Of a DNA stretch of 64,000 bases, positions 1-64,000 are shown piece by piece. A program made the translations under genes and the position numbers. Source of the stretch: Nymphaea colorata (Eukaryota; Streptophyta; Magnoliopsida; Nymphaeales; Nymphaeaceae); assembly GCF_008831285.2 (NCBI RefSeq), contig NC_045138.2:25949934-26013933 (forward strand). The letters run 5' to 3'. Each line of letters opens with the position of its first letter. Position 1 is the first letter of the stretch. Under the pieces are notes generated by a model, which did no database searches, had not been told where the DNA came from, and saw nothing but the letters and a program-made list of their open reading frames with translations.

Positions 1-2047
1 TAGTGGGCGTCCTCCGTCTGTGTCTGACTCTCTCTCTCTCTCTCTCTCATGTGGCGGTGGGCTTCTCTATTTTCTCTTCTACCGTATTCTGATCCGAAAT
101 CCTGGTTTCAGTCTTTTGTTAAAATTGATTTGGGTCGGCTGTATCTCGTTGGAGTCCATGAAACGCCGATGTATTATATGCATTGTCTCAGGCACGATCA
201 TTTAATTTTTTTGACTATTTAATATATGTTTTTCTGCAAGTAATTGTGTTGTATTCTTGTTCGATTTGTTGAACCTCACAAGCCTTTCTGTATGTTTTAT
301 TTTCTCTGTGTTCGACAAATATTCAAATGTTTGGTGAAGTTTTTCTTGTTTATTTATTTCTTGACTATCTAAAATTTCTGTTATGTAAATGATTATGGTT
401 TATGATTTTTTCAATTGAGAACCTTATAATAAATCATTTTATATATTTTATTTTCACAATATTTTTTCTTGTTTTTCCTTACATTTTCAATAAAAAGTGA
501 TCCTAAGGTCGCTTGATTCATCTGATTTCTGCTTTTTGAAGAAATGTTTAATTTGAGAAAGTGATCTTAACAATTGGTATGATCCTGTGGGGAAAATAAA
601 TCATTAAAATGCATGGCTTCTATTTCTTTCACACCAAATGATGGGTGGTGCAACCGGTTGGGTCTGGTTATGTGGTGTGTGAAGAATCATATCTTCAGCA
701 GGAGTGTTTGAAGATGTTATCTGGATGGCATTAAAGAATGTTGAACTTGAGCTTGCGGGTGCTGCTGTAGAAGTTAAATGGATCAGTTTTTTTTTATCCC
801 GCTTCCTCTCTTTCTAACACATGCTTGTGCATGAACATGACTGAATGGAAATTCTAGGGTTCCCTGTGTTATGCTGAAAATGGAGAGAGAGAGAAGAAAA
901 AAAAAGTCATAACGGGTTAAAAGAATAGTCAAAAGGAAAAACAAAACAACTGTAAAGCACCTTGTCCATTTTGGCTGGTTACAAACGTGAAAATATATTG
1001 ATAAATTAAAAATATCGTTCTCTTGGTGCGACCATGGAAGCTGTAGCCTACTCTAGACGCATGATGAACTAAAGTGCCTAATTAAGCGTTTGTCATGTAC
1101 ATACTTAACTAAGTCGCAAATTGGTCAGATCTAGAATGAGGGTTTTGTCGCCATTATGCAGAAACCCATTTAGTGCTACCTTCCAACTAGCACTGCAATT
1201 TGCAGATGGGCTGGATTTGGTTTGAAGGTTTTGTCATTTTCTATCATATCAAATTTGATTTCAACATATCTCTATGTCTCGGACCCAATCTGCTTGCAAT
1301 GCACAGGCTGCGGCTCTTCGTCGAGTGTAGTTTTCAGTACAGCTAGTTTTTTCTGAGTAGGAGAAGTATTTCATCCTACGACCCAACAGAAATACTGAAG
1401 TCAGATGACGCACCAACTATAATTCAACTTGCATGTTGGTGTCTTTCTAGCTGTACAAGAAGTTGACGGTCTGAAAATTCAAAACAAAAACTGGCCGCCT
1501 ACCAAGATTCTGTCTCGTTGGTTGCACCAACCCTCTCAAGAATCCGCACACACACTTATTAATGGTTTGGAAAGATATGGAAGAACTTCAGTTTCTAAAT
1601 AATGAAGGGCATTGTCATTTAAATGTACGTATACATGAAGCTGCCGTCCAAACAAAATATTTCACGAAATGCCGTCAACTTTTAGTCAAACAACAAAAAA
1701 CATGCTCGTGTTTGAAAGTTTTTCATTTACTCACTTGAGCTAAAGCAACACAATCCTGGGTTAAACGAACAATGCAAGTATGCAACATACTCAAGATGCA
1801 TTTTGTTATTTCATTGAAACTAAAGCTACTTTTTGGCAAGAAACATTCTATTCAGAAGTGCCAAAAATGATGAAACTCCCATGGCAGATCTGGCCCATCT
1901 GCATCCCAAGTTTCGGTTTATGAAATTAATGCAGTGTAACAACGGCAAGCTCTAGAGCCAATCTACATTGGGGTCCATGTACAATTGGGCACTTCCCTTT
2001 CTAACTCATTCATATTTAATTGGCAGGCATTTTTTTTAACTCGTATT

Positions 2048-2053
2048 GTATAT

Positions 2054-2091
<38 letters not shown>
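2048..2091. repeat. (TA)n microsatellite
   Basis: A run of alternating T and A with one phase break near 2064. Nothing else is encoded; it creates spurious Tyr-Ile ORFs on both strands. Confidence 0.95.
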
Positions 2092-2395
2092 GAAAGGCTG
2101 AGCTGCATAAAAAAACAAAATTGTAAAGCTTGTCAGCATTTTGAACACCAGTATCTATCAAATTCATGGCATCCTAATATTAATATACATGATAGGCTGT
2201 TGCATGACAGACAAAGCAATAGCCAAATCAGAGTAGCTGGGACAGCAGGGTGGAAGGTGTAGATCTTTGTCCACCTCTAATGGGGACATCCTTGTTGGCC
2301 CTTCAATGTGGGTGTAAATAGGGCTATGAGATTAGAGATGATCATGTGATCGGCGCACTCTACTCGTGTTCATTGTTATCAATATCAGTGTGCAC

Positions 2396-2530
2396 CGGTA
2401 CGTATCGGCCGATATGTATCGTATTGGCCTCTCTCCAAAACTATGCCAGGCGTTCCGAATACGTATCAGCCGATATGTATCGGTGTCGGCCTCTCTCCAA
2501 AACGACGCCAGGTGTTCCGAGTATCGGACG
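2396..2530. repeat. Tandem repeat (about 61 bp, two copies) with palindromic TATCGGCCGATA-type cores
   Basis: Two diverged copies, starting near 2401 and 2461, each carry a CGTATCGG/CCGATATGTATCG core, a CTCTCTCCAAAAC block and a GCCAGGYGTTCCGA block. A third partial core (TATCGGACGATACGG) follows near 2522. Such TATCGG palindromes usually belong to dispersed plant repeats, but I cannot assign a family. Confidence 0.8.
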
Positions 2531-3482
2531 ATACGGAGTCACTGTGACAAGATAATAGAAGCCTTCGACGTTCGATTACGATTGCCGATTCGGTAGGTTT
2601 CTGATGCGAGACGGAAGATGGGAATCAGTGTTACGACTCTGGTTTGGTTAAACAGAGATTAGCTGCTTCGTTTCGCCAGTAATAATCTAGATCAGGTGAC
2701 TCTGAAAATTGCAGCTAATGAGGATCTTCGATGACTGCAACTGCCAAATCCCAATTGAAAAATGATGGTTTTCTTCATTGTTTATTTTCTATTATAACTT
2801 GCTGCATGGCTTGTTGGTGGTGGTTGGAAAGAGAATTAAAGCAGATGGAAACAAGGATAAGATACTTGAGAATAACGGGGTAATTACCAAATCTCATATT
2901 ATGCATGATTTTGGCTCCACTTCATCCCTGTTTTATCGTTTTGCTTATGATATCAATGCAAATAATTGGGTCATGGCTTTGAGATTCTGCTTTCATTGGC
3001 TCTACCGAGTTCGACCAGATCTGATCTCCATTCTGTTCAGATCTTGGAAATCTGTGGGGGCCTTGTATGATTTAGAAATGATAATAAAATAAATATGTTA
3101 AAAAAGTACGCTCTTAGACATTATCAACACAAATTTGTTTTTGTAAAACACAAACGAAGATGCCATGTTTGTCAATATTGTTATTAAAGGTGAACCTTTT
3201 TACGGAGAAAGATAGACAAAAATTAAAATGTACCAACCAGGTGGTCAAATCTTTGGGAATCAAATGGTTTTTACCTTTTAAATTTTAAAAAACAATTCAA
3301 AGCAAATATGAAAGTGATAATTCTAGGTTTAACCCATGGAAAAGGGGTTATCTGAGCTACCCAAAACAGGTTTTGGCTTCCAGTTAAGCGGCATGATGAA
3401 ATACTCTTCTTACTTCATTGCTACACATGGCTAGTCTTTTCAACTTTTTTTTTTCCTTTATTTTATATTTAAAAAGCTAGTA

Positions 3483-3484
<2 letters not shown>

Positions 3485-3530
<46 letters not shown>
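3485..3530. repeat. (AT)n microsatellite
   Basis: An uninterrupted alternating AT run, followed at once by a duplicated segment (3541-3624). Confidence 0.95.
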
Positions 3531-3534
<4 letters not shown>

Positions 3535-3540
3535 ATAACT

Positions 3541-3624
3541 TTTTTTAGATCAACGACCAGATATTATAGGTGTATTGGTAAAAGGATAATTTTTTTTTAG
3601 ATCAACGACCAGATATTATAGGTG
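3541..3624. repeat. Direct duplication (about 32-bp match, two copies)
   Basis: The block TTTTTTTAGATCAACGACC plus the following AGATATTATAGGTGT occurs at about 3541 and again at about 3591, with near-perfect identity. This fits a recent local duplication next to the AT microsatellite. Confidence 0.85.
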
Positions 3625-5934
3625 TTAAGGTAAGATGGAGATGGATCGTAGCACATGGTGGAACCCAAGGACAAAAAGCATATATGAGTGAGTAGTAGCT
3701 GGATGAGCGGTCAATGCCGAAGAGAAGAGAGACAAAAAGAGTTGTTTTTTAGTGTCGTATGTCCAAGCGAAAACTTCTTATACATCGGATCACCCTGCTT
3801 TTAGATTCAGCCTCAGATCAAATAAAAATTTATTCAAAATTATTTTTTTAATATTGAAAATAAGAAAAATAAATTTCTGTTCAACTGAAATAAAAAAAAC
3901 TTTACAAATATTTTAAAACCATAATTAGGAATAAAAAGTTGAGTAAAAAGAACTTGAAAAGTATATGCTCTGCCATGAAAAGGGCGAACCTTTGAAGGAA
4001 GGGAGACACGCGCCTTTGTTTATTTTCCACGATGCACCGACCCCTCTGCCATTGGCACGTGCGCACGTGACTTGCCTTCTCCTTCCCCCAGCCTTTTCCG
4101 CCCTCGTTCCCATACCGCCCCTGCAGTCCGGACAAAATTACCAACCCTGCCACTCCCCGCAAAGTGCATTTTCTCAAATGTTCGTTGATTATTTCTAATT
4201 TTTTATGATCTTGCATGCATAGGACCACAACGAGCGACATTGATGCCACGGCTTCTGTCTCCATCACCGATCTTCTTGGCTCGTTATAAACCCGTTCATT
4301 GATTCTTTTCCATTTTGCAGCCTCGAATTTACTCCTTGCTCTTATCAACTTTGAATGTCTAATTATTGATGCATGTCACAAACATTTGATGTGTTGTTTT
4401 TTTTTTTTTTTCGCGAAAATGATGCTCGAAAAGTTATGTCGGATTCAATAAGATCGCGCATTAAACATAATTTCATGCATTTATTTAGATACAAATAGGA
4501 CAGTAGTGCTCTTTTGAGACAGTGGCGGAGCCAAAAATTTGACCGGATATCTGCAGTTCAACTAAGTATAGAACTTCTTTACGTCTGGTGCGTTTGAAGT
4601 TGTTGGGTATAAGGTGGGCAATTTCTCGGGTTTAAGGGCCACTAAAACTTTTCATTTGCCGACTCAAAATCAGATCCATTAAGCCAGATCCAATAAAGAA
4701 AAATGGATTAAGGACGTGTTTGTTTGTGTGGACAAAGTGTTCGCAACATGAATTTGAGAACAGATTATTTCACTTTTTGTTCATCCTCCCTACCTCAAAA
4801 TCGGCGCCTTCTATATCGAACGTTTTCCTCAGATTACTAAGAATAGATCTGGGAAACTTTTCTTCCTTTTTCTCTCACAAGCAAACACTGCATGGAAGCA
4901 TTTAGAACTTAACAAGTTCTTGCATGGCTGAAAAGGCCAAGAAACTTGAGAAGTTCTTCATGTGGCAAAGTCAAGTATATATATGAAGCAAGTGGTGTCC
5001 AATTTCCCGACATTTTAGCAAAACTGAAGCTAAGTTTGGCAAAGATAGATCTGGTTTTGCTAATCTGATGCTTTGTTCATAGAGCTATGGGGATCACTTG
5101 ACAGAAGACACAGAACAAATCACTCTCTAAAGTAATTCAGAATCTCCACCATCCATTTTCATCACATATGATGATTAATATAAGTACCAATAATGTACTT
5201 TTGATGGGTGCCTTCAATCTGCATAGAAAATAGTTGAATGAAGCCAAACGGTACGTCTGTTTGTATCTGCTTTCTTTATAATCGGGGATCGACCAATGAT
5301 AGTTTTTTGAACTGGAAGCAAATTATTATCAAAATGATATAAGCATATCACCAATATAAGATAGAGTCAAAGAAGGTGAAACTCTCATGATGAATCTCTC
5401 GTGATTAAGGGGAAAAAGAGAAGAAGTGACAAATTAGAGTGTTGTGTTTGACTATCATCACGGCCAAAACAATTTGGAAGAAAAGATTTAAAGCCTAGAT
5501 TCTTGTTCTTAGAAGAGCTGAAAGCCGGATGTTGCGGCTATATTTTGGCCGGAATTCCATTGTTTCAAGTTTCCGATTCTCCGTCTCCGTCCTTCTATCG
5601 TATTTGTGTTTCTTTATCTATACTTTTCTGTGGAGAAGCCAGATTGTATATAATCAGCACTATATTTTCTAATTTCTCAATTAAAAAAAAGTATATATAT
5701 ATATTATAATTGAAATAAAAATAAGAACGATAAAAGTAAAGCAAGAGTAAGATAAGGGCGAAAGAGCTGTAACCATAATGGGCTTTTAATTAAAAAAGTG
5801 AGAAAAGGACAGAGTTTCCCATTATCTCAACACACACACATATATATAAATTGGTAGAAAATCAGACCAATAAGTCAGGGACAAAAACAAAACTCATTAA
5901 ATATGATATTTAAAAAGTTTTTTTTTGTAATCTA

Positions 5935-6012
5935 AAGGATAAGTTAATGCAAAATATCTATTAAGTTGATCTTAAGGATAAGTTCATGCAAAATATATAT
6001 TAAGTTGATCAT
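5935..6012. repeat. Tandem duplication, 39-bp period
   Basis: Two copies of AAGGATAAGTTMATGCAAAA plus the following TATMTATTAAGTTGATC begin at 5935 and 5974. They differ at only a few positions. Confidence 0.85.
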
Positions 6013-6165
6013 TTTTTGGGTATTAATAGTACTTTATAATAAAAAAATGAGCGGCTCTCATACCATTTACATTTTGATAATAGAAGAATCAACCTTTTTC
6101 ATAAAAACAACCTGATTCATGTTTTATATCAAAATAGGTTTTATAAGTATACTAGGATGTTTACA

Positions 6166-6170
<5 letters not shown>

Positions 6171-6259
<89 letters not shown>
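6171..6259. repeat. Compound (CT)n(AT)n microsatellite
   Basis: About 16 CT units (6171-6202) run directly into about 28 AT units (6203-6259). Confidence 0.95.
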
Positions 6260-6260
<1 letters not shown>

Positions 6261-6541
6261 TGCAAAGACATATTAAATAGCCATTTGGTCTCAAAAGTTT
6301 CCAGAAAAACTTTTTAGGAATGAATTGTGGTGTCCATATCGAAACATATTGAACTGCGTGGTGAAAGATATAGAATTGCATGCTCCATGCCGTTGTATGG
6401 GTAACAAGAGAGACAGATGTAGCCGATGAAATGGAAATTAATTAACAAAAACTGGTGGCGAGACGGACGTCAACAAGCATTGCAAAAATCTGCAACGAAA
6501 AACCAGACAGGTGCAATTGCGAAGTAAATGCAATGGGCTAG

Positions 6542-6568
6542 CGAGAGAGAGAGAGAGAGAGAGAGAGG
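6542..6568. repeat. (GA)n microsatellite
   Basis: A GA run of about 13 units with no associated exon that I can see. Confidence 0.9.
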
Positions 6569-6713
6569 GCGGAACTAATGAGCGATCAATCAACTTCGTT
6601 CGGCGCAAGTGCATACACTCGGCTTCAACATGATTTGTTCAGTAAAAATCAAACTTTAAGGGACAATTTGACATTAAGAACAGGTATGAATGTTGAATCT
6701 ATCTCAAAATTAA

Positions 6714-6777
6714 GATAGATTCATGAAGTACAAGAACTTGTTTGAGATAGATTCATGAAGTACAAGAACTTGTTTGA
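6714..6777. repeat. Tandem duplication, 32-bp period
   Basis: GATAGATTCATGAAGTACAA plus the following GAACTTGTTT occurs at 6714 and again at 6746, exact over about 30 bp. Confidence 0.9.
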
Positions 6778-7012
6778 TAAACTTGGAATAGATTCATAAA
6801 ACAACAACACTTACACATGTTAGTTCTAATACCAAATATCGGCTAAGAGTTTTTTTTTTTTTTTAAGATAGAAATTCAAACATTATGCATTAGAATCGTA
6901 TGCTTTTACCATTAGCCTACCAAATCAGATCAAATTGGTAAGTATGATTTCAACGTACTTGGAATACAAGGAAAAAAAATTTCTACTCGTGAGTTCCGTA
7001 CCTTCGTTAGTA

Positions 7013-7210
7013 TCAAATATTGAAGCTTTGAACAGGAGGAGCTGTCTTTGGGAGGGCATCTTCCAAATTTTGTACTTGGACTCGAGCTGGTATGTTTCCG
7101 TAATTTGTGACAACTTGGAGGGCTAATGCTCCCACTGCTTTACCCATCTGGGTTTCTTCCCTATAGGCCAAGGATAAAGCCTGTTCCCCGCTTGTCCCCC
7201 CTTCTAACAT
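7013..7210 (-). other. Unidentified ORF with protein-like composition
   Basis: A 65-codon minus-strand ORF. Its central part reads like genuine protein (it includes YREETQMGKAVGALALQV and NIPARVQVQNLEDAL) and is richer in G+C than its surroundings. It has balanced residues and no low-complexity bias, but I do not recognise the family. It lies 180 bp upstream of the RSS3-like start, on the opposite strand, and abuts a CT tract. It could be a captured gene fragment, the last exon of a minus-strand gene or chance. No companion exon was found upstream. Confidence 0.25.
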
Positions 7211-7216
7211 AAGCAG

Positions 7217-7265
7217 CCTCCCCCCCTCTCTCTCTCTCTCTCGCTCTCTGTCTCTCTCTCTCCCT
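7217..7265 (+). promoter_or_regulatory. CT-rich tract upstream of the RSS3-like start
   Basis: A pyrimidine tract (CCCCCCTCTCTCTC and interrupted CT repeats) ends about 125 bp before the ATG. Plant core promoters and 5' leaders often carry such pyrimidine patches. A role here is inferred from position only. Confidence 0.5.
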
Positions 7266-7389
7266 CAGAGGATTCCAGGATTACGACCGAGTAAATTTTC
7301 TTTGGAGTTTTAGTTGCAGAGTAAATCTATTGCTCCTTGCTCAAGGAAAAGAGAGGTAACGGGAACGAGGGAACGGGGAAAGAGAAAAA

Positions 7390-9342
7390 ATGGTGGGCTC
7401 AGACAGGAGCAAGGAGGCGGTTGGAATGATGGCTCTTCATGAAGCTCTCAGAAATGTCTGCTTGAATTCTGACTGGGCTTATTCTGTCTTCTGGACCATT
7501 AGACCTCGACCGTACTCTCTCTTTCTCTCTTGCTCTCTCTGATTGCCAATTCTGGTGAGAAAACTACCACTTCTAATGCTGGTTCGTTTCTGCTTACGTG
7601 ATTCTTGGTGATTACAGGAGGTCAAGGGGTGGTAATGGATGCAAAGTTGGTGATGACAATGGTAGCTTGTAAGTTGACGTTGCGGAGAATTTAGTTTCTC
7701 TAAGAACGGAAAGGAAAACTGTTGTTTTCGTCTAAGAGATTTCTTTTGGTGATTTTGTTGCAGGATGCTCATGTGGGAAGACGGGTTCTGTAAACCGAGG
7801 GTAGCAGAGTGTCTGGAAGATCTTGACGGGGATGATCCTGTTAGAAAAGCTTTCAGCAAGATGTCCATTCAGTTGTATAATTATGGAGAAGGGTGGGTAG
7901 TTGGTAGGTGTTAAAAAAAGAAATTGTAAAGGTCAATAAAAGTATTTAATAAGTGAACCGGGTTTAATTTTTGCCTTTCGGTTTTTCATCAAACGATGTG
8001 AAACTTTTTACCAGACTGAGTGATTGATGGATTATTACCATGAACAGTTTGATGGGAAAGGTTGCATCTGATAAATGCCACAAATGGGTTTTCAAGGAAC
8101 CTTCTGAATGTGAAACCAACATCTCCAACTACTGGCAGAGTTCATTTGATGCAGTAAGAATCATGTCATTCTAAAATTAACTCACTTTTATCTCTTTTGA
8201 TGTCCTGCCATTTTTAACTTCCAGTTCTTTTTCCTCCATCCAGCTCCCTCCTGAATGGACAGATCAATTTGCTTCTGGGATCCAGGTACAGATTAAGCAC
8301 TCCAAAAATTCTTCATCTGGGTTGCCACCTTCTTGCTTTCAAGTTTCACCCCTGATTTTGTCGAGCTTTTTCAGACCATTGCTGTGATTCAAGCTGGGCA
8401 CGGACTTCTGCAACTTGGATCTTGCAAAATCGTAAGCTCGTTTGCGAGATTTCACTGCTTAACTTCTCTATTGGACTCTTTCTCTTGGGCCTATTTAGCT
8501 GAATACGACTGAATATCCAGGTTCCTGAAGATCTGCACTTTGTGTTGAGAATGAGGCACACTTTTGAGTCTCTTGGATACCAATCAGGGTTCTACCTTTC
8601 CCAGCTCTTCTCTGCAACTAGAAATGGATCACTATCGTTGCCCTCTAACCTAACCAAGCCGACCATACTGAACCATCCTCCACCCATATTCAACTGGAAC
8701 CAGAGAGCTCTGCACTCTGCTGCGGTACCCACCACGCCCATTGGTCCTCCCAACTTTCCCAATGCTCCAAGAGCCACCTTGCCGCCAACCGATGAAACCC
8801 AGCTCTTCCTCTTTCCACACGCACCCGAATCGCAGATCGACGAAATGATGGTCGATCACGACGCCGAGATCAAATGGCCTAGTGGCTTGTCATTCTTCAG
8901 CGCACTCACCGGCCGAGCAGAAGAGAGCAAGCTTCTTTTCGGCTCGGAAAGCATCGGCGAATTGGGTGAAATGGGGGCGGCTGCTCAGGGAAGGCCTAGA
9001 TCATTGCAGCAGCAGTTGGTGGTCGGGAAGAACCTGAATTCGAGCTCGAATTCGCCTGCAAGCATGTGCAGCACCATGGGAGATTCCAAGGCATTCGCCA
9101 GAGGTTCGGACGCCATGGCCGCCGAGAATGTGAGCGTGACGGAGTACCTCAGCTTGGAGAGCCACGGGATCAACAATGGAGAAAGGTTGAAGAGAATGGA
9201 GAACAAGTTCAAGAGGAGCTTCACAATGCCTGCAAGAATGGGTTCCTCAACTGTCGAGAGCAACCATCATCGTCAAGCTGAGGGCTACAGAGGACCAGAG
9301 GTTGGAATGTACTCGGAGATCATGGAGTCGTTCCTGGACTGA
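7390..9342 (+). CDS. RSS3-like protein with bHLH-MYC N-terminal domain
   Basis: Joined exons: 7390-7511, 7618-7668, 7764-7892, 8048-8153, 8244-8285, 8375-8431, 8521-9342 (442 aa). All introns are GT-AG and the frame is kept throughout. The N-terminus (MALHEALRNVCLNSDWAYSV, then MLMWEDGF, LYNYGEGLMGKVASD and IQTIAVIQAGHGLLQLGS) matches the MYC/MYB N-terminal domain of the plant RSS3/LONESOME HIGHWAY-related family. Older annotations often mislabel this family 'WNK kinase-related'; no kinase motif is present. The last exon encodes a long Ser/Pro-rich, probably disordered region and ends in a family-like YSEIMESFLD. Rice RSS3 is nuclear and links JAZ repressors to bHLH factors; the same role here is inference. 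There is no bHLH DNA-binding helix, so it probably works as a co-regulator. The start is chosen because MVGSDRSKEAVGMMALHEAL matches the usual N-terminus. Confidence 0.92.
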
Positions 9343-10616
9343 GCAAACGTCTTAGCCTTTCCCTGCCAGCCAATTGTCTTCTGTATTTTCTTCCTTTTTT
9401 CATTGTAATGAAGGGAGAGGTGTGTATATAAGAGGGAGAAAGGACCTGGATCACTCCCTTCTTCTCCATCGTGTGACTTCTGCTCATTGCCTAAGATCAT
9501 GTGACAGCATTTGGTTAGTGCTCCTGATTCATCTCCCCATTCTTCACGTTCGAGCATGAAATCCATGTTTCTTATTTCTTCAAGAAAAAAAATGCTCCCT
9601 TTTTTACTTCCAGTTTGGTTTTATGTATCTTAAGTTTGGATATGTAAACCAAAGAATCAATGATTTAATGTATATATCAATGAATTTAAGTAAATATAAG
9701 AATTATATAAACTGATCTACTTGCTGTTCAATCAACTTGATTGACAGTTTAATTAATTTTTCAAAGTAAAAATTGTCATTCGTTTCTTTTAAAAATATTT
9801 TTACACGCACTACCTACCTTATTAACCACCAATCAGGTTAATCAAAGAGTTCATAATCACTGCACATAGTTTTGACATTTATTCATATTTACTCAGTTCA
9901 TATATATATATATGTGATGGTGGATTCCACCTTCAACTTTATAGGCTGTCTGACCGGTAGATGAATTCAAAACATTTAAATCCATGTGTGAAGAAAATCA
10001 TTGAAAATAAATGTGCAAATTAAATTTTATAAAGAATAAAAAATCAACACCATAAAGTTCAAAACCTACAATGATCATAAAAGCTTATCCACACATCTGA
10101 TTTTGACTAGGGTTCATCTTTGCAGTGTAAAGTAATTGTTAAGCATAGTGAATAATATTTTAATGTTCGTCATTTAATTTGTATATGTGTGTGCGTGGGA
10201 GAGACGTACATCTCTCAATTTAATAAACATAGGTTGTTGACATTTTCCGGAGACGAGCTTGGTTATTAATGCATATCCCTAGAAAATCTTAAGATGAAAT
10301 GATAAACATTTTGCTCCATCACATACAAAACTTTATATATAATGTGGACATCTTCGCAAGGATGACTTTACATGCTTGATTTTGTAAGAATCAAAACTCT
10401 TCAATTTCAACACCATTGCGTGCGTAACTTTATCAACGAAGTTCTAAAGTCGGTTTAAAATATTTCTTGTTAACTTTGAGGCTGACGAACTTTGGGGAGA
10501 CAGGGGCACACACTCCGGGCATCGCGCTCTAAACCTTTTTTTTTTTTTTCAATCTAAAGGTTCTAATTTTTGACCTTACAGGCCATTTTTCTCCACAACA
10601 AAGAAACCACTTTGAA

Positions 10617-11040
10617 GAACTTAACCGCATTCGCTTCAAAGTAGAAAGTGACTCGACTTAATTGGTCTTACTAACTGGTGAAAGTTTGGTCGTCAGTTTG
10701 ATTTTCGTAGGTGTTCTTTTTTTGTACTATAATACATGGCATCTCCGTTGATAGGTGCTCAACTCTTCACTTAGGTCTCGAACAGTCCGAAACCCCAGAG
10801 TCAGAAATGAATGAGAGATTGAAGTGACGAACTTCACGGCATTCGCTGCAAAGTGGAAAATCACTCAGCTCACCATTTAGCAAAATTGGTCTGACCAACC
10901 AATGAAAGTTTGGTAGTCAGTTTGATTTTCATAGGTATTATTTTTTTGAACCGTAATACATGACATCTTAGTTGATAATCTTAGTTGATAAGTGTTCAAC
11001 TCCCCACTCAGGTCTGAAACAATCCCAAACAAACCCGAGA
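10617..11040. repeat. Diverged direct repeat, period about 212 bp
   Basis: Copy 1 starts at 10617 (GAACTTAACCGCATTCGC) and copy 2 at 10829 (GAACTTCACGGCATTCGC). Shared blocks in the same order include AAATTGGTCT or TAATTGGTCT, GAAAGTTTGGT, GTCAGTTTGATTTTC, ATAATACATG-type and AACTC...ACTTAGGTCT or ACTCAGGTCT. Copy 2 also has a small internal duplication (ATCTTAGTTGATA twice near 10966-10990). The spread of differences indicates an old tandem duplication of noncoding sequence. Confidence 0.8.
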
Positions 11041-11757
11041 ACCATAAATGAAATAGAGCGCGGCTTCCATCTTTTCTGGATATTTTCAATTTCCCCCCAC
11101 CATTGAATACCAGTGAGAACTGGATAATAGACGGTCACTCAGATCTGCGGTTGCATTTTTGAAAGCATGAGTAACAATATTAGTGGGAGGCGACGTAAGA
11201 AGTTGGATGTGGCTGCAGGTATTAGCTGCAATCAAGGCGGGAATCGAGGGGGGGGGGCTTTAGAGAAGTGCCCTGGTACACATGCAATTGCAGCAGCGTT
11301 GCCTGGTAGTTTACCAGTCAAAGCAAAAAGCTTGGTGTCTGCTGCCTGCCGATTGCAACTGTTGATAGGAGTACGGCAGAAATCCAGGCCTTTTTCAAAG
11401 TGGAATTTTTGCCTGCAGACATTATCTTTTGCTTCTTATTTTGAAGAGAAGCTCTTTCTTTACTGGTTGATCAACGAAGATTTACTTGGCATTTGAATGA
11501 CACTCCAAAAACCAGGTTATACGAGCCAAATATGATTGGTTTTACCTCTAAAATAAAGTTTTAAGAGCGTTCCTAGTACCATTAAGCAATGGCCGAGGCG
11601 GAGAAACTTTTTGGAGAGCACTTATTCACAACAACAGTTAGCTTCTGCCATGATGTATCGGCAACCTGGACTTGTGCTCTCAGCCTTAAATTGAACTGTT
11701 AAACTTTTGATGGTTAAATAGTTATTATGAGATTTTGATGTTTTTCATGGTCTCTTA

Positions 11758-12110
11758 GTAGGGCTGCACACGAGCCGAGTCGAGCTCGAGCTCAGCTCCA
11801 ACTCTAACCGAACTCTTTATAACAAGCTCGAGCTCGACTCAACTACACAAAATCGAGCTCAAACTCTACTCGTTTAACACGTGTAGACGTTCATGTGGTG
11901 TTACTTGTGAAAATTTGTTTTTACCCTAAAAGTTGAAATCGGTAAATCGATTTTGGCAGTATTATATAGAGTATCAGTTTGCGAGTCGAATTGAGTGTAA
12001 ACAAGTTAAGTTCCTGAAACTCGAATTCGACTCATTTATCATTTCGAGTGTGTTTGTAAGCTTGAACTCAGCTCGTTTATAAACAAGTTGAGAACGAGCT
12101 GAGTTTTTTT
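11758..12110. repeat. GAGCTC/GAGTCGA-rich dispersed repeat
   Basis: Starts with GGGCTGCACACGAGCCGAGT and continues with many overlapping GAGCTCGAGCTC, GAGTCGA, AACTCGA and CAAGCTCGA words on both strands. They are spaced through about 350 bp and end near GAACGAGCTGAG. This word pattern is common in plant intergenic repeats of non-autonomous elements; the family is not determinable here. Confidence 0.6.
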
Positions 12111-12443
12111 GAGTTGGCTATCTCTCAATTGTTTCACCAAAAGTAAAAGGCGTGAAGTTGAAATTTGGGGAACTGGGGGATCGCATGGAATAACCCAATG
12201 AAAAAAAGGGGTTTGACTGGGAACATTTCTCCCCCCTTTCTCACCAATCACGTTTCCTGGATCCGGATCTGTCGCCGATGCTCCAGACTGACGCGATTAG
12301 CCGCCACACGTGACTTTCCTTTCCTTCGCAATTAAGATGCCAACCGTTCGAATCCGAGACCACTAAACGCATTAAAAGATCCGGTAAGACTTTCCGAGCT
12401 TAGATAAGGGAGATTAATTTTCTCGCCGGAAATTAGAGCCGAT

Positions 12444-12809
12444 ATGACGGAGACGGGCAAAACTCTCTTACCAGATGGCTCCAAAACTTGCGGCGCAATC
12501 CGAAAGGACAAGACGGCACAGTGCAGAAAAGTCCAAAGAGTGAATTCCTTTTTAGCCGATGAATCGTTTTCCATCGAACTGCACGGTGCCGCAGCAGATA
12601 TGTTCCTCACGCATTCAGGAAGGAAGCGAGAAGGTTCATCTGTCAATCGTCAGGAAACGCACCACAGACAAGGATTTCACGGTCCTTGGGAATACCTTCC
12701 TGTGTTTCTTTTATCATGGAAAACTGGGAATTCGGTTCAAAACTTTGTTTCCTTTGGGGAAGTCTGGACAAATTCTTGGGGCCAACATATGATCTTAAAC
12801 TGTGTGTGA
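12444..12809 (+). other. Unidentified ORF of 121 codons
   Basis: Begins MTETGKTLLPDGSKTCGAIR and lies in a locally G+C-richer block (about 12240-12700) preceded by a CACGTG-containing stretch. An overlapping +1 ORF covers its second half. I recognise no domain, transmembrane segment or repeat, and no clear splice-linked partner exon. It may be a first exon or leader of an unresolved gene, a degenerate gene or chance. Confidence 0.15.
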
Positions 12810-14410
12810 ATATGAAGTCCCAAGGTACAGGAACTAATGAGTTTCTTTAAGAGGTACCCATTTAAGTCATGCCCACTATCCATTTTAAACCATAACATTC
12901 TTCAAATTTGGCTTTTTCTACTCACTTAAGTCATGCCCAGTTTTATTTCTATGTAACTGAAGTTTAGTACGTCCGACCCACTTGATTTTTTCTTCTCTTA
13001 GCATTGACTTGGGGAAGTATATATCCTATGCATGTTTCTCTCTAGACAGGAATGAACAATAAATACATATAAGATAGAGAAAAAGCATGCAACTACGATC
13101 AAGTACAGCTCTCTCTCTATAGGTTTAGATATAATTTAACAGTGATTTGAAGTCAAGTGGTACTTGTGTTTAATAACAATGTTCACATTTCATGAGCAAA
13201 GCAATGTGGTATAAATTTTTGGGTTTAAATTCGCAGATAGTCCAATTTTTCATGGAGATCTGAATCTTGGTACTTGATAATTGATATATATGTAGTTTGC
13301 ATTCTTTGTGTAAGACGACATCGAGATAATCAGATATAGTAACTATCCAGTAATTAAGTTGATATTGACACCCTCTACAAGTTGGCCTCCTGTTGTAAGG
13401 AACCACAGGGGAGGATAGAAAGAACATCTTCATCCACAGACTGGAACCGATGTGGGCTGTTCCTTGGACTTTGTAGCAGTTACTTGTCAACATAGTTGTT
13501 TCTTTGAACAGGCCAAGATATGTTTGGAGTTGGGAATACAAAACATCAACCTCTTGGATCAAAGGCGGAACTTTGATGTACTCTATTCTTTATCCTTATC
13601 GGATCCTTACCTGCTGATCCAGTATTGGATCTCTAACATTTACATGGACCAAACCCTGTTCAATATTCCAAGTGCAACAATAGGTTATCTCATAGCTCAA
13701 AGTGAGACCCGAAGGCTCCTCCATTCCCCTCCAACTTCTAGTGTTGTTTGGACTGCATCTACAATACTGAGGGGCACTAATAGGTAATAAAAGGAAGCGT
13801 ATGGGTCCGTGTGGGCAGCAGCCCATACACCCCCTGCATGCTTAAGTTTTAAAGATGCATGCATGCTTTAGTGTTATCTTGGTTAATTTGACGGGTTTAC
13901 TTAAACACATCATAGAATTCATGAAAAATAAAACATTCAAACCAACAAGAAAATAAAGCATCATAGATCATTTTTGAAACTGATGGAAAGTTTTAATCAG
14001 TATAAACGGACTTTCGTCGATGAGTACGTACTGCTAGTAAAATGGAAAATTTAGTGCCCGTAAGAACTCGTCATTAAGTGTCTGAGATTTACCAACGTGC
14101 AACTGAGGGCCGTCAACAAAGATCAAGATTTTCCTGTGCGGTTGGTTTTCCGTGAGTAAAAGTTGAAGCATACTGACGTTCTTCATATCCGTCGCTAGAA
14201 ATTTCAACAACACAGTTTATACAGTGAAAGCCGCCAGTGACCGTTTCCTCGTTTTTACTTACACTTTCATCCTGTCAATAAATCTTCCATTTCAATAGAC
14301 TTTAACAACTAAATTGCAGGAAAAGTGCGCAATTCGATCGGCACGGGATGTCGTCACTACGTATATTCATGAAACCCAACTGCCGCGGTCACAATCGCCA
14401 ACAAAACTAG

Positions 14411-14434
14411 AGAGAGAGAGAGAGAAAAAGAGAA
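14411..14434 (+). promoter_or_regulatory. GA-rich tract in the CAF1-like leader
   Basis: An AGAGAGAGAGAGAG run followed by AAAAGAGAAG, about 80-100 bp before the ATG. It is the purine counterpart of the CT leaders in this window. Function is inferred from position. Confidence 0.4.
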
Positions 14435-14509
14435 GTATTCAAGCTAGTCGACGGCTTCTCGCTTCTTGTTTCTTGATCAGTTTCATCCCATCGTTTTCTT
14501 GTTCACGAC

Positions 14510-15499
14510 ATGAAGAAATCCGCGGCGCTCAGGCAAGTCTGGGAGGAAAACTTCTACAGGGAGCAGGAGTTCATCAGGCAGGTGGTCCTTCGCCACAACT
14601 ACGTCACAGTCGCCACTCGAGTCATTCCCCTCCCGACGGCGCCCAGCCCCGCTTCCTCCCCCGCCGGCGCCACCCTTCCCACCTCGGATGAGAACTACGC
14701 CTTCTTCCGCCAGCGCGCCAATGCCATGAGGCTGCTGCAGCTTGGCCTCACCTTCTCAGACGAGGGCGGCAACCTCCCCAAGGACCCCATGACAGGCGAG
14801 AGGTACACCTGGGAGTTCAACGTCAAGGTGGCGAAGTCTATGGACGAGATCGACGCCGTCTTCCGGCAGCACCTGACGGAGAAGGGCATGGACGTCGACT
14901 ACAACATGAAGAACGCCATCCACCCGGACGTGCTGTGCATTGGCTTGTGGTGCATGGATACGCTCATGAAGGAGCGCATCCGTTGGGTCGTCTTCAGCGG
15001 TTGGGCCGCCTTCAGCCCGCTGCTCAACATCATGAGGTCGGTGACCGGAAACCGTAAAAATTTCATCCAAATCACATTCTTGAACTGATCCTTTCCTCAA
15101 CCGATTCTTAATCTACAATTTAGCTTGAATAGGCATAACTTTCTCTATTGACAACATTGGTGGCGATCGATCTCGGATCTGTTCGAAAATGTGATTTGCT
15201 CTCAATCTTTCAGAGCGGAGGAGCAGCTGCCGGAGCGGCGGGAGGCATTCCTGGACTTGGTGAAGTTGTATTTCCCGAAGTTCTACGAAGTGAGGCAGCT
15301 GATGTCAGGCTGCGGCCTGTCGGGAACGCTGGAGGAGACGGCGAACGTGCTGGGCGCGGGCGTCACCGACGGTGAGATGTTCAACCAGGCAGGGCCCGAC
15401 AGCCTGCTCACGCTGCTGGTGTTCCTGGGGCTCAGGAAAAGGCATTTTGGGCGGGGAATACCGGAAGAGCAAGCCAACTTGATCATGTCCATCAGTTAA
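14510..15499 (+). CDS. CAF1-family deadenylase homologue, probably catalytically inactive
   Basis: Exons 14510-15036 and 15214-15499 join through AG|A to give 270 aa, normal CAF1 length. The fold-wide signature is clear: VWEENFYREQEFIRQVV at the N-terminus, LLQLGLTFSDEGGNLPKD, YTWEFNVKV, EKGMDVDYNMKNAI, RIRWVVFSGW, LVKLYFPKFYEVRQLMSGC and NQAGPDSLLTLLVF. Active CAF1 enzymes are DEDD nucleases of the CCR4-NOT complex that shorten mRNA poly(A) tails. Here the DTEFPG motif reads ATRVIP (A35, R37 replacing Asp and Glu), the YDFGYL Asp is Ala (A167), and the His before the last Asp is Asn (N233). Only D238 remains. The reading frame is intact, so this looks like a pseudoenzyme rather than a broken gene. 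Codons are G/C-rich at the third position, unlike the window's other genes. Many plant CAF1 genes are intronless; this one has an intron. Confidence 0.88.
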
Positions 15500-17741
15500 G
15501 GAGTTATTTCCTTGAGAGAACATGCTGAGCTCAATTCTTCTGGTTAATTTCCTTGTCTTCCTTCACGTTGGTGCTTCTGGTTTCGTGTTTTTTCATGGCA
15601 GGGAACTTTTCTGTTCTTTTTCTGCTCGCATGGAGATTTTTCTTGTGTTCATCGCATATCTTTCGCTGCATGGGAATTGAATCTCATGTTCGACTCAAGA
15701 AAAAAGAACAACAAAGTTTTCTCCTCATCGATGGTATTCTATGATTTGTTCTTGCGTTTTATATTTGCAGGTAGAAGGCAAAATTATCAAGCTTCTACTA
15801 ATTCTTTCAAACAATATCATGGTGGAACCATGAATTCGATTAAGCAACATTCAACTAATCAACTAGCGTTAAGATCTGTGTATCCTAATCTGAACCTCAT
15901 CTTATTCGGATTCACTCTAACTTGATTACCAGAATTGACGTGCCGCTCTAGTATCAGCTGCTAATTCTGTATTCAATTAGAAATAGGTGCACCGAAGCAT
16001 GTATACGTGCAACAATAAGCAATTAAAGTAAGAACTTCTCCATGAAACATTATATTTACTTTGAGAAAAGGAATTCCATTAATTAGATTTTTTTTTATCA
16101 TGATTAAAGAAAATGAAGCTAATCATGTTTTTGAATTCCTTAGTGAGTGCAGTATGAAATGAGGGTCTTAATTATGTGATATGATGCATGCAAGTGGTAC
16201 TAGGGCTGCTTGCTCTTGTAAGGGCAATATAAATTCCAAACACCTAATTAAATCTTATTAAAACCTAGAACATCTGACTATAGTGAGCAGGAACTAATAC
16301 GGAAGCTGTTATATGTTCGTGGAGGCCATTCTTGGTGTACCTCCCCAATTGAGAAGGTACATGTAGCGTATATTTCAGTGACATTATTTCATTGGACCTA
16401 AACAATTTGTTGGTAGTGCCAAACGGCCTTTAAAGAAACTGAATTATTTGGTTGTTTGGATTGTAAACTCACTCCATTTGCCAATAATAATAGGAAAAAC
16501 CAAAGTACCTCTTTAACATCGAGGATGTGAAATCCTCTGACCATCCAGTTCTCTATCCAATCATAATTAACTGTATCGAACATTGTCTTAAGAAAGGCCA
16601 AAGAAATCCAAGGATCCCTTAATGTCTTGAATTCTTATAATTCAAGACTACTAATCCATGGGTCCAATTATGTTTCGTTGATTCAGAAAACATCTGCCGA
16701 ATTTCGAAACATTACAAACTATGTCTTTTGTTTGAATCTTATCACTCCAACCATATTTACTACAACTATAGAAATGCTATAAATTGTGGCGGCATTTACA
16801 TGATATATAATCGGGTGTGAGAAAAGTGAGTAAATAAGTTCACCATTTCCACTAAATTATTTATAAAAAACCATGTTTTGGGTGTATCGCTAGAACACAT
16901 AAACCAAAGAGCTCAATACAAAATTTAGTTTTCACGAGACCAAGTTTCAACAAAACTGAGATCTTGATGATGCCGTCCAAACGTTTCATACCTTAGAAAT
17001 TCTTTTCAGACCAACCATGAGTATATGTTTATGAATGGGTAAAAGTAATATTTAAATTTTTATTTTTAAATGATAAGTTAAAAATGGAAAAATATAATTA
17101 AAAAGTAAAATAAACGTAGCACCCTTGAAATAGATACATACAATCACAAACTTTATTTTAAAGTCGATGAATAAAGGAGTGAGAAAAGCGACAGCGCGTT
17201 TCCAGCCGCACATTTTCTGACGCGGGGACGGTGGACCCGCGAGCGCCTTCGATCGAGAGAGAGATGGTGGGTACCCAACGGGATCCCATCTGCCTCCGTG
17301 GTGGTGGGCTGGCTCTGGCTCACCAGCTAATCTGGACCCTGGCAATTCTGCGTTCGATCCCCTGACGAGGACAAAGGATGATAGATGTACGCAGATAATT
17401 GCCACGAAACCAGCTGCGCCTCTAGATGGACGGTCGGTAGGGGCCATGCCTGATATTTCTCTGTCCTCCTTTCTACATCCCTCCCCTCTCCTAGAAGCCT
17501 CTTATGCCTATTACCAGGCGGGGATGGTTTAATTTCTTTCTTTCTTCGTTGGTTTTAGATGAATGGCGTTTCTCTTGGATACTGGGATTGGCATGGTTTT
17601 GATGGCCTTTCGAGAGTAAGAAAGTGAAGAAGGGGAGGAGGAGACAGGGAAGGAAGGTTGGATTGGAGAAGAGACCAGATTGGTTTTGTGTTTCTTGCCT
17701 GTATCCGAAAGAAGATTAATCATCTCGGAGATTGTAAGGAA
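15500..17741. other. Intergenic region and probable Yippee-gene promoter
   Basis: AT-rich with no supported exon up to about 17150. A G+C-richer block at about 17170-17450, followed by pyrimidine-rich sequence to 17540, probably represents the promoter and 5' leader of the Yippee-like gene. No confident TATA box was assigned. Confidence 0.5.
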
Positions 17742-17835
17742 ATGGGGAGAGTATATGTCGTGGAGTTGGAAGGGAAGATCTACAGATGTAAATTCTGCCT
17801 CACCCACTTGGCGCTTCTAGACGACCTAGTCTCCA

Positions 17836-17870
<35 letters not shown>

Positions 17871-20800
17871 TCATTTCTGTATATGTGCTATGCTCTCTTC
17901 CATAGTGATTTTTATGTTATGTGATCTGCTTGTGGATTTTGTGGTTCTTTCTTTATGTGGCTATCGGTTTCTCCCCGTTTCTGTAGAATTTGAGGGATAA
18001 CGTTGCTTCTCTTGGTAGTTTGACTGTGTGATTTTGGGATTTATGCTACCTTGTGGTTCTTTCTTTATGTGGTTATCAGCTTGTTTGGATTGGGAGGAGA
18101 GTGAGGGGAAGGAAGGGAAAAGACAGATTTACTTGTGCTTGGATGGCTAATTAAGGAGGAGGAAAGGAAGGTATCAAAAGTTATTGTGTTCGAATGAGAA
18201 GGTAAGGAAGAGGAGGGAAAGCAAAAGAAAAAAGACATAGTATGTCTCCAATGCCTCTAAAAATGGAGAGATTGGGAGGAAAGGAGTGCTCAGTCTAAAA
18301 GATGACAAATATGTCCCTCACTCTCACTCTTCCGTGACTCCATCTCTTCAATTTGTTTACTGCCATAAAGTAGCATTTCTCTATCTCTATCCTTATAGGG
18401 AAAGACCTGCTTTACAAGCTTAGCAAATTCTTAGTGCTCTATTTCTTTCATTTTAAATATGTCTTTTTTACATACATGCGTATATAGGCTAGAACATACA
18501 TGCATATATAGGCTAGAAGAAAAATACTGGTGCAAATTGCATAACAGCTTAAACTCATATATTATTCCTTAAATCACTCTAAAACTAAAATGAAAGGAAA
18601 TAAAATAAAATAACTTACAATCGTATTTTAATCATTAAAATTTCATAACTTAGTTAGCATTCAATAATTAACATGTAAGTAATACACACACATATATATA
18701 TAATATTGATATAAAAATAAAAATAAGCATTAAATTAAAAAAAGAAACATTGAATGAAAACTAATATAACTAATTGCATTTTAATCAACCCCAATCCGCT
18801 TTTTCTTTTTGTTTTTCTTTTTTTGAGAGACAAAGCAAGAGAGAAAGATATATCTTGGGTGTGAAAAATAAATAATTTTTAAATAGTATTTTTGAGAACT
18901 TTTTAAGGCCTCATGGGTACCACATTTGTATGTCAACTTTAAGTTGATCAAATTCATAAATGAGATATTAATGCCATTTTGAAAAATTTATAATCGAGAT
19001 TAATAATACGCGAAGTGTCTTTCGTGCAGCTTTACTGTTAACTCTGAATGCCAGATCCAAATTTTTATTAAAGAGTATGAAAGCCATGAAAAACAAGATA
19101 CAAGAAATTACTCCCTCATAATAAAGTAACAGAGTATTTGATTGCGAGAAGAACTTCAAGCTAACATTGTGGTCCAAACTCCAAACTATCCTTGGATTCA
19201 TACATGGTGTAGGGACCATGGGGACAATGTCAGACTCAAACCTTCTTTCCCTTCCTTTTAACAAAAATGTGTTTCACAGGATCAACACCATCATGAATTT
19301 AAGTAGTCTTTGATAGGCATTTTGCACTCCAAAGTGTAATAAAATAGTATTTTCAACTGAATCGTAGAGGCAAAATTATCTAATATTTGATAGAAACTTG
19401 TATATGGTTGCATGATGTAAGGAAGCCATGTACACCACATTTAATGTGGTCAATTAAAAAGCCGAGGTAAAAAAATGGGATAGTTGCACCAAATAGGAGT
19501 ATTTACAAGCTCAGCTGTAAGCACTATTGTAAAATCAAACTCAAGAGTATTAGGGGCATTATGGTCAACAAACTTAAATTCTTTTCTTTCCTTTCTTTTA
19601 TATAGCTAAACAAAAGTGATATTTTGACAACTCCTTTCATTTTCCTTTCCATCATCTGCAAACAAACTTTTATAATAGCTTTTTTTTTACTTTTCTTTTA
19701 TTTTCTTTCGTTCTCCATTATTAATTTCTCATTTCCTTTCCTTTTCATCCTTTAGTATCCTTTACTTTCCCTCCATCTAACCATAGTGATAAAGGGTCAT
19801 TGTTCACTGCTTATTTGAGCCCTTGGCCCAGTACGTCTATTGTGCTTCTGATTACGGACTAGAAAAACAATTAGGTGTCTCTGGCTAGGTGCTGATGGAT
19901 TCAAAGAATGACACTTGGCAGGAAGCTTATTACGTGTATTGATTGGAGATGCCTAAGAGTTAATTGACTGCAATCTATTAGTTGAAGACTTGAAGTGTTA
20001 CATACAAGGTGGTAACATACAAGGTGGTAAGATAATTGTGAGCATGGATTCCTCAGATGGGTTCTGCACTTCTTGTGATTGCCTAGGTTCATATTAAAAT
20101 ACTTATCTTTGAGAAAAAGGATTTAATGCCTTAATGTTTTGATACCTGCAATCTTTTCCTGGGAAGCTTCTATCCTCAAGTGGACTGCCACGGTTGGGCA
20201 TTAATTAGAATAATGTTAAGTCGGAAGCACATGCACCTTGTGAATTTGAAAACTAGATAAATGAATCATCATCACTTTCTAGGCTAGAGGCAATTTTGTT
20301 TCAAAAGCATAATTATGAATGATCGGTCATCAAACATTAGGACGGAGCACTTTAATGCTCTAAGAAATTTTTATGCGCCTAAAGATTTCTCATCTTGTTT
20401 GACTCATTTAGGATGATAGGAACCATATGGCATTGGCTTTTGGGCACTTATGAAGAGTTTCCTAAAAAGTGTACCCAAGCTTCTAGCCAGTAGCCACCAT
20501 TTTTTCAACTAAGTGAAGGCTATTTCTTTTACCTGATATTGTTGTTATCCTTACTACATCTTGTCATCATTACTATGATCACCATTGCCATCACATTCTC
20601 GAGTATAATAGTTATTATTGCTGCTAAACAGGTATCCTTTTATTGATTGTCTTTGTCTACTCATACAGTTTTTTACACACTTCTGCTTCTAAATATAACT
20701 GTGATGGACATGGCCTATGCTTCTGACTTTATGATATTCTAAGTTTGAAATTGTCTATTTTGGTCATCAATTTATATAAATGATTAATTGACCTGCTAAC

Positions 20801-22923
20801 TGATGAGTAAGATTGCATGAGAAGCTATTTCTACTGGGTAAATGGTATGGTTCATTTAAGAATAACATGCAGGTATGTTACTGCTTATGTAAAGAAATTC
20901 AGAAGGTCAATTCCAGTGACTGATCTAATCCAAGTCATAATTCTATGTTGCTAGTCCCTTGGGTGTTACCTTTGCCTCAATGCTGCATGCCTTGCCCTTC
21001 TCTGTGTCTAATCTTTGAATTAATGATGAAATACATGGTCTCTTTGCTTAGAATTATATGCCTTGGCTGCTCTGCCGATCTATATGTTGGTCTGCCAATT
21101 TGTCTTGTTATAAGTTTTCTCATGGTTGATCCTCACATCTTCTTTTTTCTTTTAGGCTTTTCATTGTCGTCGAGGCAAGGCATATCTTTTCAATAATGCG
21201 TGAGTCAGATTATCTCTCTGGAAAATTTTAACATTCATTGTCTTTAATTGATCATTTGCATAAGTCTTATGCTTGTCATCTATGTCTAGCCCGGAGATTA
21301 ATTAGATGTTGACATCTGCTTGTTATTTTTCTACATAACTTAGTTTGTTAACTGTAAGGAACTGTTGTGTCACTTGTGTGTGCTTATATCTTCCCTAGTA
21401 CTTATGGTGCAGGAAATTTACTGCATTATATGTTGCATATTATTGTTGCTTATGCTGTAGACCTTCTATGTTGTTTTCTTTATATTGTTATCAAGAACGG
21501 TCCAAAGATGTTTTTACTCGCACCTGGTGATACATACACAGTAAACTTGACTTGCTTCCCCCCTTCAATCCGTGTCAGAGTCTTCAAAGATTGAACGTAT
21601 CTTTGTCTCTGCACTCTGACTATCGTATAGCCTTTTCTAACATGAATTTTGTAAAACCTTTTCCATGTGTCTTTTGTAAAGGGTGGCTATTAATAGAGCT
21701 TATAACGATCACATTCAAGGACAAGAATAGAGGTAGTTGTGGTTGTTCTCCACAAATTTTATCATTGCATTTACCCTTTTATTTTCTCTTCCATTTCACG
21801 AAGGTTACATGATACCATAATTGCCGTTTTCACCTGGGACATCATCTATCTGTAGTGTTATTGCAAACCGAAATTTTCCTCCACAATATCTTGTGTTGTC
21901 AACAATGGCCAAGACACCTCAATTTAAAATTCTACTAAGACACCCTCAATATAAAATTCTACTCAATGCACTGATGCAGTCTTGCAGAGACATTAGTGTT
22001 TGGTGTTTTCATATATCATTCTTTTGTTTATTTGTACGTTGTAACTAGTTCCGAGATCGGTGTCCTATATTATTTATGTGCAGCTTTATTTGAAGGGCAT
22101 ATTTCCCCTTCTGAGATAAGTTGGTGATTAAGAAACCTTAATTTTCAATTAATTCAGTTATTGCTTTCTATCTATTTTCCATTGTTCTTTGTAACTAGAA
22201 TTGTTTGGTGTGATTTCTGTGGAGATTAGAGTCCGTCATCTAATCGCTGCATCACACACATGCACATGCAAGCAGACAAATACAGACATATTGTGCACAA
22301 TGAGCCAAGTTACTTCAACTTTCTCAGGTTGATACATCTCCACTTCTATCAAGCTCATGTATTGAACAGGTCAAGCTTGATCATCAGTGATCACCTATCC
22401 AAGCTGTACATGACTACATCTAAAGGGGCAACCTTGATCTGCTTTCTTGTAGTTCGAATGGCCTCAACTAATGTGGATCTGGATGAACCAGAAGGGATGT
22501 AAATATATGGTACTTGCTACATCCATCACAATAATAAATTAGTGTAATGATTTTCTTCTGCCAGCAAAGGTAGAGATGGAGATCACAGTTTTCAAGTTTT
22601 CTGTCTACTTCTTCTGCCTGTTAACAGAGGAAAAACATTTTGAGTGAACCTTAGTGTGGTGGTTAAGCTTCATTCCGGCTTGAGAATGGTGGTTAAGAGT
22701 AAGACTGTCTCAAACTTGGGCCAGTCAGTTGTTGACCAGCTTGTAACAGCCAAAGCTTGGCCTTGGCGCCATTTTTTGCATCTCTTCCTACAGACCAATC
22801 ATGTATATGATACAAGTCTACCATCAGAAGTCCGACGCAGGTTAGTCAAGAGACTCAAGACCTGAAATGATAATTGGTCTAAGTCGATTGACTAAAAATA
22901 AGTATATAAACGAACTTATACAG

Positions 22924-22970
<47 letters not shown>

Positions 22971-23889
22971 TCAGGCATTTATCGGCTGACTAATCAAGAT
23001 TTTGACTATAGAGGCACAAGCACATCCAGTGAAAACATCTTAATGTTTGTACATGTAGGCAACATGCAATGAACCATTCACATCTTTAGCCATATCTGTG
23101 TAGCCTGTAGTGTAAGATATTTTCAAATTCTCATGGATACACCAAGGATCTGTGGTGTGTGTGGAGACCCCTTTTCTGATTGTGCTCTTCTGGTCATACA
23201 CCATACCTTTGTTAAACATCATGATCAACACACCAAGTGCATTTGTGCTTCTGTGGTCTATGCCTAATCTTTGTTAAACGTCATGACCAAGATCAGAAAA
23301 CCATTATTAATCAGCTTCCTTCTTGAACTTCACTTGTGCAGAGTGAACATTATCGTTGGAGATCAAGAAGAAAGGCTGATGATTTCTGGCATGCACACTG
23401 TAGCAGATATATTTTGCTGCTGCTGTGGGCAAATAGTTGGTTGGAAATACGTAGGTTTCTATGATCTACTTATACTTTTTTTTTTCCCTCCTTTCCAATA
23501 TCTGATCCATTGCACGATTTCTCTATGTCAAATGCTTTTCTGCAGGAGGCAGCTCATGAGCAGACTCAAAAATATAAAGAGGGGAAATATATTCTAGAAA
23601 GGTACTTTGATATTTGATGTTTCTTTATCTTTCCATTCGGAAAATTTACCCATCTAATGGAGGGAAAAGAAGGGAAGGAAAGAGGAAATGGAAAATGAAT
23701 CATATAATGGATATCCTGGTCGGCTTGTAGTTGTACAATATCTTATCTGCATTTGCATGCCTAATGATGCATTCTTTTGCGGGCCTAATGGTGCAATTTT
23801 TTCTGTCTAGAGGGCGGATAATTGATGGAATAGATCCAGAATTGTACCTTGATACGCAAATGGGTGGCAGTGATGCTGAGGATGCTTAG
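17742..23889 (+). CDS. Yippee-like zinc-binding protein
   Basis: Five exons: 17742-17837, 21156-21199, 23342-23450, 23546-23601 and 23811-23889, total 127 aa. All introns are GT-AG and phases agree. The product is a complete Yippee domain. It has CKFC (C16, C19) and CCCC (C72-C75), giving the family's C-X2-C-X52-C-X2-C zinc ligand spacing exactly. Other motifs are [51 protein letters not shown] and [11 protein letters not shown]. The tail is RGRIIDGID with an acidic end, as in plant Yippee-like proteins. The biochemical function of plant Yippee proteins is not settled; animal and yeast members act in cell growth and as parts of ubiquitin ligase complexes. Intron 1 is 3.3 kb, against 95-2142 bp for the others, starts with a CT microsatellite two bases after the exon and contains repeat sequence. 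Confidence 0.95.
17839..17868 (+). repeat. (TC)n microsatellite at the intron 1 donor of the Yippee gene
   Basis: About 15 TC units begin immediately after the splice donor (AAG|GTCTCTCTC...). The donor +3 to +6 bases are thus part of the microsatellite and do not match the usual AAGT consensus. Confidence 0.9.
18068..19785. mobile_element. Candidate non-autonomous DNA transposon in Yippee intron 1
   Basis: The left side (CTTGTTTGGATTGGGAGG then GGGGAAGGAAGGGAAAAG) and the right side (reverse complement ATGGTTAGATGGAGGGAAAG, then GGAAAGGAAATGAG) form purine-rich arms in inverted orientation. About 1.6 kb of AT-rich, non-coding sequence lies between them. Such 'GTTTGGATGGAGGGAAAGG' arms are common in plant hAT-like miniature elements. 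The arms are imperfect and I could not define a target-site duplication. Confidence 0.3.
22925..22968. repeat. (AT)n microsatellite in Yippee intron 2
   Basis: A run of about 22 TA units within the 2.1 kb intron between exons 2 and 3. Confidence 0.95.
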
Positions 23890-25377
23890 TTCATACGTCT
23901 GTGTATGTAATCATGTTAGCTTGTATATAGAGAGATCAGATAGTTGAGTGCTGTTAACGGCTGGGGATACCTTCCTTTTGGTTCCATTATCCCACTGCCC
24001 CTCTGTAGAAACCTTTTTTTTTTTTTCCTGTTTTGCGAGGACATTTTTATTTAGCCAAACCTCTATTTCTGTGAGAAAGTTACTAGTTATATGTAATTCA
24101 ATAATTTCTGAATTTTGGAAAGATTGGACGATCAGGTTATTAGGACCAACTAGGTGGTTATGGTACCAGCTCTCAATGGGCATATGACAAAGTATGAAGG
24201 TGTAGACGGATGGTAAATCCCAGGTCCCTGGTTGGAGTTTATCTGGCAGAGAAACAGTAGCTGATCTTTAGTAACAAGCTCCTCATGGCCGTCTAGGTCT
24301 ACGTATTCAATGACTTGGGGACCTCCTCGCTGGCGTGTGATTCTCAGCTTTGACCTTGAAGGATGGTTTCACACAAACCATGAAATGGAATTTTCGAACT
24401 TCTGGTGTCCCGTGAATTTTGTTGTCATTCATGAACGACGTTTCCTGGAGTGCTTTTACAGACATTTTTGCGTGCCCTAGTTAAGTTTTGTAGGTAAAAA
24501 AAATGATTGAAATTTTGGAAGAAAGAGAATGGGAGAGAAAAACTCTTCAAAGTGTTGCATGAATTTGAATTTTATGTCTTTGAAAAGCTATGGAAAGAAT
24601 GAGACATTTTTGGACCATGAGCATGCCCACATTTCCTAGTCGCAATTATGAAATAATAAGCGGATGTTGGATTTCTAGAGTAATTTTTTGCCACAATAGT
24701 TGGAGAGCAAGTGGTAAAGAGGGGGCACTTATTAAAGATTATTGGTACGAAGGCCATTGGATTAAGTTCCAGCGTTGTCATTCACGGCAAGGCCCCTCGA
24801 CGGGATACCATCTTGGTTCTTGTTGGTACACTTGAGCATTTTTGGTATCTTAAACTTCTAAAGGTGAAATTCTCGTGCATTTTTGCGATCTCAAACTCCT
24901 AAAGATGAAATCCGAGGTTCATCAAATTTACTGACCAATTTCATTTTGGTTTCTTCATTTATGCCTGTACTTTAGTTAATTTTATACTTAAACTCAGGAA
25001 GAGGAGAGAGGAAGAGAGATCTTATAAAAAAGTTGCTACTATAAAATTTATTGGCAAGTTTCTTGTTTAAAACTTAAACGGGATTTAGAAAAATCGATAA
25101 CAAGTGTATGAATGACGTTGATGACTTGTATTATAAATATATCACTCCAAAAACTGTTGATAACGCAACAATTTCGGTCAAGTCTGGCCTAACATTTTGC
25201 CTTCATAATATTTAAGATAATACTAAGTAAAAAAAAAACCTTTTAAAGTACACGAAGCCAGGAGCACATTCTCTTGACAATGGTAAACACAGGGTCTCAA
25301 AGCAGCCTTCAGATTTCATCCAATCTCTGAGACCCCGAGATTCGAACCGCTACAAGTTATTCCCAGTATTTTCCTAT
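23890..25377. other. Intergenic region between convergent genes
   Basis: The Yippee gene (+) and DEG15 (-) converge here, so this holds both 3' UTRs. No ORF with recognisable protein was found. A small inverted pair (GGGTCTCA near 25293 and TGAGACCC near 25328) flanks about 30 bp close to the DEG15 stop. The adjacent sequence includes a GATTCGAACC word resembling a pol III B-box complement. Confidence 0.55.
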
Positions 25378-28300
25378 TTACATTTTACTGTGCCTAAAAT
25401 TATGTGAAGCGTCGTTGATATGCCCTTGCCCGTTCGATGAACGTTGCAGAAGCTTTTCAGCATGGTGCTCCTTGATGAACTTTGCAAAACGGCTTCCTTT
25501 TTGTCCATCCTGCTTGTCCAATATAGATTCTGGAAGTGAAGGCCTTGCATTCGGTGGAGGTACCAGTGACCAAATCGCCGCAAATTCATTTGATCTTTCC
25601 AGAGTCTGCAATATTGACATATCCTGCATGTCTACTCCCGAAAAGGAAGGAAAACCATCATCGTTAGCAGCAGCACATTCTCAACCACAACAAAGCATGG
25701 GGAAGTAATGACATAGTGTTTCCCTGTAGAAATTTATGATCAATTTGAACAGCTAGATCTAAAGAAACACATGTAACCATTTTTATCTACCTGACGAGAA
25801 CCTAAAGACTGGTTCCAGAGGTGCGAGGGGGATGCTGAAATTCAGGTGAGGGATTATGGTCCCACGGCTATGCCTTGCATTGCTATATCCAAGAGACAAA
25901 CCACTGATTAGACTGTATGTATAATATTCAAACTATCGAAACATGGAAGAAGATGATGACAACACCATTTCCAGAAAGATGGATTAACAATTTTTTCATG
26001 ACGCAACAAGTCACACTTGCATGAGTATACCTGGTCACAAGACCAATTAAATGGCCCCTTGAATTGAAAACACCGCCACCACTTCCACCTGGATGCACTG
26101 CAGCTGTTGTTTCAAGCATTGCAGGCACAGGTTTCCCACCTCCAGTTTCTAATGCCTTATGAGATGTCTTCACAACTCTAGCAATCACACCAGAACTAAC
26201 AGATGGGCAAAGATCTGGAACCATGCCGGAACAGGTATAATCAATCAATGTAACAGGTAAAAACTAAAAAGATAGACCCCCCCTTAGAGGATGAACAGGA
26301 ATACTTAGCAGCTACCAGTAATTGTGAATTCAATGAAGTACTTACTTGACCGAGGTCCAAAAAGGCCATGCCCTATGACAAATGCTTTAGATCCAGGTTC
26401 TGGCCATGCGACCTCCGGAGTCACAGGACAAATACAATTTGGGACTGAATCTATTTGTAACAAGGCAATGTCCAAAGAGCCTCTGGAAACATATACTGTT
26501 CTTGCATCACACCACACTTTTGTGTTGTCATGATCTAGACGAACACGTATCCTTCCATAGCCCTGGTAAGTAGGATTCCTTGCATATGCCATCCCATCAA
26601 CTCCAGAGTCATCCATCAAAACAGGCTCAGGCATCAAATTCTCTCTCCATGTATCGCTTGGCTCTTCTGTTTGAGAAAGAATAGGAGATGTCCACAGTTT
26701 GTTTGCAATTCCACTTACTTGAAGCATTTCTCTAAATCTCCATGGCTCCAAAAGGTGAGCATTTGTGAGTATGAGACCTTTGGAATTTAGTATAATGCCA
26801 GAAGCCCAAGCTCCATCTCCAACAGTCACAAGCACAACTGATGCCATAGCCTTTTGAAGCTGAAATAAAGAAGGATGAATAGTGACAAAAGCATCTTCTG
26901 ATGCTTCTATGGAATCACTAGTGATGTCCACTCGGAGTCCACTACTTGAGACAGTATTGCTAGATGACTCCAACTGGGCACCTGCAAGTTTCTTCTGAAG
27001 TTTTCTGTGTATACCATCAGCTATGGCATCCCATGGCACCACAAGCTGTTCACCAAAACGTTTATCTTATGAATATGAGAGAGAGAGAGAGAGGGGGGGG
27101 AAAGAAAGAGAGAAAGTAGGAAAACTGCAAGCATGACCTGAATTTCCGCCCCTCCAGCAGATTGTTTCATGGGCCTGATTAGAATGCCAACAAGGCATGC
27201 ATTCTTGCCAAACACTGGACCACCTTCCATTCCTAGGCAATCAAATTATTTTTAAAAGTGAAACATGAAGCATTCACATGGCAAAGAAATCTGAATCAGA
27301 AGTCATCAACTCTGTGTAATGGCTCACACCAGGCAGGCATCGTATATCAGCCATCAACAGGGAGCTGCATGAAGCAACTGATGGACAACAATTCGCAACC
27401 ACACCAACAGAGACACTGGTTAAAAGTAGAAAAAGCTAGAAATGAATTGCACATCGAGACCCAACAATTGCTAGTGCTGCAGAGAATCAGTGAAGAAAAA
27501 TGATCCACAAATGATGTTCAATTGATTTCAACTGTTTCCATGAAAGATATTTTAGCATGCAAAGAAAGATGACTAGATTTAAGACGAACGTATGTACCCA
27601 GTCAACAAACAGATCAGCTGCCATGTTCTTTAGATACATGAAGGGAGAGGTAGATGTGGGGATTAATCAGGCTTCCTCTCATCTAAAGCCAAAGTTAGAA
27701 AAGATATCTACTAATACATTTTTGTACGTACTATACTGGAATGAGCACAGCATGGCAAGAAAAGAAGGAAAAGCAAAAAACTAGCAAATCCACTGATGGG
27801 ACGAAAAGGACATAATAAGGAGCAATAGGCTCAAAACGGCAGTTTGAAAAATGCTTAACTAAGAAAAAATTGCAGAAGCAATACCTATTGAAGAAGTGTA
27901 ATGGAGAAAGTATCCCAAATGGCGAGCCCATAGCTAGAAGAACATCACCTCTTTTGTTGCTTAGTGAAATATTGACATGTGGTCTATCCTGAAATATGAA
28001 GTTTGTCAACCTATAAAAGATTCTGGATAGATTCCATATTTCCTCTAAATCCAGAGATCATTGACTGAAGGTGGATTTCATTGAATGAGCGATATCCTCC
28101 AAATTCAGAATCAGTGACCGAAGGACGCACTAGAAAAATTTCTACCTTGGTGTCCATTCCAGCAAGTATGAGAAAAGCAAGCCTGGTAGTAGTCGAGGCC
28201 AGAATACTTGGCTCTTTTAAGCTGTCTGCATCCCTTGTACTCTGAATCTGTTGCAAATAATGTGTGCCTCTTTCTTCATCCTGAAACAAATTAGAGTAAG

Positions 28301-30827
28301 ACAACTAATAACAATTTCGATCATTAAATTGATGATGAAACAGAACAAAACAATAGACGAAAATCCATATTCAAGTATAGATCTTAGAAAGTAGAATGGG
28401 TAACACAAAGCAAGTAATAACTGTTTCGACTTATGCATGTAACCCAATCCCTTCAGAAACACATACGTGTCCAGCTCCACTTTATATGGACATGAACCAA
28501 TTCTTTAAAGGAAAAGTTTCAGACATCTTCTATTTCACTCATTATATCAAGTTAACAAGGAAAAAAGAGAAAGTTTCAGAGGGCAAATTAGTTTTTCTAT
28601 TGCTCAGAAAAAGGTCATTCTACTAAAGCAAATAACGGGGCTGATCTGGGTCCAGATGGTTGGTGAGTGTAAATAAGAATCCAATAGTTGAAAATGTCCT
28701 TATGTGCTATAATAGACATAAATGGAGTATATGATATCTACAAGGTCGAGAAGTTCTTTTAAAAACATAAAAATTTTGTACGGACAAATAACAGTCATAT
28801 GGCAATTCATGACCATGCGAAGTAATACCTAGTGCCCATGCAAAGACAAGGGGAAACAGATGCCTTTGTAAAAAATGTCACATAGATTTCTTGTGAACAA
28901 TAATTTTGAAAATACCCAAGTCCAACACATGACATACATATCCAGCATATCCAGGTATTGGACACTTTGAAGCTCAATTTTCCTCCAAGCCACTTCAAGC
29001 CTACTTGGATGGGATAAAAACAAGAAAGGAGAACAAAAACAACCAAAAAGCCTGTGACTTACCTGCAAAAGATATAATCATATGAAAGAAAGATAAGACA
29101 AAATCTAGTTCTACAATTAACGGGTGAACCTCAACTTGTAGGGAGTTGATATTTGAGTAGGGAACATTCTTTGATGATGCCAATGACCATCCAGACTCCC
29201 AAGAACCACCATGTCCTTTTAGTAGGGAGGTAAGTGCAATAGATGATGCTGGGACGTCCACCTATAAGTACCATAAGAAGAAATTTTAGATCAAATTAAG
29301 GCAAATAAAACCTGATTAGCTTTTGAGTTCAATGACATTCGTATAAAAGAACCTTGAACGGCTGATGCAAAAGTAATAACGAAGTAAAACCAGAAAGATA
29401 TTCATAATATTAGAAAATTTGCTTATTAAGTAAAAAAGGAGAAATTTTAGATCAAAGTCAAAATTAAGAATGATAAACTCTGATTAACATTCAATATTGA
29501 AGCCACTGATGCTTTATACTAATGAACCTAAAATGCTTGATGCAAAAGCAGTAAGGAAACAAACCCAGAAAGATACACATAATATCAAAGTCGAACAAAA
29601 CAAGATATGGATAGTAATAAAGTCTTATGATAATGAACCTAAAATGCTTGATGCAAAAGCAGTAAGGAAACAAACCCAGAAAGATATCCATAATATCAAA
29701 GTCGAACAAAACAAGATATGGATAGTAGTAAAGTCTTATAATAACCGCATAAAACTGAAGTTCAAACAGGCAGTTCAGATGCACCAACTCACTCAAAAAA
29801 TAAGACAAGTTCAGGAAATGCATTATATAGCACATAAGTCACCAAATTTCCTTAAGTTTTCTGAATAATTAATGTCTCCAAAGCACACGACTGTAGACTT
29901 CGCTCCAGAAAGGAGTCATAATTCCATGTGAAATTACTATGATAGATCAATATGTCTCCAAAGCACACGACTGTAGACTTCTCTCCAGAAAGGAGTCATA
30001 ATTCCATGTGAAATTACTATGATAGATCAATTCTATTACAATAACCAACAAATAAAACCAAATATCATGTCATAATCAGTTGAAACCTTACCAATGTAAG
30101 AAGCTCCGCTGGTAGCCATGATGGATCTTCATGCTCCATCCCACCATTTTTATCTGGTGCTTTCCTTCTGGCCTGGACAACCAGTCATGCACAAAGGTTT
30201 GAGCATCTAACCAATTTAAGGAAAAAGAGGCAGCGAGCCAGCAACATTCTACCTCGATCAGCACATCAATCTGCGATCCAGGCACCAATTGTGGTGGCCC
30301 CTGCAATAATGACCATGATAAGAATCAAATAAACAGAAAGTTATTCCCCCACAATCAAAACATGAAGTCCTTGGATAGAGAGGCAACAACAACAATAATA
30401 ATGGTTCAAAGGAACTCCCATCGAACCTGTGATTGAATCCCACGATCCTGGTGCACAGTAGAAACAAAAGGTTCCACCACAGATGCAGCAGTAACAACTA
30501 GTGCCGACATGATCGGGCTCTTTCCTCCATGTCCAATTAGGCGTTCAACAACAGGGCAGTGGTGAGACAAGGATTCAGGTACCAGAAACCCGGACGACGA
30601 TAACGTTGTCTTCCCCGACCTGCATAAAGTAATTAGCTTCTTCGAGACGCCAACAGTGACAAGATCTACCAAATACAAGCCAATTGTTTATATCCTTCAA
30701 TGGGGACGTCAAAAGCATGAAAAACTTATGTAGAGCATCCAGAAAAGTGAACCTGCATTAGAATTCATTCCCACCAATACCCACCATAAAAGATCCTCAA
30801 ATTACTCTTATTCGCCTATCATCGGTA

Positions 30828-30858
<31 letters not shown>

Positions 30859-31511
30859 AAACTATACTCATAAAATACAAGGGTGGCAAGTAAACTCACT
30901 CTGCATGATAGAAGGCATGGCCATGCATCTTGCGACCCCTCGGATCCTGAAACGTCAAAAGAAATAAAGCCATCAATTAAATTTCATCTCATCATGCCTT
31001 TGCCAGAAATGGTGCCTTAATCAAAGAAATGATAAATTTTTAGTCAATCGGACTGAATCGTCTAAGTCCAGGGTGAACAATATCTGATGCATCAAGTGAA
31101 TTCGTATTCGAAAAACTATGGTATAGATAAATATTTTATCCCTCCATATCCGAATCATTCCATTGTTGAACCCCAGACAAAATTCACTCTGAAGCTCTCA
31201 TAAGTCATATCTAACTCGCAGTTATAGAGCGATATCAGGAGAATGAGGTGTCAACCAGTAGTCCCATTTATCACGAACCGAAGAGTATAACTGATAAGCT
31301 CCGTTTTTCTCTCTCGTAAGATCAGAATGACAGTGGGAGTGAGAAAAAGATATCGCAAATTGTCTACTTAGCTTCTGCGTTGTCTTGTGAAAAGCTAAAA
31401 GGGAAATACAGGAAAAATGAACGGACGAGAGCATACAGGGCCGCTGGTTCGAACAAGAACGGCGAGGCTTCGAGCCACATCGACGATCTGCCGCACACCA
31501 TCGTCTCCCAT
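25378..31511 (-). CDS. DEG15: DEG15, peroxisomal (glyoxysomal) processing protease
   Basis: Fourteen exons, transcribed right to left: 31511-31437, 30946-30900, 30619-30427, 30300-30253, 30172-30092, 29261-29130, 28280-28146, 27988-27885, 27415-27330, 27232-27138, 27045-26346, 26214-26031, 25882-25791, 25631-25378. All junctions are GT-AG and phase-consistent, giving 741 aa. DEG15 is a trypsin-like serine protease that removes PTS2 presequences from proteins imported into peroxisomes. The full triad is visible: His in [12 protein letters not shown] (about 429), Asp in SLDIALLQI (about 524) and Ser in [10 protein letters not shown] (about 610). Other family blocks are [65 protein letters not shown] and [11 protein letters not shown]. 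The C-terminus is HSKM, a minor but functional plant PTS1-type signal; Arabidopsis DEG15 ends in SKL. The start gives [20 protein letters not shown], aligning with the usual N-terminus. Confidence 0.95.
29521..29742. repeat. Tandem duplication, 111-bp period, in DEG15 intron 5
   Basis: Two near-identical copies begin at 29521 and 29632 with AATGAACCTAAAATGCTTGA and run to AAGATATGGATAGTARTAAA. The period is a multiple of three and the frame is open, which creates a 123-codon plus-strand ORF (29497-29868) that is an artefact. A more diverged relative of the unit precedes it at about 29345-29400 (GAACCTTGAACGGCTGATGC). Confidence 0.92.
29872..30031. repeat. Tandem duplication, 80-bp period, in DEG15 intron 5
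   Basis: Two copies start at 29872 and 29952 (ATGTCTCCAAAGCACACGAC...). They are almost identical (CGCTCC against CTCTCC), so the duplication is recent. It lies 40 bp from the acceptor-side repeat block and 60 bp downstream, on the plus strand, from exon 5's donor. Confidence 0.92.
30831..30860. repeat. (GAA)n microsatellite in DEG15 intron 2
   Basis: Ten GAA units on the plus strand, read as a TTC pyrimidine run in the DEG15 transcript. Confidence 0.95.
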
Positions 31512-33972
31512 CTCTCCCCCTCTCTCTCTCTAGATGACTATCTTGCTTCACTTGTGGGGTGGACCGTGGATGAGAGCAGAAACAAGACGCGAAAGGCCCC
31601 TTTTAAGCGGCTGCCAACCTGGCGGACCGCGGTAAAATCTCGCGCTTTTTCCCAACAATATTGAAAAACGTAAACGATAAAATATAATTATGTGTCATCA
31701 TGCATTGATGGTTATCTCCTTATTATAAAACAGTTTACAATTCTTTATTAAAATTTAAAATGAAAATAAATTATATACGTATAGAAAAAGTCGATGCTGC
31801 CGTGTTTGATTAAATTTAAAAAAATAATAATGCGATAATGATTCATTTATATTGGTTTTAGCAACAGTTTTTCATTTATTTAACAACAAATTTTAAATTT
31901 CAATCATTTTATTAATTGTATTTATTTATTTATTTACACTGGGGAAGAATCAAGATGCTACGATTGACGCGTGTGGATAAATATTAATAATCCCGACCTC
32001 AAGTTTGAAGTGATAATGCCCAAATCAAGGTGATAATGTTGAGATATTGGAAAAACAAAAACAAAGTCAATATAAATGAAAATATAATTGGTGGTCCGCA
32101 AAGTCATGTTCACGTCTTTCTTTAGGTTTTGGAGCATACACCTTTCAACTTAGTATCATGCAATACAAGAATTGAACCAATAATATGTTTTCAATGCGAT
32201 AGTCGAGCCAACCAGCAAAGAAGAAAAGAAAATTATAGAAGCATGTGACTTCCGATTTCATTGCTATTTGTTAACAAGATTGGTTGAAATTGAAATTATA
32301 CATGTTAAATGTAAAGATTTGAGCCAAGTCGTTACAATTAACGTAAAAAAAAGGTTCATCTCTCGACACAGGGCAAGAATCTTGATTAACAATTGGATAA
32401 CGAGGTGTTCGTTGGCCTCGATGTCGGTGTATTGAAGGGATATAAGGTTTAACAATCGTCCGCAGATTTCAGATCTGCAAGAGAATTAAGATTCGTGAAT
32501 TTGAGATCTAAATGTACTCTTGAAGTTTTCCACTACATGAAGAATCTCATATACATGGGAAAATTGTATTTCTTCCCCGGTCAGCGGAAAACAAAAACGG
32601 GAAACCCTGGCTTTTTCAAGGTTAAGTTTTTAGTTTACAAACTATTTCATCGCAAAATCTTTTCCTTACAAATGCGACCATAACCCTATTGGATAACCTA
32701 GAAGATCGGGAGCATTTTTAGAGTCCAACCGCGAGGACCGGCGACCACACCCACCGGCCGGTGCACAATCGGGGAAGCCGCTGCACGGTCTTGTTTGAAT
32801 GGCATTCGGCTGTAGATAAGGCTGACCTGAATCCGTCGCCTGCCCAAAGCTTCCGGCCTGTTCTCCCCTGCTTGTCCACTTGAACGATCTTTCCAGCAAT
32901 TGAATCTCATTTCAAGGCGCTCGTTGGTCGTCACTTCAAAACGGAAGATCGGATTTTTTTTATTTCGCGCGCTAAATTTGCCGGGTTCTTCTTTCCCCCT
33001 CGGAACAGTAAATTCAACGGTGAAAGTTCCTTCCCCTCCTTTTTGCCTTGGTGCGCGCCGCCTCTGTGTTTCCTTTGATGATTCCTTTGCTGATTGTGTT
33101 TTCTTCTCGTCCTTCCTCATCGATTATCAGAACTTGTGGACTCGTCTTCGTCAATGAGAATTTTCGGTTTCTGCTGTTTTGCTTTCCAGGCATGTAGCTT
33201 GTTCCTCGCAAGTAGTCGTAGCGAGTTTTCCTTCTCGCCTTCTATTGTTGTAATGTCCAAAGCTCTATTGGATTCCTAAAGACGAAACAAAAGTCTCGAC
33301 GTTTTAGCTTCGTAGCACCGCTTTGTTTGTTCACAATAATACTAAATCGGTTAGTTATGTAGTTCTAAAGTTGGAGACGTGTTGCAGTGTTGGGCAAGAA
33401 AGAATGTTCTCTGATCCATGGTATATTTCAATTGCTTTCGTGGAAAACGAAGGGAAAAGGCATTCATTTTACGCAGGAAAACTTTTATGGTTTTGTTAAT
33501 TTTGTAGTTTCAAGATACAAGTGTGCCAGATGTTTTGGTGAGTGTTTACCTATCCATGACGAATTTTAATTATTTGACTGAAATAGGGAACATGAAAACG
33601 ATGCTTCTTTCGTATGCTTTTTAGATTTCGTTCCTCATGCAGTATTAGCGGTTATCTAAACTACCTTTTATATTTGGACTTCCATCATGAAATGTTGAAA
33701 AAGAGTAAAGGCTCATTTCATTCTGAAGTGGGTTTGTTTAGTAGTGCCTTTATTCTTACAGTCTGTCAATCACAAATCCCATTTACTGGTTGATTAATGT
33801 AGCTCTTTTCTCTATAGCTATAACTTTTTGAACGCACATCTTTTGCAAGTTCGTGTTTATGCTTCAGTAATTGAAGAATCGATGATGTTGGTTTATTTAG
33901 GTGCATCATGTCGTGACTCTAAGCAAATACATGAATATGACTGGATATTGTTTTTAGCTTGGAGACTTCTGA
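31512..33972. other. Divergent intergenic region between DEG15 and the PKR1-like gene
   Basis: DEG15 (-) and the small membrane protein gene (+) diverge from this 2.5 kb. The first 100 bp left of it holds the DEG15 leader with a short CT/GA run. A G+C-richer block at 32700-33150 is probably the promoter and a 5' UTR exon of the plus-strand gene. A 140-codon minus ORF there (32698-33120) is Lys/Arg-rich, with no recognisable domain, and is treated as a shadow of that leader. The stretch 31680-32480 is AT-rich and empty. Confidence 0.5.
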
Positions 33973-36042
33973 ATGGAGAGCTCTTCCCAAGAAAGTGTCC
34001 CAGCAGCAAAAGCAGTATTATTGGGTGCTCTGGCTTCTGGTGTCAATGTATGTCTCTTTCCTCCATTCATTGTCTAGTATGTCTTCCTTTCCTTTCTTCA
34101 ACATCACTAAAAATCAGTCATATGTTACAGGCTTCCACTTGGTCTGTCATTAAGATGGTGTTTTTGTCGCTGGGTCTGTGCTTTGCCGCAATGCTGTTTA
34201 TAGCATTTGCATCAGATGAACCAACTCTCATTTTGCATGTTCTGATACTTGTTTCCTTGGGTGCGCTCCTATTCCTCCTCCTCAGTTGGTAAGCATCTGT
34301 TCTACTTTATTTAGTGGGTATTTGTCTTCTTAATTAATAAAAGTTGGTCTTTTTATCCTCATACGTGATGCTTAACTTAGTTTCTCTTGTCTCCTTTTGG
34401 TTTTGTTTCCTTATTTGAACTAGCAATGGCACATGTGCACGCAAGATTGTCCTTATAACTTTACTTAGGAATCTCTGATCATTAGTTTAAGGTCATCTTA
34501 TATTAGTTGGAATCGGCCGATCGTGGCACTTGAACCATTTTGTTTATAGAAGTATGTTTTTATGTTTGAGGTCTAGCTAATGGAAATGTAGATTGATTGG
34601 CTAAAAATCATTTATGACAAAGAATGAAATAATAATTTACCTATAATATGAATTATATTTGGTGGAACCAGCCAGCTATATGTGTAGATTTCTGCAGCAA
34701 CTGTTAAGAGGCAATAGATATTAGATAGTATTGTGGGGCCTGTTTGATGTCCTGGGTAACTTCTTTTATGTGGGGAACTTATCCTTGAAATATAAAGAGG
34801 CCATCAAACATGGAGTGAACTTCATCATAAACTCTTTATGTTAGATCAAGCAGAGAAGAAGTCGGAACCCAGGGGGTCCGACCTGGGTTCCGACCTTTTA
34901 CCCCTTTCTCTGCACATCTAATCCACTAGGATGTAACCTGATGGATTTATGCAATTATGCAGACCATCAAACACCCATTTAGTTCTTTATGTTTGACATG
35001 ACACCACTTAGTTCTTTAATTTGACGACACCAAATATAAATTGTCCTTATAGGTTAAGTGTTTTCTCTTCTTCTTCTTATTTGAGGCTACTGCTGTTCTT
35101 TTCTCTACTTCTACTTACTATTTCTATGGTATCAGAGTTGGGGAGTCTGAGACCCTGTATATTAAAAGCATTGTCACAGATATCGCGAGATTTTTTATCT
35201 CACAATATTTATGAGAAAATCAAATAAAACTAAAAAAAAGATAAAAATTGCATGATTTTGAAAATCTTGCGAAAAGGAAAATTCTCGTGAATTTATCACG
35301 AATTTATCAAAATTTTGCCCAATTTTTTATTTTTTTATTTTTTAAGATTTTGTATTTTTTTAATTTCTGAAAATTTGTCAAGATTTACCTGACAATAATA
35401 GCTTCACTGAAAAATGCCTGAGAAAAGCCTCGCCAAGGTATTCTACGATGTTCATGACAATGATTGAAGGCGCTTTCTTTTTGCATTTGTTAATGTTTTT
35501 ACGTATGAACATTCTTCTTACATTCTTTGTTAATGCATTTTCCCCCTTAGCCCTTATTCTATTCTTTTCCTCTTCTCTCTTGGTTCTTGATTTTCCAAAT
35601 GCTGAAGTTGTTTTAAAAAAGCATATTATTCGGAGTGTGTGCGCGTGTTGCCGAAGAGTAAATTATGAAATTGGCATATTCACTCGTAATATATGCTTTA
35701 CATCAAGTTCTTGAAAGGAACCCCTGCCAACGTTTTCTCCAGAAGGGCTGACAATGCCAGGGCTCTGAATCATTCTGCCCAACATGGATATCCAAAAATA
35801 ATGGTGGTAATGGAACAAAGAGTTTTCCTGCCTCTCGGTTTGCTTATTTTGTTGGCCTTGCTTTGATATTTCTTTCCTTGAATGAACACTTTTTCACTAA
35901 AAAATGACTGGAACCCTAGACAAAAGAGGGAAAGCAGGAGCCAGGAAACACAAAAGTTCTGTTCAGTGGTGTCAAAACAACTCAGTTGTATTTGAACAAT
36001 TTGAAGGAAAGAAGGTTGTAACTTTCAAGTTGTACGCTTGCA

Positions 36043-36105
<63 letters not shown>

Positions 36106-36554
36106 AATGTCTGTTAATCATCATATTCAAATGCATTTCTTGCACAAAATAAAGGCACATAAATGTCTTGGTTATGGGTATGTTTGTTACTCTAACTTGG
36201 AAAGCCAGATTGCCTCCAATTGTCTATCTGGTGTAGTGCTAGCCAAGACGGCTTCTCTTTGCTTCTTCGTGTTGTGATTTGGTTGCTAGTTCTTGACTCC
36301 TAAGGAAAATATTTTCATTTGTTCCTAATGGAAAAGTGTGTGCCACTTCAGGTTCAAAATCTTCAGGCTCTTAGCAGATGTAGGGACCGAAATTTAAACG
36401 GTTTCATTTTATGTTTGTTTCTCTTCAATTGCAACAATTATTTATGATTTTCTACAGGTTTCTTTCACAGACAGGCCTAGTTTCTGTCGACCAGCAGATG
36501 GCAGAGTTGGGAATTACAGAAAATCAGCAAACTGGTTCAATAAAAGATGAATAA
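33973..36554 (+). CDS. Small two-TM membrane protein, PKR1/VMA21-like (putative V-ATPase assembly)
   Basis: Exons 33973-34047, 34131-34288 and 36458-36554 give 109 aa with GT-AG introns and matching phases. The N-terminus MESSSQESVPAAKAVLLGAL precedes two hydrophobic helices at about residues 33-52 and 57-80, separated by a short ASDEPT loop. A hydrophilic tail follows (LVSVDQQMAELGITENQQ). The layout and the AAKAVLLGALASGVN and TGLV..DQQM blocks fit the plant proteins annotated as PKR1- or VMA21-like, which in yeast help assemble the vacuolar ATPase Vo sector in the ER. That functional transfer is tentative. No signal peptide is apparent. Intron 2 is 2.2 kb and carries a MITE-like element, a possible copia remnant and a compound microsatellite. 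An upstream noncoding exon is likely but was not mapped. Confidence 0.75.
34737..34979. mobile_element. MITE-like element with internal perfect hairpin
   Basis: Inside PKR1-like intron 2. The ends GGCCTGTTTGATGTC and GACCATCAAACACCC form an imperfect terminal inverted repeat about 240 bp apart. The internal sequence includes a related CCATCAAACA word and a perfect 13-bp stem (34861-34873 with 34882-34894, GTCGGAACCCAGG) around an 8-nt loop. The size, location and 'GTTTGATG' termini suit a hAT-type miniature element. No clear 8-bp target duplication was found. Confidence 0.5.
34980..35150 (+). mobile_element. Possible remnant of a copia-type LTR retrotransposon (PBS-like)
   Basis: TGGTATCAGAGTTGG at about 35128-35142 matches the initiator-Met tRNA primer-binding site typical of plant Ty1/copia elements (TGGTATCAGAGC), with one change. 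It is preceded by pyrimidine-rich sequence (CTTCTTCTTCTTAT, CTACTTCTACTTACTATTTC) like the 3' end of an LTR. No second LTR or gag-pol coding is present, so at most it is a relic. Confidence 0.35.
36043..36103. repeat. Compound (TG)n(AG)n microsatellite
   Basis: About 12 TG units (36043-36066) followed by about 18 AG units (36067-36103), in PKR1-like intron 2. Confidence 0.95.
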
Positions 36555-38419
36555 AACATACATTTTATTTCAACTTCCCATTAAGGAGTTGTTCGGCAGC
36601 CATCCCATTTCACATCAGAAGATACACTGTTTTGATTACAACAGGAGTCTCAGCCCAACACTGAGAACTTGCCATTACACATGGAATAAGCTGGAAGGAA
36701 AGGTAGTATTTACCCATTTATTTGTCTTTGCTCCAACTCATCCTTCCTTTTCGTGCTTCTCCTTCGGTTTGCTCTTCTTGGCCTTCATGAAGCAGAAGCA
36801 TGAGCAGCAAGGGAATTGAAAGAGAAGCTTCATCTCCCCCTGGTTGTCACAACAGAACACAATTTTTGCCCATATGGTTTTGTTTTCCGATTTCATTAAG
36901 GCCTCCCTTATCCTGCCAGTTAGATTCCATTACTGACATTAGGTGAAAACCTGATGGATGGCCACTTTACTTTGTCTTGGCAAGGAAGACAAGAATAATG
37001 ACAATGTGACGTGACGTATGGTGGGCCAGCTCTTCCAATGAGAAGAAGAGGCATGTGGACTCTTTTGTCTGCAGTGAAACTAAAGATATCTACGGTTTAC
37101 TACTGCGTGGTTTCTTTGAACAAGTCTTTTTTGTAGTAATGGTGGCTAATATGAGTGCCCAAACACATACATGCTTAATATCTGGAAAACCCAAAGTCCA
37201 GAAATGGGCGCAGAACATGTTAGTTCAAAAGGAAGATCAGGTAACTGTTGTCGGAACTGGCGAATTTGTCACAATTGGTTTATTCTTTTTACTTACCATA
37301 TTTTCCTTTGCTATTGTATTATTGAGAATTAAATGAACTTAGACTATACATGAACCTTACAAAACAAGTTGTCATTTGCATAGTTTGTCTCTTCCTTCTG
37401 CCCCCTGTGAAACTTGATAATCGGAAGTAGATCCCCTCAAACCGACTCTATGCAATGATACGTGGCAATTCTCTAGATCTTCTCGGAAAATGATTTTGGT
37501 GTTAGCATAACACCGACAACATTGAATCGTTCAAGTTCCCTTTGTTTTCTTTTTGGTTGGTTTACTGTGGACACAGACGACTCGCGTCAGCTCAGCCCGG
37601 CGAGTTTTGCTTTCTTTTAGCTCGGTTCAAGTCAGCCCATGAGGTACTCAATCTATTGCCCTTCCTTACGTGTCGCCGATCAAAAAGTTTGACGCTTTAG
37701 AGTTCTTGCTCAAATTTTAAACATTGTTTATCACTTGAATCCGTCACGTTTGTTTCCCATTTGATAGCTTGTAAGAGTTTAAAAGTTTTCTTTCTTTTTA
37801 TTGGGTAATGAACGGGAACTCTTAAAAGAGCGTTTCATTAAGAAGAATACTTCGTTCTTGCAACACATGTTGCTAGAACGTTATATTCTTGTTCCAAGGA
37901 AAATAGTGCGATTATGTTCAACATTTGGTTGTTTGGAAGCAAAAACGTGATATTCTTAAAACGTGTATTCACTCAAGATTTTGGTAATGATGTTTGAGTA
38001 GCTTACTGCATTTGTTATGCCATATTGGTTCTGCGTTCGAACAGATATTAGGAGTTTCTCGAACTCCTTCTTGTAGCCATCCCTCTCCACGGATTTGTTC
38101 TCTTAATTTGCTTTTAATTAGACAGTAAAAGTTTGTTTTTCAGAATTTGAGGGGTCACGAAATTTGGTTTGGTTGGAGTCTTCCACCAAGAGGGAAACTT
38201 TTGATTGTTCGATGCATGTCTCCCTATGCCTACCTTTAACTTTACAGTTGCTATGCATATTCTGCTCTAGCTAATTTGGATGTGCGACATTCTTTGCATT
38301 TGCTTCTTGTAGAATGTTACCAAATTTAATTTTTCAGTATCAATTTTTATGCTTGTCAGCAGCGACAATTATCTGAGTTTTTTTCTTTTCTTTTCAAAAA
38401 AAGAAAAAAAAAAAACAGC

Positions 38420-39760
38420 GCAGGGAAATGGCTTCCAACCATTTATTAGATTTCAGAAAAGAATACAGCAATCAAAAAAAAAATGAAAGAACACAAGGGG
38501 ACAAGAAAAAACAACACCAAGGAAAAGATCAGTTGACAACTATAATCTCCATTCTGCACCAACAACGAAGCGACTTCTTTAGACAGGAAGGCATCATTCA
38601 TAACCGCCCTGTTGAACTTGAGAGAACCCAAGAAAAAGGTGGAAGAAACGCACCCTAAGAAGTAGAAGCTGTCCTATTAAAAGAAGTTCTTCATTTGGCC
38701 AAACATCACTCTAGAAATAAACTAGGATCTACTGTTAACTAGAGCAATCAGCCTAAAATTGAAAAATATAATTCGCAATATCCTTTCTAGGGGATCGAAA
38801 CTATACGAGTTCTATCAATTCTTTGCACCATCTTTTCTTTCAGTAATGGCTAAAGACACCTCTGGCTTAACAATATCCCAATATTTCTTTTTTAAAAAAA
38901 AGAGAAAAATCATCCTGCCCAAAAAAATATCAAAATTTGCCTTTAACAATACTGCATGCCCATTGAATTCCCCTCTTTGGTTATTTGCTTAGAAGGTCCT
39001 CATTCCCCTCATTAATTTGTTTATAAGAGAATGGCCAATTAAAAATTTAGGTTGGGCCCTTAACCGCACCATCATTCATTCTAATTCTTCTATAAGATAT
39101 TCATGAAAGAAGGAATTGTTCTCATCCTCCTCCTTGAGGCAATGAAGCATGGCATTTTTTTTTCCACAGGATTTCATGGCTGACAAGATCTCCTTTCAAA
39201 TTTTGTGGTCCTTTTAAGACGAGGAATCAGATTCAAAGTCACCATTGAGTTGCAAATCCGCCAATTCCTTTTGCAAACCAGATGATCTATGAAGGATCTA
39301 ACGCGCCACAACTTAGTCATTAGCTCAACCATTGGGCCACCACAGAAATCAAATGTTCCAAACTTCAAAGAACAAACTCTCTACAATCAGAATGACAACT
39401 CTGATGCTTAAGAAATCTAAGAATCTCCTAATCTATGAATTCTGAAAGATCAAAACTGAATGACTAGAAGTCATTGTCACTTCCGCCTAAAGACTACAAT
39501 CATCTTCAACCCTATCAATCCAAATTTTTATTCATAAAACACCTACCAGTTTGACTGTACACGAAGAAATATGACTTATGGTGATTAGGCTAAGAATTGC
39601 ACGTTCTCAGAATCAATATTTATTTCCTCCAACCTTGCAAACTGAACAAAGGTCTAACTAAAGAACAGACAGCATGCGAGACTGCTCGGAACCAACCCTA
39701 ACAACATTAGAGTCACCAAGAATCAATGGAGGAAATATTTAATAGCAAAACAGGTCCCCA
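38420..39760 (-). mobile_element. Decayed LINE retrotransposon fragment (endonuclease region), antisense
   Basis: Minus-strand translation at 39728-39663 reads ILGDSNVVRVGSEQSRM, matching the GDFNVVR...E-S block of plant LINE apurinic-type endonuclease. Further on, 39368-39174 gives a peptide with CGGP, then RSFIDHLVCKRNW and LIPR. This parallels the GG-TW, SRIDRFLVS--W and LPR--SDH blocks in the correct order and spacing. Stops and frame changes occur between and after them, so the copy is dead. The reverse transcriptase is not recognisable. The stretch toward 38420, ending in an A/T homopolymer, may be the 3' part or unrelated. Confidence 0.6.
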
Positions 39761-42700
39761 ACATCAGAAATTGACCTCTTTTTTGCTTAAGAATCAGTAT
39801 CAAGATTCACTCCATTAGCATCGTCTCATACCTTCATAGCAAATGCGCTGAGGGACACAACAGAGCTGGTCAGATTGACAGATCAGTGAATGGTGGATAC
39901 ATGACATGGATGTATTGCTCCTCACTCAGGTCTCGAAGCAGCTCTACACCTGGAAGCAAGGAGTAAATGAAAGGGGCTTTGGCCGCGTATGATTGCAGAT
40001 AATTGTCCCCATTAACTTAAGATTGAGTTTATATGATAGAAAAGCACCTTTAGTAAAGACAAAATGTAAGGTCGTTAAATCGTATTAGGTATCCTAACTA
40101 CATCGAATAATATTAGTGAATAACTAACTACGCCCAAACAAATTATGTTGCCATTAGTATCTAAAAGTTATCTGATATTTTGTATTAATGGTAGAAAACC
40201 CTTCAAGAAAAATCTAATTGTATTAATAAATATTTAGGTACATTTTCATGTTTTCTTAGATGATAAATATTTAACAATTATTTTTTTAGAAATAAGAATC
40301 TGATTTTTTTATTAATAAAATAACCTTAAGTTTGCTTTTAAGAATATATGAATGATGAATTGGGGCATGACTGGATTGTATACAATTTTCGCTCCCTTTT
40401 ATTTAAATTTACCAAGGAGGCAGATCATTTGGCTGCCGAGATGCTACCACCCACTTTGCAATAGAATATATTTACAGTCACGACATACCATCAATTTAGT
40501 GGCATAAATAAATTCTTGTAGAGGTTACAATAATTAAATAATTTTATTCAAGTGGCAGATTTAGGATTCTTTGATTAAAGAGCAGTTGCAGAGTAAAAAA
40601 TTTCTCTTGAGAGGGGCCGAATTAAAGTTTCTAAAGTTTGGCACAGTCAATATGAAATATTATTTTTCAAATATTTTTATATAGTCAGTCTGAAATATTA
40701 TTTTTCAAATATTTTTATATAGAACAAGTAAATTTTTTAAAAATTTACATGTAAATTAAAAAAAAAAATTGAAGTGGGCCAGGGTGTAGGCATTAGGCAT
40801 GATGTTGCCGTTCTGTCATTCCACTCTCTTTCCATCCCTCTTATTTTGTTTTTTTTATACGTTGTTTTGTATATTTTCTCTTTTACTTCTGTCTTGCGGT
40901 TTGTTACTGTAACTAGGGGACTTCTTGTTCCCAATTTTTGTATCTAGGGGATTTTTTATCCTCAAATTTTGATATATATTCCCATTTTATCGGCACTGCA
41001 ATGAAATTTTGAAAGAGCTAGTGTAAGCGAATTCCACTGGACAAGTTCAAATGCCTAATTTGTCTTACTTATTCTCATATATATTTTAATTTCTATCAAA
41101 TATAACTGAATTGTTTTTATTTGTGTCCTTCTCATTTTAGAGAGAGCTGGTAATATCTTTACTAATAACTCAACCTCCTTCAATTTTAGTATCGATCTTT
41201 CTTTCCGAGACATAGTATTATTCTAATTCGAAGGCAAACACTGACGGAGACGTTCCCTGCTAAGTACGCAACCTTGAGAGAGACGGGTGGGAGAAAAGGA
41301 GGGCCTAATAAATGAAAGAGGGCGCTTCCCCATCAACAGCTGCGGCTCACTTCTTTCTTTCCGGTCCATAATATGATCTTAATGGCCCATCCACTTAGAC
41401 TCGCAATATGCTTAAATGCATGTTTCAATTCAAATTTGTTACTGTAATGTAATTAAAAATCTAGATTGTCAAAGGGGTGTATCATTTCGGCGGGCAAAAA
41501 ACCAGTCATTAGTTTGATTCCTCCGTAAAGTTATATTTTTTTTACTGCAAATAGTGGCAATGCGACATTCTAATTGATGAATGTACCTTAGGTTCATAAA
41601 CTTTGATCTATCAATTTTTTTTATATTATAAGTGTAATTGATGTTTTAATGGTCCAAAAAACATATCTGAAACTCAACCAAAAAAAAGTTTAATGTATTT
41701 TTTCTATTAACTCAATCTTATGATCATATTTACCAGGTTATAAAATTGTACAAAAGAGTAGGTTAGTTTGTATATTTTATGTTTCCGTCGTAAGTTGTTT
41801 CCTTTGGATAAAACATGCACTTTACAACATTTTGACAGTATGACATCAGTACAGTCTTTTATCCACATACTCGTAATTACATGTCATGTCGATGTGACTC
41901 ATTATTTTTTTATTAAACGAATGGATCACATCGGTGAAAATTTTGATTCAACCATTGTATCATTTAGTATTCAAGAAATAGAAATCCCAAACTTTGTCTA
42001 GAGCCAACTTAATGAAGATGCAATTGTTCATTTACATAGCCTAAAACAAATAATGTTCTGCTTTAATCCAAAAACATATATGTTCTTGTTATAGAAAATA
42101 TATTTGATTGTTAAACTTAAGAACAACACCTATAAACTAACGCTACACTTTTTAAACATGCATTTTCAGAATATGTATTCCAAAAACACAATGTTTTTCT
42201 TAACAAATTCCCTCTTAAATTATTTTATGTCACAAAATTAAAGTACTTAATTTCAACGCTATGGAAAAAAAAATCAGTGGTAGATCTGAAACTTGATCTG
42301 GCATCATCCTGATTGGAAATTCTTGTGACCAAACGCTGAAATTAAAGCGTTTAATCAAGTCAGGTTGACCAGTGCATTGAGTTTCGGTGAAATAGAGCTT
42401 TCCATTGAACTTGTGGCCCCTCACGAAGAAACTTTGGCTCCACTTGAGACCTTATCTTTGTGGACCGAGAGTCTTCTTTCCTGTTTAAACAAATCCAAAA
42501 ATATCTTGCTGCCTTTGTTCGTATCTTCACTTTTGTGATGCAAGTTGAACAAAAAGAAGGAGGTTCGATCCAAATATGTGTTTCTTATATGGCAAGGAAC
42601 TTTCTTTAAGAATGCAGATCTTTTAATGAGTAAGCACCTCCTTATGGATATGTTCATCGCATTTATTGTGCAAAATTGCTCAAAGATGATGACATATTCT

Positions 42701-44281
42701 AAGCAATTTTCTTGAATATTTTCTTTTTGTGGACTACCAACTTGGATATTAAAGCGCCATCAAGAGCTCTGCCCACTTGGCTAGGGGCAGGTTTAAGACC
42801 TTCAAGTTGAAGCACATTTTTCAATGAAATGAAAATTGAAAAATATCAAGAATTTTAAACTTAGAGTGCATTTCTTGGCATAAATGTTCTGTTAAAAGGT
42901 TCTTCTAAGCCTAGTTTGCCTGCCAAGAAAGCACCCAAAAGGTAAAATGAGTAAGTGACTATAGTCTTATGAGTTTAGTTATATGTAATTCTAGTAGTAA
43001 AAAGAATGAGTTCGACAATTGTTTGAAGTTATTAAATGAAATCTAAAATACGGTAGATATATAGCCTTTTGTGTGATTCAACTGTGCCAACTTTGCTTGA
43101 AACTTAGATCTTCAAATAGAAAAATGTTCGAACTTCTTCAAAGACTCGGGTTAGAAATGTTTGACAAGAAAAACTGCTAGCGCTGGTTGGCCAATAATAT
43201 TTTGTCACAGTGACACATGAACTGACAAGTTTATGAATTTTAGTGTGAACACAGCCCATGCCTTGAAACTTTGAACAGTATTTTCTCGGAGCATGCTTAT
43301 GAGAAAACGCCACTTCTCCTACCCCAACTGCCACCATTTTTTTTCCTTTTTTTTTTTGGCTTATCCTCTTTTACCATGGCCTTCTTGCTCAATTATGTCT
43401 GTCTTTCTTGTGGACCTCGTAGAGCTGGCAAATCCACGGAAAATCACTACCATGTTTTTTCACAGGTTTAAAAGGCATTTACAAACTATCGAATGAAATT
43501 AGTTTTTTTGAAGGAATTTTCAACAACATGATGTCCAATGTTGTTGGATGACTAAATTTTAAAAATTTATAATTAAAAATAATTAATGATTTGATGGTAC
43601 AAGAATGGTTTATAAGGTTAGGGACAATTTATAATCCGTTTAACTGGAAAGTTCTAAATCTGACGACCATCTGCCGTATTGGTAGTGATTTTTCCTTTTC
43701 TTTTTTTACTAAAAACTTTTAGACACATCGATCGTTCAAGTGCAGCCTTTGGCGGCAGGACAAGCACGACTGCACGAGGGCTGTGACTGTGATAACGCCA
43801 CCATCCATGAACTCGACCATCATCCCCTTTTTGTGGGCAATATTGCTAAACGATACGCACTTGTTTGAGTCATAGCCACGACGTACTCTCCAAGCACGAA
43901 AAAAGTACGTAAGCTCGACTGTTTTCACCGCTATTTGCTAAGAAAACACCGCACTTTTCTTAGGAAAATGAGGATGAAAGCATGGGATCCGTGTATAAAG
44001 CTTTGAGAATCCTCCACCCACCCTGAGAATTTGGAGACTTGGGAGCTCGTTTTCCAAGGCATGCGTTGAGTCGGTTGGAGTGAAGGCGAGGGTGCCCACA
44101 CCGCAAAAAGTCTCAACTTTCAACGAATATGACAAAGGAAGGGACAACTCTTGTTCGATGCTCAGCTGCAAAGGTTCTTCGAATTTGTTACGTGGCAGTC
44201 AGCTATTGGCTGACATGGCTGATGTGTCCTCGAGCTGACGCTGGCCCGCAGCTTTCTTGACCGTGAAGGTGAAGCCTCTCC

Positions 44282-44452
44282 CACTCTCTCTCTCTCTCTC
44301 TCTGTAGAGAAAACTAAGCAGCGGCTAAAATCCATGTCTGAGAAGATCTATCTTTAGTTTTGTCCACATTTCACAAATTTCTTTGTCTCTCTGTTCTTCT
44401 CCATCTCGTTGTTTTGTTTGTTTTGAGATAAAGGGACAAAGTTGGAGGTCGG
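44282..44452 (+). promoter_or_regulatory. Probable 5' UTR exon of the SMG7-like gene, with CT tract and uORF
   Basis: A CT tract (44284-44303) is followed by leader-like sequence ending in a good donor (GGTCGG|GTAAGAG, exon end about 44452). It contains a 7-codon uORF (44334-44357, starting M-S-E-K). The next exon would begin after CTGCAG at 45676. The model is inferred; transcripts would decide. Confidence 0.4.
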
Positions 44453-45682
44453 GTAAGAGTTTTCCCTTACAATCAGAGGCTGAAGGTAGTTCAACTTTTA
44501 TCTGTGATGTTATGCTTTTTTATTGTGGCTTTTCTTTTGGTGGGTTTTCTACCTGATCAATACATGCTGTTGTGCTTTGTTTTCCATGTGGTAAAGTTAC
44601 CCATGAGTCTTTATCTTCTTTTGTCTGGTGTGGATGTTGTTACTCACTTTTTTGTTGTATTTGGCTTTGAGTTCGTCGGTTGCTTGAGGGGAAGGAAGGA
44701 TGCCTTCCCAAAAGGAGAAGAGAAAATGAAAACCATGTAAATCTTTTCCTATTTTCCTTTGGGAATTCTTTAGTTAAGACTGGAATCTGTATGCTTGATG
44801 CAATCAGTTGTTTGAGAGATAACAAATTGGCATAGTTGACAAAGTCTTTTTTTGCACGATTCCCAGTGTGCAAATCCACCGTATAGTCCTTTTTATCAAA
44901 GATGTATCTTGCCTTGGTGATAGTTTCCTCCGGAAATTAAGAATAGTCTGTTTTAATAGAGAGAGTATGGATTGTGTCTGTAAGTAAGCGGAAGTCGGGT
45001 TTGTGGGGACAATATTTCGTTGTGTCAGATGTAATCTTCCTATCGTCCTTGAAATCACGGTGTAAACTGCATGTGCAGAATGCGATTCCACTTACGAGTT
45101 CACCACGCTCCCTTTTGGTAGCTATGTTACCGTGGATTTTTTTTTACATAAAGAAATGAAATTCTAATCTGTAAAAATTCGTCATATTGTGAGGACGATT
45201 CAAACATGTTTAAAAGAAACAGCGTATATTACGTCTGCAAAATCTTTTCAGACCAAAAAGACTGTCAAAAGGATGTTGGGGTTTATTTCTGTATGATAAA
45301 AATTATAATACCAGTTGTTATCATATCAAGCTTTGGCAAAAAATTATAAAAATTTGTCATGATTTCCTGCTCAATCGATTACTTCAACGTGTTTGCTGAG
45401 AAAAGGACCGAATTAGAAACCATGTCCTACATCTTGTTCGTCATCTTTGAGTATAATTTATGTTGTTCTCAGAATTTCGATGCCAGGATTTTCTATTTTT
45501 TTTTTTTTTGGTTTGGCTGATTTTTCTTAAAAGTGTCTCACGATTGACTTGATGTGAGCAGTACCATGTGGCAAGCAATAAATTTTTGTATCCTTCAGAA
45601 AATATGTATTTAATCCTTGTAGATTCCTGAATTGGGTGAGCGAAAAAATAAATGTGAACAATTGCTATGCTGCAGAGAAGTT

Positions 45683-45691
45683 ATGTCGTAG
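45683..45691 (+). promoter_or_regulatory. Minimal uORF (ATG TCG TAG) before the SMG7-like start
   Basis: Lies 7 nt into the predicted start-bearing exon (from 45676) and 43 nt before the chosen ATG at 45735, in another frame. If the leader model is right, ribosomes would meet a two-codon uORF just before the main start. Confidence 0.35.
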
Positions 45692-45734
45692 CCCTGGTTG
45701 CAATCCTGTGAAGTGTCAGTTGGATGCTTTCAGA

Positions 45735-48700
45735 ATGATTTCATCAAAAGGAGCTGCATCCGATTTCAAGCTTCTGAATGGTGCAAAAGTCGGAGAAAAC
45801 AGTAAGGCGAACCCAATGAAATCCCCGAAGTTTATAGATGAGGTGGGGTCAGACTTACTGGCAATATTCTTTTGAGGATCATGGCTCGAGGTGGATATGA
45901 CCTGCTCTAATTTAAGTTTCACTTGTCTTGCTTTAGGCTATCGAAGCAGAAAAGCAGCTATGGGCTTCAATCAACTTTAAGGGCCCGCTAGATGAAAAAG
46001 TTGAGGAATCATACTGCAAAGCTCGCGCAGGTTATGAGAATGCTGTTTTTGTGGACAATGAGGCTTCCGAATTTTATGATGATCAGTTATGGTTACTTCA
46101 CTACAGACTTATTGAAGCATACCGCTGCAGAATTAAAGCATGCTGTCAAAGTACAAGTGGTTCTGGCCTCGCAAATCCTCAAAATCCCCGCATTTTGCAG
46201 GAAAACTGTGCTGGAATTTTGACTGGATTTCAGTGCTTCTTAGCGAAGTCCACAAAATTCTATGAGGAAATGATCTCAAAATTGCGAGAGTATTATGGGA
46301 TTCCTGGAGAATGTTCAATTGACAGTTGTGTTTTTTCTGATGGATTGGAGTCAAAAGTTGTACAGAAATTTCAGCTCCTATGCCATCGCTGCTTCATCTA
46401 TCTTGGGGATCTTGGACGTTATAAGGAATTGTATTCAAGTCCTGAAATTCCAAGCTTCAACTTGTCCATTTCTACACGTCACTACTTGAATGCAGCTTCA
46501 GTCTATCCTGCAAGTGGGAACCCTCATAATCAGGCATGATTAACAGTTGTAGCATGCACAATTTGCCCTTATGTTCTGTTTCATGTTGATGATTTGGTTC
46601 TGCTAATTTTTCATTTACAGCTGGCTCTTTTGGCTATGTATGTTGGAGACGAACTCCAGCAAATGTATCATTTTGTCAGAAGCCTCGCTATTGCGGACCC
46701 ATTCCATAAAGCATGGGACAATATCTTTTTACTATTCAATAAGTTGCTGGTAATTTCTTAATATCATTGTGCTATAGGGCTTCTTTTCTTGGGATCATTT
46801 GTTTAATGGTATAAAATATATAATTAGGAAATTGATGCTGCATTGTGGACTCTCTTTTCTTGTTAATGATGCTTGAGAGTTTTGAGGTTAGAGAAGCCTG
46901 TCAGCCTTTCAGTAGACTTCCTTTTTAATGCATGCAAAAGGACATAGTGTAGTTTCTATCAGCTGGAAAGCTGATATCATAGCAGGCTGAGTGCATCTGT
47001 ACATTTGTCGCTAATGGGCATTTATGGCATGCTTACCAATTCCATTTGATGAAGACTAATATTTAGGAAGCGGATAACCTATGCAGTGAATCAAAACTCG
47101 AGGCTGAAACAATTTATGCTTGATCAATCTCTATTTGATTTTTGGTGAGGAAATTATGCCAAGTTCTCTAGCTAAGGAAATCACTAGTTCTTTGTCCTTT
47201 TGCTTCTGATTGCGAGACTTGGAAATTCATATTCTGTAGAACAACATCCAGAATATGTTGGAGTGTTTGAAACCTTTGTATGACATGATCTGAGAAAATG
47301 CTGTTATTTATGCATCTATCTGCCAAATGATTATCCCGCCTTTGTATATTCTGTTACCTGCATGTAACTTCTCTGTCCAATAAATAGTTCTGCGTGCAAT
47401 GGTAAGGTTTATTCTTTGCCTTTTGCTGATATCCGATTATGAGAATACAGGGTTAGAATCATTCACTAATATGTACTTTGTCTCCCAAGGTTACTTCATT
47501 TTCCTTCCAATTAGTTTGCCATTATTATATTATTATAACAATAACAAAAGTAAACTTATGATTTTGTCATTCAAACAGCAGAAAACATCACTTTATTATT
47601 CTGAAAAAGTACAACTTATGTCTCACAGTAACAGCTAAGCACATTCACAAGCACTGCAACTTTTAATTTTTAAACAATGTGGAGTATGAAATACTAATTT
47701 CATTCCAAATATTGGTGGATTCTCAATCAAAGTTTTTTTACAACAAATGATCAGCTTACACCTTTGAGGGAAGCCAGTTTGGAGAAAAATAGTAATGGAT
47801 CAGGTGCTAGTCATTCAGAGAGCATGGTATGTGAGGCTGCTGTGATGGACATGTCCAACGAAGCAAGTTTTATGGAAGCTTTTGGGTATCCCTTCACCAA
47901 GCTAATCAGTATGCTCTGTACAAATAGTAGGTAAATTTCGGAATTTTATTATCATTGAGTTAATCTCCATCACATTCAATTCAGAAGTAATAACTTTTGT
48001 AAACTAATATTTTTATCCTCTCTTTATGTGGTGAACTGTTGAAGTATGCGAGACTCATGGTTGATGCTGTGTAATGTGCAAACATTTCAATTTCTCTTTG
48101 TACACATATATGCTTAGTGCATAGTGCATACATGCATAAATGTAAATCTAGATACATGTATATAATATATAAATCCTTGGAGAAAAGGAAATGGAAACAG
48201 AAGTAGGGCATGTGATAGTATGCTATGATTCTCTGGTAAATTATAACCGGAGTGTAATGTTGAACAGATTTGAGAATTCGGTTCAGTAAATCACTTGCTT
48301 GACCCATGAAATGTTCAAATCTCAATCAGTTCTCTAACTCAATCTTTGTGCACGAAAATGTTGAACCTGCACCTTGAAATTTTACTGCGTGCATGGAATT
48401 CTGGGGGTTGTCATAAGCTGATGTCATCTGATTATTCTGCTGCTTATGGTGCAACAATAGGGAATTTCAGCAAGGATGATGCCAATTCTTGGAAAATGAA
48501 ACTATGAGTATTATGGGGAAAATGGAGGTGAACAACTGATGTGAACCCACTATTACTCCAGCACCAATTGGAGAAGGGAGATGTGAAGTACATCTTTAGG
48601 GTTAGATTGAAAAGAGTGATTCTGAAAAGAAAAATTTTCATCAAGATTAATGCTTTCTATACAGAGTGATTTGAAAATGGCTCTAAGATGCTTGGGATGT

Positions 48701-51179
48701 ATCATTCACGTAGGGAACTTTAGTACTTCCTACGTGCTTTATGAACACAGATGAAACTACAATAGTTGCTTCTTATAAATGTGTTTTTTATTTTTTAAAA
48801 TTACCTTTGAGAAGTGTATTTTTTCCTTGGTATTTATTCGTTGGAATATATATTCTTTTGTTTTAGTTAGTTCTATCGCTGATTGATTAGTTCAAAGTTC
48901 AAACTGATAGTTCTATCGCTGATTGATTAGTTCAAACTGCCTGTTTGCTAAATACCAGGACGGATGGGCTTTCTGACACGTATGCTGCAATGTTAATTGG
49001 TCTGAAAACGGTGTTGTTTGCTGATGATGCAAAGTTGGATGATATGCTGCGCACTTGCCAGCCTGTAGGAATTGAAGAAACGAAGAACAGTGCCTTCCGA
49101 ATTATACAGATAGTTTGCATAGTCATCTTTGCTATATGGTGCCAAAATCTGGAATTTAAATTTGTTAGATGTGAGCGTGACACACAGAAGAATTTCATAC
49201 AGCTGGCCTGGTCTGCTGCTTTTGACATTATGGGGCATGTGATGCATCGATGTGTGAAGTACAGTTCCATTAATGACAGTCCTCTACTGCCTGGTGTACT
49301 GGTTTTTGTAGAATGGTTTGCACTTAGGACAGATCTTGATACAATATTGGATGAAGCTGATGAAAAATGTGGGAATGCAGCAAGATACTTTTTTAGTTGC
49401 TTTGTGGATATGTTGAATAAAGTTTGTGACAAAGGTGATATCAGCCATCAATCTTCTGGTGCATACAAGCTTTCAGATAATGACATCCTCTGGGAAGACA
49501 CTGAATTATGGACATTTTCACCTCTTTTGCCCATTCATGGGTCAAGTACTGGCCTGAACTTCATTCCTGGAAAGGAACTCCGAAGTAAACATGAATACCA
49601 GGTTCGTAATTCTCGGATAGTAGCTTCTGCTGTCAGGCTTGTTAACATCTTCTCTACCTCTAGTTGCAATTGGATCAGCTACAGTGAAATGGAAAAAAGG
49701 TTCTATGCACTTGAAGCAGGTAAAGAGAAGGAGAAAACTGAACTCCCTAGACATGACAATTTACTTGTATCAGCAGTAAAAGAAGACATTGAATTGGCTT
49801 CTGAGTTCACCGGCATGTCCAAAAAAACTAACACCAGTTCTCAGTCTTATATTGAAGAGGATGAAGTCATTATTTTCAACCCTGCTGCAAGAAATAACTC
49901 GAACGTGGATCTTGTCTACTCTTCTGTAGCCAGTGACTTCATTATTTCACACACGGAAGCTCTCAATACAACTTCACCCAAGCCAACACCAGGATCGAAG
50001 CTTAATGATTGGCATTCTATTAATACATTCTCTGCATCACTAGATCATACTGAAGTTTCTCGTGCTTCCCACTCAGATGGAGTGGACTTCTGGAATGTTG
50101 AGGGTAGTAAATCTGCAAGGTTACTGACTGCTGATTCTGTTCTTCATCCTTTATCTGATCTCAGCATTTCATCAACTTCGGCAGAAAGAGATCAGACAGG
50201 ATATGTTCCGCCTCATCCTAAGAACTATGTGCATTGCTCAGGCAGCTTGCCATCTAGAATTGCCTCACCTTCTCTTCGCGGTTGGATAGTCAGCAAGGAG
50301 AAAGGTCCAGCCCTTCCAGAAAGTTTGGCGAGCACTAGTTCACTCAGAGCTGGTTGGAGTCCACTGAAGGACACACATTCAGCTGACACAACAGGCAGAG
50401 CTTTCCCAGAGGGCAGCTCGCTGTTCAGTATGTCACTCCCTTCACCCAACACTCCCAACTATTTGAGTCCACTCGACTTCCAGAATTCAAGTACCAGTGT
50501 CCCTGACTATTTTTCTGCAACGATCAATCCGTATGTGAGTCCATTTCCCTCTGCACCTGTATTGACAGATGAAACCATAATGCATGGCAATAGCCCAGCT
50601 ACTTATCCTAGAGAATATGTCGACTCCAGCTTGAGCTTCCCTCGACATTTTCCTATTTCTTCAGCGCCACAGGATCTGCTCGGAAACCCTGGAACAACAG
50701 GCTTTATTGGTTCACCAGCCTCAAGTGACAAACTCAGAAACTGGTTCCTAGCTCAAGGCCTCCAAGGCACTAGTTCTGGTTATGGAGGTTACCCTCATGC
50801 ACCGGCATTACCACCAATCTATTATTTTCATCAGTACAGAGACATATTCGGTACCCGCTATGGTGATGATTTGTATCATCCACCATATTGTGATTCTACA
50901 TTTAAAGAACCTGATATCTTGAAAAAATCACCTCCTGACAGGTGGATGAATCCTTTAGGTCCTACTTTCCCAAACTTCTATGACAGTTCATATAGAGACC
51001 ACAGCATCCCTCACGGCTACAATGCCCTTGATCAAAAAGGAAAAGAAGTCATGTTTTACGGCTACCAGAGTGCAGCTCCGGTTCGGTACGGCTTGGCTTG
51101 GGATCAAAGGCCAGAGCATCTTTTGCATTCACAGTATCCCACTGATTCAGAATGGTACAGGCAGCAACAGCACGTCTAA
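45735..51179 (+). CDS. SMG7/SMG7-like (EST1-type) nonsense-mediated decay factor
   Basis: Coding exons 45735-45842, 45937-46533, 46621-46749, 47755-47930 and 48959-51179, about 1076 aa. SMG7 proteins bind phosphorylated UPF1 through a 14-3-3-like TPR domain and route faulty mRNA to decay. Visible signatures are AIEAEKQLWASINFKG, QLWLLHYRLIEAYRCRIKAC, YYGIPG, CHRCFIYLGDLGRYKELY, YLNAASVYPASGNPHNQ then LALLAMYVGDELQQMYHFVR, the second EST1 block (LVFVEWFALRTDLD) and a long Ser/Pro/Tyr-rich C-terminal tail. The FLAKSTKFYEEMISKLREYYG context and short N-terminus favour the SMG7-like (SMG7L) branch; SMG7 itself is not excluded. The exon 46533/46621 junction is forced by the conserved GNPHNQ-LA join and uses a GC donor. 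The start is uncertain: the frame stays open upstream to about 45636, and 45735 is the first in-frame ATG of the exon. Confidence 0.88.
46534..46620 (+). other. GC-AG intron of the SMG7-like gene
   Basis: The exon ends CATAATCAG and the intron begins GCATGATT; the acceptor is TTCATTTACAG. No GT donor near 46533 preserves both the frame and the conserved GNPHNQ|LALLAM peptide. The upstream AAGTGGGA GT would delete that motif. GC-AG introns are a small minority in plants. Confidence 0.85.
48871..48948. repeat. Tandem duplication, 40-bp period, before the last SMG7-like exon
   Basis: TTCTATCGCTGATTGATTAG plus TTCAAA occurs at 48871 and 48911, ending about 20 bp before the acceptor of the large last exon (48959). 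The duplicated unit includes plausible branch-point words (CTGAT). Confidence 0.9.
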
Positions 51180-52438
51180 TGTCCAGCTACCAAGTGTGTG
51201 AAACACTAAGAAATTGTGTACTTGTGCACCACACTTCTCTTGTTCCCCCAGGTGGGAAGACGGTTCATCTTTACTCACAGTCAGTTCATGTAAATGGCCA
51301 AACGCCAAAGTGAGCATTGAGCTATCTTCCTTTCCTGTATAAAATCATAAAGTATCTGTTCCTTTTGTTTCCCTGTCGAAGAATCTAGAGAACAATTGCC
51401 AAAAAGACGCCTCAAACAATTTTTCCTTTTCATCATTGTGTCAGAAGGATTTTGTGTAGTCTTGATCGGGAAGAGAGGATATATATTCATGTTGGCCCTC
51501 CGACTGGATTGACACGGTTTCGGGATCATGGGAGCGGCTGCATCTCAATAGCTTAGAACACATTTGCATCACTATATTTAAATTAATAATAGCAATAATG
51601 TAAAAGTTACTCCTCTCGAAAACAAAATATCCAAAAAAACTTAAAAATTAAAAAAAAAAAAAAAAAACCCTTCTCTGGTAGCATGCTATCATCAAGGTAG
51701 AACGTCAAGGGTTGCCCTGACCGTTTAATCGGAGTCGACCGTCGCCGGACAACAAGGGGCAACCTTTCACCGCGGGTCGATGGTTAAAGGGGGTCAATTC
51801 AATACCCACTTAACCATGAGGGTCAGGTCTTACTATATGGCAAACTTTTTTTTTTAAAATATTTTGCTTTTAAGATGAGTATGAGGATTAATCCCACCGT
51901 CTAAGCATGAGTAGTCCTATGAATTACTCTTCTAATATCATATTTATTTATTTAGAAACCATTATGAATTATGAAGAAAATTTGAATGCCTACTCGTTAG
52001 GCATGAAAAGTTGTAGAATTTGATCGCCTCAGGCAACTACTTTGTAATTCTATTTTAGAAAGTTATCAACTGATCCTATAAGAATAGTTTATGTATCCAA
52101 ATAATTTAAATTCATCCAAATACTTGGCTATGGAAAAACGGCTGGGTTCAAGAAACGGTTAAACCGATTAGACAATTGACCAGTAGCCGGTAAAGAAAAC
52201 GGTCTTGTGGACAGACACAACGTTTAAAGGTGACGCATGGATTAAAGGAAATCAGCACAGATACGACACGGGTACGATGACGGAGACGATGGTACGAGTG
52301 TCCATGCAAGATGAGCGGCGTCTTGCGGCTGCTGAGGTCAGAAATGATCTTGCCGCCCGTCTTCCCGCTTTCGCCTCCGTGAGTTTTCACAAATGATTTT
52401 GCCGCCCGTCTTCCCGCTTTCGCCTTCCCCCCTCTCTC
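51180..52438. other. Intergenic region between the SMG7-like and RFWD3-like genes
   Basis: The first 350 bp is probably the SMG7-like 3' UTR. A poly(A) tract lies near 51650. G+C-richer sequence at 51690-51800 and 52160-52440 precedes the RFWD3-like gene. No protein of known type is encoded. Confidence 0.55.
52342..52426 (+). repeat. 49-bp tandem duplication in the RFWD3-like leader
   Basis: AAATGATYTTGCCGCCCGTC plus TTCCCGCTTTCGCCT occurs at 52342 and 52391, almost exact, ending 12 bp before the ATG at 52439. Each copy carries an ATG (AAATGATC/AAATGATT) out of frame with the main start or followed soon by a stop. Confidence 0.92.
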
Positions 52439-55400
52439 ATGGCCGACTCATCCTTTTCCGCCCCCGTTCCTTCCGAACCGAGTGACAGCGACTCAGAAGA
52501 CGGCGAGTACAACCCTCAAAGGACCACCAGACGACTCGTCACTAGGGCCAGTAGCGGAAGTACTAGGAGGAGCAACAGGAGGAGGAGGAGGAGGACCGCC
52601 AGTCCCGTCCCTCGCTCTCCTGATGTCGACGAGACGCAAGAGTTCGAGGAGGGAGGAGATCGCCAACCCATCGTCAACGTCGAGAGCGAAAAAGATGAGG
52701 GAAAAGATGAAGGAGATCAAGGTCGCAACGGAGGGAAACCGAGCGTTGGCTTCGAGGACACGAGCATGGATGATTTGGGTGTCTGCCGTTGCCCAATTTG
52801 CATGGAATACTGGTCGTCCACGGGCACTCATCGCGTCTGGTATCTACGACCGGCTGCGCTTCATTATTGATTTTATTTGTTTCATCATTTTCCACATTAT
52901 GCTAGTTTTTTTCTGAATTGTCACTTGCGTAACCATCCTCGCGGTTAATTACGAAATATAGAAATCAATGCGGCGAGTTAGTTAGGTTCAAGATGTAAAA
53001 AGAAAGAAGAGAAAACGCTGGCATTCGATGGGGTTGTAACTTTCATGCCAAACACGCTGGAGCAATTCGAAATGATATTTGATCCTGGTCTTGTTAAGCA
53101 TTCAGGTTGTCAGAAGTGTGTAAACTCTGAACCCGAATTTTGGGATGAAATCCATGTTAGAACGAAGCATCTCTGAACATGGCTTGACAAAAAAAATTGT
53201 CTCCAGGTTTTTATTTCTTCCCTTGATATAATGATACCAATTGACATTTCCTAATTGGCGGAACATTGCAATGGATATTGCATTACATTGTTTATATAGC
53301 TCCCCATTTTTGCCCGTCTTCAAGTTGCACGTGGAAGTGAATCATGATAGCCATGTCTTGGCGATATATGGTCGAAATCGTTATTGATTCTTTGAAGTTC
53401 ACAAAGCGTTTACAATAATTATTTATTTTCACCAATGAAAATTAGTCTCTTCGAAATAATTCCATAATTATATCCGGTTAAACATCAAGGTGTTCATGCT
53501 CTCACTAAGGCCCCGTTTGAAAGCCTTATCCAGGTCGCATAGAAAGAGTTATCCTGGAAGAATTATTCTTTAGTTTTGACATTCACAACTTTAGAGGATT
53601 CCATCCAAAAACTTGCATTTGCCGTGGCTCGTTCTGTCTCCTTGTTTAATAAAAAAGCAGTGAACGCTTATTAACTTTCAGTTTTGTCGCAAATATTCAG
53701 TTGCCTTCCCTGCGGTCACTTGTATGGAAGATCCTGCATCAACAGATGGATTGATCAGTGCGGAAGAAACAATAGCAGTGTACAGTTTCCTTACCTGTTT
53801 CCTGATGAAATTTCAACTTTTTTTTGAAAATTTCATTTCTTCTGTTCTTGTGGTTCATGCCTCCATATTTACGTGACTTATCCAGTGTCCCCAGTGCAAG
53901 ACAAAGTGCAAAGCACAAGATATTAGAAACCTATATGCACAGAAAATAGCAGCTGTTGATGAAGAGCTGCAGCAGGTACTGGTTTCATTGTTTATTTATT
54001 ATAAGGTTAGCAGGTGTTCTGGTTTCACTCGAGCACTTTTTTCTTTTTGGCAGGAGGTCATATCACTTCGAGCTGAAAATGAAGTTCTGAAAGTAGAGGT
54101 AATCTTGCAATAAGTGATGGGTATTCTCAGTTTTTAATTGTTTGTTAATGGGATAGAGATTTATTTTATTAAGTTCCTCCGATGGATAGATGTTTTTCTT
54201 ACTCAGATTGTAGTATACGACTGCGTCATTAGGTTCCTAAGGAATTCATCCAAAGAACACCTCATTGTTTCCTTTGTATTGGTAGGACTGTTGACTTTCT
54301 AGAGATCAGTTGGCCTAATATGAAAAAGGTTGCCTTGCTCACATAAAATACAACATATAATCTAAGTATTCGATCTGCTATAGAATGTTGACACATAGCT
54401 TGCAAACAGACTATCTAGATTTGTATTTTCATTGCACCACAACAAAAACAACACACAACAAAAAAACACCAAGCAAAAGAGACAAGCTTGAAAATCTAAG
54501 TTCATTTATTTGGCCTCTTTATCAGATTTCATCTGGTCTTGCAGTTATATCAACATATTTGTGCACTGGCATGTGAGAGCATGTACTAAGCTTGTGTACC
54601 TCTTGACTAAGTGTTGTCTGTATCTGTATCTGTTTGTGTTTTTTTTTGGAAGCTATATTGGGTTATGCTGAATTTGCTGTTTGATGGTTAACTTATTTAG
54701 TTACTTGACATTTATACTTTCAATGTGGAATCACTTTGCAGAAAAAGAAATTGCTGGAGGAAGTTTATCAACTTAAGGTAAAAATATTCTTGCTAACTTT
54801 TATATAAATTATAAACCAAGTTGTGTGTGTCAAGTATTATAAACGGGGTCCTGTATCATACCTATTGTTTGCATGAAATGGATGATTTACTTTTTTGTTT
54901 ATTTTCCCTGTTTGACATCTGAATGAAACATGGTGTTTCTAATTGATGTTATAGGTAGTAGGCACATAGTAATTTGCTAGCAAGTTCTTCTTGTTAGCAA
55001 ACTTTGTGGATATGCTACATTGTGCTCATACAATGGGCTGCTTTCTGCCATTATACCAAAACCATGGATTGCACAGATACAATTAGGTTGGCAAATATGA
55101 CAATATGTTGCTCAACTGAAAAATTTTGCTTATAAATGGAATTCTTAGCACATTTTTAGAACATCTTCAACTCCCTCTTATAGCTTGCTTAGATGGGAGG
55201 TGGTAACCTAAACGCCTAGGCTGAGGCACCCAAGCACGTCCAGACAAAAAATATGTTATTTTAAAAATCCGTAACCCTCAAAATCCAATCTCTTTTGTTT
55301 GTTGCATCTTCTATTATACTGACTGAGGTAGAGTTTTTTCCAAAGCCCTCACTTTAACCCTTTTCCCTCTTTTTCTTTATCCCATTTTTATTTTTTTGTC

Positions 55401-58400
55401 TTTATTCTGTTGAATAGGATTGCATAGGCTCCGACTTGGCACCTCCAGTGCTTTGTACGGGGTCTGCTGCCTAGGCCCATGCAGTACATTTCACTGCATA
55501 GATTGTACCAATGTCATCATATATGTAAATCAATCTTTTAGCTGCAATAAAGCATGTCAATCTATTATAGCTATTTTCATACAAAAGTTACCTGAAAAGG
55601 ATGAGCACTGAAGAGCCTAATATTTCCTTTCAAGCCAAATGAACCATGTAAAGAGCAATACCACCTCCATATGAGCCTCTACATGTTTTAACAAGGATTG
55701 GCATTCCAAACAAACGGCTGGTGTATACAGTCATCATTTCAGTCTTTCTTGAGATATCTGGCTATGCATGGATTAGCTACTCCTGAAGGTGCTGGCAGTT
55801 GAACGGTGAGACTGTTTTGCTCATCTTTATGCCACAGGTAGCACATGCAACATATGCTTCCAATTCTGCCTTCCTCCTATTCAAGGTTGACCTTTGCGTA
55901 TATATTGTTCCATGACATTGACCACAAGGCTGAGAGGCCTGTAGGCAAACCGGAAGCAAAACCTTTTTCTAACCTCACATATTCAAGTACAGTTATCCTC
56001 TTGTCAGTAGGTCTAAGCCCTTCAATATTCTCAATTTCTCATAACTTCAGTCATTCCTTCAATTTGATGTCAATTAAAGTTACAATTGTGAAAAATGCTT
56101 AGCCACCTTTTGGTGTCCAATAACTCTCTATAGTAGCAGAATGAGTTGCATAAACTTGTGATAAATGAATCAGGTCTTGGCTGTTGGAGCAGGCCCATCT
56201 TCCATTGTCAATCTTTAGCTTAAGGTGCAATCCCATGTACAATGACAATCTTTAGCATCAATTACGATTTCATTGATTATCCTCTTGGGACATGTCTGAG
56301 AAATGCAGTTTTAGCCAATCTGACAATCAGTCCCCTTGTTTAATGACTCTTATACCATAAGCAGCAAACGTGTGAAAAGATATGGGCGCACAAGTAGATT
56401 CTGAATCTGTAAGACAATTGGGTCTTTTACTTGTGCACAAGTAGTTATTTTTGTCTTGTTTCTCTTTACACAATAACTTATTTTCTTGTGTGTATCTGAC
56501 TTATCATTGCAGTTCTGTTGGGATGCTTTTCTCATGCTTGCTATGTGCTTCTAGCTTTACACTTATGTCCATATTTGGTGGATGCTTTTTTGTTGATTAT
56601 TGAGATACCTTGTTCAATCATCTCCACCATATGCTGGCAAATCCTAGAGCAGCTACTTCAATAAATGCTGATGTTGCTCCTGTATGTTATAATTGTAAAT
56701 TCCCATTGTATGTGACACACACTTCTGGTTTGTTGTCTGTATAATTGATGCATGCAGAACATTTCTAATCCAAGCATAATATACTTGGAAGGAACAAAAA
56801 GGAAGCACATCTTATATACTTTGGAAGGACGTCAGATGCAAACTCATATTGGTAAACGTTTATTATGTATATTAGAAATTTGAATATTAAACTATGTTTT
56901 CTTTATCGTGTATGTTAGAAATTTGAATATTAAATTATGTTTTCTTTATATCTGTCGTTTGTCTACTAGTGAAAGCTAAATGTATACTAGTAGTCAAAGC
57001 TTTATCTTTTTTCCATGCATTATAGCTTAAGCTTAGTGTTTGGGTACATTACTATGATTTATTCGAGAAAGTTCACGTTTGAATGTTGTGAATCTTGTAA
57101 TTGGCAATTCAGATAGAACACAAGTCTGTTGTTATACTGTAACGGGGGCCTTCCATGGGAAGAGAGCAACGGGTGCCTATTTGTTGTGGGATTTAGAAAA
57201 ATAAGACAACTGCCTTTTTTTGGAGATAATCTTTGAGAAAAGGGTGAGTTAAATTGAATGGATGTAGAATTGGATGAAAAAAAATAAGGTGCAAGTGGAC
57301 CAAAGAGAAAGCTTTCTTTTTAAGGCATCAGACCATAAAGGGCTGCCACATATGTTTGAACTTTGAAGAATATTACAGCATCTGCCTGTAATATATATTA
57401 TTGCATGTTTGCATATACCACGTGGAATTAGTTCATGAATGTTTAGAATGCCAAAACAGTACAATTTAGGAGCTAAAAAGATATGATGAATAATAGAAAA
57501 GTATGAGACATTCAGGAGATATACAAATTCCTGGAAGAAGTTGGTTGGGGAAATCAGCCAGCTTTGTGAAAGGGACCTTTTATTAAAAATTAGAACTGAA
57601 ATCAGTGAAAAGATTGATAAGAAATGCTAGAGGTAGTCTTGCTAGGGTTTCTCCATTTGGAAGCCTGAGATTTCCTTCAATCTTTTAGTAGTTTAATTGA
57701 TGCACTCTTGTATAAATTCTGATATTCTGGTTAGTTTTGTCTAATGAAAGGGAATTCCTTCATTGCAGTCTGTAACACGTAATCGTCATTACCTTTGCAG
57801 ACCAGTACTTTGGATCAGAAAACATCCAAAGGTCATTCGATGCTTCCAGTTGCCACTTCTTGTTGCAGGTGTGTTGGTGCTTAAAGTGGAACAGAAGTCC
57901 TAAAATGCAGTGGTTTCATTCTTTTTTTTTGTGTGTGTGTGTGTGTGTGTATTATTTGGTTTATTAAGTTGAATTGGTATTGATGCTTCAAGCAGATATT
58001 GTTCTTGCAGTTTCCCAGTGATTTAAATTTAGTGTTCTATCTTTTGCCCTTTTTTGGGCTATATGTTTGTGTGTCTGTCCATCTGTTTCTTTTCTTTTCT
58101 TTTTTATATGAGTGTCTCTTGGTGCTTAATATTTTCACACTTTGAACGCCCCTGAGAATAACATTGTGTTATCTTGGCTGTTGAGATTATGGGTTTCTCC
58201 TAAATATTAACATAGGCATGAACTAAATCCAGATTTCTATTAAATCTTAAGTCTGCTGTATTTAATAAAGATAAAGAACCCAAAAGTAAGGTCAAAAGCA
58301 TGCATGTCTCATTGCATGTGATCACACAATGGAAATTCTTTCTGTTAGGCACTATAATGCTTTTGTTGCACATGTTGCACCTGCATTAGCATTCACTGTT

Positions 58401-61400
58401 CTTGGGATATGGATGACTGGCTTGCACATTTAACAAAAATGCATCTTGCCTATTCATGATACAATTGAATGTGTAGCATTATGTTTCAAATTCATGATAC
58501 AATTGAATGTGTAGCATTATGTTTCAATCATAGTTGTACTGCAATTGTATATTTGTCAAACACTGTTTGCAGCTTAGCCGTTGTATTTCTTTGATATGTA
58601 TTCATCATAATTTTTTATTTTTTTCCATATGTGGAATATATGTTGAGTTGTATTATTGTTTTCTGCTGTAGAATGAGTTGGTGCTGGATGGAGCAAGGGT
58701 TTTTGACATGGACGCCCACTGTCAAATGATGGTTGTTTCATCAAAGGCCTCTGTTGCTCGGGGGGATCATATTCTTAAAAAGGTACTTTGTTGACTTTGG
58801 ACCAGTGGTTTGCTTCATATGATCTCTTGTTACTCTTTAAGATTTTGATTTCCTCAAGTTAAGGGGCTTGTGCAATTTTTTGATGTTATGCTCTTTATGA
58901 CAGCTAAGTCTGTTAGTTTCATCAGAGCAAGACCTTTTGCATCTTCCTGCAAACACCGGTGCTGTCAAAGATCTCCATATTTCTCCTCAATCAACTAACT
59001 TTCCTGGTAGACTCATACTCCTGGCTTCACTAGGGAAGAAACTTTCAGTTGTCAGGTAAAAGTCCTATTGGGCCTATCTTTTTGTGGTTCTGCATGTTGA
59101 ATTATTGCTGATGGCATCTACTTTTGTAGCTTGGAGAACAACAATGCTGTTGTAACATACAACTTACAGGTAAATTATAAAACCTTTTATTTTAATGAAA
59201 TGACATTGATAAATTGCACGAAAATGTACATATTATTTATTGGTCATTTGTCTTCTCGGTAGCTTCAATTTCTTATCCATTTTGTTTTGTGATCCATTGA
59301 GACTGACATTTTTCACTTTTTTGGCAAAAAGCTTCCATTAACTCTTGAAGGGAAATTTGTATGCGCTAATTCTTAGTGTTTCTTTGTTTGTTACTAAGCA
59401 GCATTTAGTTTTTGGTTTAATGCTTCGCATTTGTCCTGGAAAGGGGGAAATAGTGAATATTTGGACACTGTTATATAGGCTGGCTTGTCAATATAGGTGT
59501 AACAGGGACTTTCCTAAGGAGGTGTTTGATTGATTCAGATTTGAGATACATTGATTCGATGTGGATCTGATATAGCATGTTTTGCTGATATGGCAAAAGA
59601 TTATTGGTAAAATCCATGTCTCATTAAACTAAAGATCGCAAGTCAGACCTAAGATCTGCACTTGAAATCCTCACTTTACTTACCTTTTCACATTGAGAAA
59701 AGGACTAATTTTAAGGTCAGAGGAGGGTCTGGTCTTAAATCCATGGATCTCAAACTCTAGGTATCTTAGGCCAGGGGCAAGCAAATGCCCCTCTAAAAGG
59801 TGATCTAGGTTCCTGAACAATGTGGTTGTGAGACTAGTTTATCTTTGTTTTGCCTTGTGTTACTCATCATGAATGAGAAAAAATTGCATGTTTCCTTTTG
59901 TATGAAGTAATATACATGAGTTTTTAGGGTTTCTGTATCACCTTCCACTTCTCATTGAGGATGGTAGCTAGATCAGGTTTGGAAAAGCTCGCACTTCTAA
60001 ACTTCCTCCTTCAGCTTCATGTCCTTGTTGCTTTCATCTATGGTTTTTCTGAGCTCATTGGTACACCTGGAGAAGCTACAGAATTTGGTGCTAAAACCAA
60101 AAAAAATCTCATATAACTAGAATTCTTATTTCATCTAATTCCTTTTTTAATTTTGCAGTTTTTGTAGATGTCTTCTCTCTGTTTCAATTTGAACCTTTTG
60201 TTATCTCATTCGCTGGTGAACATGATCCTTGGATAACAAACCTGTTTCTTTTGGTTCCTCCAGGCTCCTGCTTGGTCATGTGCATGGGATTTGAACGATT
60301 CTAATTATGTTTACGCTGGACTACAGGTTAATCCAAAAGCATTCTTTTATGCCATAAATAACAGCCTATTAATAGATTGTGTTTCTGGTGGTTAGCTATG
60401 TTAATAATCTCTCTTTCTTTCTCTCTTCTTGCAGAATGGGCTGCTCCTGATTTTTGATTTGCGCCGGACCATGCATCCTGTGCAAACAGTAGGTGGTCTA
60501 TCTTCTCATCCAGTGCATACAGTCCATTCGATTGGTTCACAAGGGTTGTTTAGTGGAAACTCAGGGGATAAGATGTTTCTCAGCGCTTCTGCTGTTGGTC
60601 CATGCATATGCAGTCCTGGCAATCTTGACAACTGGTATGTATGATGTCTTATTCATTGGCCATAGTATACCATATGTCCTTTTGGAAAAGTTGATTCTTC
60701 TGCATTTGGATTTTGCTCACTCAATTTATGAATTGTTGTATGCATTTAGCTTAATTTGAGATGCTTGCAGCACATACTTGTAATATTTCTACAATTTAAT
60801 CAAATTTTTTTTTGTTTCATGAATGTAAATTTATTTGATGCAACATGTAGCATTTTTGTCCCTCAATGCAGATTCTAATGTATGTCATAATGATTTATGG
60901 AAACGAGAACACGACTTGGTTTGGACTTTTGAATTCTGAAAACTTTCACACTATAGGACATGCAGACACAAGTTTGTTTTGGAAAGTCTCATTGATAAAA
61001 AATATCTTATTAAATATTTTTTCATTAAAAATCATTACATAGTATTAGAAACTATAAAAGATTGTAAAAATATGTGCATCCAAGATACTATTGCTCTAGA
61101 TAAAATAAGAACTCATTTGTGGAGCCCTAAATGGAAGCATCAAATTTTCAAGATAATTGTCTCAAATAATGGGTCATTCACGCCATCTCTCCTGAAAAGT
61201 GAAAACTATGTCTCTGTATTATAGACTAGTATAAATGCATTTCTGTGATTAGTGATTACCCATCATGAAGAATATTTTTGTTGCAAAAACACATTTTTCA
61301 TTTAAATAATAAAATACTTGCTTGAATGTTTCCAACCAAAAAATGGTTGACTAGTTACATTTTAAGCCATTCTTGTTTACGAGCATCTTCATATAGATAT

Positions 61401-62932
61401 GTAAATTTCCTCACATTCTCTAAAAGCTTGTGTGAAACCTTTGAGTGTGTGTGTGTGTGTGTTGTTTATTGGCATATCATACACAATTTTTCTGAAATGT
61501 TGATATTTGTTTCATGTGAAATCATACTTTTTAAACCTCAGGGTGCCAAGAGGTTGTGTGAGGTTGCAATGTCTCATCAATGTGGTGACTCACGCAGTTC
61601 TGTCAGAGCCCTTTTGATCTCATTTTCAATCATTGATTTCTTCAGAAAATGTTAATTAGTTATTACTTCTCGTCGTGATAATATTAGAGTTTGTGGCACA
61701 TCATTGAAGACTAGACGCTGCTAGCGATTACAAGTGCATATAAAGTAAATGTTTAAATAGCTATACTTGGTGCAAATTACCTTGAGGGGATCCCGTTTGC
61801 AAAGATTATACTATAAAGGATTTCACTCGATATAAATAAATATTAGATAAATATGATTGAACTTGTCCTATTTAGTAGAAGACACGTATTGGATTATATT
61901 TTTGACATCCATATATATGCTTTTCCAAGTGGAAAATCACGGTCTCCTTCATCATGCAACAGTTCTCAACCCTGGTCCTTGCATTACAATATCACTCGAT
62001 ACCACAAGGACTCCAGGAGACAACTGTCAAGTGGAAAATCACAGTCATTGGAAAATCACAGTCATGGGAAGTAAGATTGTGAACAAAGTTTTTCACCTAA
62101 TCTGGTTCAATTTACAATTTGTAAGATGTAAACAAAGGTTTTCACCTATTCTAATTCAACCTAAAATATGTTCCTGAGTAGACAAGCACTGAAAAACACA
62201 TTTATCAGGCTCACGTTGGCCGATAAACATCTTTATCCTTTTTTTCCTTGCTTGGGTCTAAAATGGGGCCCAGCCAAAGAACTGCAGACAAACACAATCT
62301 GCCGATGTGAATTATTGGCTTTGGCACAGTATCAATTTTTTAGTATCCTAGTCCTAGCATAAAAATGGCCTCATTTGCTTTCTAGGTAGCATCAATTCAA
62401 TCTGTGGTTTTTGATGGAGTTGATTTTTGTAAACTCTTTGTGCAGGTCAGGAGTTGTCCCTGGGTTGGAGGACCAGGGTGTATGTATATCACTTGCACAT
62501 TGTAGCCTGAGCAATGACATTGTTGCTTCTTTTCGGCCAAAAATATCAGCCACAGATGAAGGGTTGAGTTCACAATCTTCTGCACCACCTTTAACCTCAA
62601 TCTCCGAGCCTGTGAAATCTGGCCGCCATTTTCTAATCAAGAAAAACAATGCTGGTGTGTATTCTGTGGATGGGTGCTTCACTGGGAATGTCAGTGGTCT
62701 CCGTTTGCCCAAGTCGGCCATCATAGGTTTGGCTAATAACAAGTCACTATTCACTTACGGAGATGAAACAAGATGTTGTTTGGGTGTATGGGACTTGCAA
62801 CGCTTGAATTTTGTTTCGTTCCTTAGACCTCACCAGCAACCAATACTTGATGTAAAGTATGCCCGTTCCACTGGCGCTGGCTTACTTGGTTGTATAAGTG
62901 ATAGCATGTTTCAGCTTTATACCTGCTATTGA
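52439..62932 (+). CDS. RFWD3-like RING / coiled-coil / WD40 E3 ubiquitin ligase
   Basis: Thirteen exons: 52439-52839, 53701-53779, 53886-53975, 54054-54098, 54742-54777, 56758-56851, 57801-57868, 58672-58782, 58904-59055, 59130-59169, 60264-60326, 60435-60634, 62446-62932; 621 aa, all GT-AG, phases consistent. Domain order: acidic and Arg-rich disordered N-terminus (1-115), C3HC4 RING (about 118-175; CPIC, then CCLPCGHLYGRSCINRW, then CPQCKTKC), a coiled coil (about 177-217; EELQQEVISLRAENEVLKVE), then a WD40-like region. Key blocks of the latter are NELVLDGARVFDMDA, TGAVKDLHISP, LLASLGKKLSVV, APAWSCAWDLND, YVYAGLQNGLLLIFDLR and ILDVKYARS. RFWD3 in animals ubiquitinates RPA and RAD51 at stalled forks; nuclear genome-maintenance work here is inferred. 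Introns 5 and 12 are 1.9 and 1.8 kb. The RING is split by intron 1 between its first and second ligand pairs. Confidence 0.92.
56872..56953. repeat. 43-bp tandem duplication in RFWD3-like intron 6
   Basis: TTAGAAATTTGAATATTAAA followed by YTATGTTTTCTTTAT occurs at 56872 and 56915, about 20 bp downstream of exon 6. Confidence 0.85.
57928..57950. repeat. (GT)n microsatellite in RFWD3-like intron 7
   Basis: A T-run followed by about 10 GT units. Confidence 0.9.
58451..58527. repeat. 38-bp tandem duplication in RFWD3-like intron 7
   Basis: ATTCATGATACAATTGAATG followed by TGTAGCATTATGTTTCAA is present twice, head to tail, essentially exact. Confidence 0.9.
60635..62445 (+). other. RFWD3-like intron 12 (1.8 kb)
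   Basis: AT-rich, with short ORFs lacking known domains (60979-61224, 61326-61655, 61857-62177). A small GTG-repeat is at 61446 and a locally duplicated TGGAAAATCACAGTCAT word lies near 62034-62065. No exon that would keep the WD40 frame was seen. Confidence 0.6.
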
Positions 62933-64000
62933 ATGTTAGTGGTTGTATAAGCCAGCATGCTGTGAAACTGTATTTATGGTTCATGGTTAATTCCATTTTT
63001 TTCTCCTGATAACTGTGCCGCTAAAGCTTCTGATGATATGCTGTAATTCTGTGGATTCTTGCTTCAGACATGAGTGTGTAGACAGATTTGGTTTGGGTTG
63101 AACCTTACCATATTGAAGACCACAGATCTGAAATGATATATTGAAGCGAGACTCAGGTTTGGAATCTGAAACGATTTAAAGTGTCGGTGAATGCAATCTG
63201 AAGATTTTGTGATATTCTCGAACCACCGTTGGTGGAAAGCAGGCAAAGAAAAGCACTCACATGTCGCTGAATTTTGAACTTTTGGTCGAGTAGTATTACA
63301 TCTTAACTATATTTTCATCTTCTGAATAAGAGTTCGGCTTTTGTTAAGCTATCTGATTAGTCCATTTACACCCCTAATTACACGAATAATGTCTATAGAT
63401 GGGGATCTCTTTTTCAAATGCCATTCTGTTCTAATTTCTCTTCCATTTACACATTTGCCTTGGGATCTAATTGGGCTCTTTGTTTCCTCAATGTTGCAGA
63501 TATTTGAAAGGATTTAAGGGTTGTTTCCCTCTTGGTTAATGCCGTATATGTCCTTGTTTTGGATTTGTGAAAATTGATGCTGTGAAAGTTGAATCCATTT
63601 TTATTTCCTTCAAAGGTTTGAGTGTTGTTCGAGACCATGTCCTTGCTATATTGGCTCCTAGGTTTTTCTTTTCCCCTCTGAGAGGATTGATGCCTACAAA
63701 AAGAGATGCCAGGAGTTTGCAGGCCCAAATATCATGCAATAGAGGAACCGTGCAGTTCGACATCTTACAATTGCAGGTACTCTCTAGCTGCTTCATAAAT
63801 CTGATACAGTAGTTTGATAACTGGTGATGTTTTTTAGTCAATTGCACCAAGCGCCCTACGATTTGGTCAAAGACTTGATATGGTAACCATCTTACGCGAC
63901 GTGAAAACTCGCCACCCTTTACCCGTTCAACTTCTTCAGTGGGCATCCTTTACCCATTAGTTAGAGAAAAGGAGAATGAAGAGAGAATAAATCCATGCAT
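62933..64000. other. 3' flank of the RFWD3-like gene to window end
   Basis: Contains the 3' UTR and then sequence with no gene I recognise. A 136-codon minus ORF (63536-63946) overlaps others on both strands, has no recognisable domain and is not accepted. Confidence 0.5.

Follow-up and report, generated by a model that had tools for sequence, protein, structure and literature searches.

CAF1 is an enzyme that trims the tails of mRNAs. Within a 64,000-nucleotide stretch of the genome of the water lily Nymphaea colorata (contig C1, 25949934-26013933; hereafter, the window), we found a two-exon gene whose product is homologous to CAF1/CNOT7 over nearly its full length, far beyond chance (Table 1). 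A phmmer search with this protein against the PDB returned nine distinct sequences at E ≤ 0.01, all of which were CAF1, POP2, CNOT7, or CNOT8 (two of them as fusion constructs), with CNOT7 (4gmj; residues 5-257, E = 9.3e-26, 31% identity) as the best match. The alignment of the exon 1 product with CNOT7 begins at residue 10. The Pfam CAF1 family (PF04857) scored the same protein at 21.2 bits, i.e., under its gathering cut-off of 24.2.

The gene reads from an ATG at 14510 to a TAA at 15497-15499, within a stop-to-stop frame that starts at 14477. Third codon positions of its coding sequence are rich in G and C (GC3 of 0.86-0.87), next to a GC content of 0.39 in the intron and 0.36-0.41 in the 1-kb flanks. 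A splice scan yielded eight frame-keeping models (donors 15022-15054, acceptors 15213-15244), none of which touches a catalytic codon or changes a motif; the one given in Table 1 ranked best. The earlier note on this DNA had named a splice model that restores the DTE motif as something that would overturn its reading; a DTEF-like motif (D[TSA]E[FLYMW]) is, however, absent from every frame of 14300-15600, so that no splice model restores motif I. A structure predicted for the product that reads through the intron had a mean pLDDT of 35.3 and was set aside.

Two other genes of the window could be assigned to a type. An EST1/SMG7-like gene on the forward strand (45937-51179) has two domain matches, EST1 at 45937-46536 (E = 1.6e-16) and EST1_DNA_bind at 48930-51176 (E = 1.1e-10). 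It is of an mRNA-decay factor type, and its distance of ~31 kb to the CAF1-like gene is probably a coincidence. On the reverse strand, 25931-27063 contains exons of a trypsin-like peptidase (PF13365), which we take to resemble a DEG-type protease.

Table 1. Features of the CAF1-like gene, in window coordinates; residues of human CNOT7 give the numbering of conserved positions.
Feature	Position	Strand	Description and basis
CAF1-like gene, spliced frame	14510-15036 + 15214-15499	+	two exons, 270-aa product
Exon 1, CAF1-like, candidate pseudo-deadenylase	14510..15036	+	residues 1-175 plus two bases; open frame, splice model
Intron	15037..15213	+	177 nt, GT-AG, phase 2, AT-rich, two in-frame TGA; splice model
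Exon 2, stop codon included	15214..15499	+	splice model
Motif I remnant	14612..14629	+	ATRVIP for DTEFPG (D40A, E42R); alignment to CNOT7
Sites equivalent to E138/M141 (NOT1 contact)	14939..14950	+	I144, W147; alignment, role from PMC3510486
Motif II remnant	14996..15010	+	S163 for H157, A167 for D161; alignment
Motif III	15383..15400	+	N233 for H225; D238 = D230 kept (NQAGPD); alignment

CAF1 relatives in the genome

We searched this one genome (407.8-Mb assembly, 783 contigs) twice, once with the spliced window protein (22 candidates scored) and once with a paralogue, L023 (24 candidates scored). Both searches gave the same set, namely at least seven canonical CAF1 genes, which fall into a class A (L010, L013, L014, and L015) and a class B (L009, L011, and L012), and at least 13 other full-length, stop-free, and intronless paralogues. 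Twelve of these 13 are located on contig C11, at 1.705, 1.708, 4.689, and 4.952 Mb and, for the remaining eight, between 5.426 and 5.532 Mb, i.e., within one 105-kb stretch; the last one is on C4, and the window gene sits alone on a contig other than that of the C11 cluster. The search with L023 also revealed two decayed N-terminal fragments of the same family, ~50 and ~40 residues long, on C3 (locus L068, C3:5547000-5553500), which indicates that some copies do die.

Trees were built from all 22 rows of the alignment, from 21 rows without CNOT7 and without three catalytic stretches, and from 18 rows in which the class-B copies were left out as well. The window gene grouped with the 13 paralogues at 100/100 support in all three trees, two of which contained no catalytic columns, and the seven canonical paralogues fell outside this clade. 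As judged from these trees, the 14 genes share a common ancestry. The branch of the window gene measures ~1.2 changes per site (1.17 in the 22-row tree), a length at which long branches may meet, and the window gene, L022, and L037 stand at the base of the clade in no firm order. L022 comes closest to the window gene, with 33-36% identity. Within the clade, the intron is confined to the window gene, the 13 other members being single open frames; since the seven canonical copies are intronless too, the simpler reading is that the window gene gained its intron.

The branch is easily overlooked, because a genome search with PF04857 (28 candidates scored) gave 26 matches, none of which was one of the 14 clade genes. 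In scans of single proteins, 3 of the 10 clade members tested matched this family at E ≤ 0.01. When a profile made from these 10 members was run against the PDB, all chains it matched were of CAF1 type (best E = 2.6e-45), and a search for relatives in viral contigs and prokaryote genomes confirmed none. Separately, the PF04857 matches included a locus on C7 (L018, 16695000-16701500) with six matches within ~5 kb, all of them with internal stop codons, which resemble decayed versions of a 5′ exon of PARN type like the one in L016.

CAF1 genes are multi-copy in plants, with 19 genes in poplar, 18 in rice, and 11 in Arabidopsis (PMC8155972). The poplar genes resemble those described here in having zero or one intron in two of their three groups, but differ from them in that the DEDD acids and the His are reported to be conserved in the aligned homologues (poplar group I and others). 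A dead branch receives no mention in the available text of that study, whose residue-level description excludes groups II and III. CAF1 gene counts that are based on homology may mix enzymes with dead copies.

Active-site residues across the clade

For the active site, we aligned the window protein with residues 10-249 of CNOT7 and 20 proteins from the same genome. Five of the six positions considered are changed in the window protein: D40 became A35 (codon at 14612), E42 became R37 (14618), H157 became S163 (14996), D161 became A167 (15008), and H225 became N233 (15383). The sole survivor is D230, present as D238 (15398). Of the DEDD ligands plus His, the window protein hence keeps D230 alone, with four of the five DEDDh residues replaced. 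These metal-binding acids are lost in the gene as assembled, and a base-calling error is unlikely to lie behind the substitutions, because 13 other genes of the same assembly lost the same two acids. The alignment bears out what the earlier note had read from the letters, i.e., ATRVIP for DTEFPG, Ala for the aspartate of the YDF motif, and Asn for the conserved His in a CAF1 homologue that has lost most of its catalytic residues within an intact frame. What the note missed is that the window gene does not stand alone: at least 14 related genes, itself included, share the loss of D40 and E42.

This loss extends across the whole clade. D40 is gone in 14 of 14 members (replaced by Thr in seven, Ser in four, and Ala in three), and so is E42 (Arg in 11; Lys, His, and Asn in one each). 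At position 157, all 13 paralogues have Lys and the window gene has Ser; D161 survives in 13 of the 14, the window gene with its Ala being the exception. All members retain D230, and six of the 14 retain H225. In the seven canonical paralogues, which belong to the same family, are intronless like the 13 dead paralogues, and lie outside the clade, all six positions are intact.

In an active CAF1, one metal ion is bound jointly by E42 and D230 and the other by D40 and D161. A protein that lacks D40 and E42 could probably not hold the two metal ions, and we infer that the window protein would be unable to deadenylate. The Arg that replaces E42, combined with the retained D230, suggests a salt bridge that would take the place of a metal and hold the empty pocket together, and the combination of Lys157 and D161 in the 13 paralogues suggests a second one. 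The window gene has neither Lys157 nor Asp161, and the Arg42-Asp230 pair would remain; this joint absence fits the salt-bridge idea, as a single event. Salt bridges in place of metals in the pocket of this clade are a hypothesis that we base on general chemistry together with these residue patterns.

Dead paralogues of enzymes are common. For CAF1 itself, the nearest precedent that we found is Caf1/Pop2 of Saccharomyces cerevisiae, which also carries natural active-site substitutions (SEDQ for DEDD) and has been proposed to be mainly architectural, but which retains the motif I Glu and the motif II Asp and is reported to be active in vitro (PMC4032980); substitution alone hence does not always abolish activity. 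Moreover, yeast Caf1 is a single gene, whereas the water lily branch numbers at least 14. A literature search, which covered titles and the beginnings of abstracts, mostly outside subscription journals, found no dead branch of CAF1 in any plant, water lily included, which is weak evidence of absence. What appears to be new, relative to the literature searched, is therefore a whole CAF1 branch that lacks the acids of motif I, with a proposed function in non-catalytic binding. CAF1 is a core enzyme of mRNA decay whose catalytic acids are usually treated as fixed, and at least 14 plant relatives without the motif I acids would make up a natural experiment on the CAF1 fold in the absence of catalysis.

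Selection on the window gene and on young paralogues

Pairwise NG86 estimates of omega were 0.58 (interval 0.38-0.81) for the window gene against L022 and 0.59 (0.39-0.82) against L037, with saturated dS. Five older paralogue pairs gave 0.21-0.52, and four canonical pairs gave 0.07-0.30. In a codon maximum likelihood fit with 14 taxa, an omega of 1 was rejected on the branch of the window gene (2dlnL = 41.8; estimate 0.11, with the branch length at its bound). Smaller fits from several starts rejected it in six of six cases (2dlnL of 22.1-35.8), with bound-dependent estimates of 0.17-0.42 and with the window branch at its bound in all free fits. Because this branch is saturated and its length sits at the bound, the value of omega is unreliable and only the rejection of 1 counts; in addition, the codon model is stationary and disregards that the window gene has a base composition unlike that of the other taxa.

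We also simulated neutral drift starting from L022 (2000 runs per setting). At 0.3 changes per site, 4 of 2000 sequences remained free of stops under an intron-like composition and 24 of 2000 under 60% GC; at 0.45 changes per site, these numbers were 0 and 4. The simulated GC3 fell to 0.68-0.72 and 0.63-0.68, respectively, versus 0.87 in the window gene. At a divergence of 0.1 changes per site, the frame stayed open in 182 and 307 of 2000 copies, so that the argument needs the large divergence. At sites invariant among canonical CAF1 and the 13 paralogues, the window gene keeps 17 of 20 residues versus 21 of 34 at comparable variable sites, which is the direction expected under constraint but not significant (p = 0.12). 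The family-majority residue is found in 24 of 33 invariant, 40 of 114 intermediate, and 23 of 105 variable columns (invariant versus intermediate, p = 2.5e-4, a comparison confounded by ancestral states). The window gene thus evolves non-neutrally and maintains an open frame, and taken together, the codon fits and the simulations make its simple decay unlikely. The earlier note had argued against decay from the frame, the splice sites, and the G/C-rich third positions, and had listed a dN/dS near 1 as counterevidence; its argument has gained from these data.

Young paralogues change fast and loosely, which weighs against the reading proposed below. The pair L023/L024 gave an NG86 omega of 2.15 (0.94-8.81) and four other young pairs gave 0.64-0.72, with 1 inside all five intervals. 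In codon models, the tips of L023 and L024 had an omega of 2.1, indistinguishable from 1 (LRT 2.2), L032/L033 had 0.61 (LRT 2.6), and L031/L028 had 0.52 (LRT 5.7), the last being the one test of three to reject 1. The changes between L023 and L024 cluster at CNOT7-equivalent positions 59-73 and 106-119, a 29-codon patch with 18 nonsynonymous changes versus 1.5 expected at an omega of 1, which was chosen after the differences had been viewed. The patch spans the equivalents of C67, L71, and M107, which form the CCR4-LRR face of the human protein (PMC8216464). Two of the four synonymous changes between the genes also fall within it, making gene conversion possible. Comparisons with L029 agree on the patch (p = 3e-3 and 3e-4) and are non-independent. 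An excess over an omega of 1 in the patch was absent from L032/L033, L031/L028, two older pairs that involve L030, and three canonical pairs.

Contact surfaces and possible roles

The earlier note had suggested that the protein might compete for NOT1 or CCR4. In CNOT7, E138 and M141 contact NOT1 (PMC3510486). E138 is absent from all 14 clade members (one has Asp), and M141 is changed in all 14 (to Trp in seven, including the window gene), while both residues are kept in the four class-A canonical copies. Class-B copies, however, with an intact DEDDh set, have Trp at 141 and Glu (L009), Arg (L011), and Arg (L012) at 138, which suggests that the NOT1 contact varies among plant CAF1s that are catalytically intact and apparently working. 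(As an aside, ~18 changes separate L011 from L012 across 305 codons.) Several clade members have a Glu one residue beyond position 138, and a local register shift at the contact is therefore possible. On the side of CCR4, the positions that contact its LRR vary in the canonical plant copies as well. Plant CCR4 uses a MYND-like domain that engages a PXLXP motif in CAF1 (PMC7105381, which cites Chou et al. 2017 for rice CCR4-CAF1); a scan for PXLXP found the motif in none of the 14 clade members and in none of the seven canonical proteins.

In our reading, which we consider probable, selection maintains the window gene, whose CAF1-fold product would lack a working active site. The gene is part of a branch of at least 14 that would have arisen from CAF1 by duplication, and its product most likely serves as a binding or adaptor protein. 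The reading of a pseudo-deadenylase, put forward in the earlier note, would accordingly carry over, supported by the lost catalytic residues, the intact frame, and the rejection of neutral evolution. Because both positions of NOT1 contact are altered as well, such a protein would probably bind partners other than NOT1. The branch would also lend itself to asking whether the loss of catalysis goes along with that of NOT1 binding.

An unlikely alternative is a dominant-negative subunit, which would enter CCR4-NOT via NOT1 or CCR4, displace active CAF1, and slow the decay of some mRNAs. Several data speak for it. Overexpression of the fly double mutant POP2 D53A+E55A, which matches the two positions lost here (D40/E42), slowed the decay of a miRNA reporter, and a human triple mutant, E138A+T142A+E149A, bound NOT1 unaffectedly (PMC3510486). 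The mainly architectural role proposed for yeast Caf1 would fit as well, as would the occurrence of Trp141 and Arg138 in the class-B copies. Against this stands the contrast between the 14 changed clade members and the four unchanged class-A copies, given that human M141R alone, and likewise fly E151A (equivalent to E138), abolishes NOT1 binding (PMC3510486; the mutants there cover M141R and not the M141W of the window gene). The lack of PXLXP is shared with the canonical copies and is uninformative about entry via CCR4. Competition for NOT1, by the window protein or its clade, thus appears less likely than the earlier note had it.

A more far-reaching version of the binding-protein reading strikes us as improbable when taken as a whole. 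It would see the clade as a lineage-specific tandem branch with a metal-free, salt-bridged core (Arg42-Asp230 and Lys157-Asp161), outside of CCR4-NOT, whose members would be binding proteins, plausibly immune decoys or substrate adaptors, with an exposed face that positive selection would diversify in one sub-branch or more; the window gene would then be an old, separate member that has gone furthest, having dropped the second salt bridge and gained an intron.

That the protein instead binds RNA without catalysis, holding 3′ ends uncut in its pocket and shielding poly(A) tails, seems quite improbable to us. The homology is retained across CAF1, and Arg42, joined by Lys157 in the paralogues, would make the pocket more basic; yet H225 and H157, which the human model (PMC8216464) puts among the elements surrounding the RNA end, are both lost in the window gene, and its protein is acidic overall, with a pI of 5.9.

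We give a similarly low chance to an immune decoy or guardee, in which CAF1 copies would act as bait for pathogen proteins that attack deadenylases. Such attacks have a precedent in the TAL effector PthA4, which targets citrus CsCAF1 (PMC6640180), and the tandem cluster, its fast change, and the L023/L024 patch would suit a role of this kind. The patch, however, was picked post hoc and could reflect gene conversion, no excess was seen in the two other young pairs or in two older pairs that include L030, and the window gene is by itself on a separate contig.

That the gene is a pseudogene in decay, yet to acquire its first stop codon, is very improbable: the lost catalytic residues, the long branch, and the C3 fragments as real decay in the family would be in keeping with it, but the open frame, the GC3 of 0.87, the neutral simulations, and the rejection of the neutral model in all seven codon fits kept argue otherwise. 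Least credible, to the point of being nearly negligible, is a protein that would still be a nuclease through another mechanism or other metal ligands, since the conserved D230 and mostly conserved D161 are set against the clade-wide loss of the motif I acids, the loss of the motif II acid in the window gene, and the use of D40A+E42A as an inactivating CAF1 mutation in the human complex (PMC8216464).

Two minor features of the window remain to be listed. A possible RFWD3-like WD40 part lies at 62390-62929 on the forward strand (24.6 bits, under the Pfam cut-off of 47), and a 94-nt direct repeat occurs at 10660-10753 and 10884-10977, with 84% identity between the copies and a start-to-start spacing of 224 nt.
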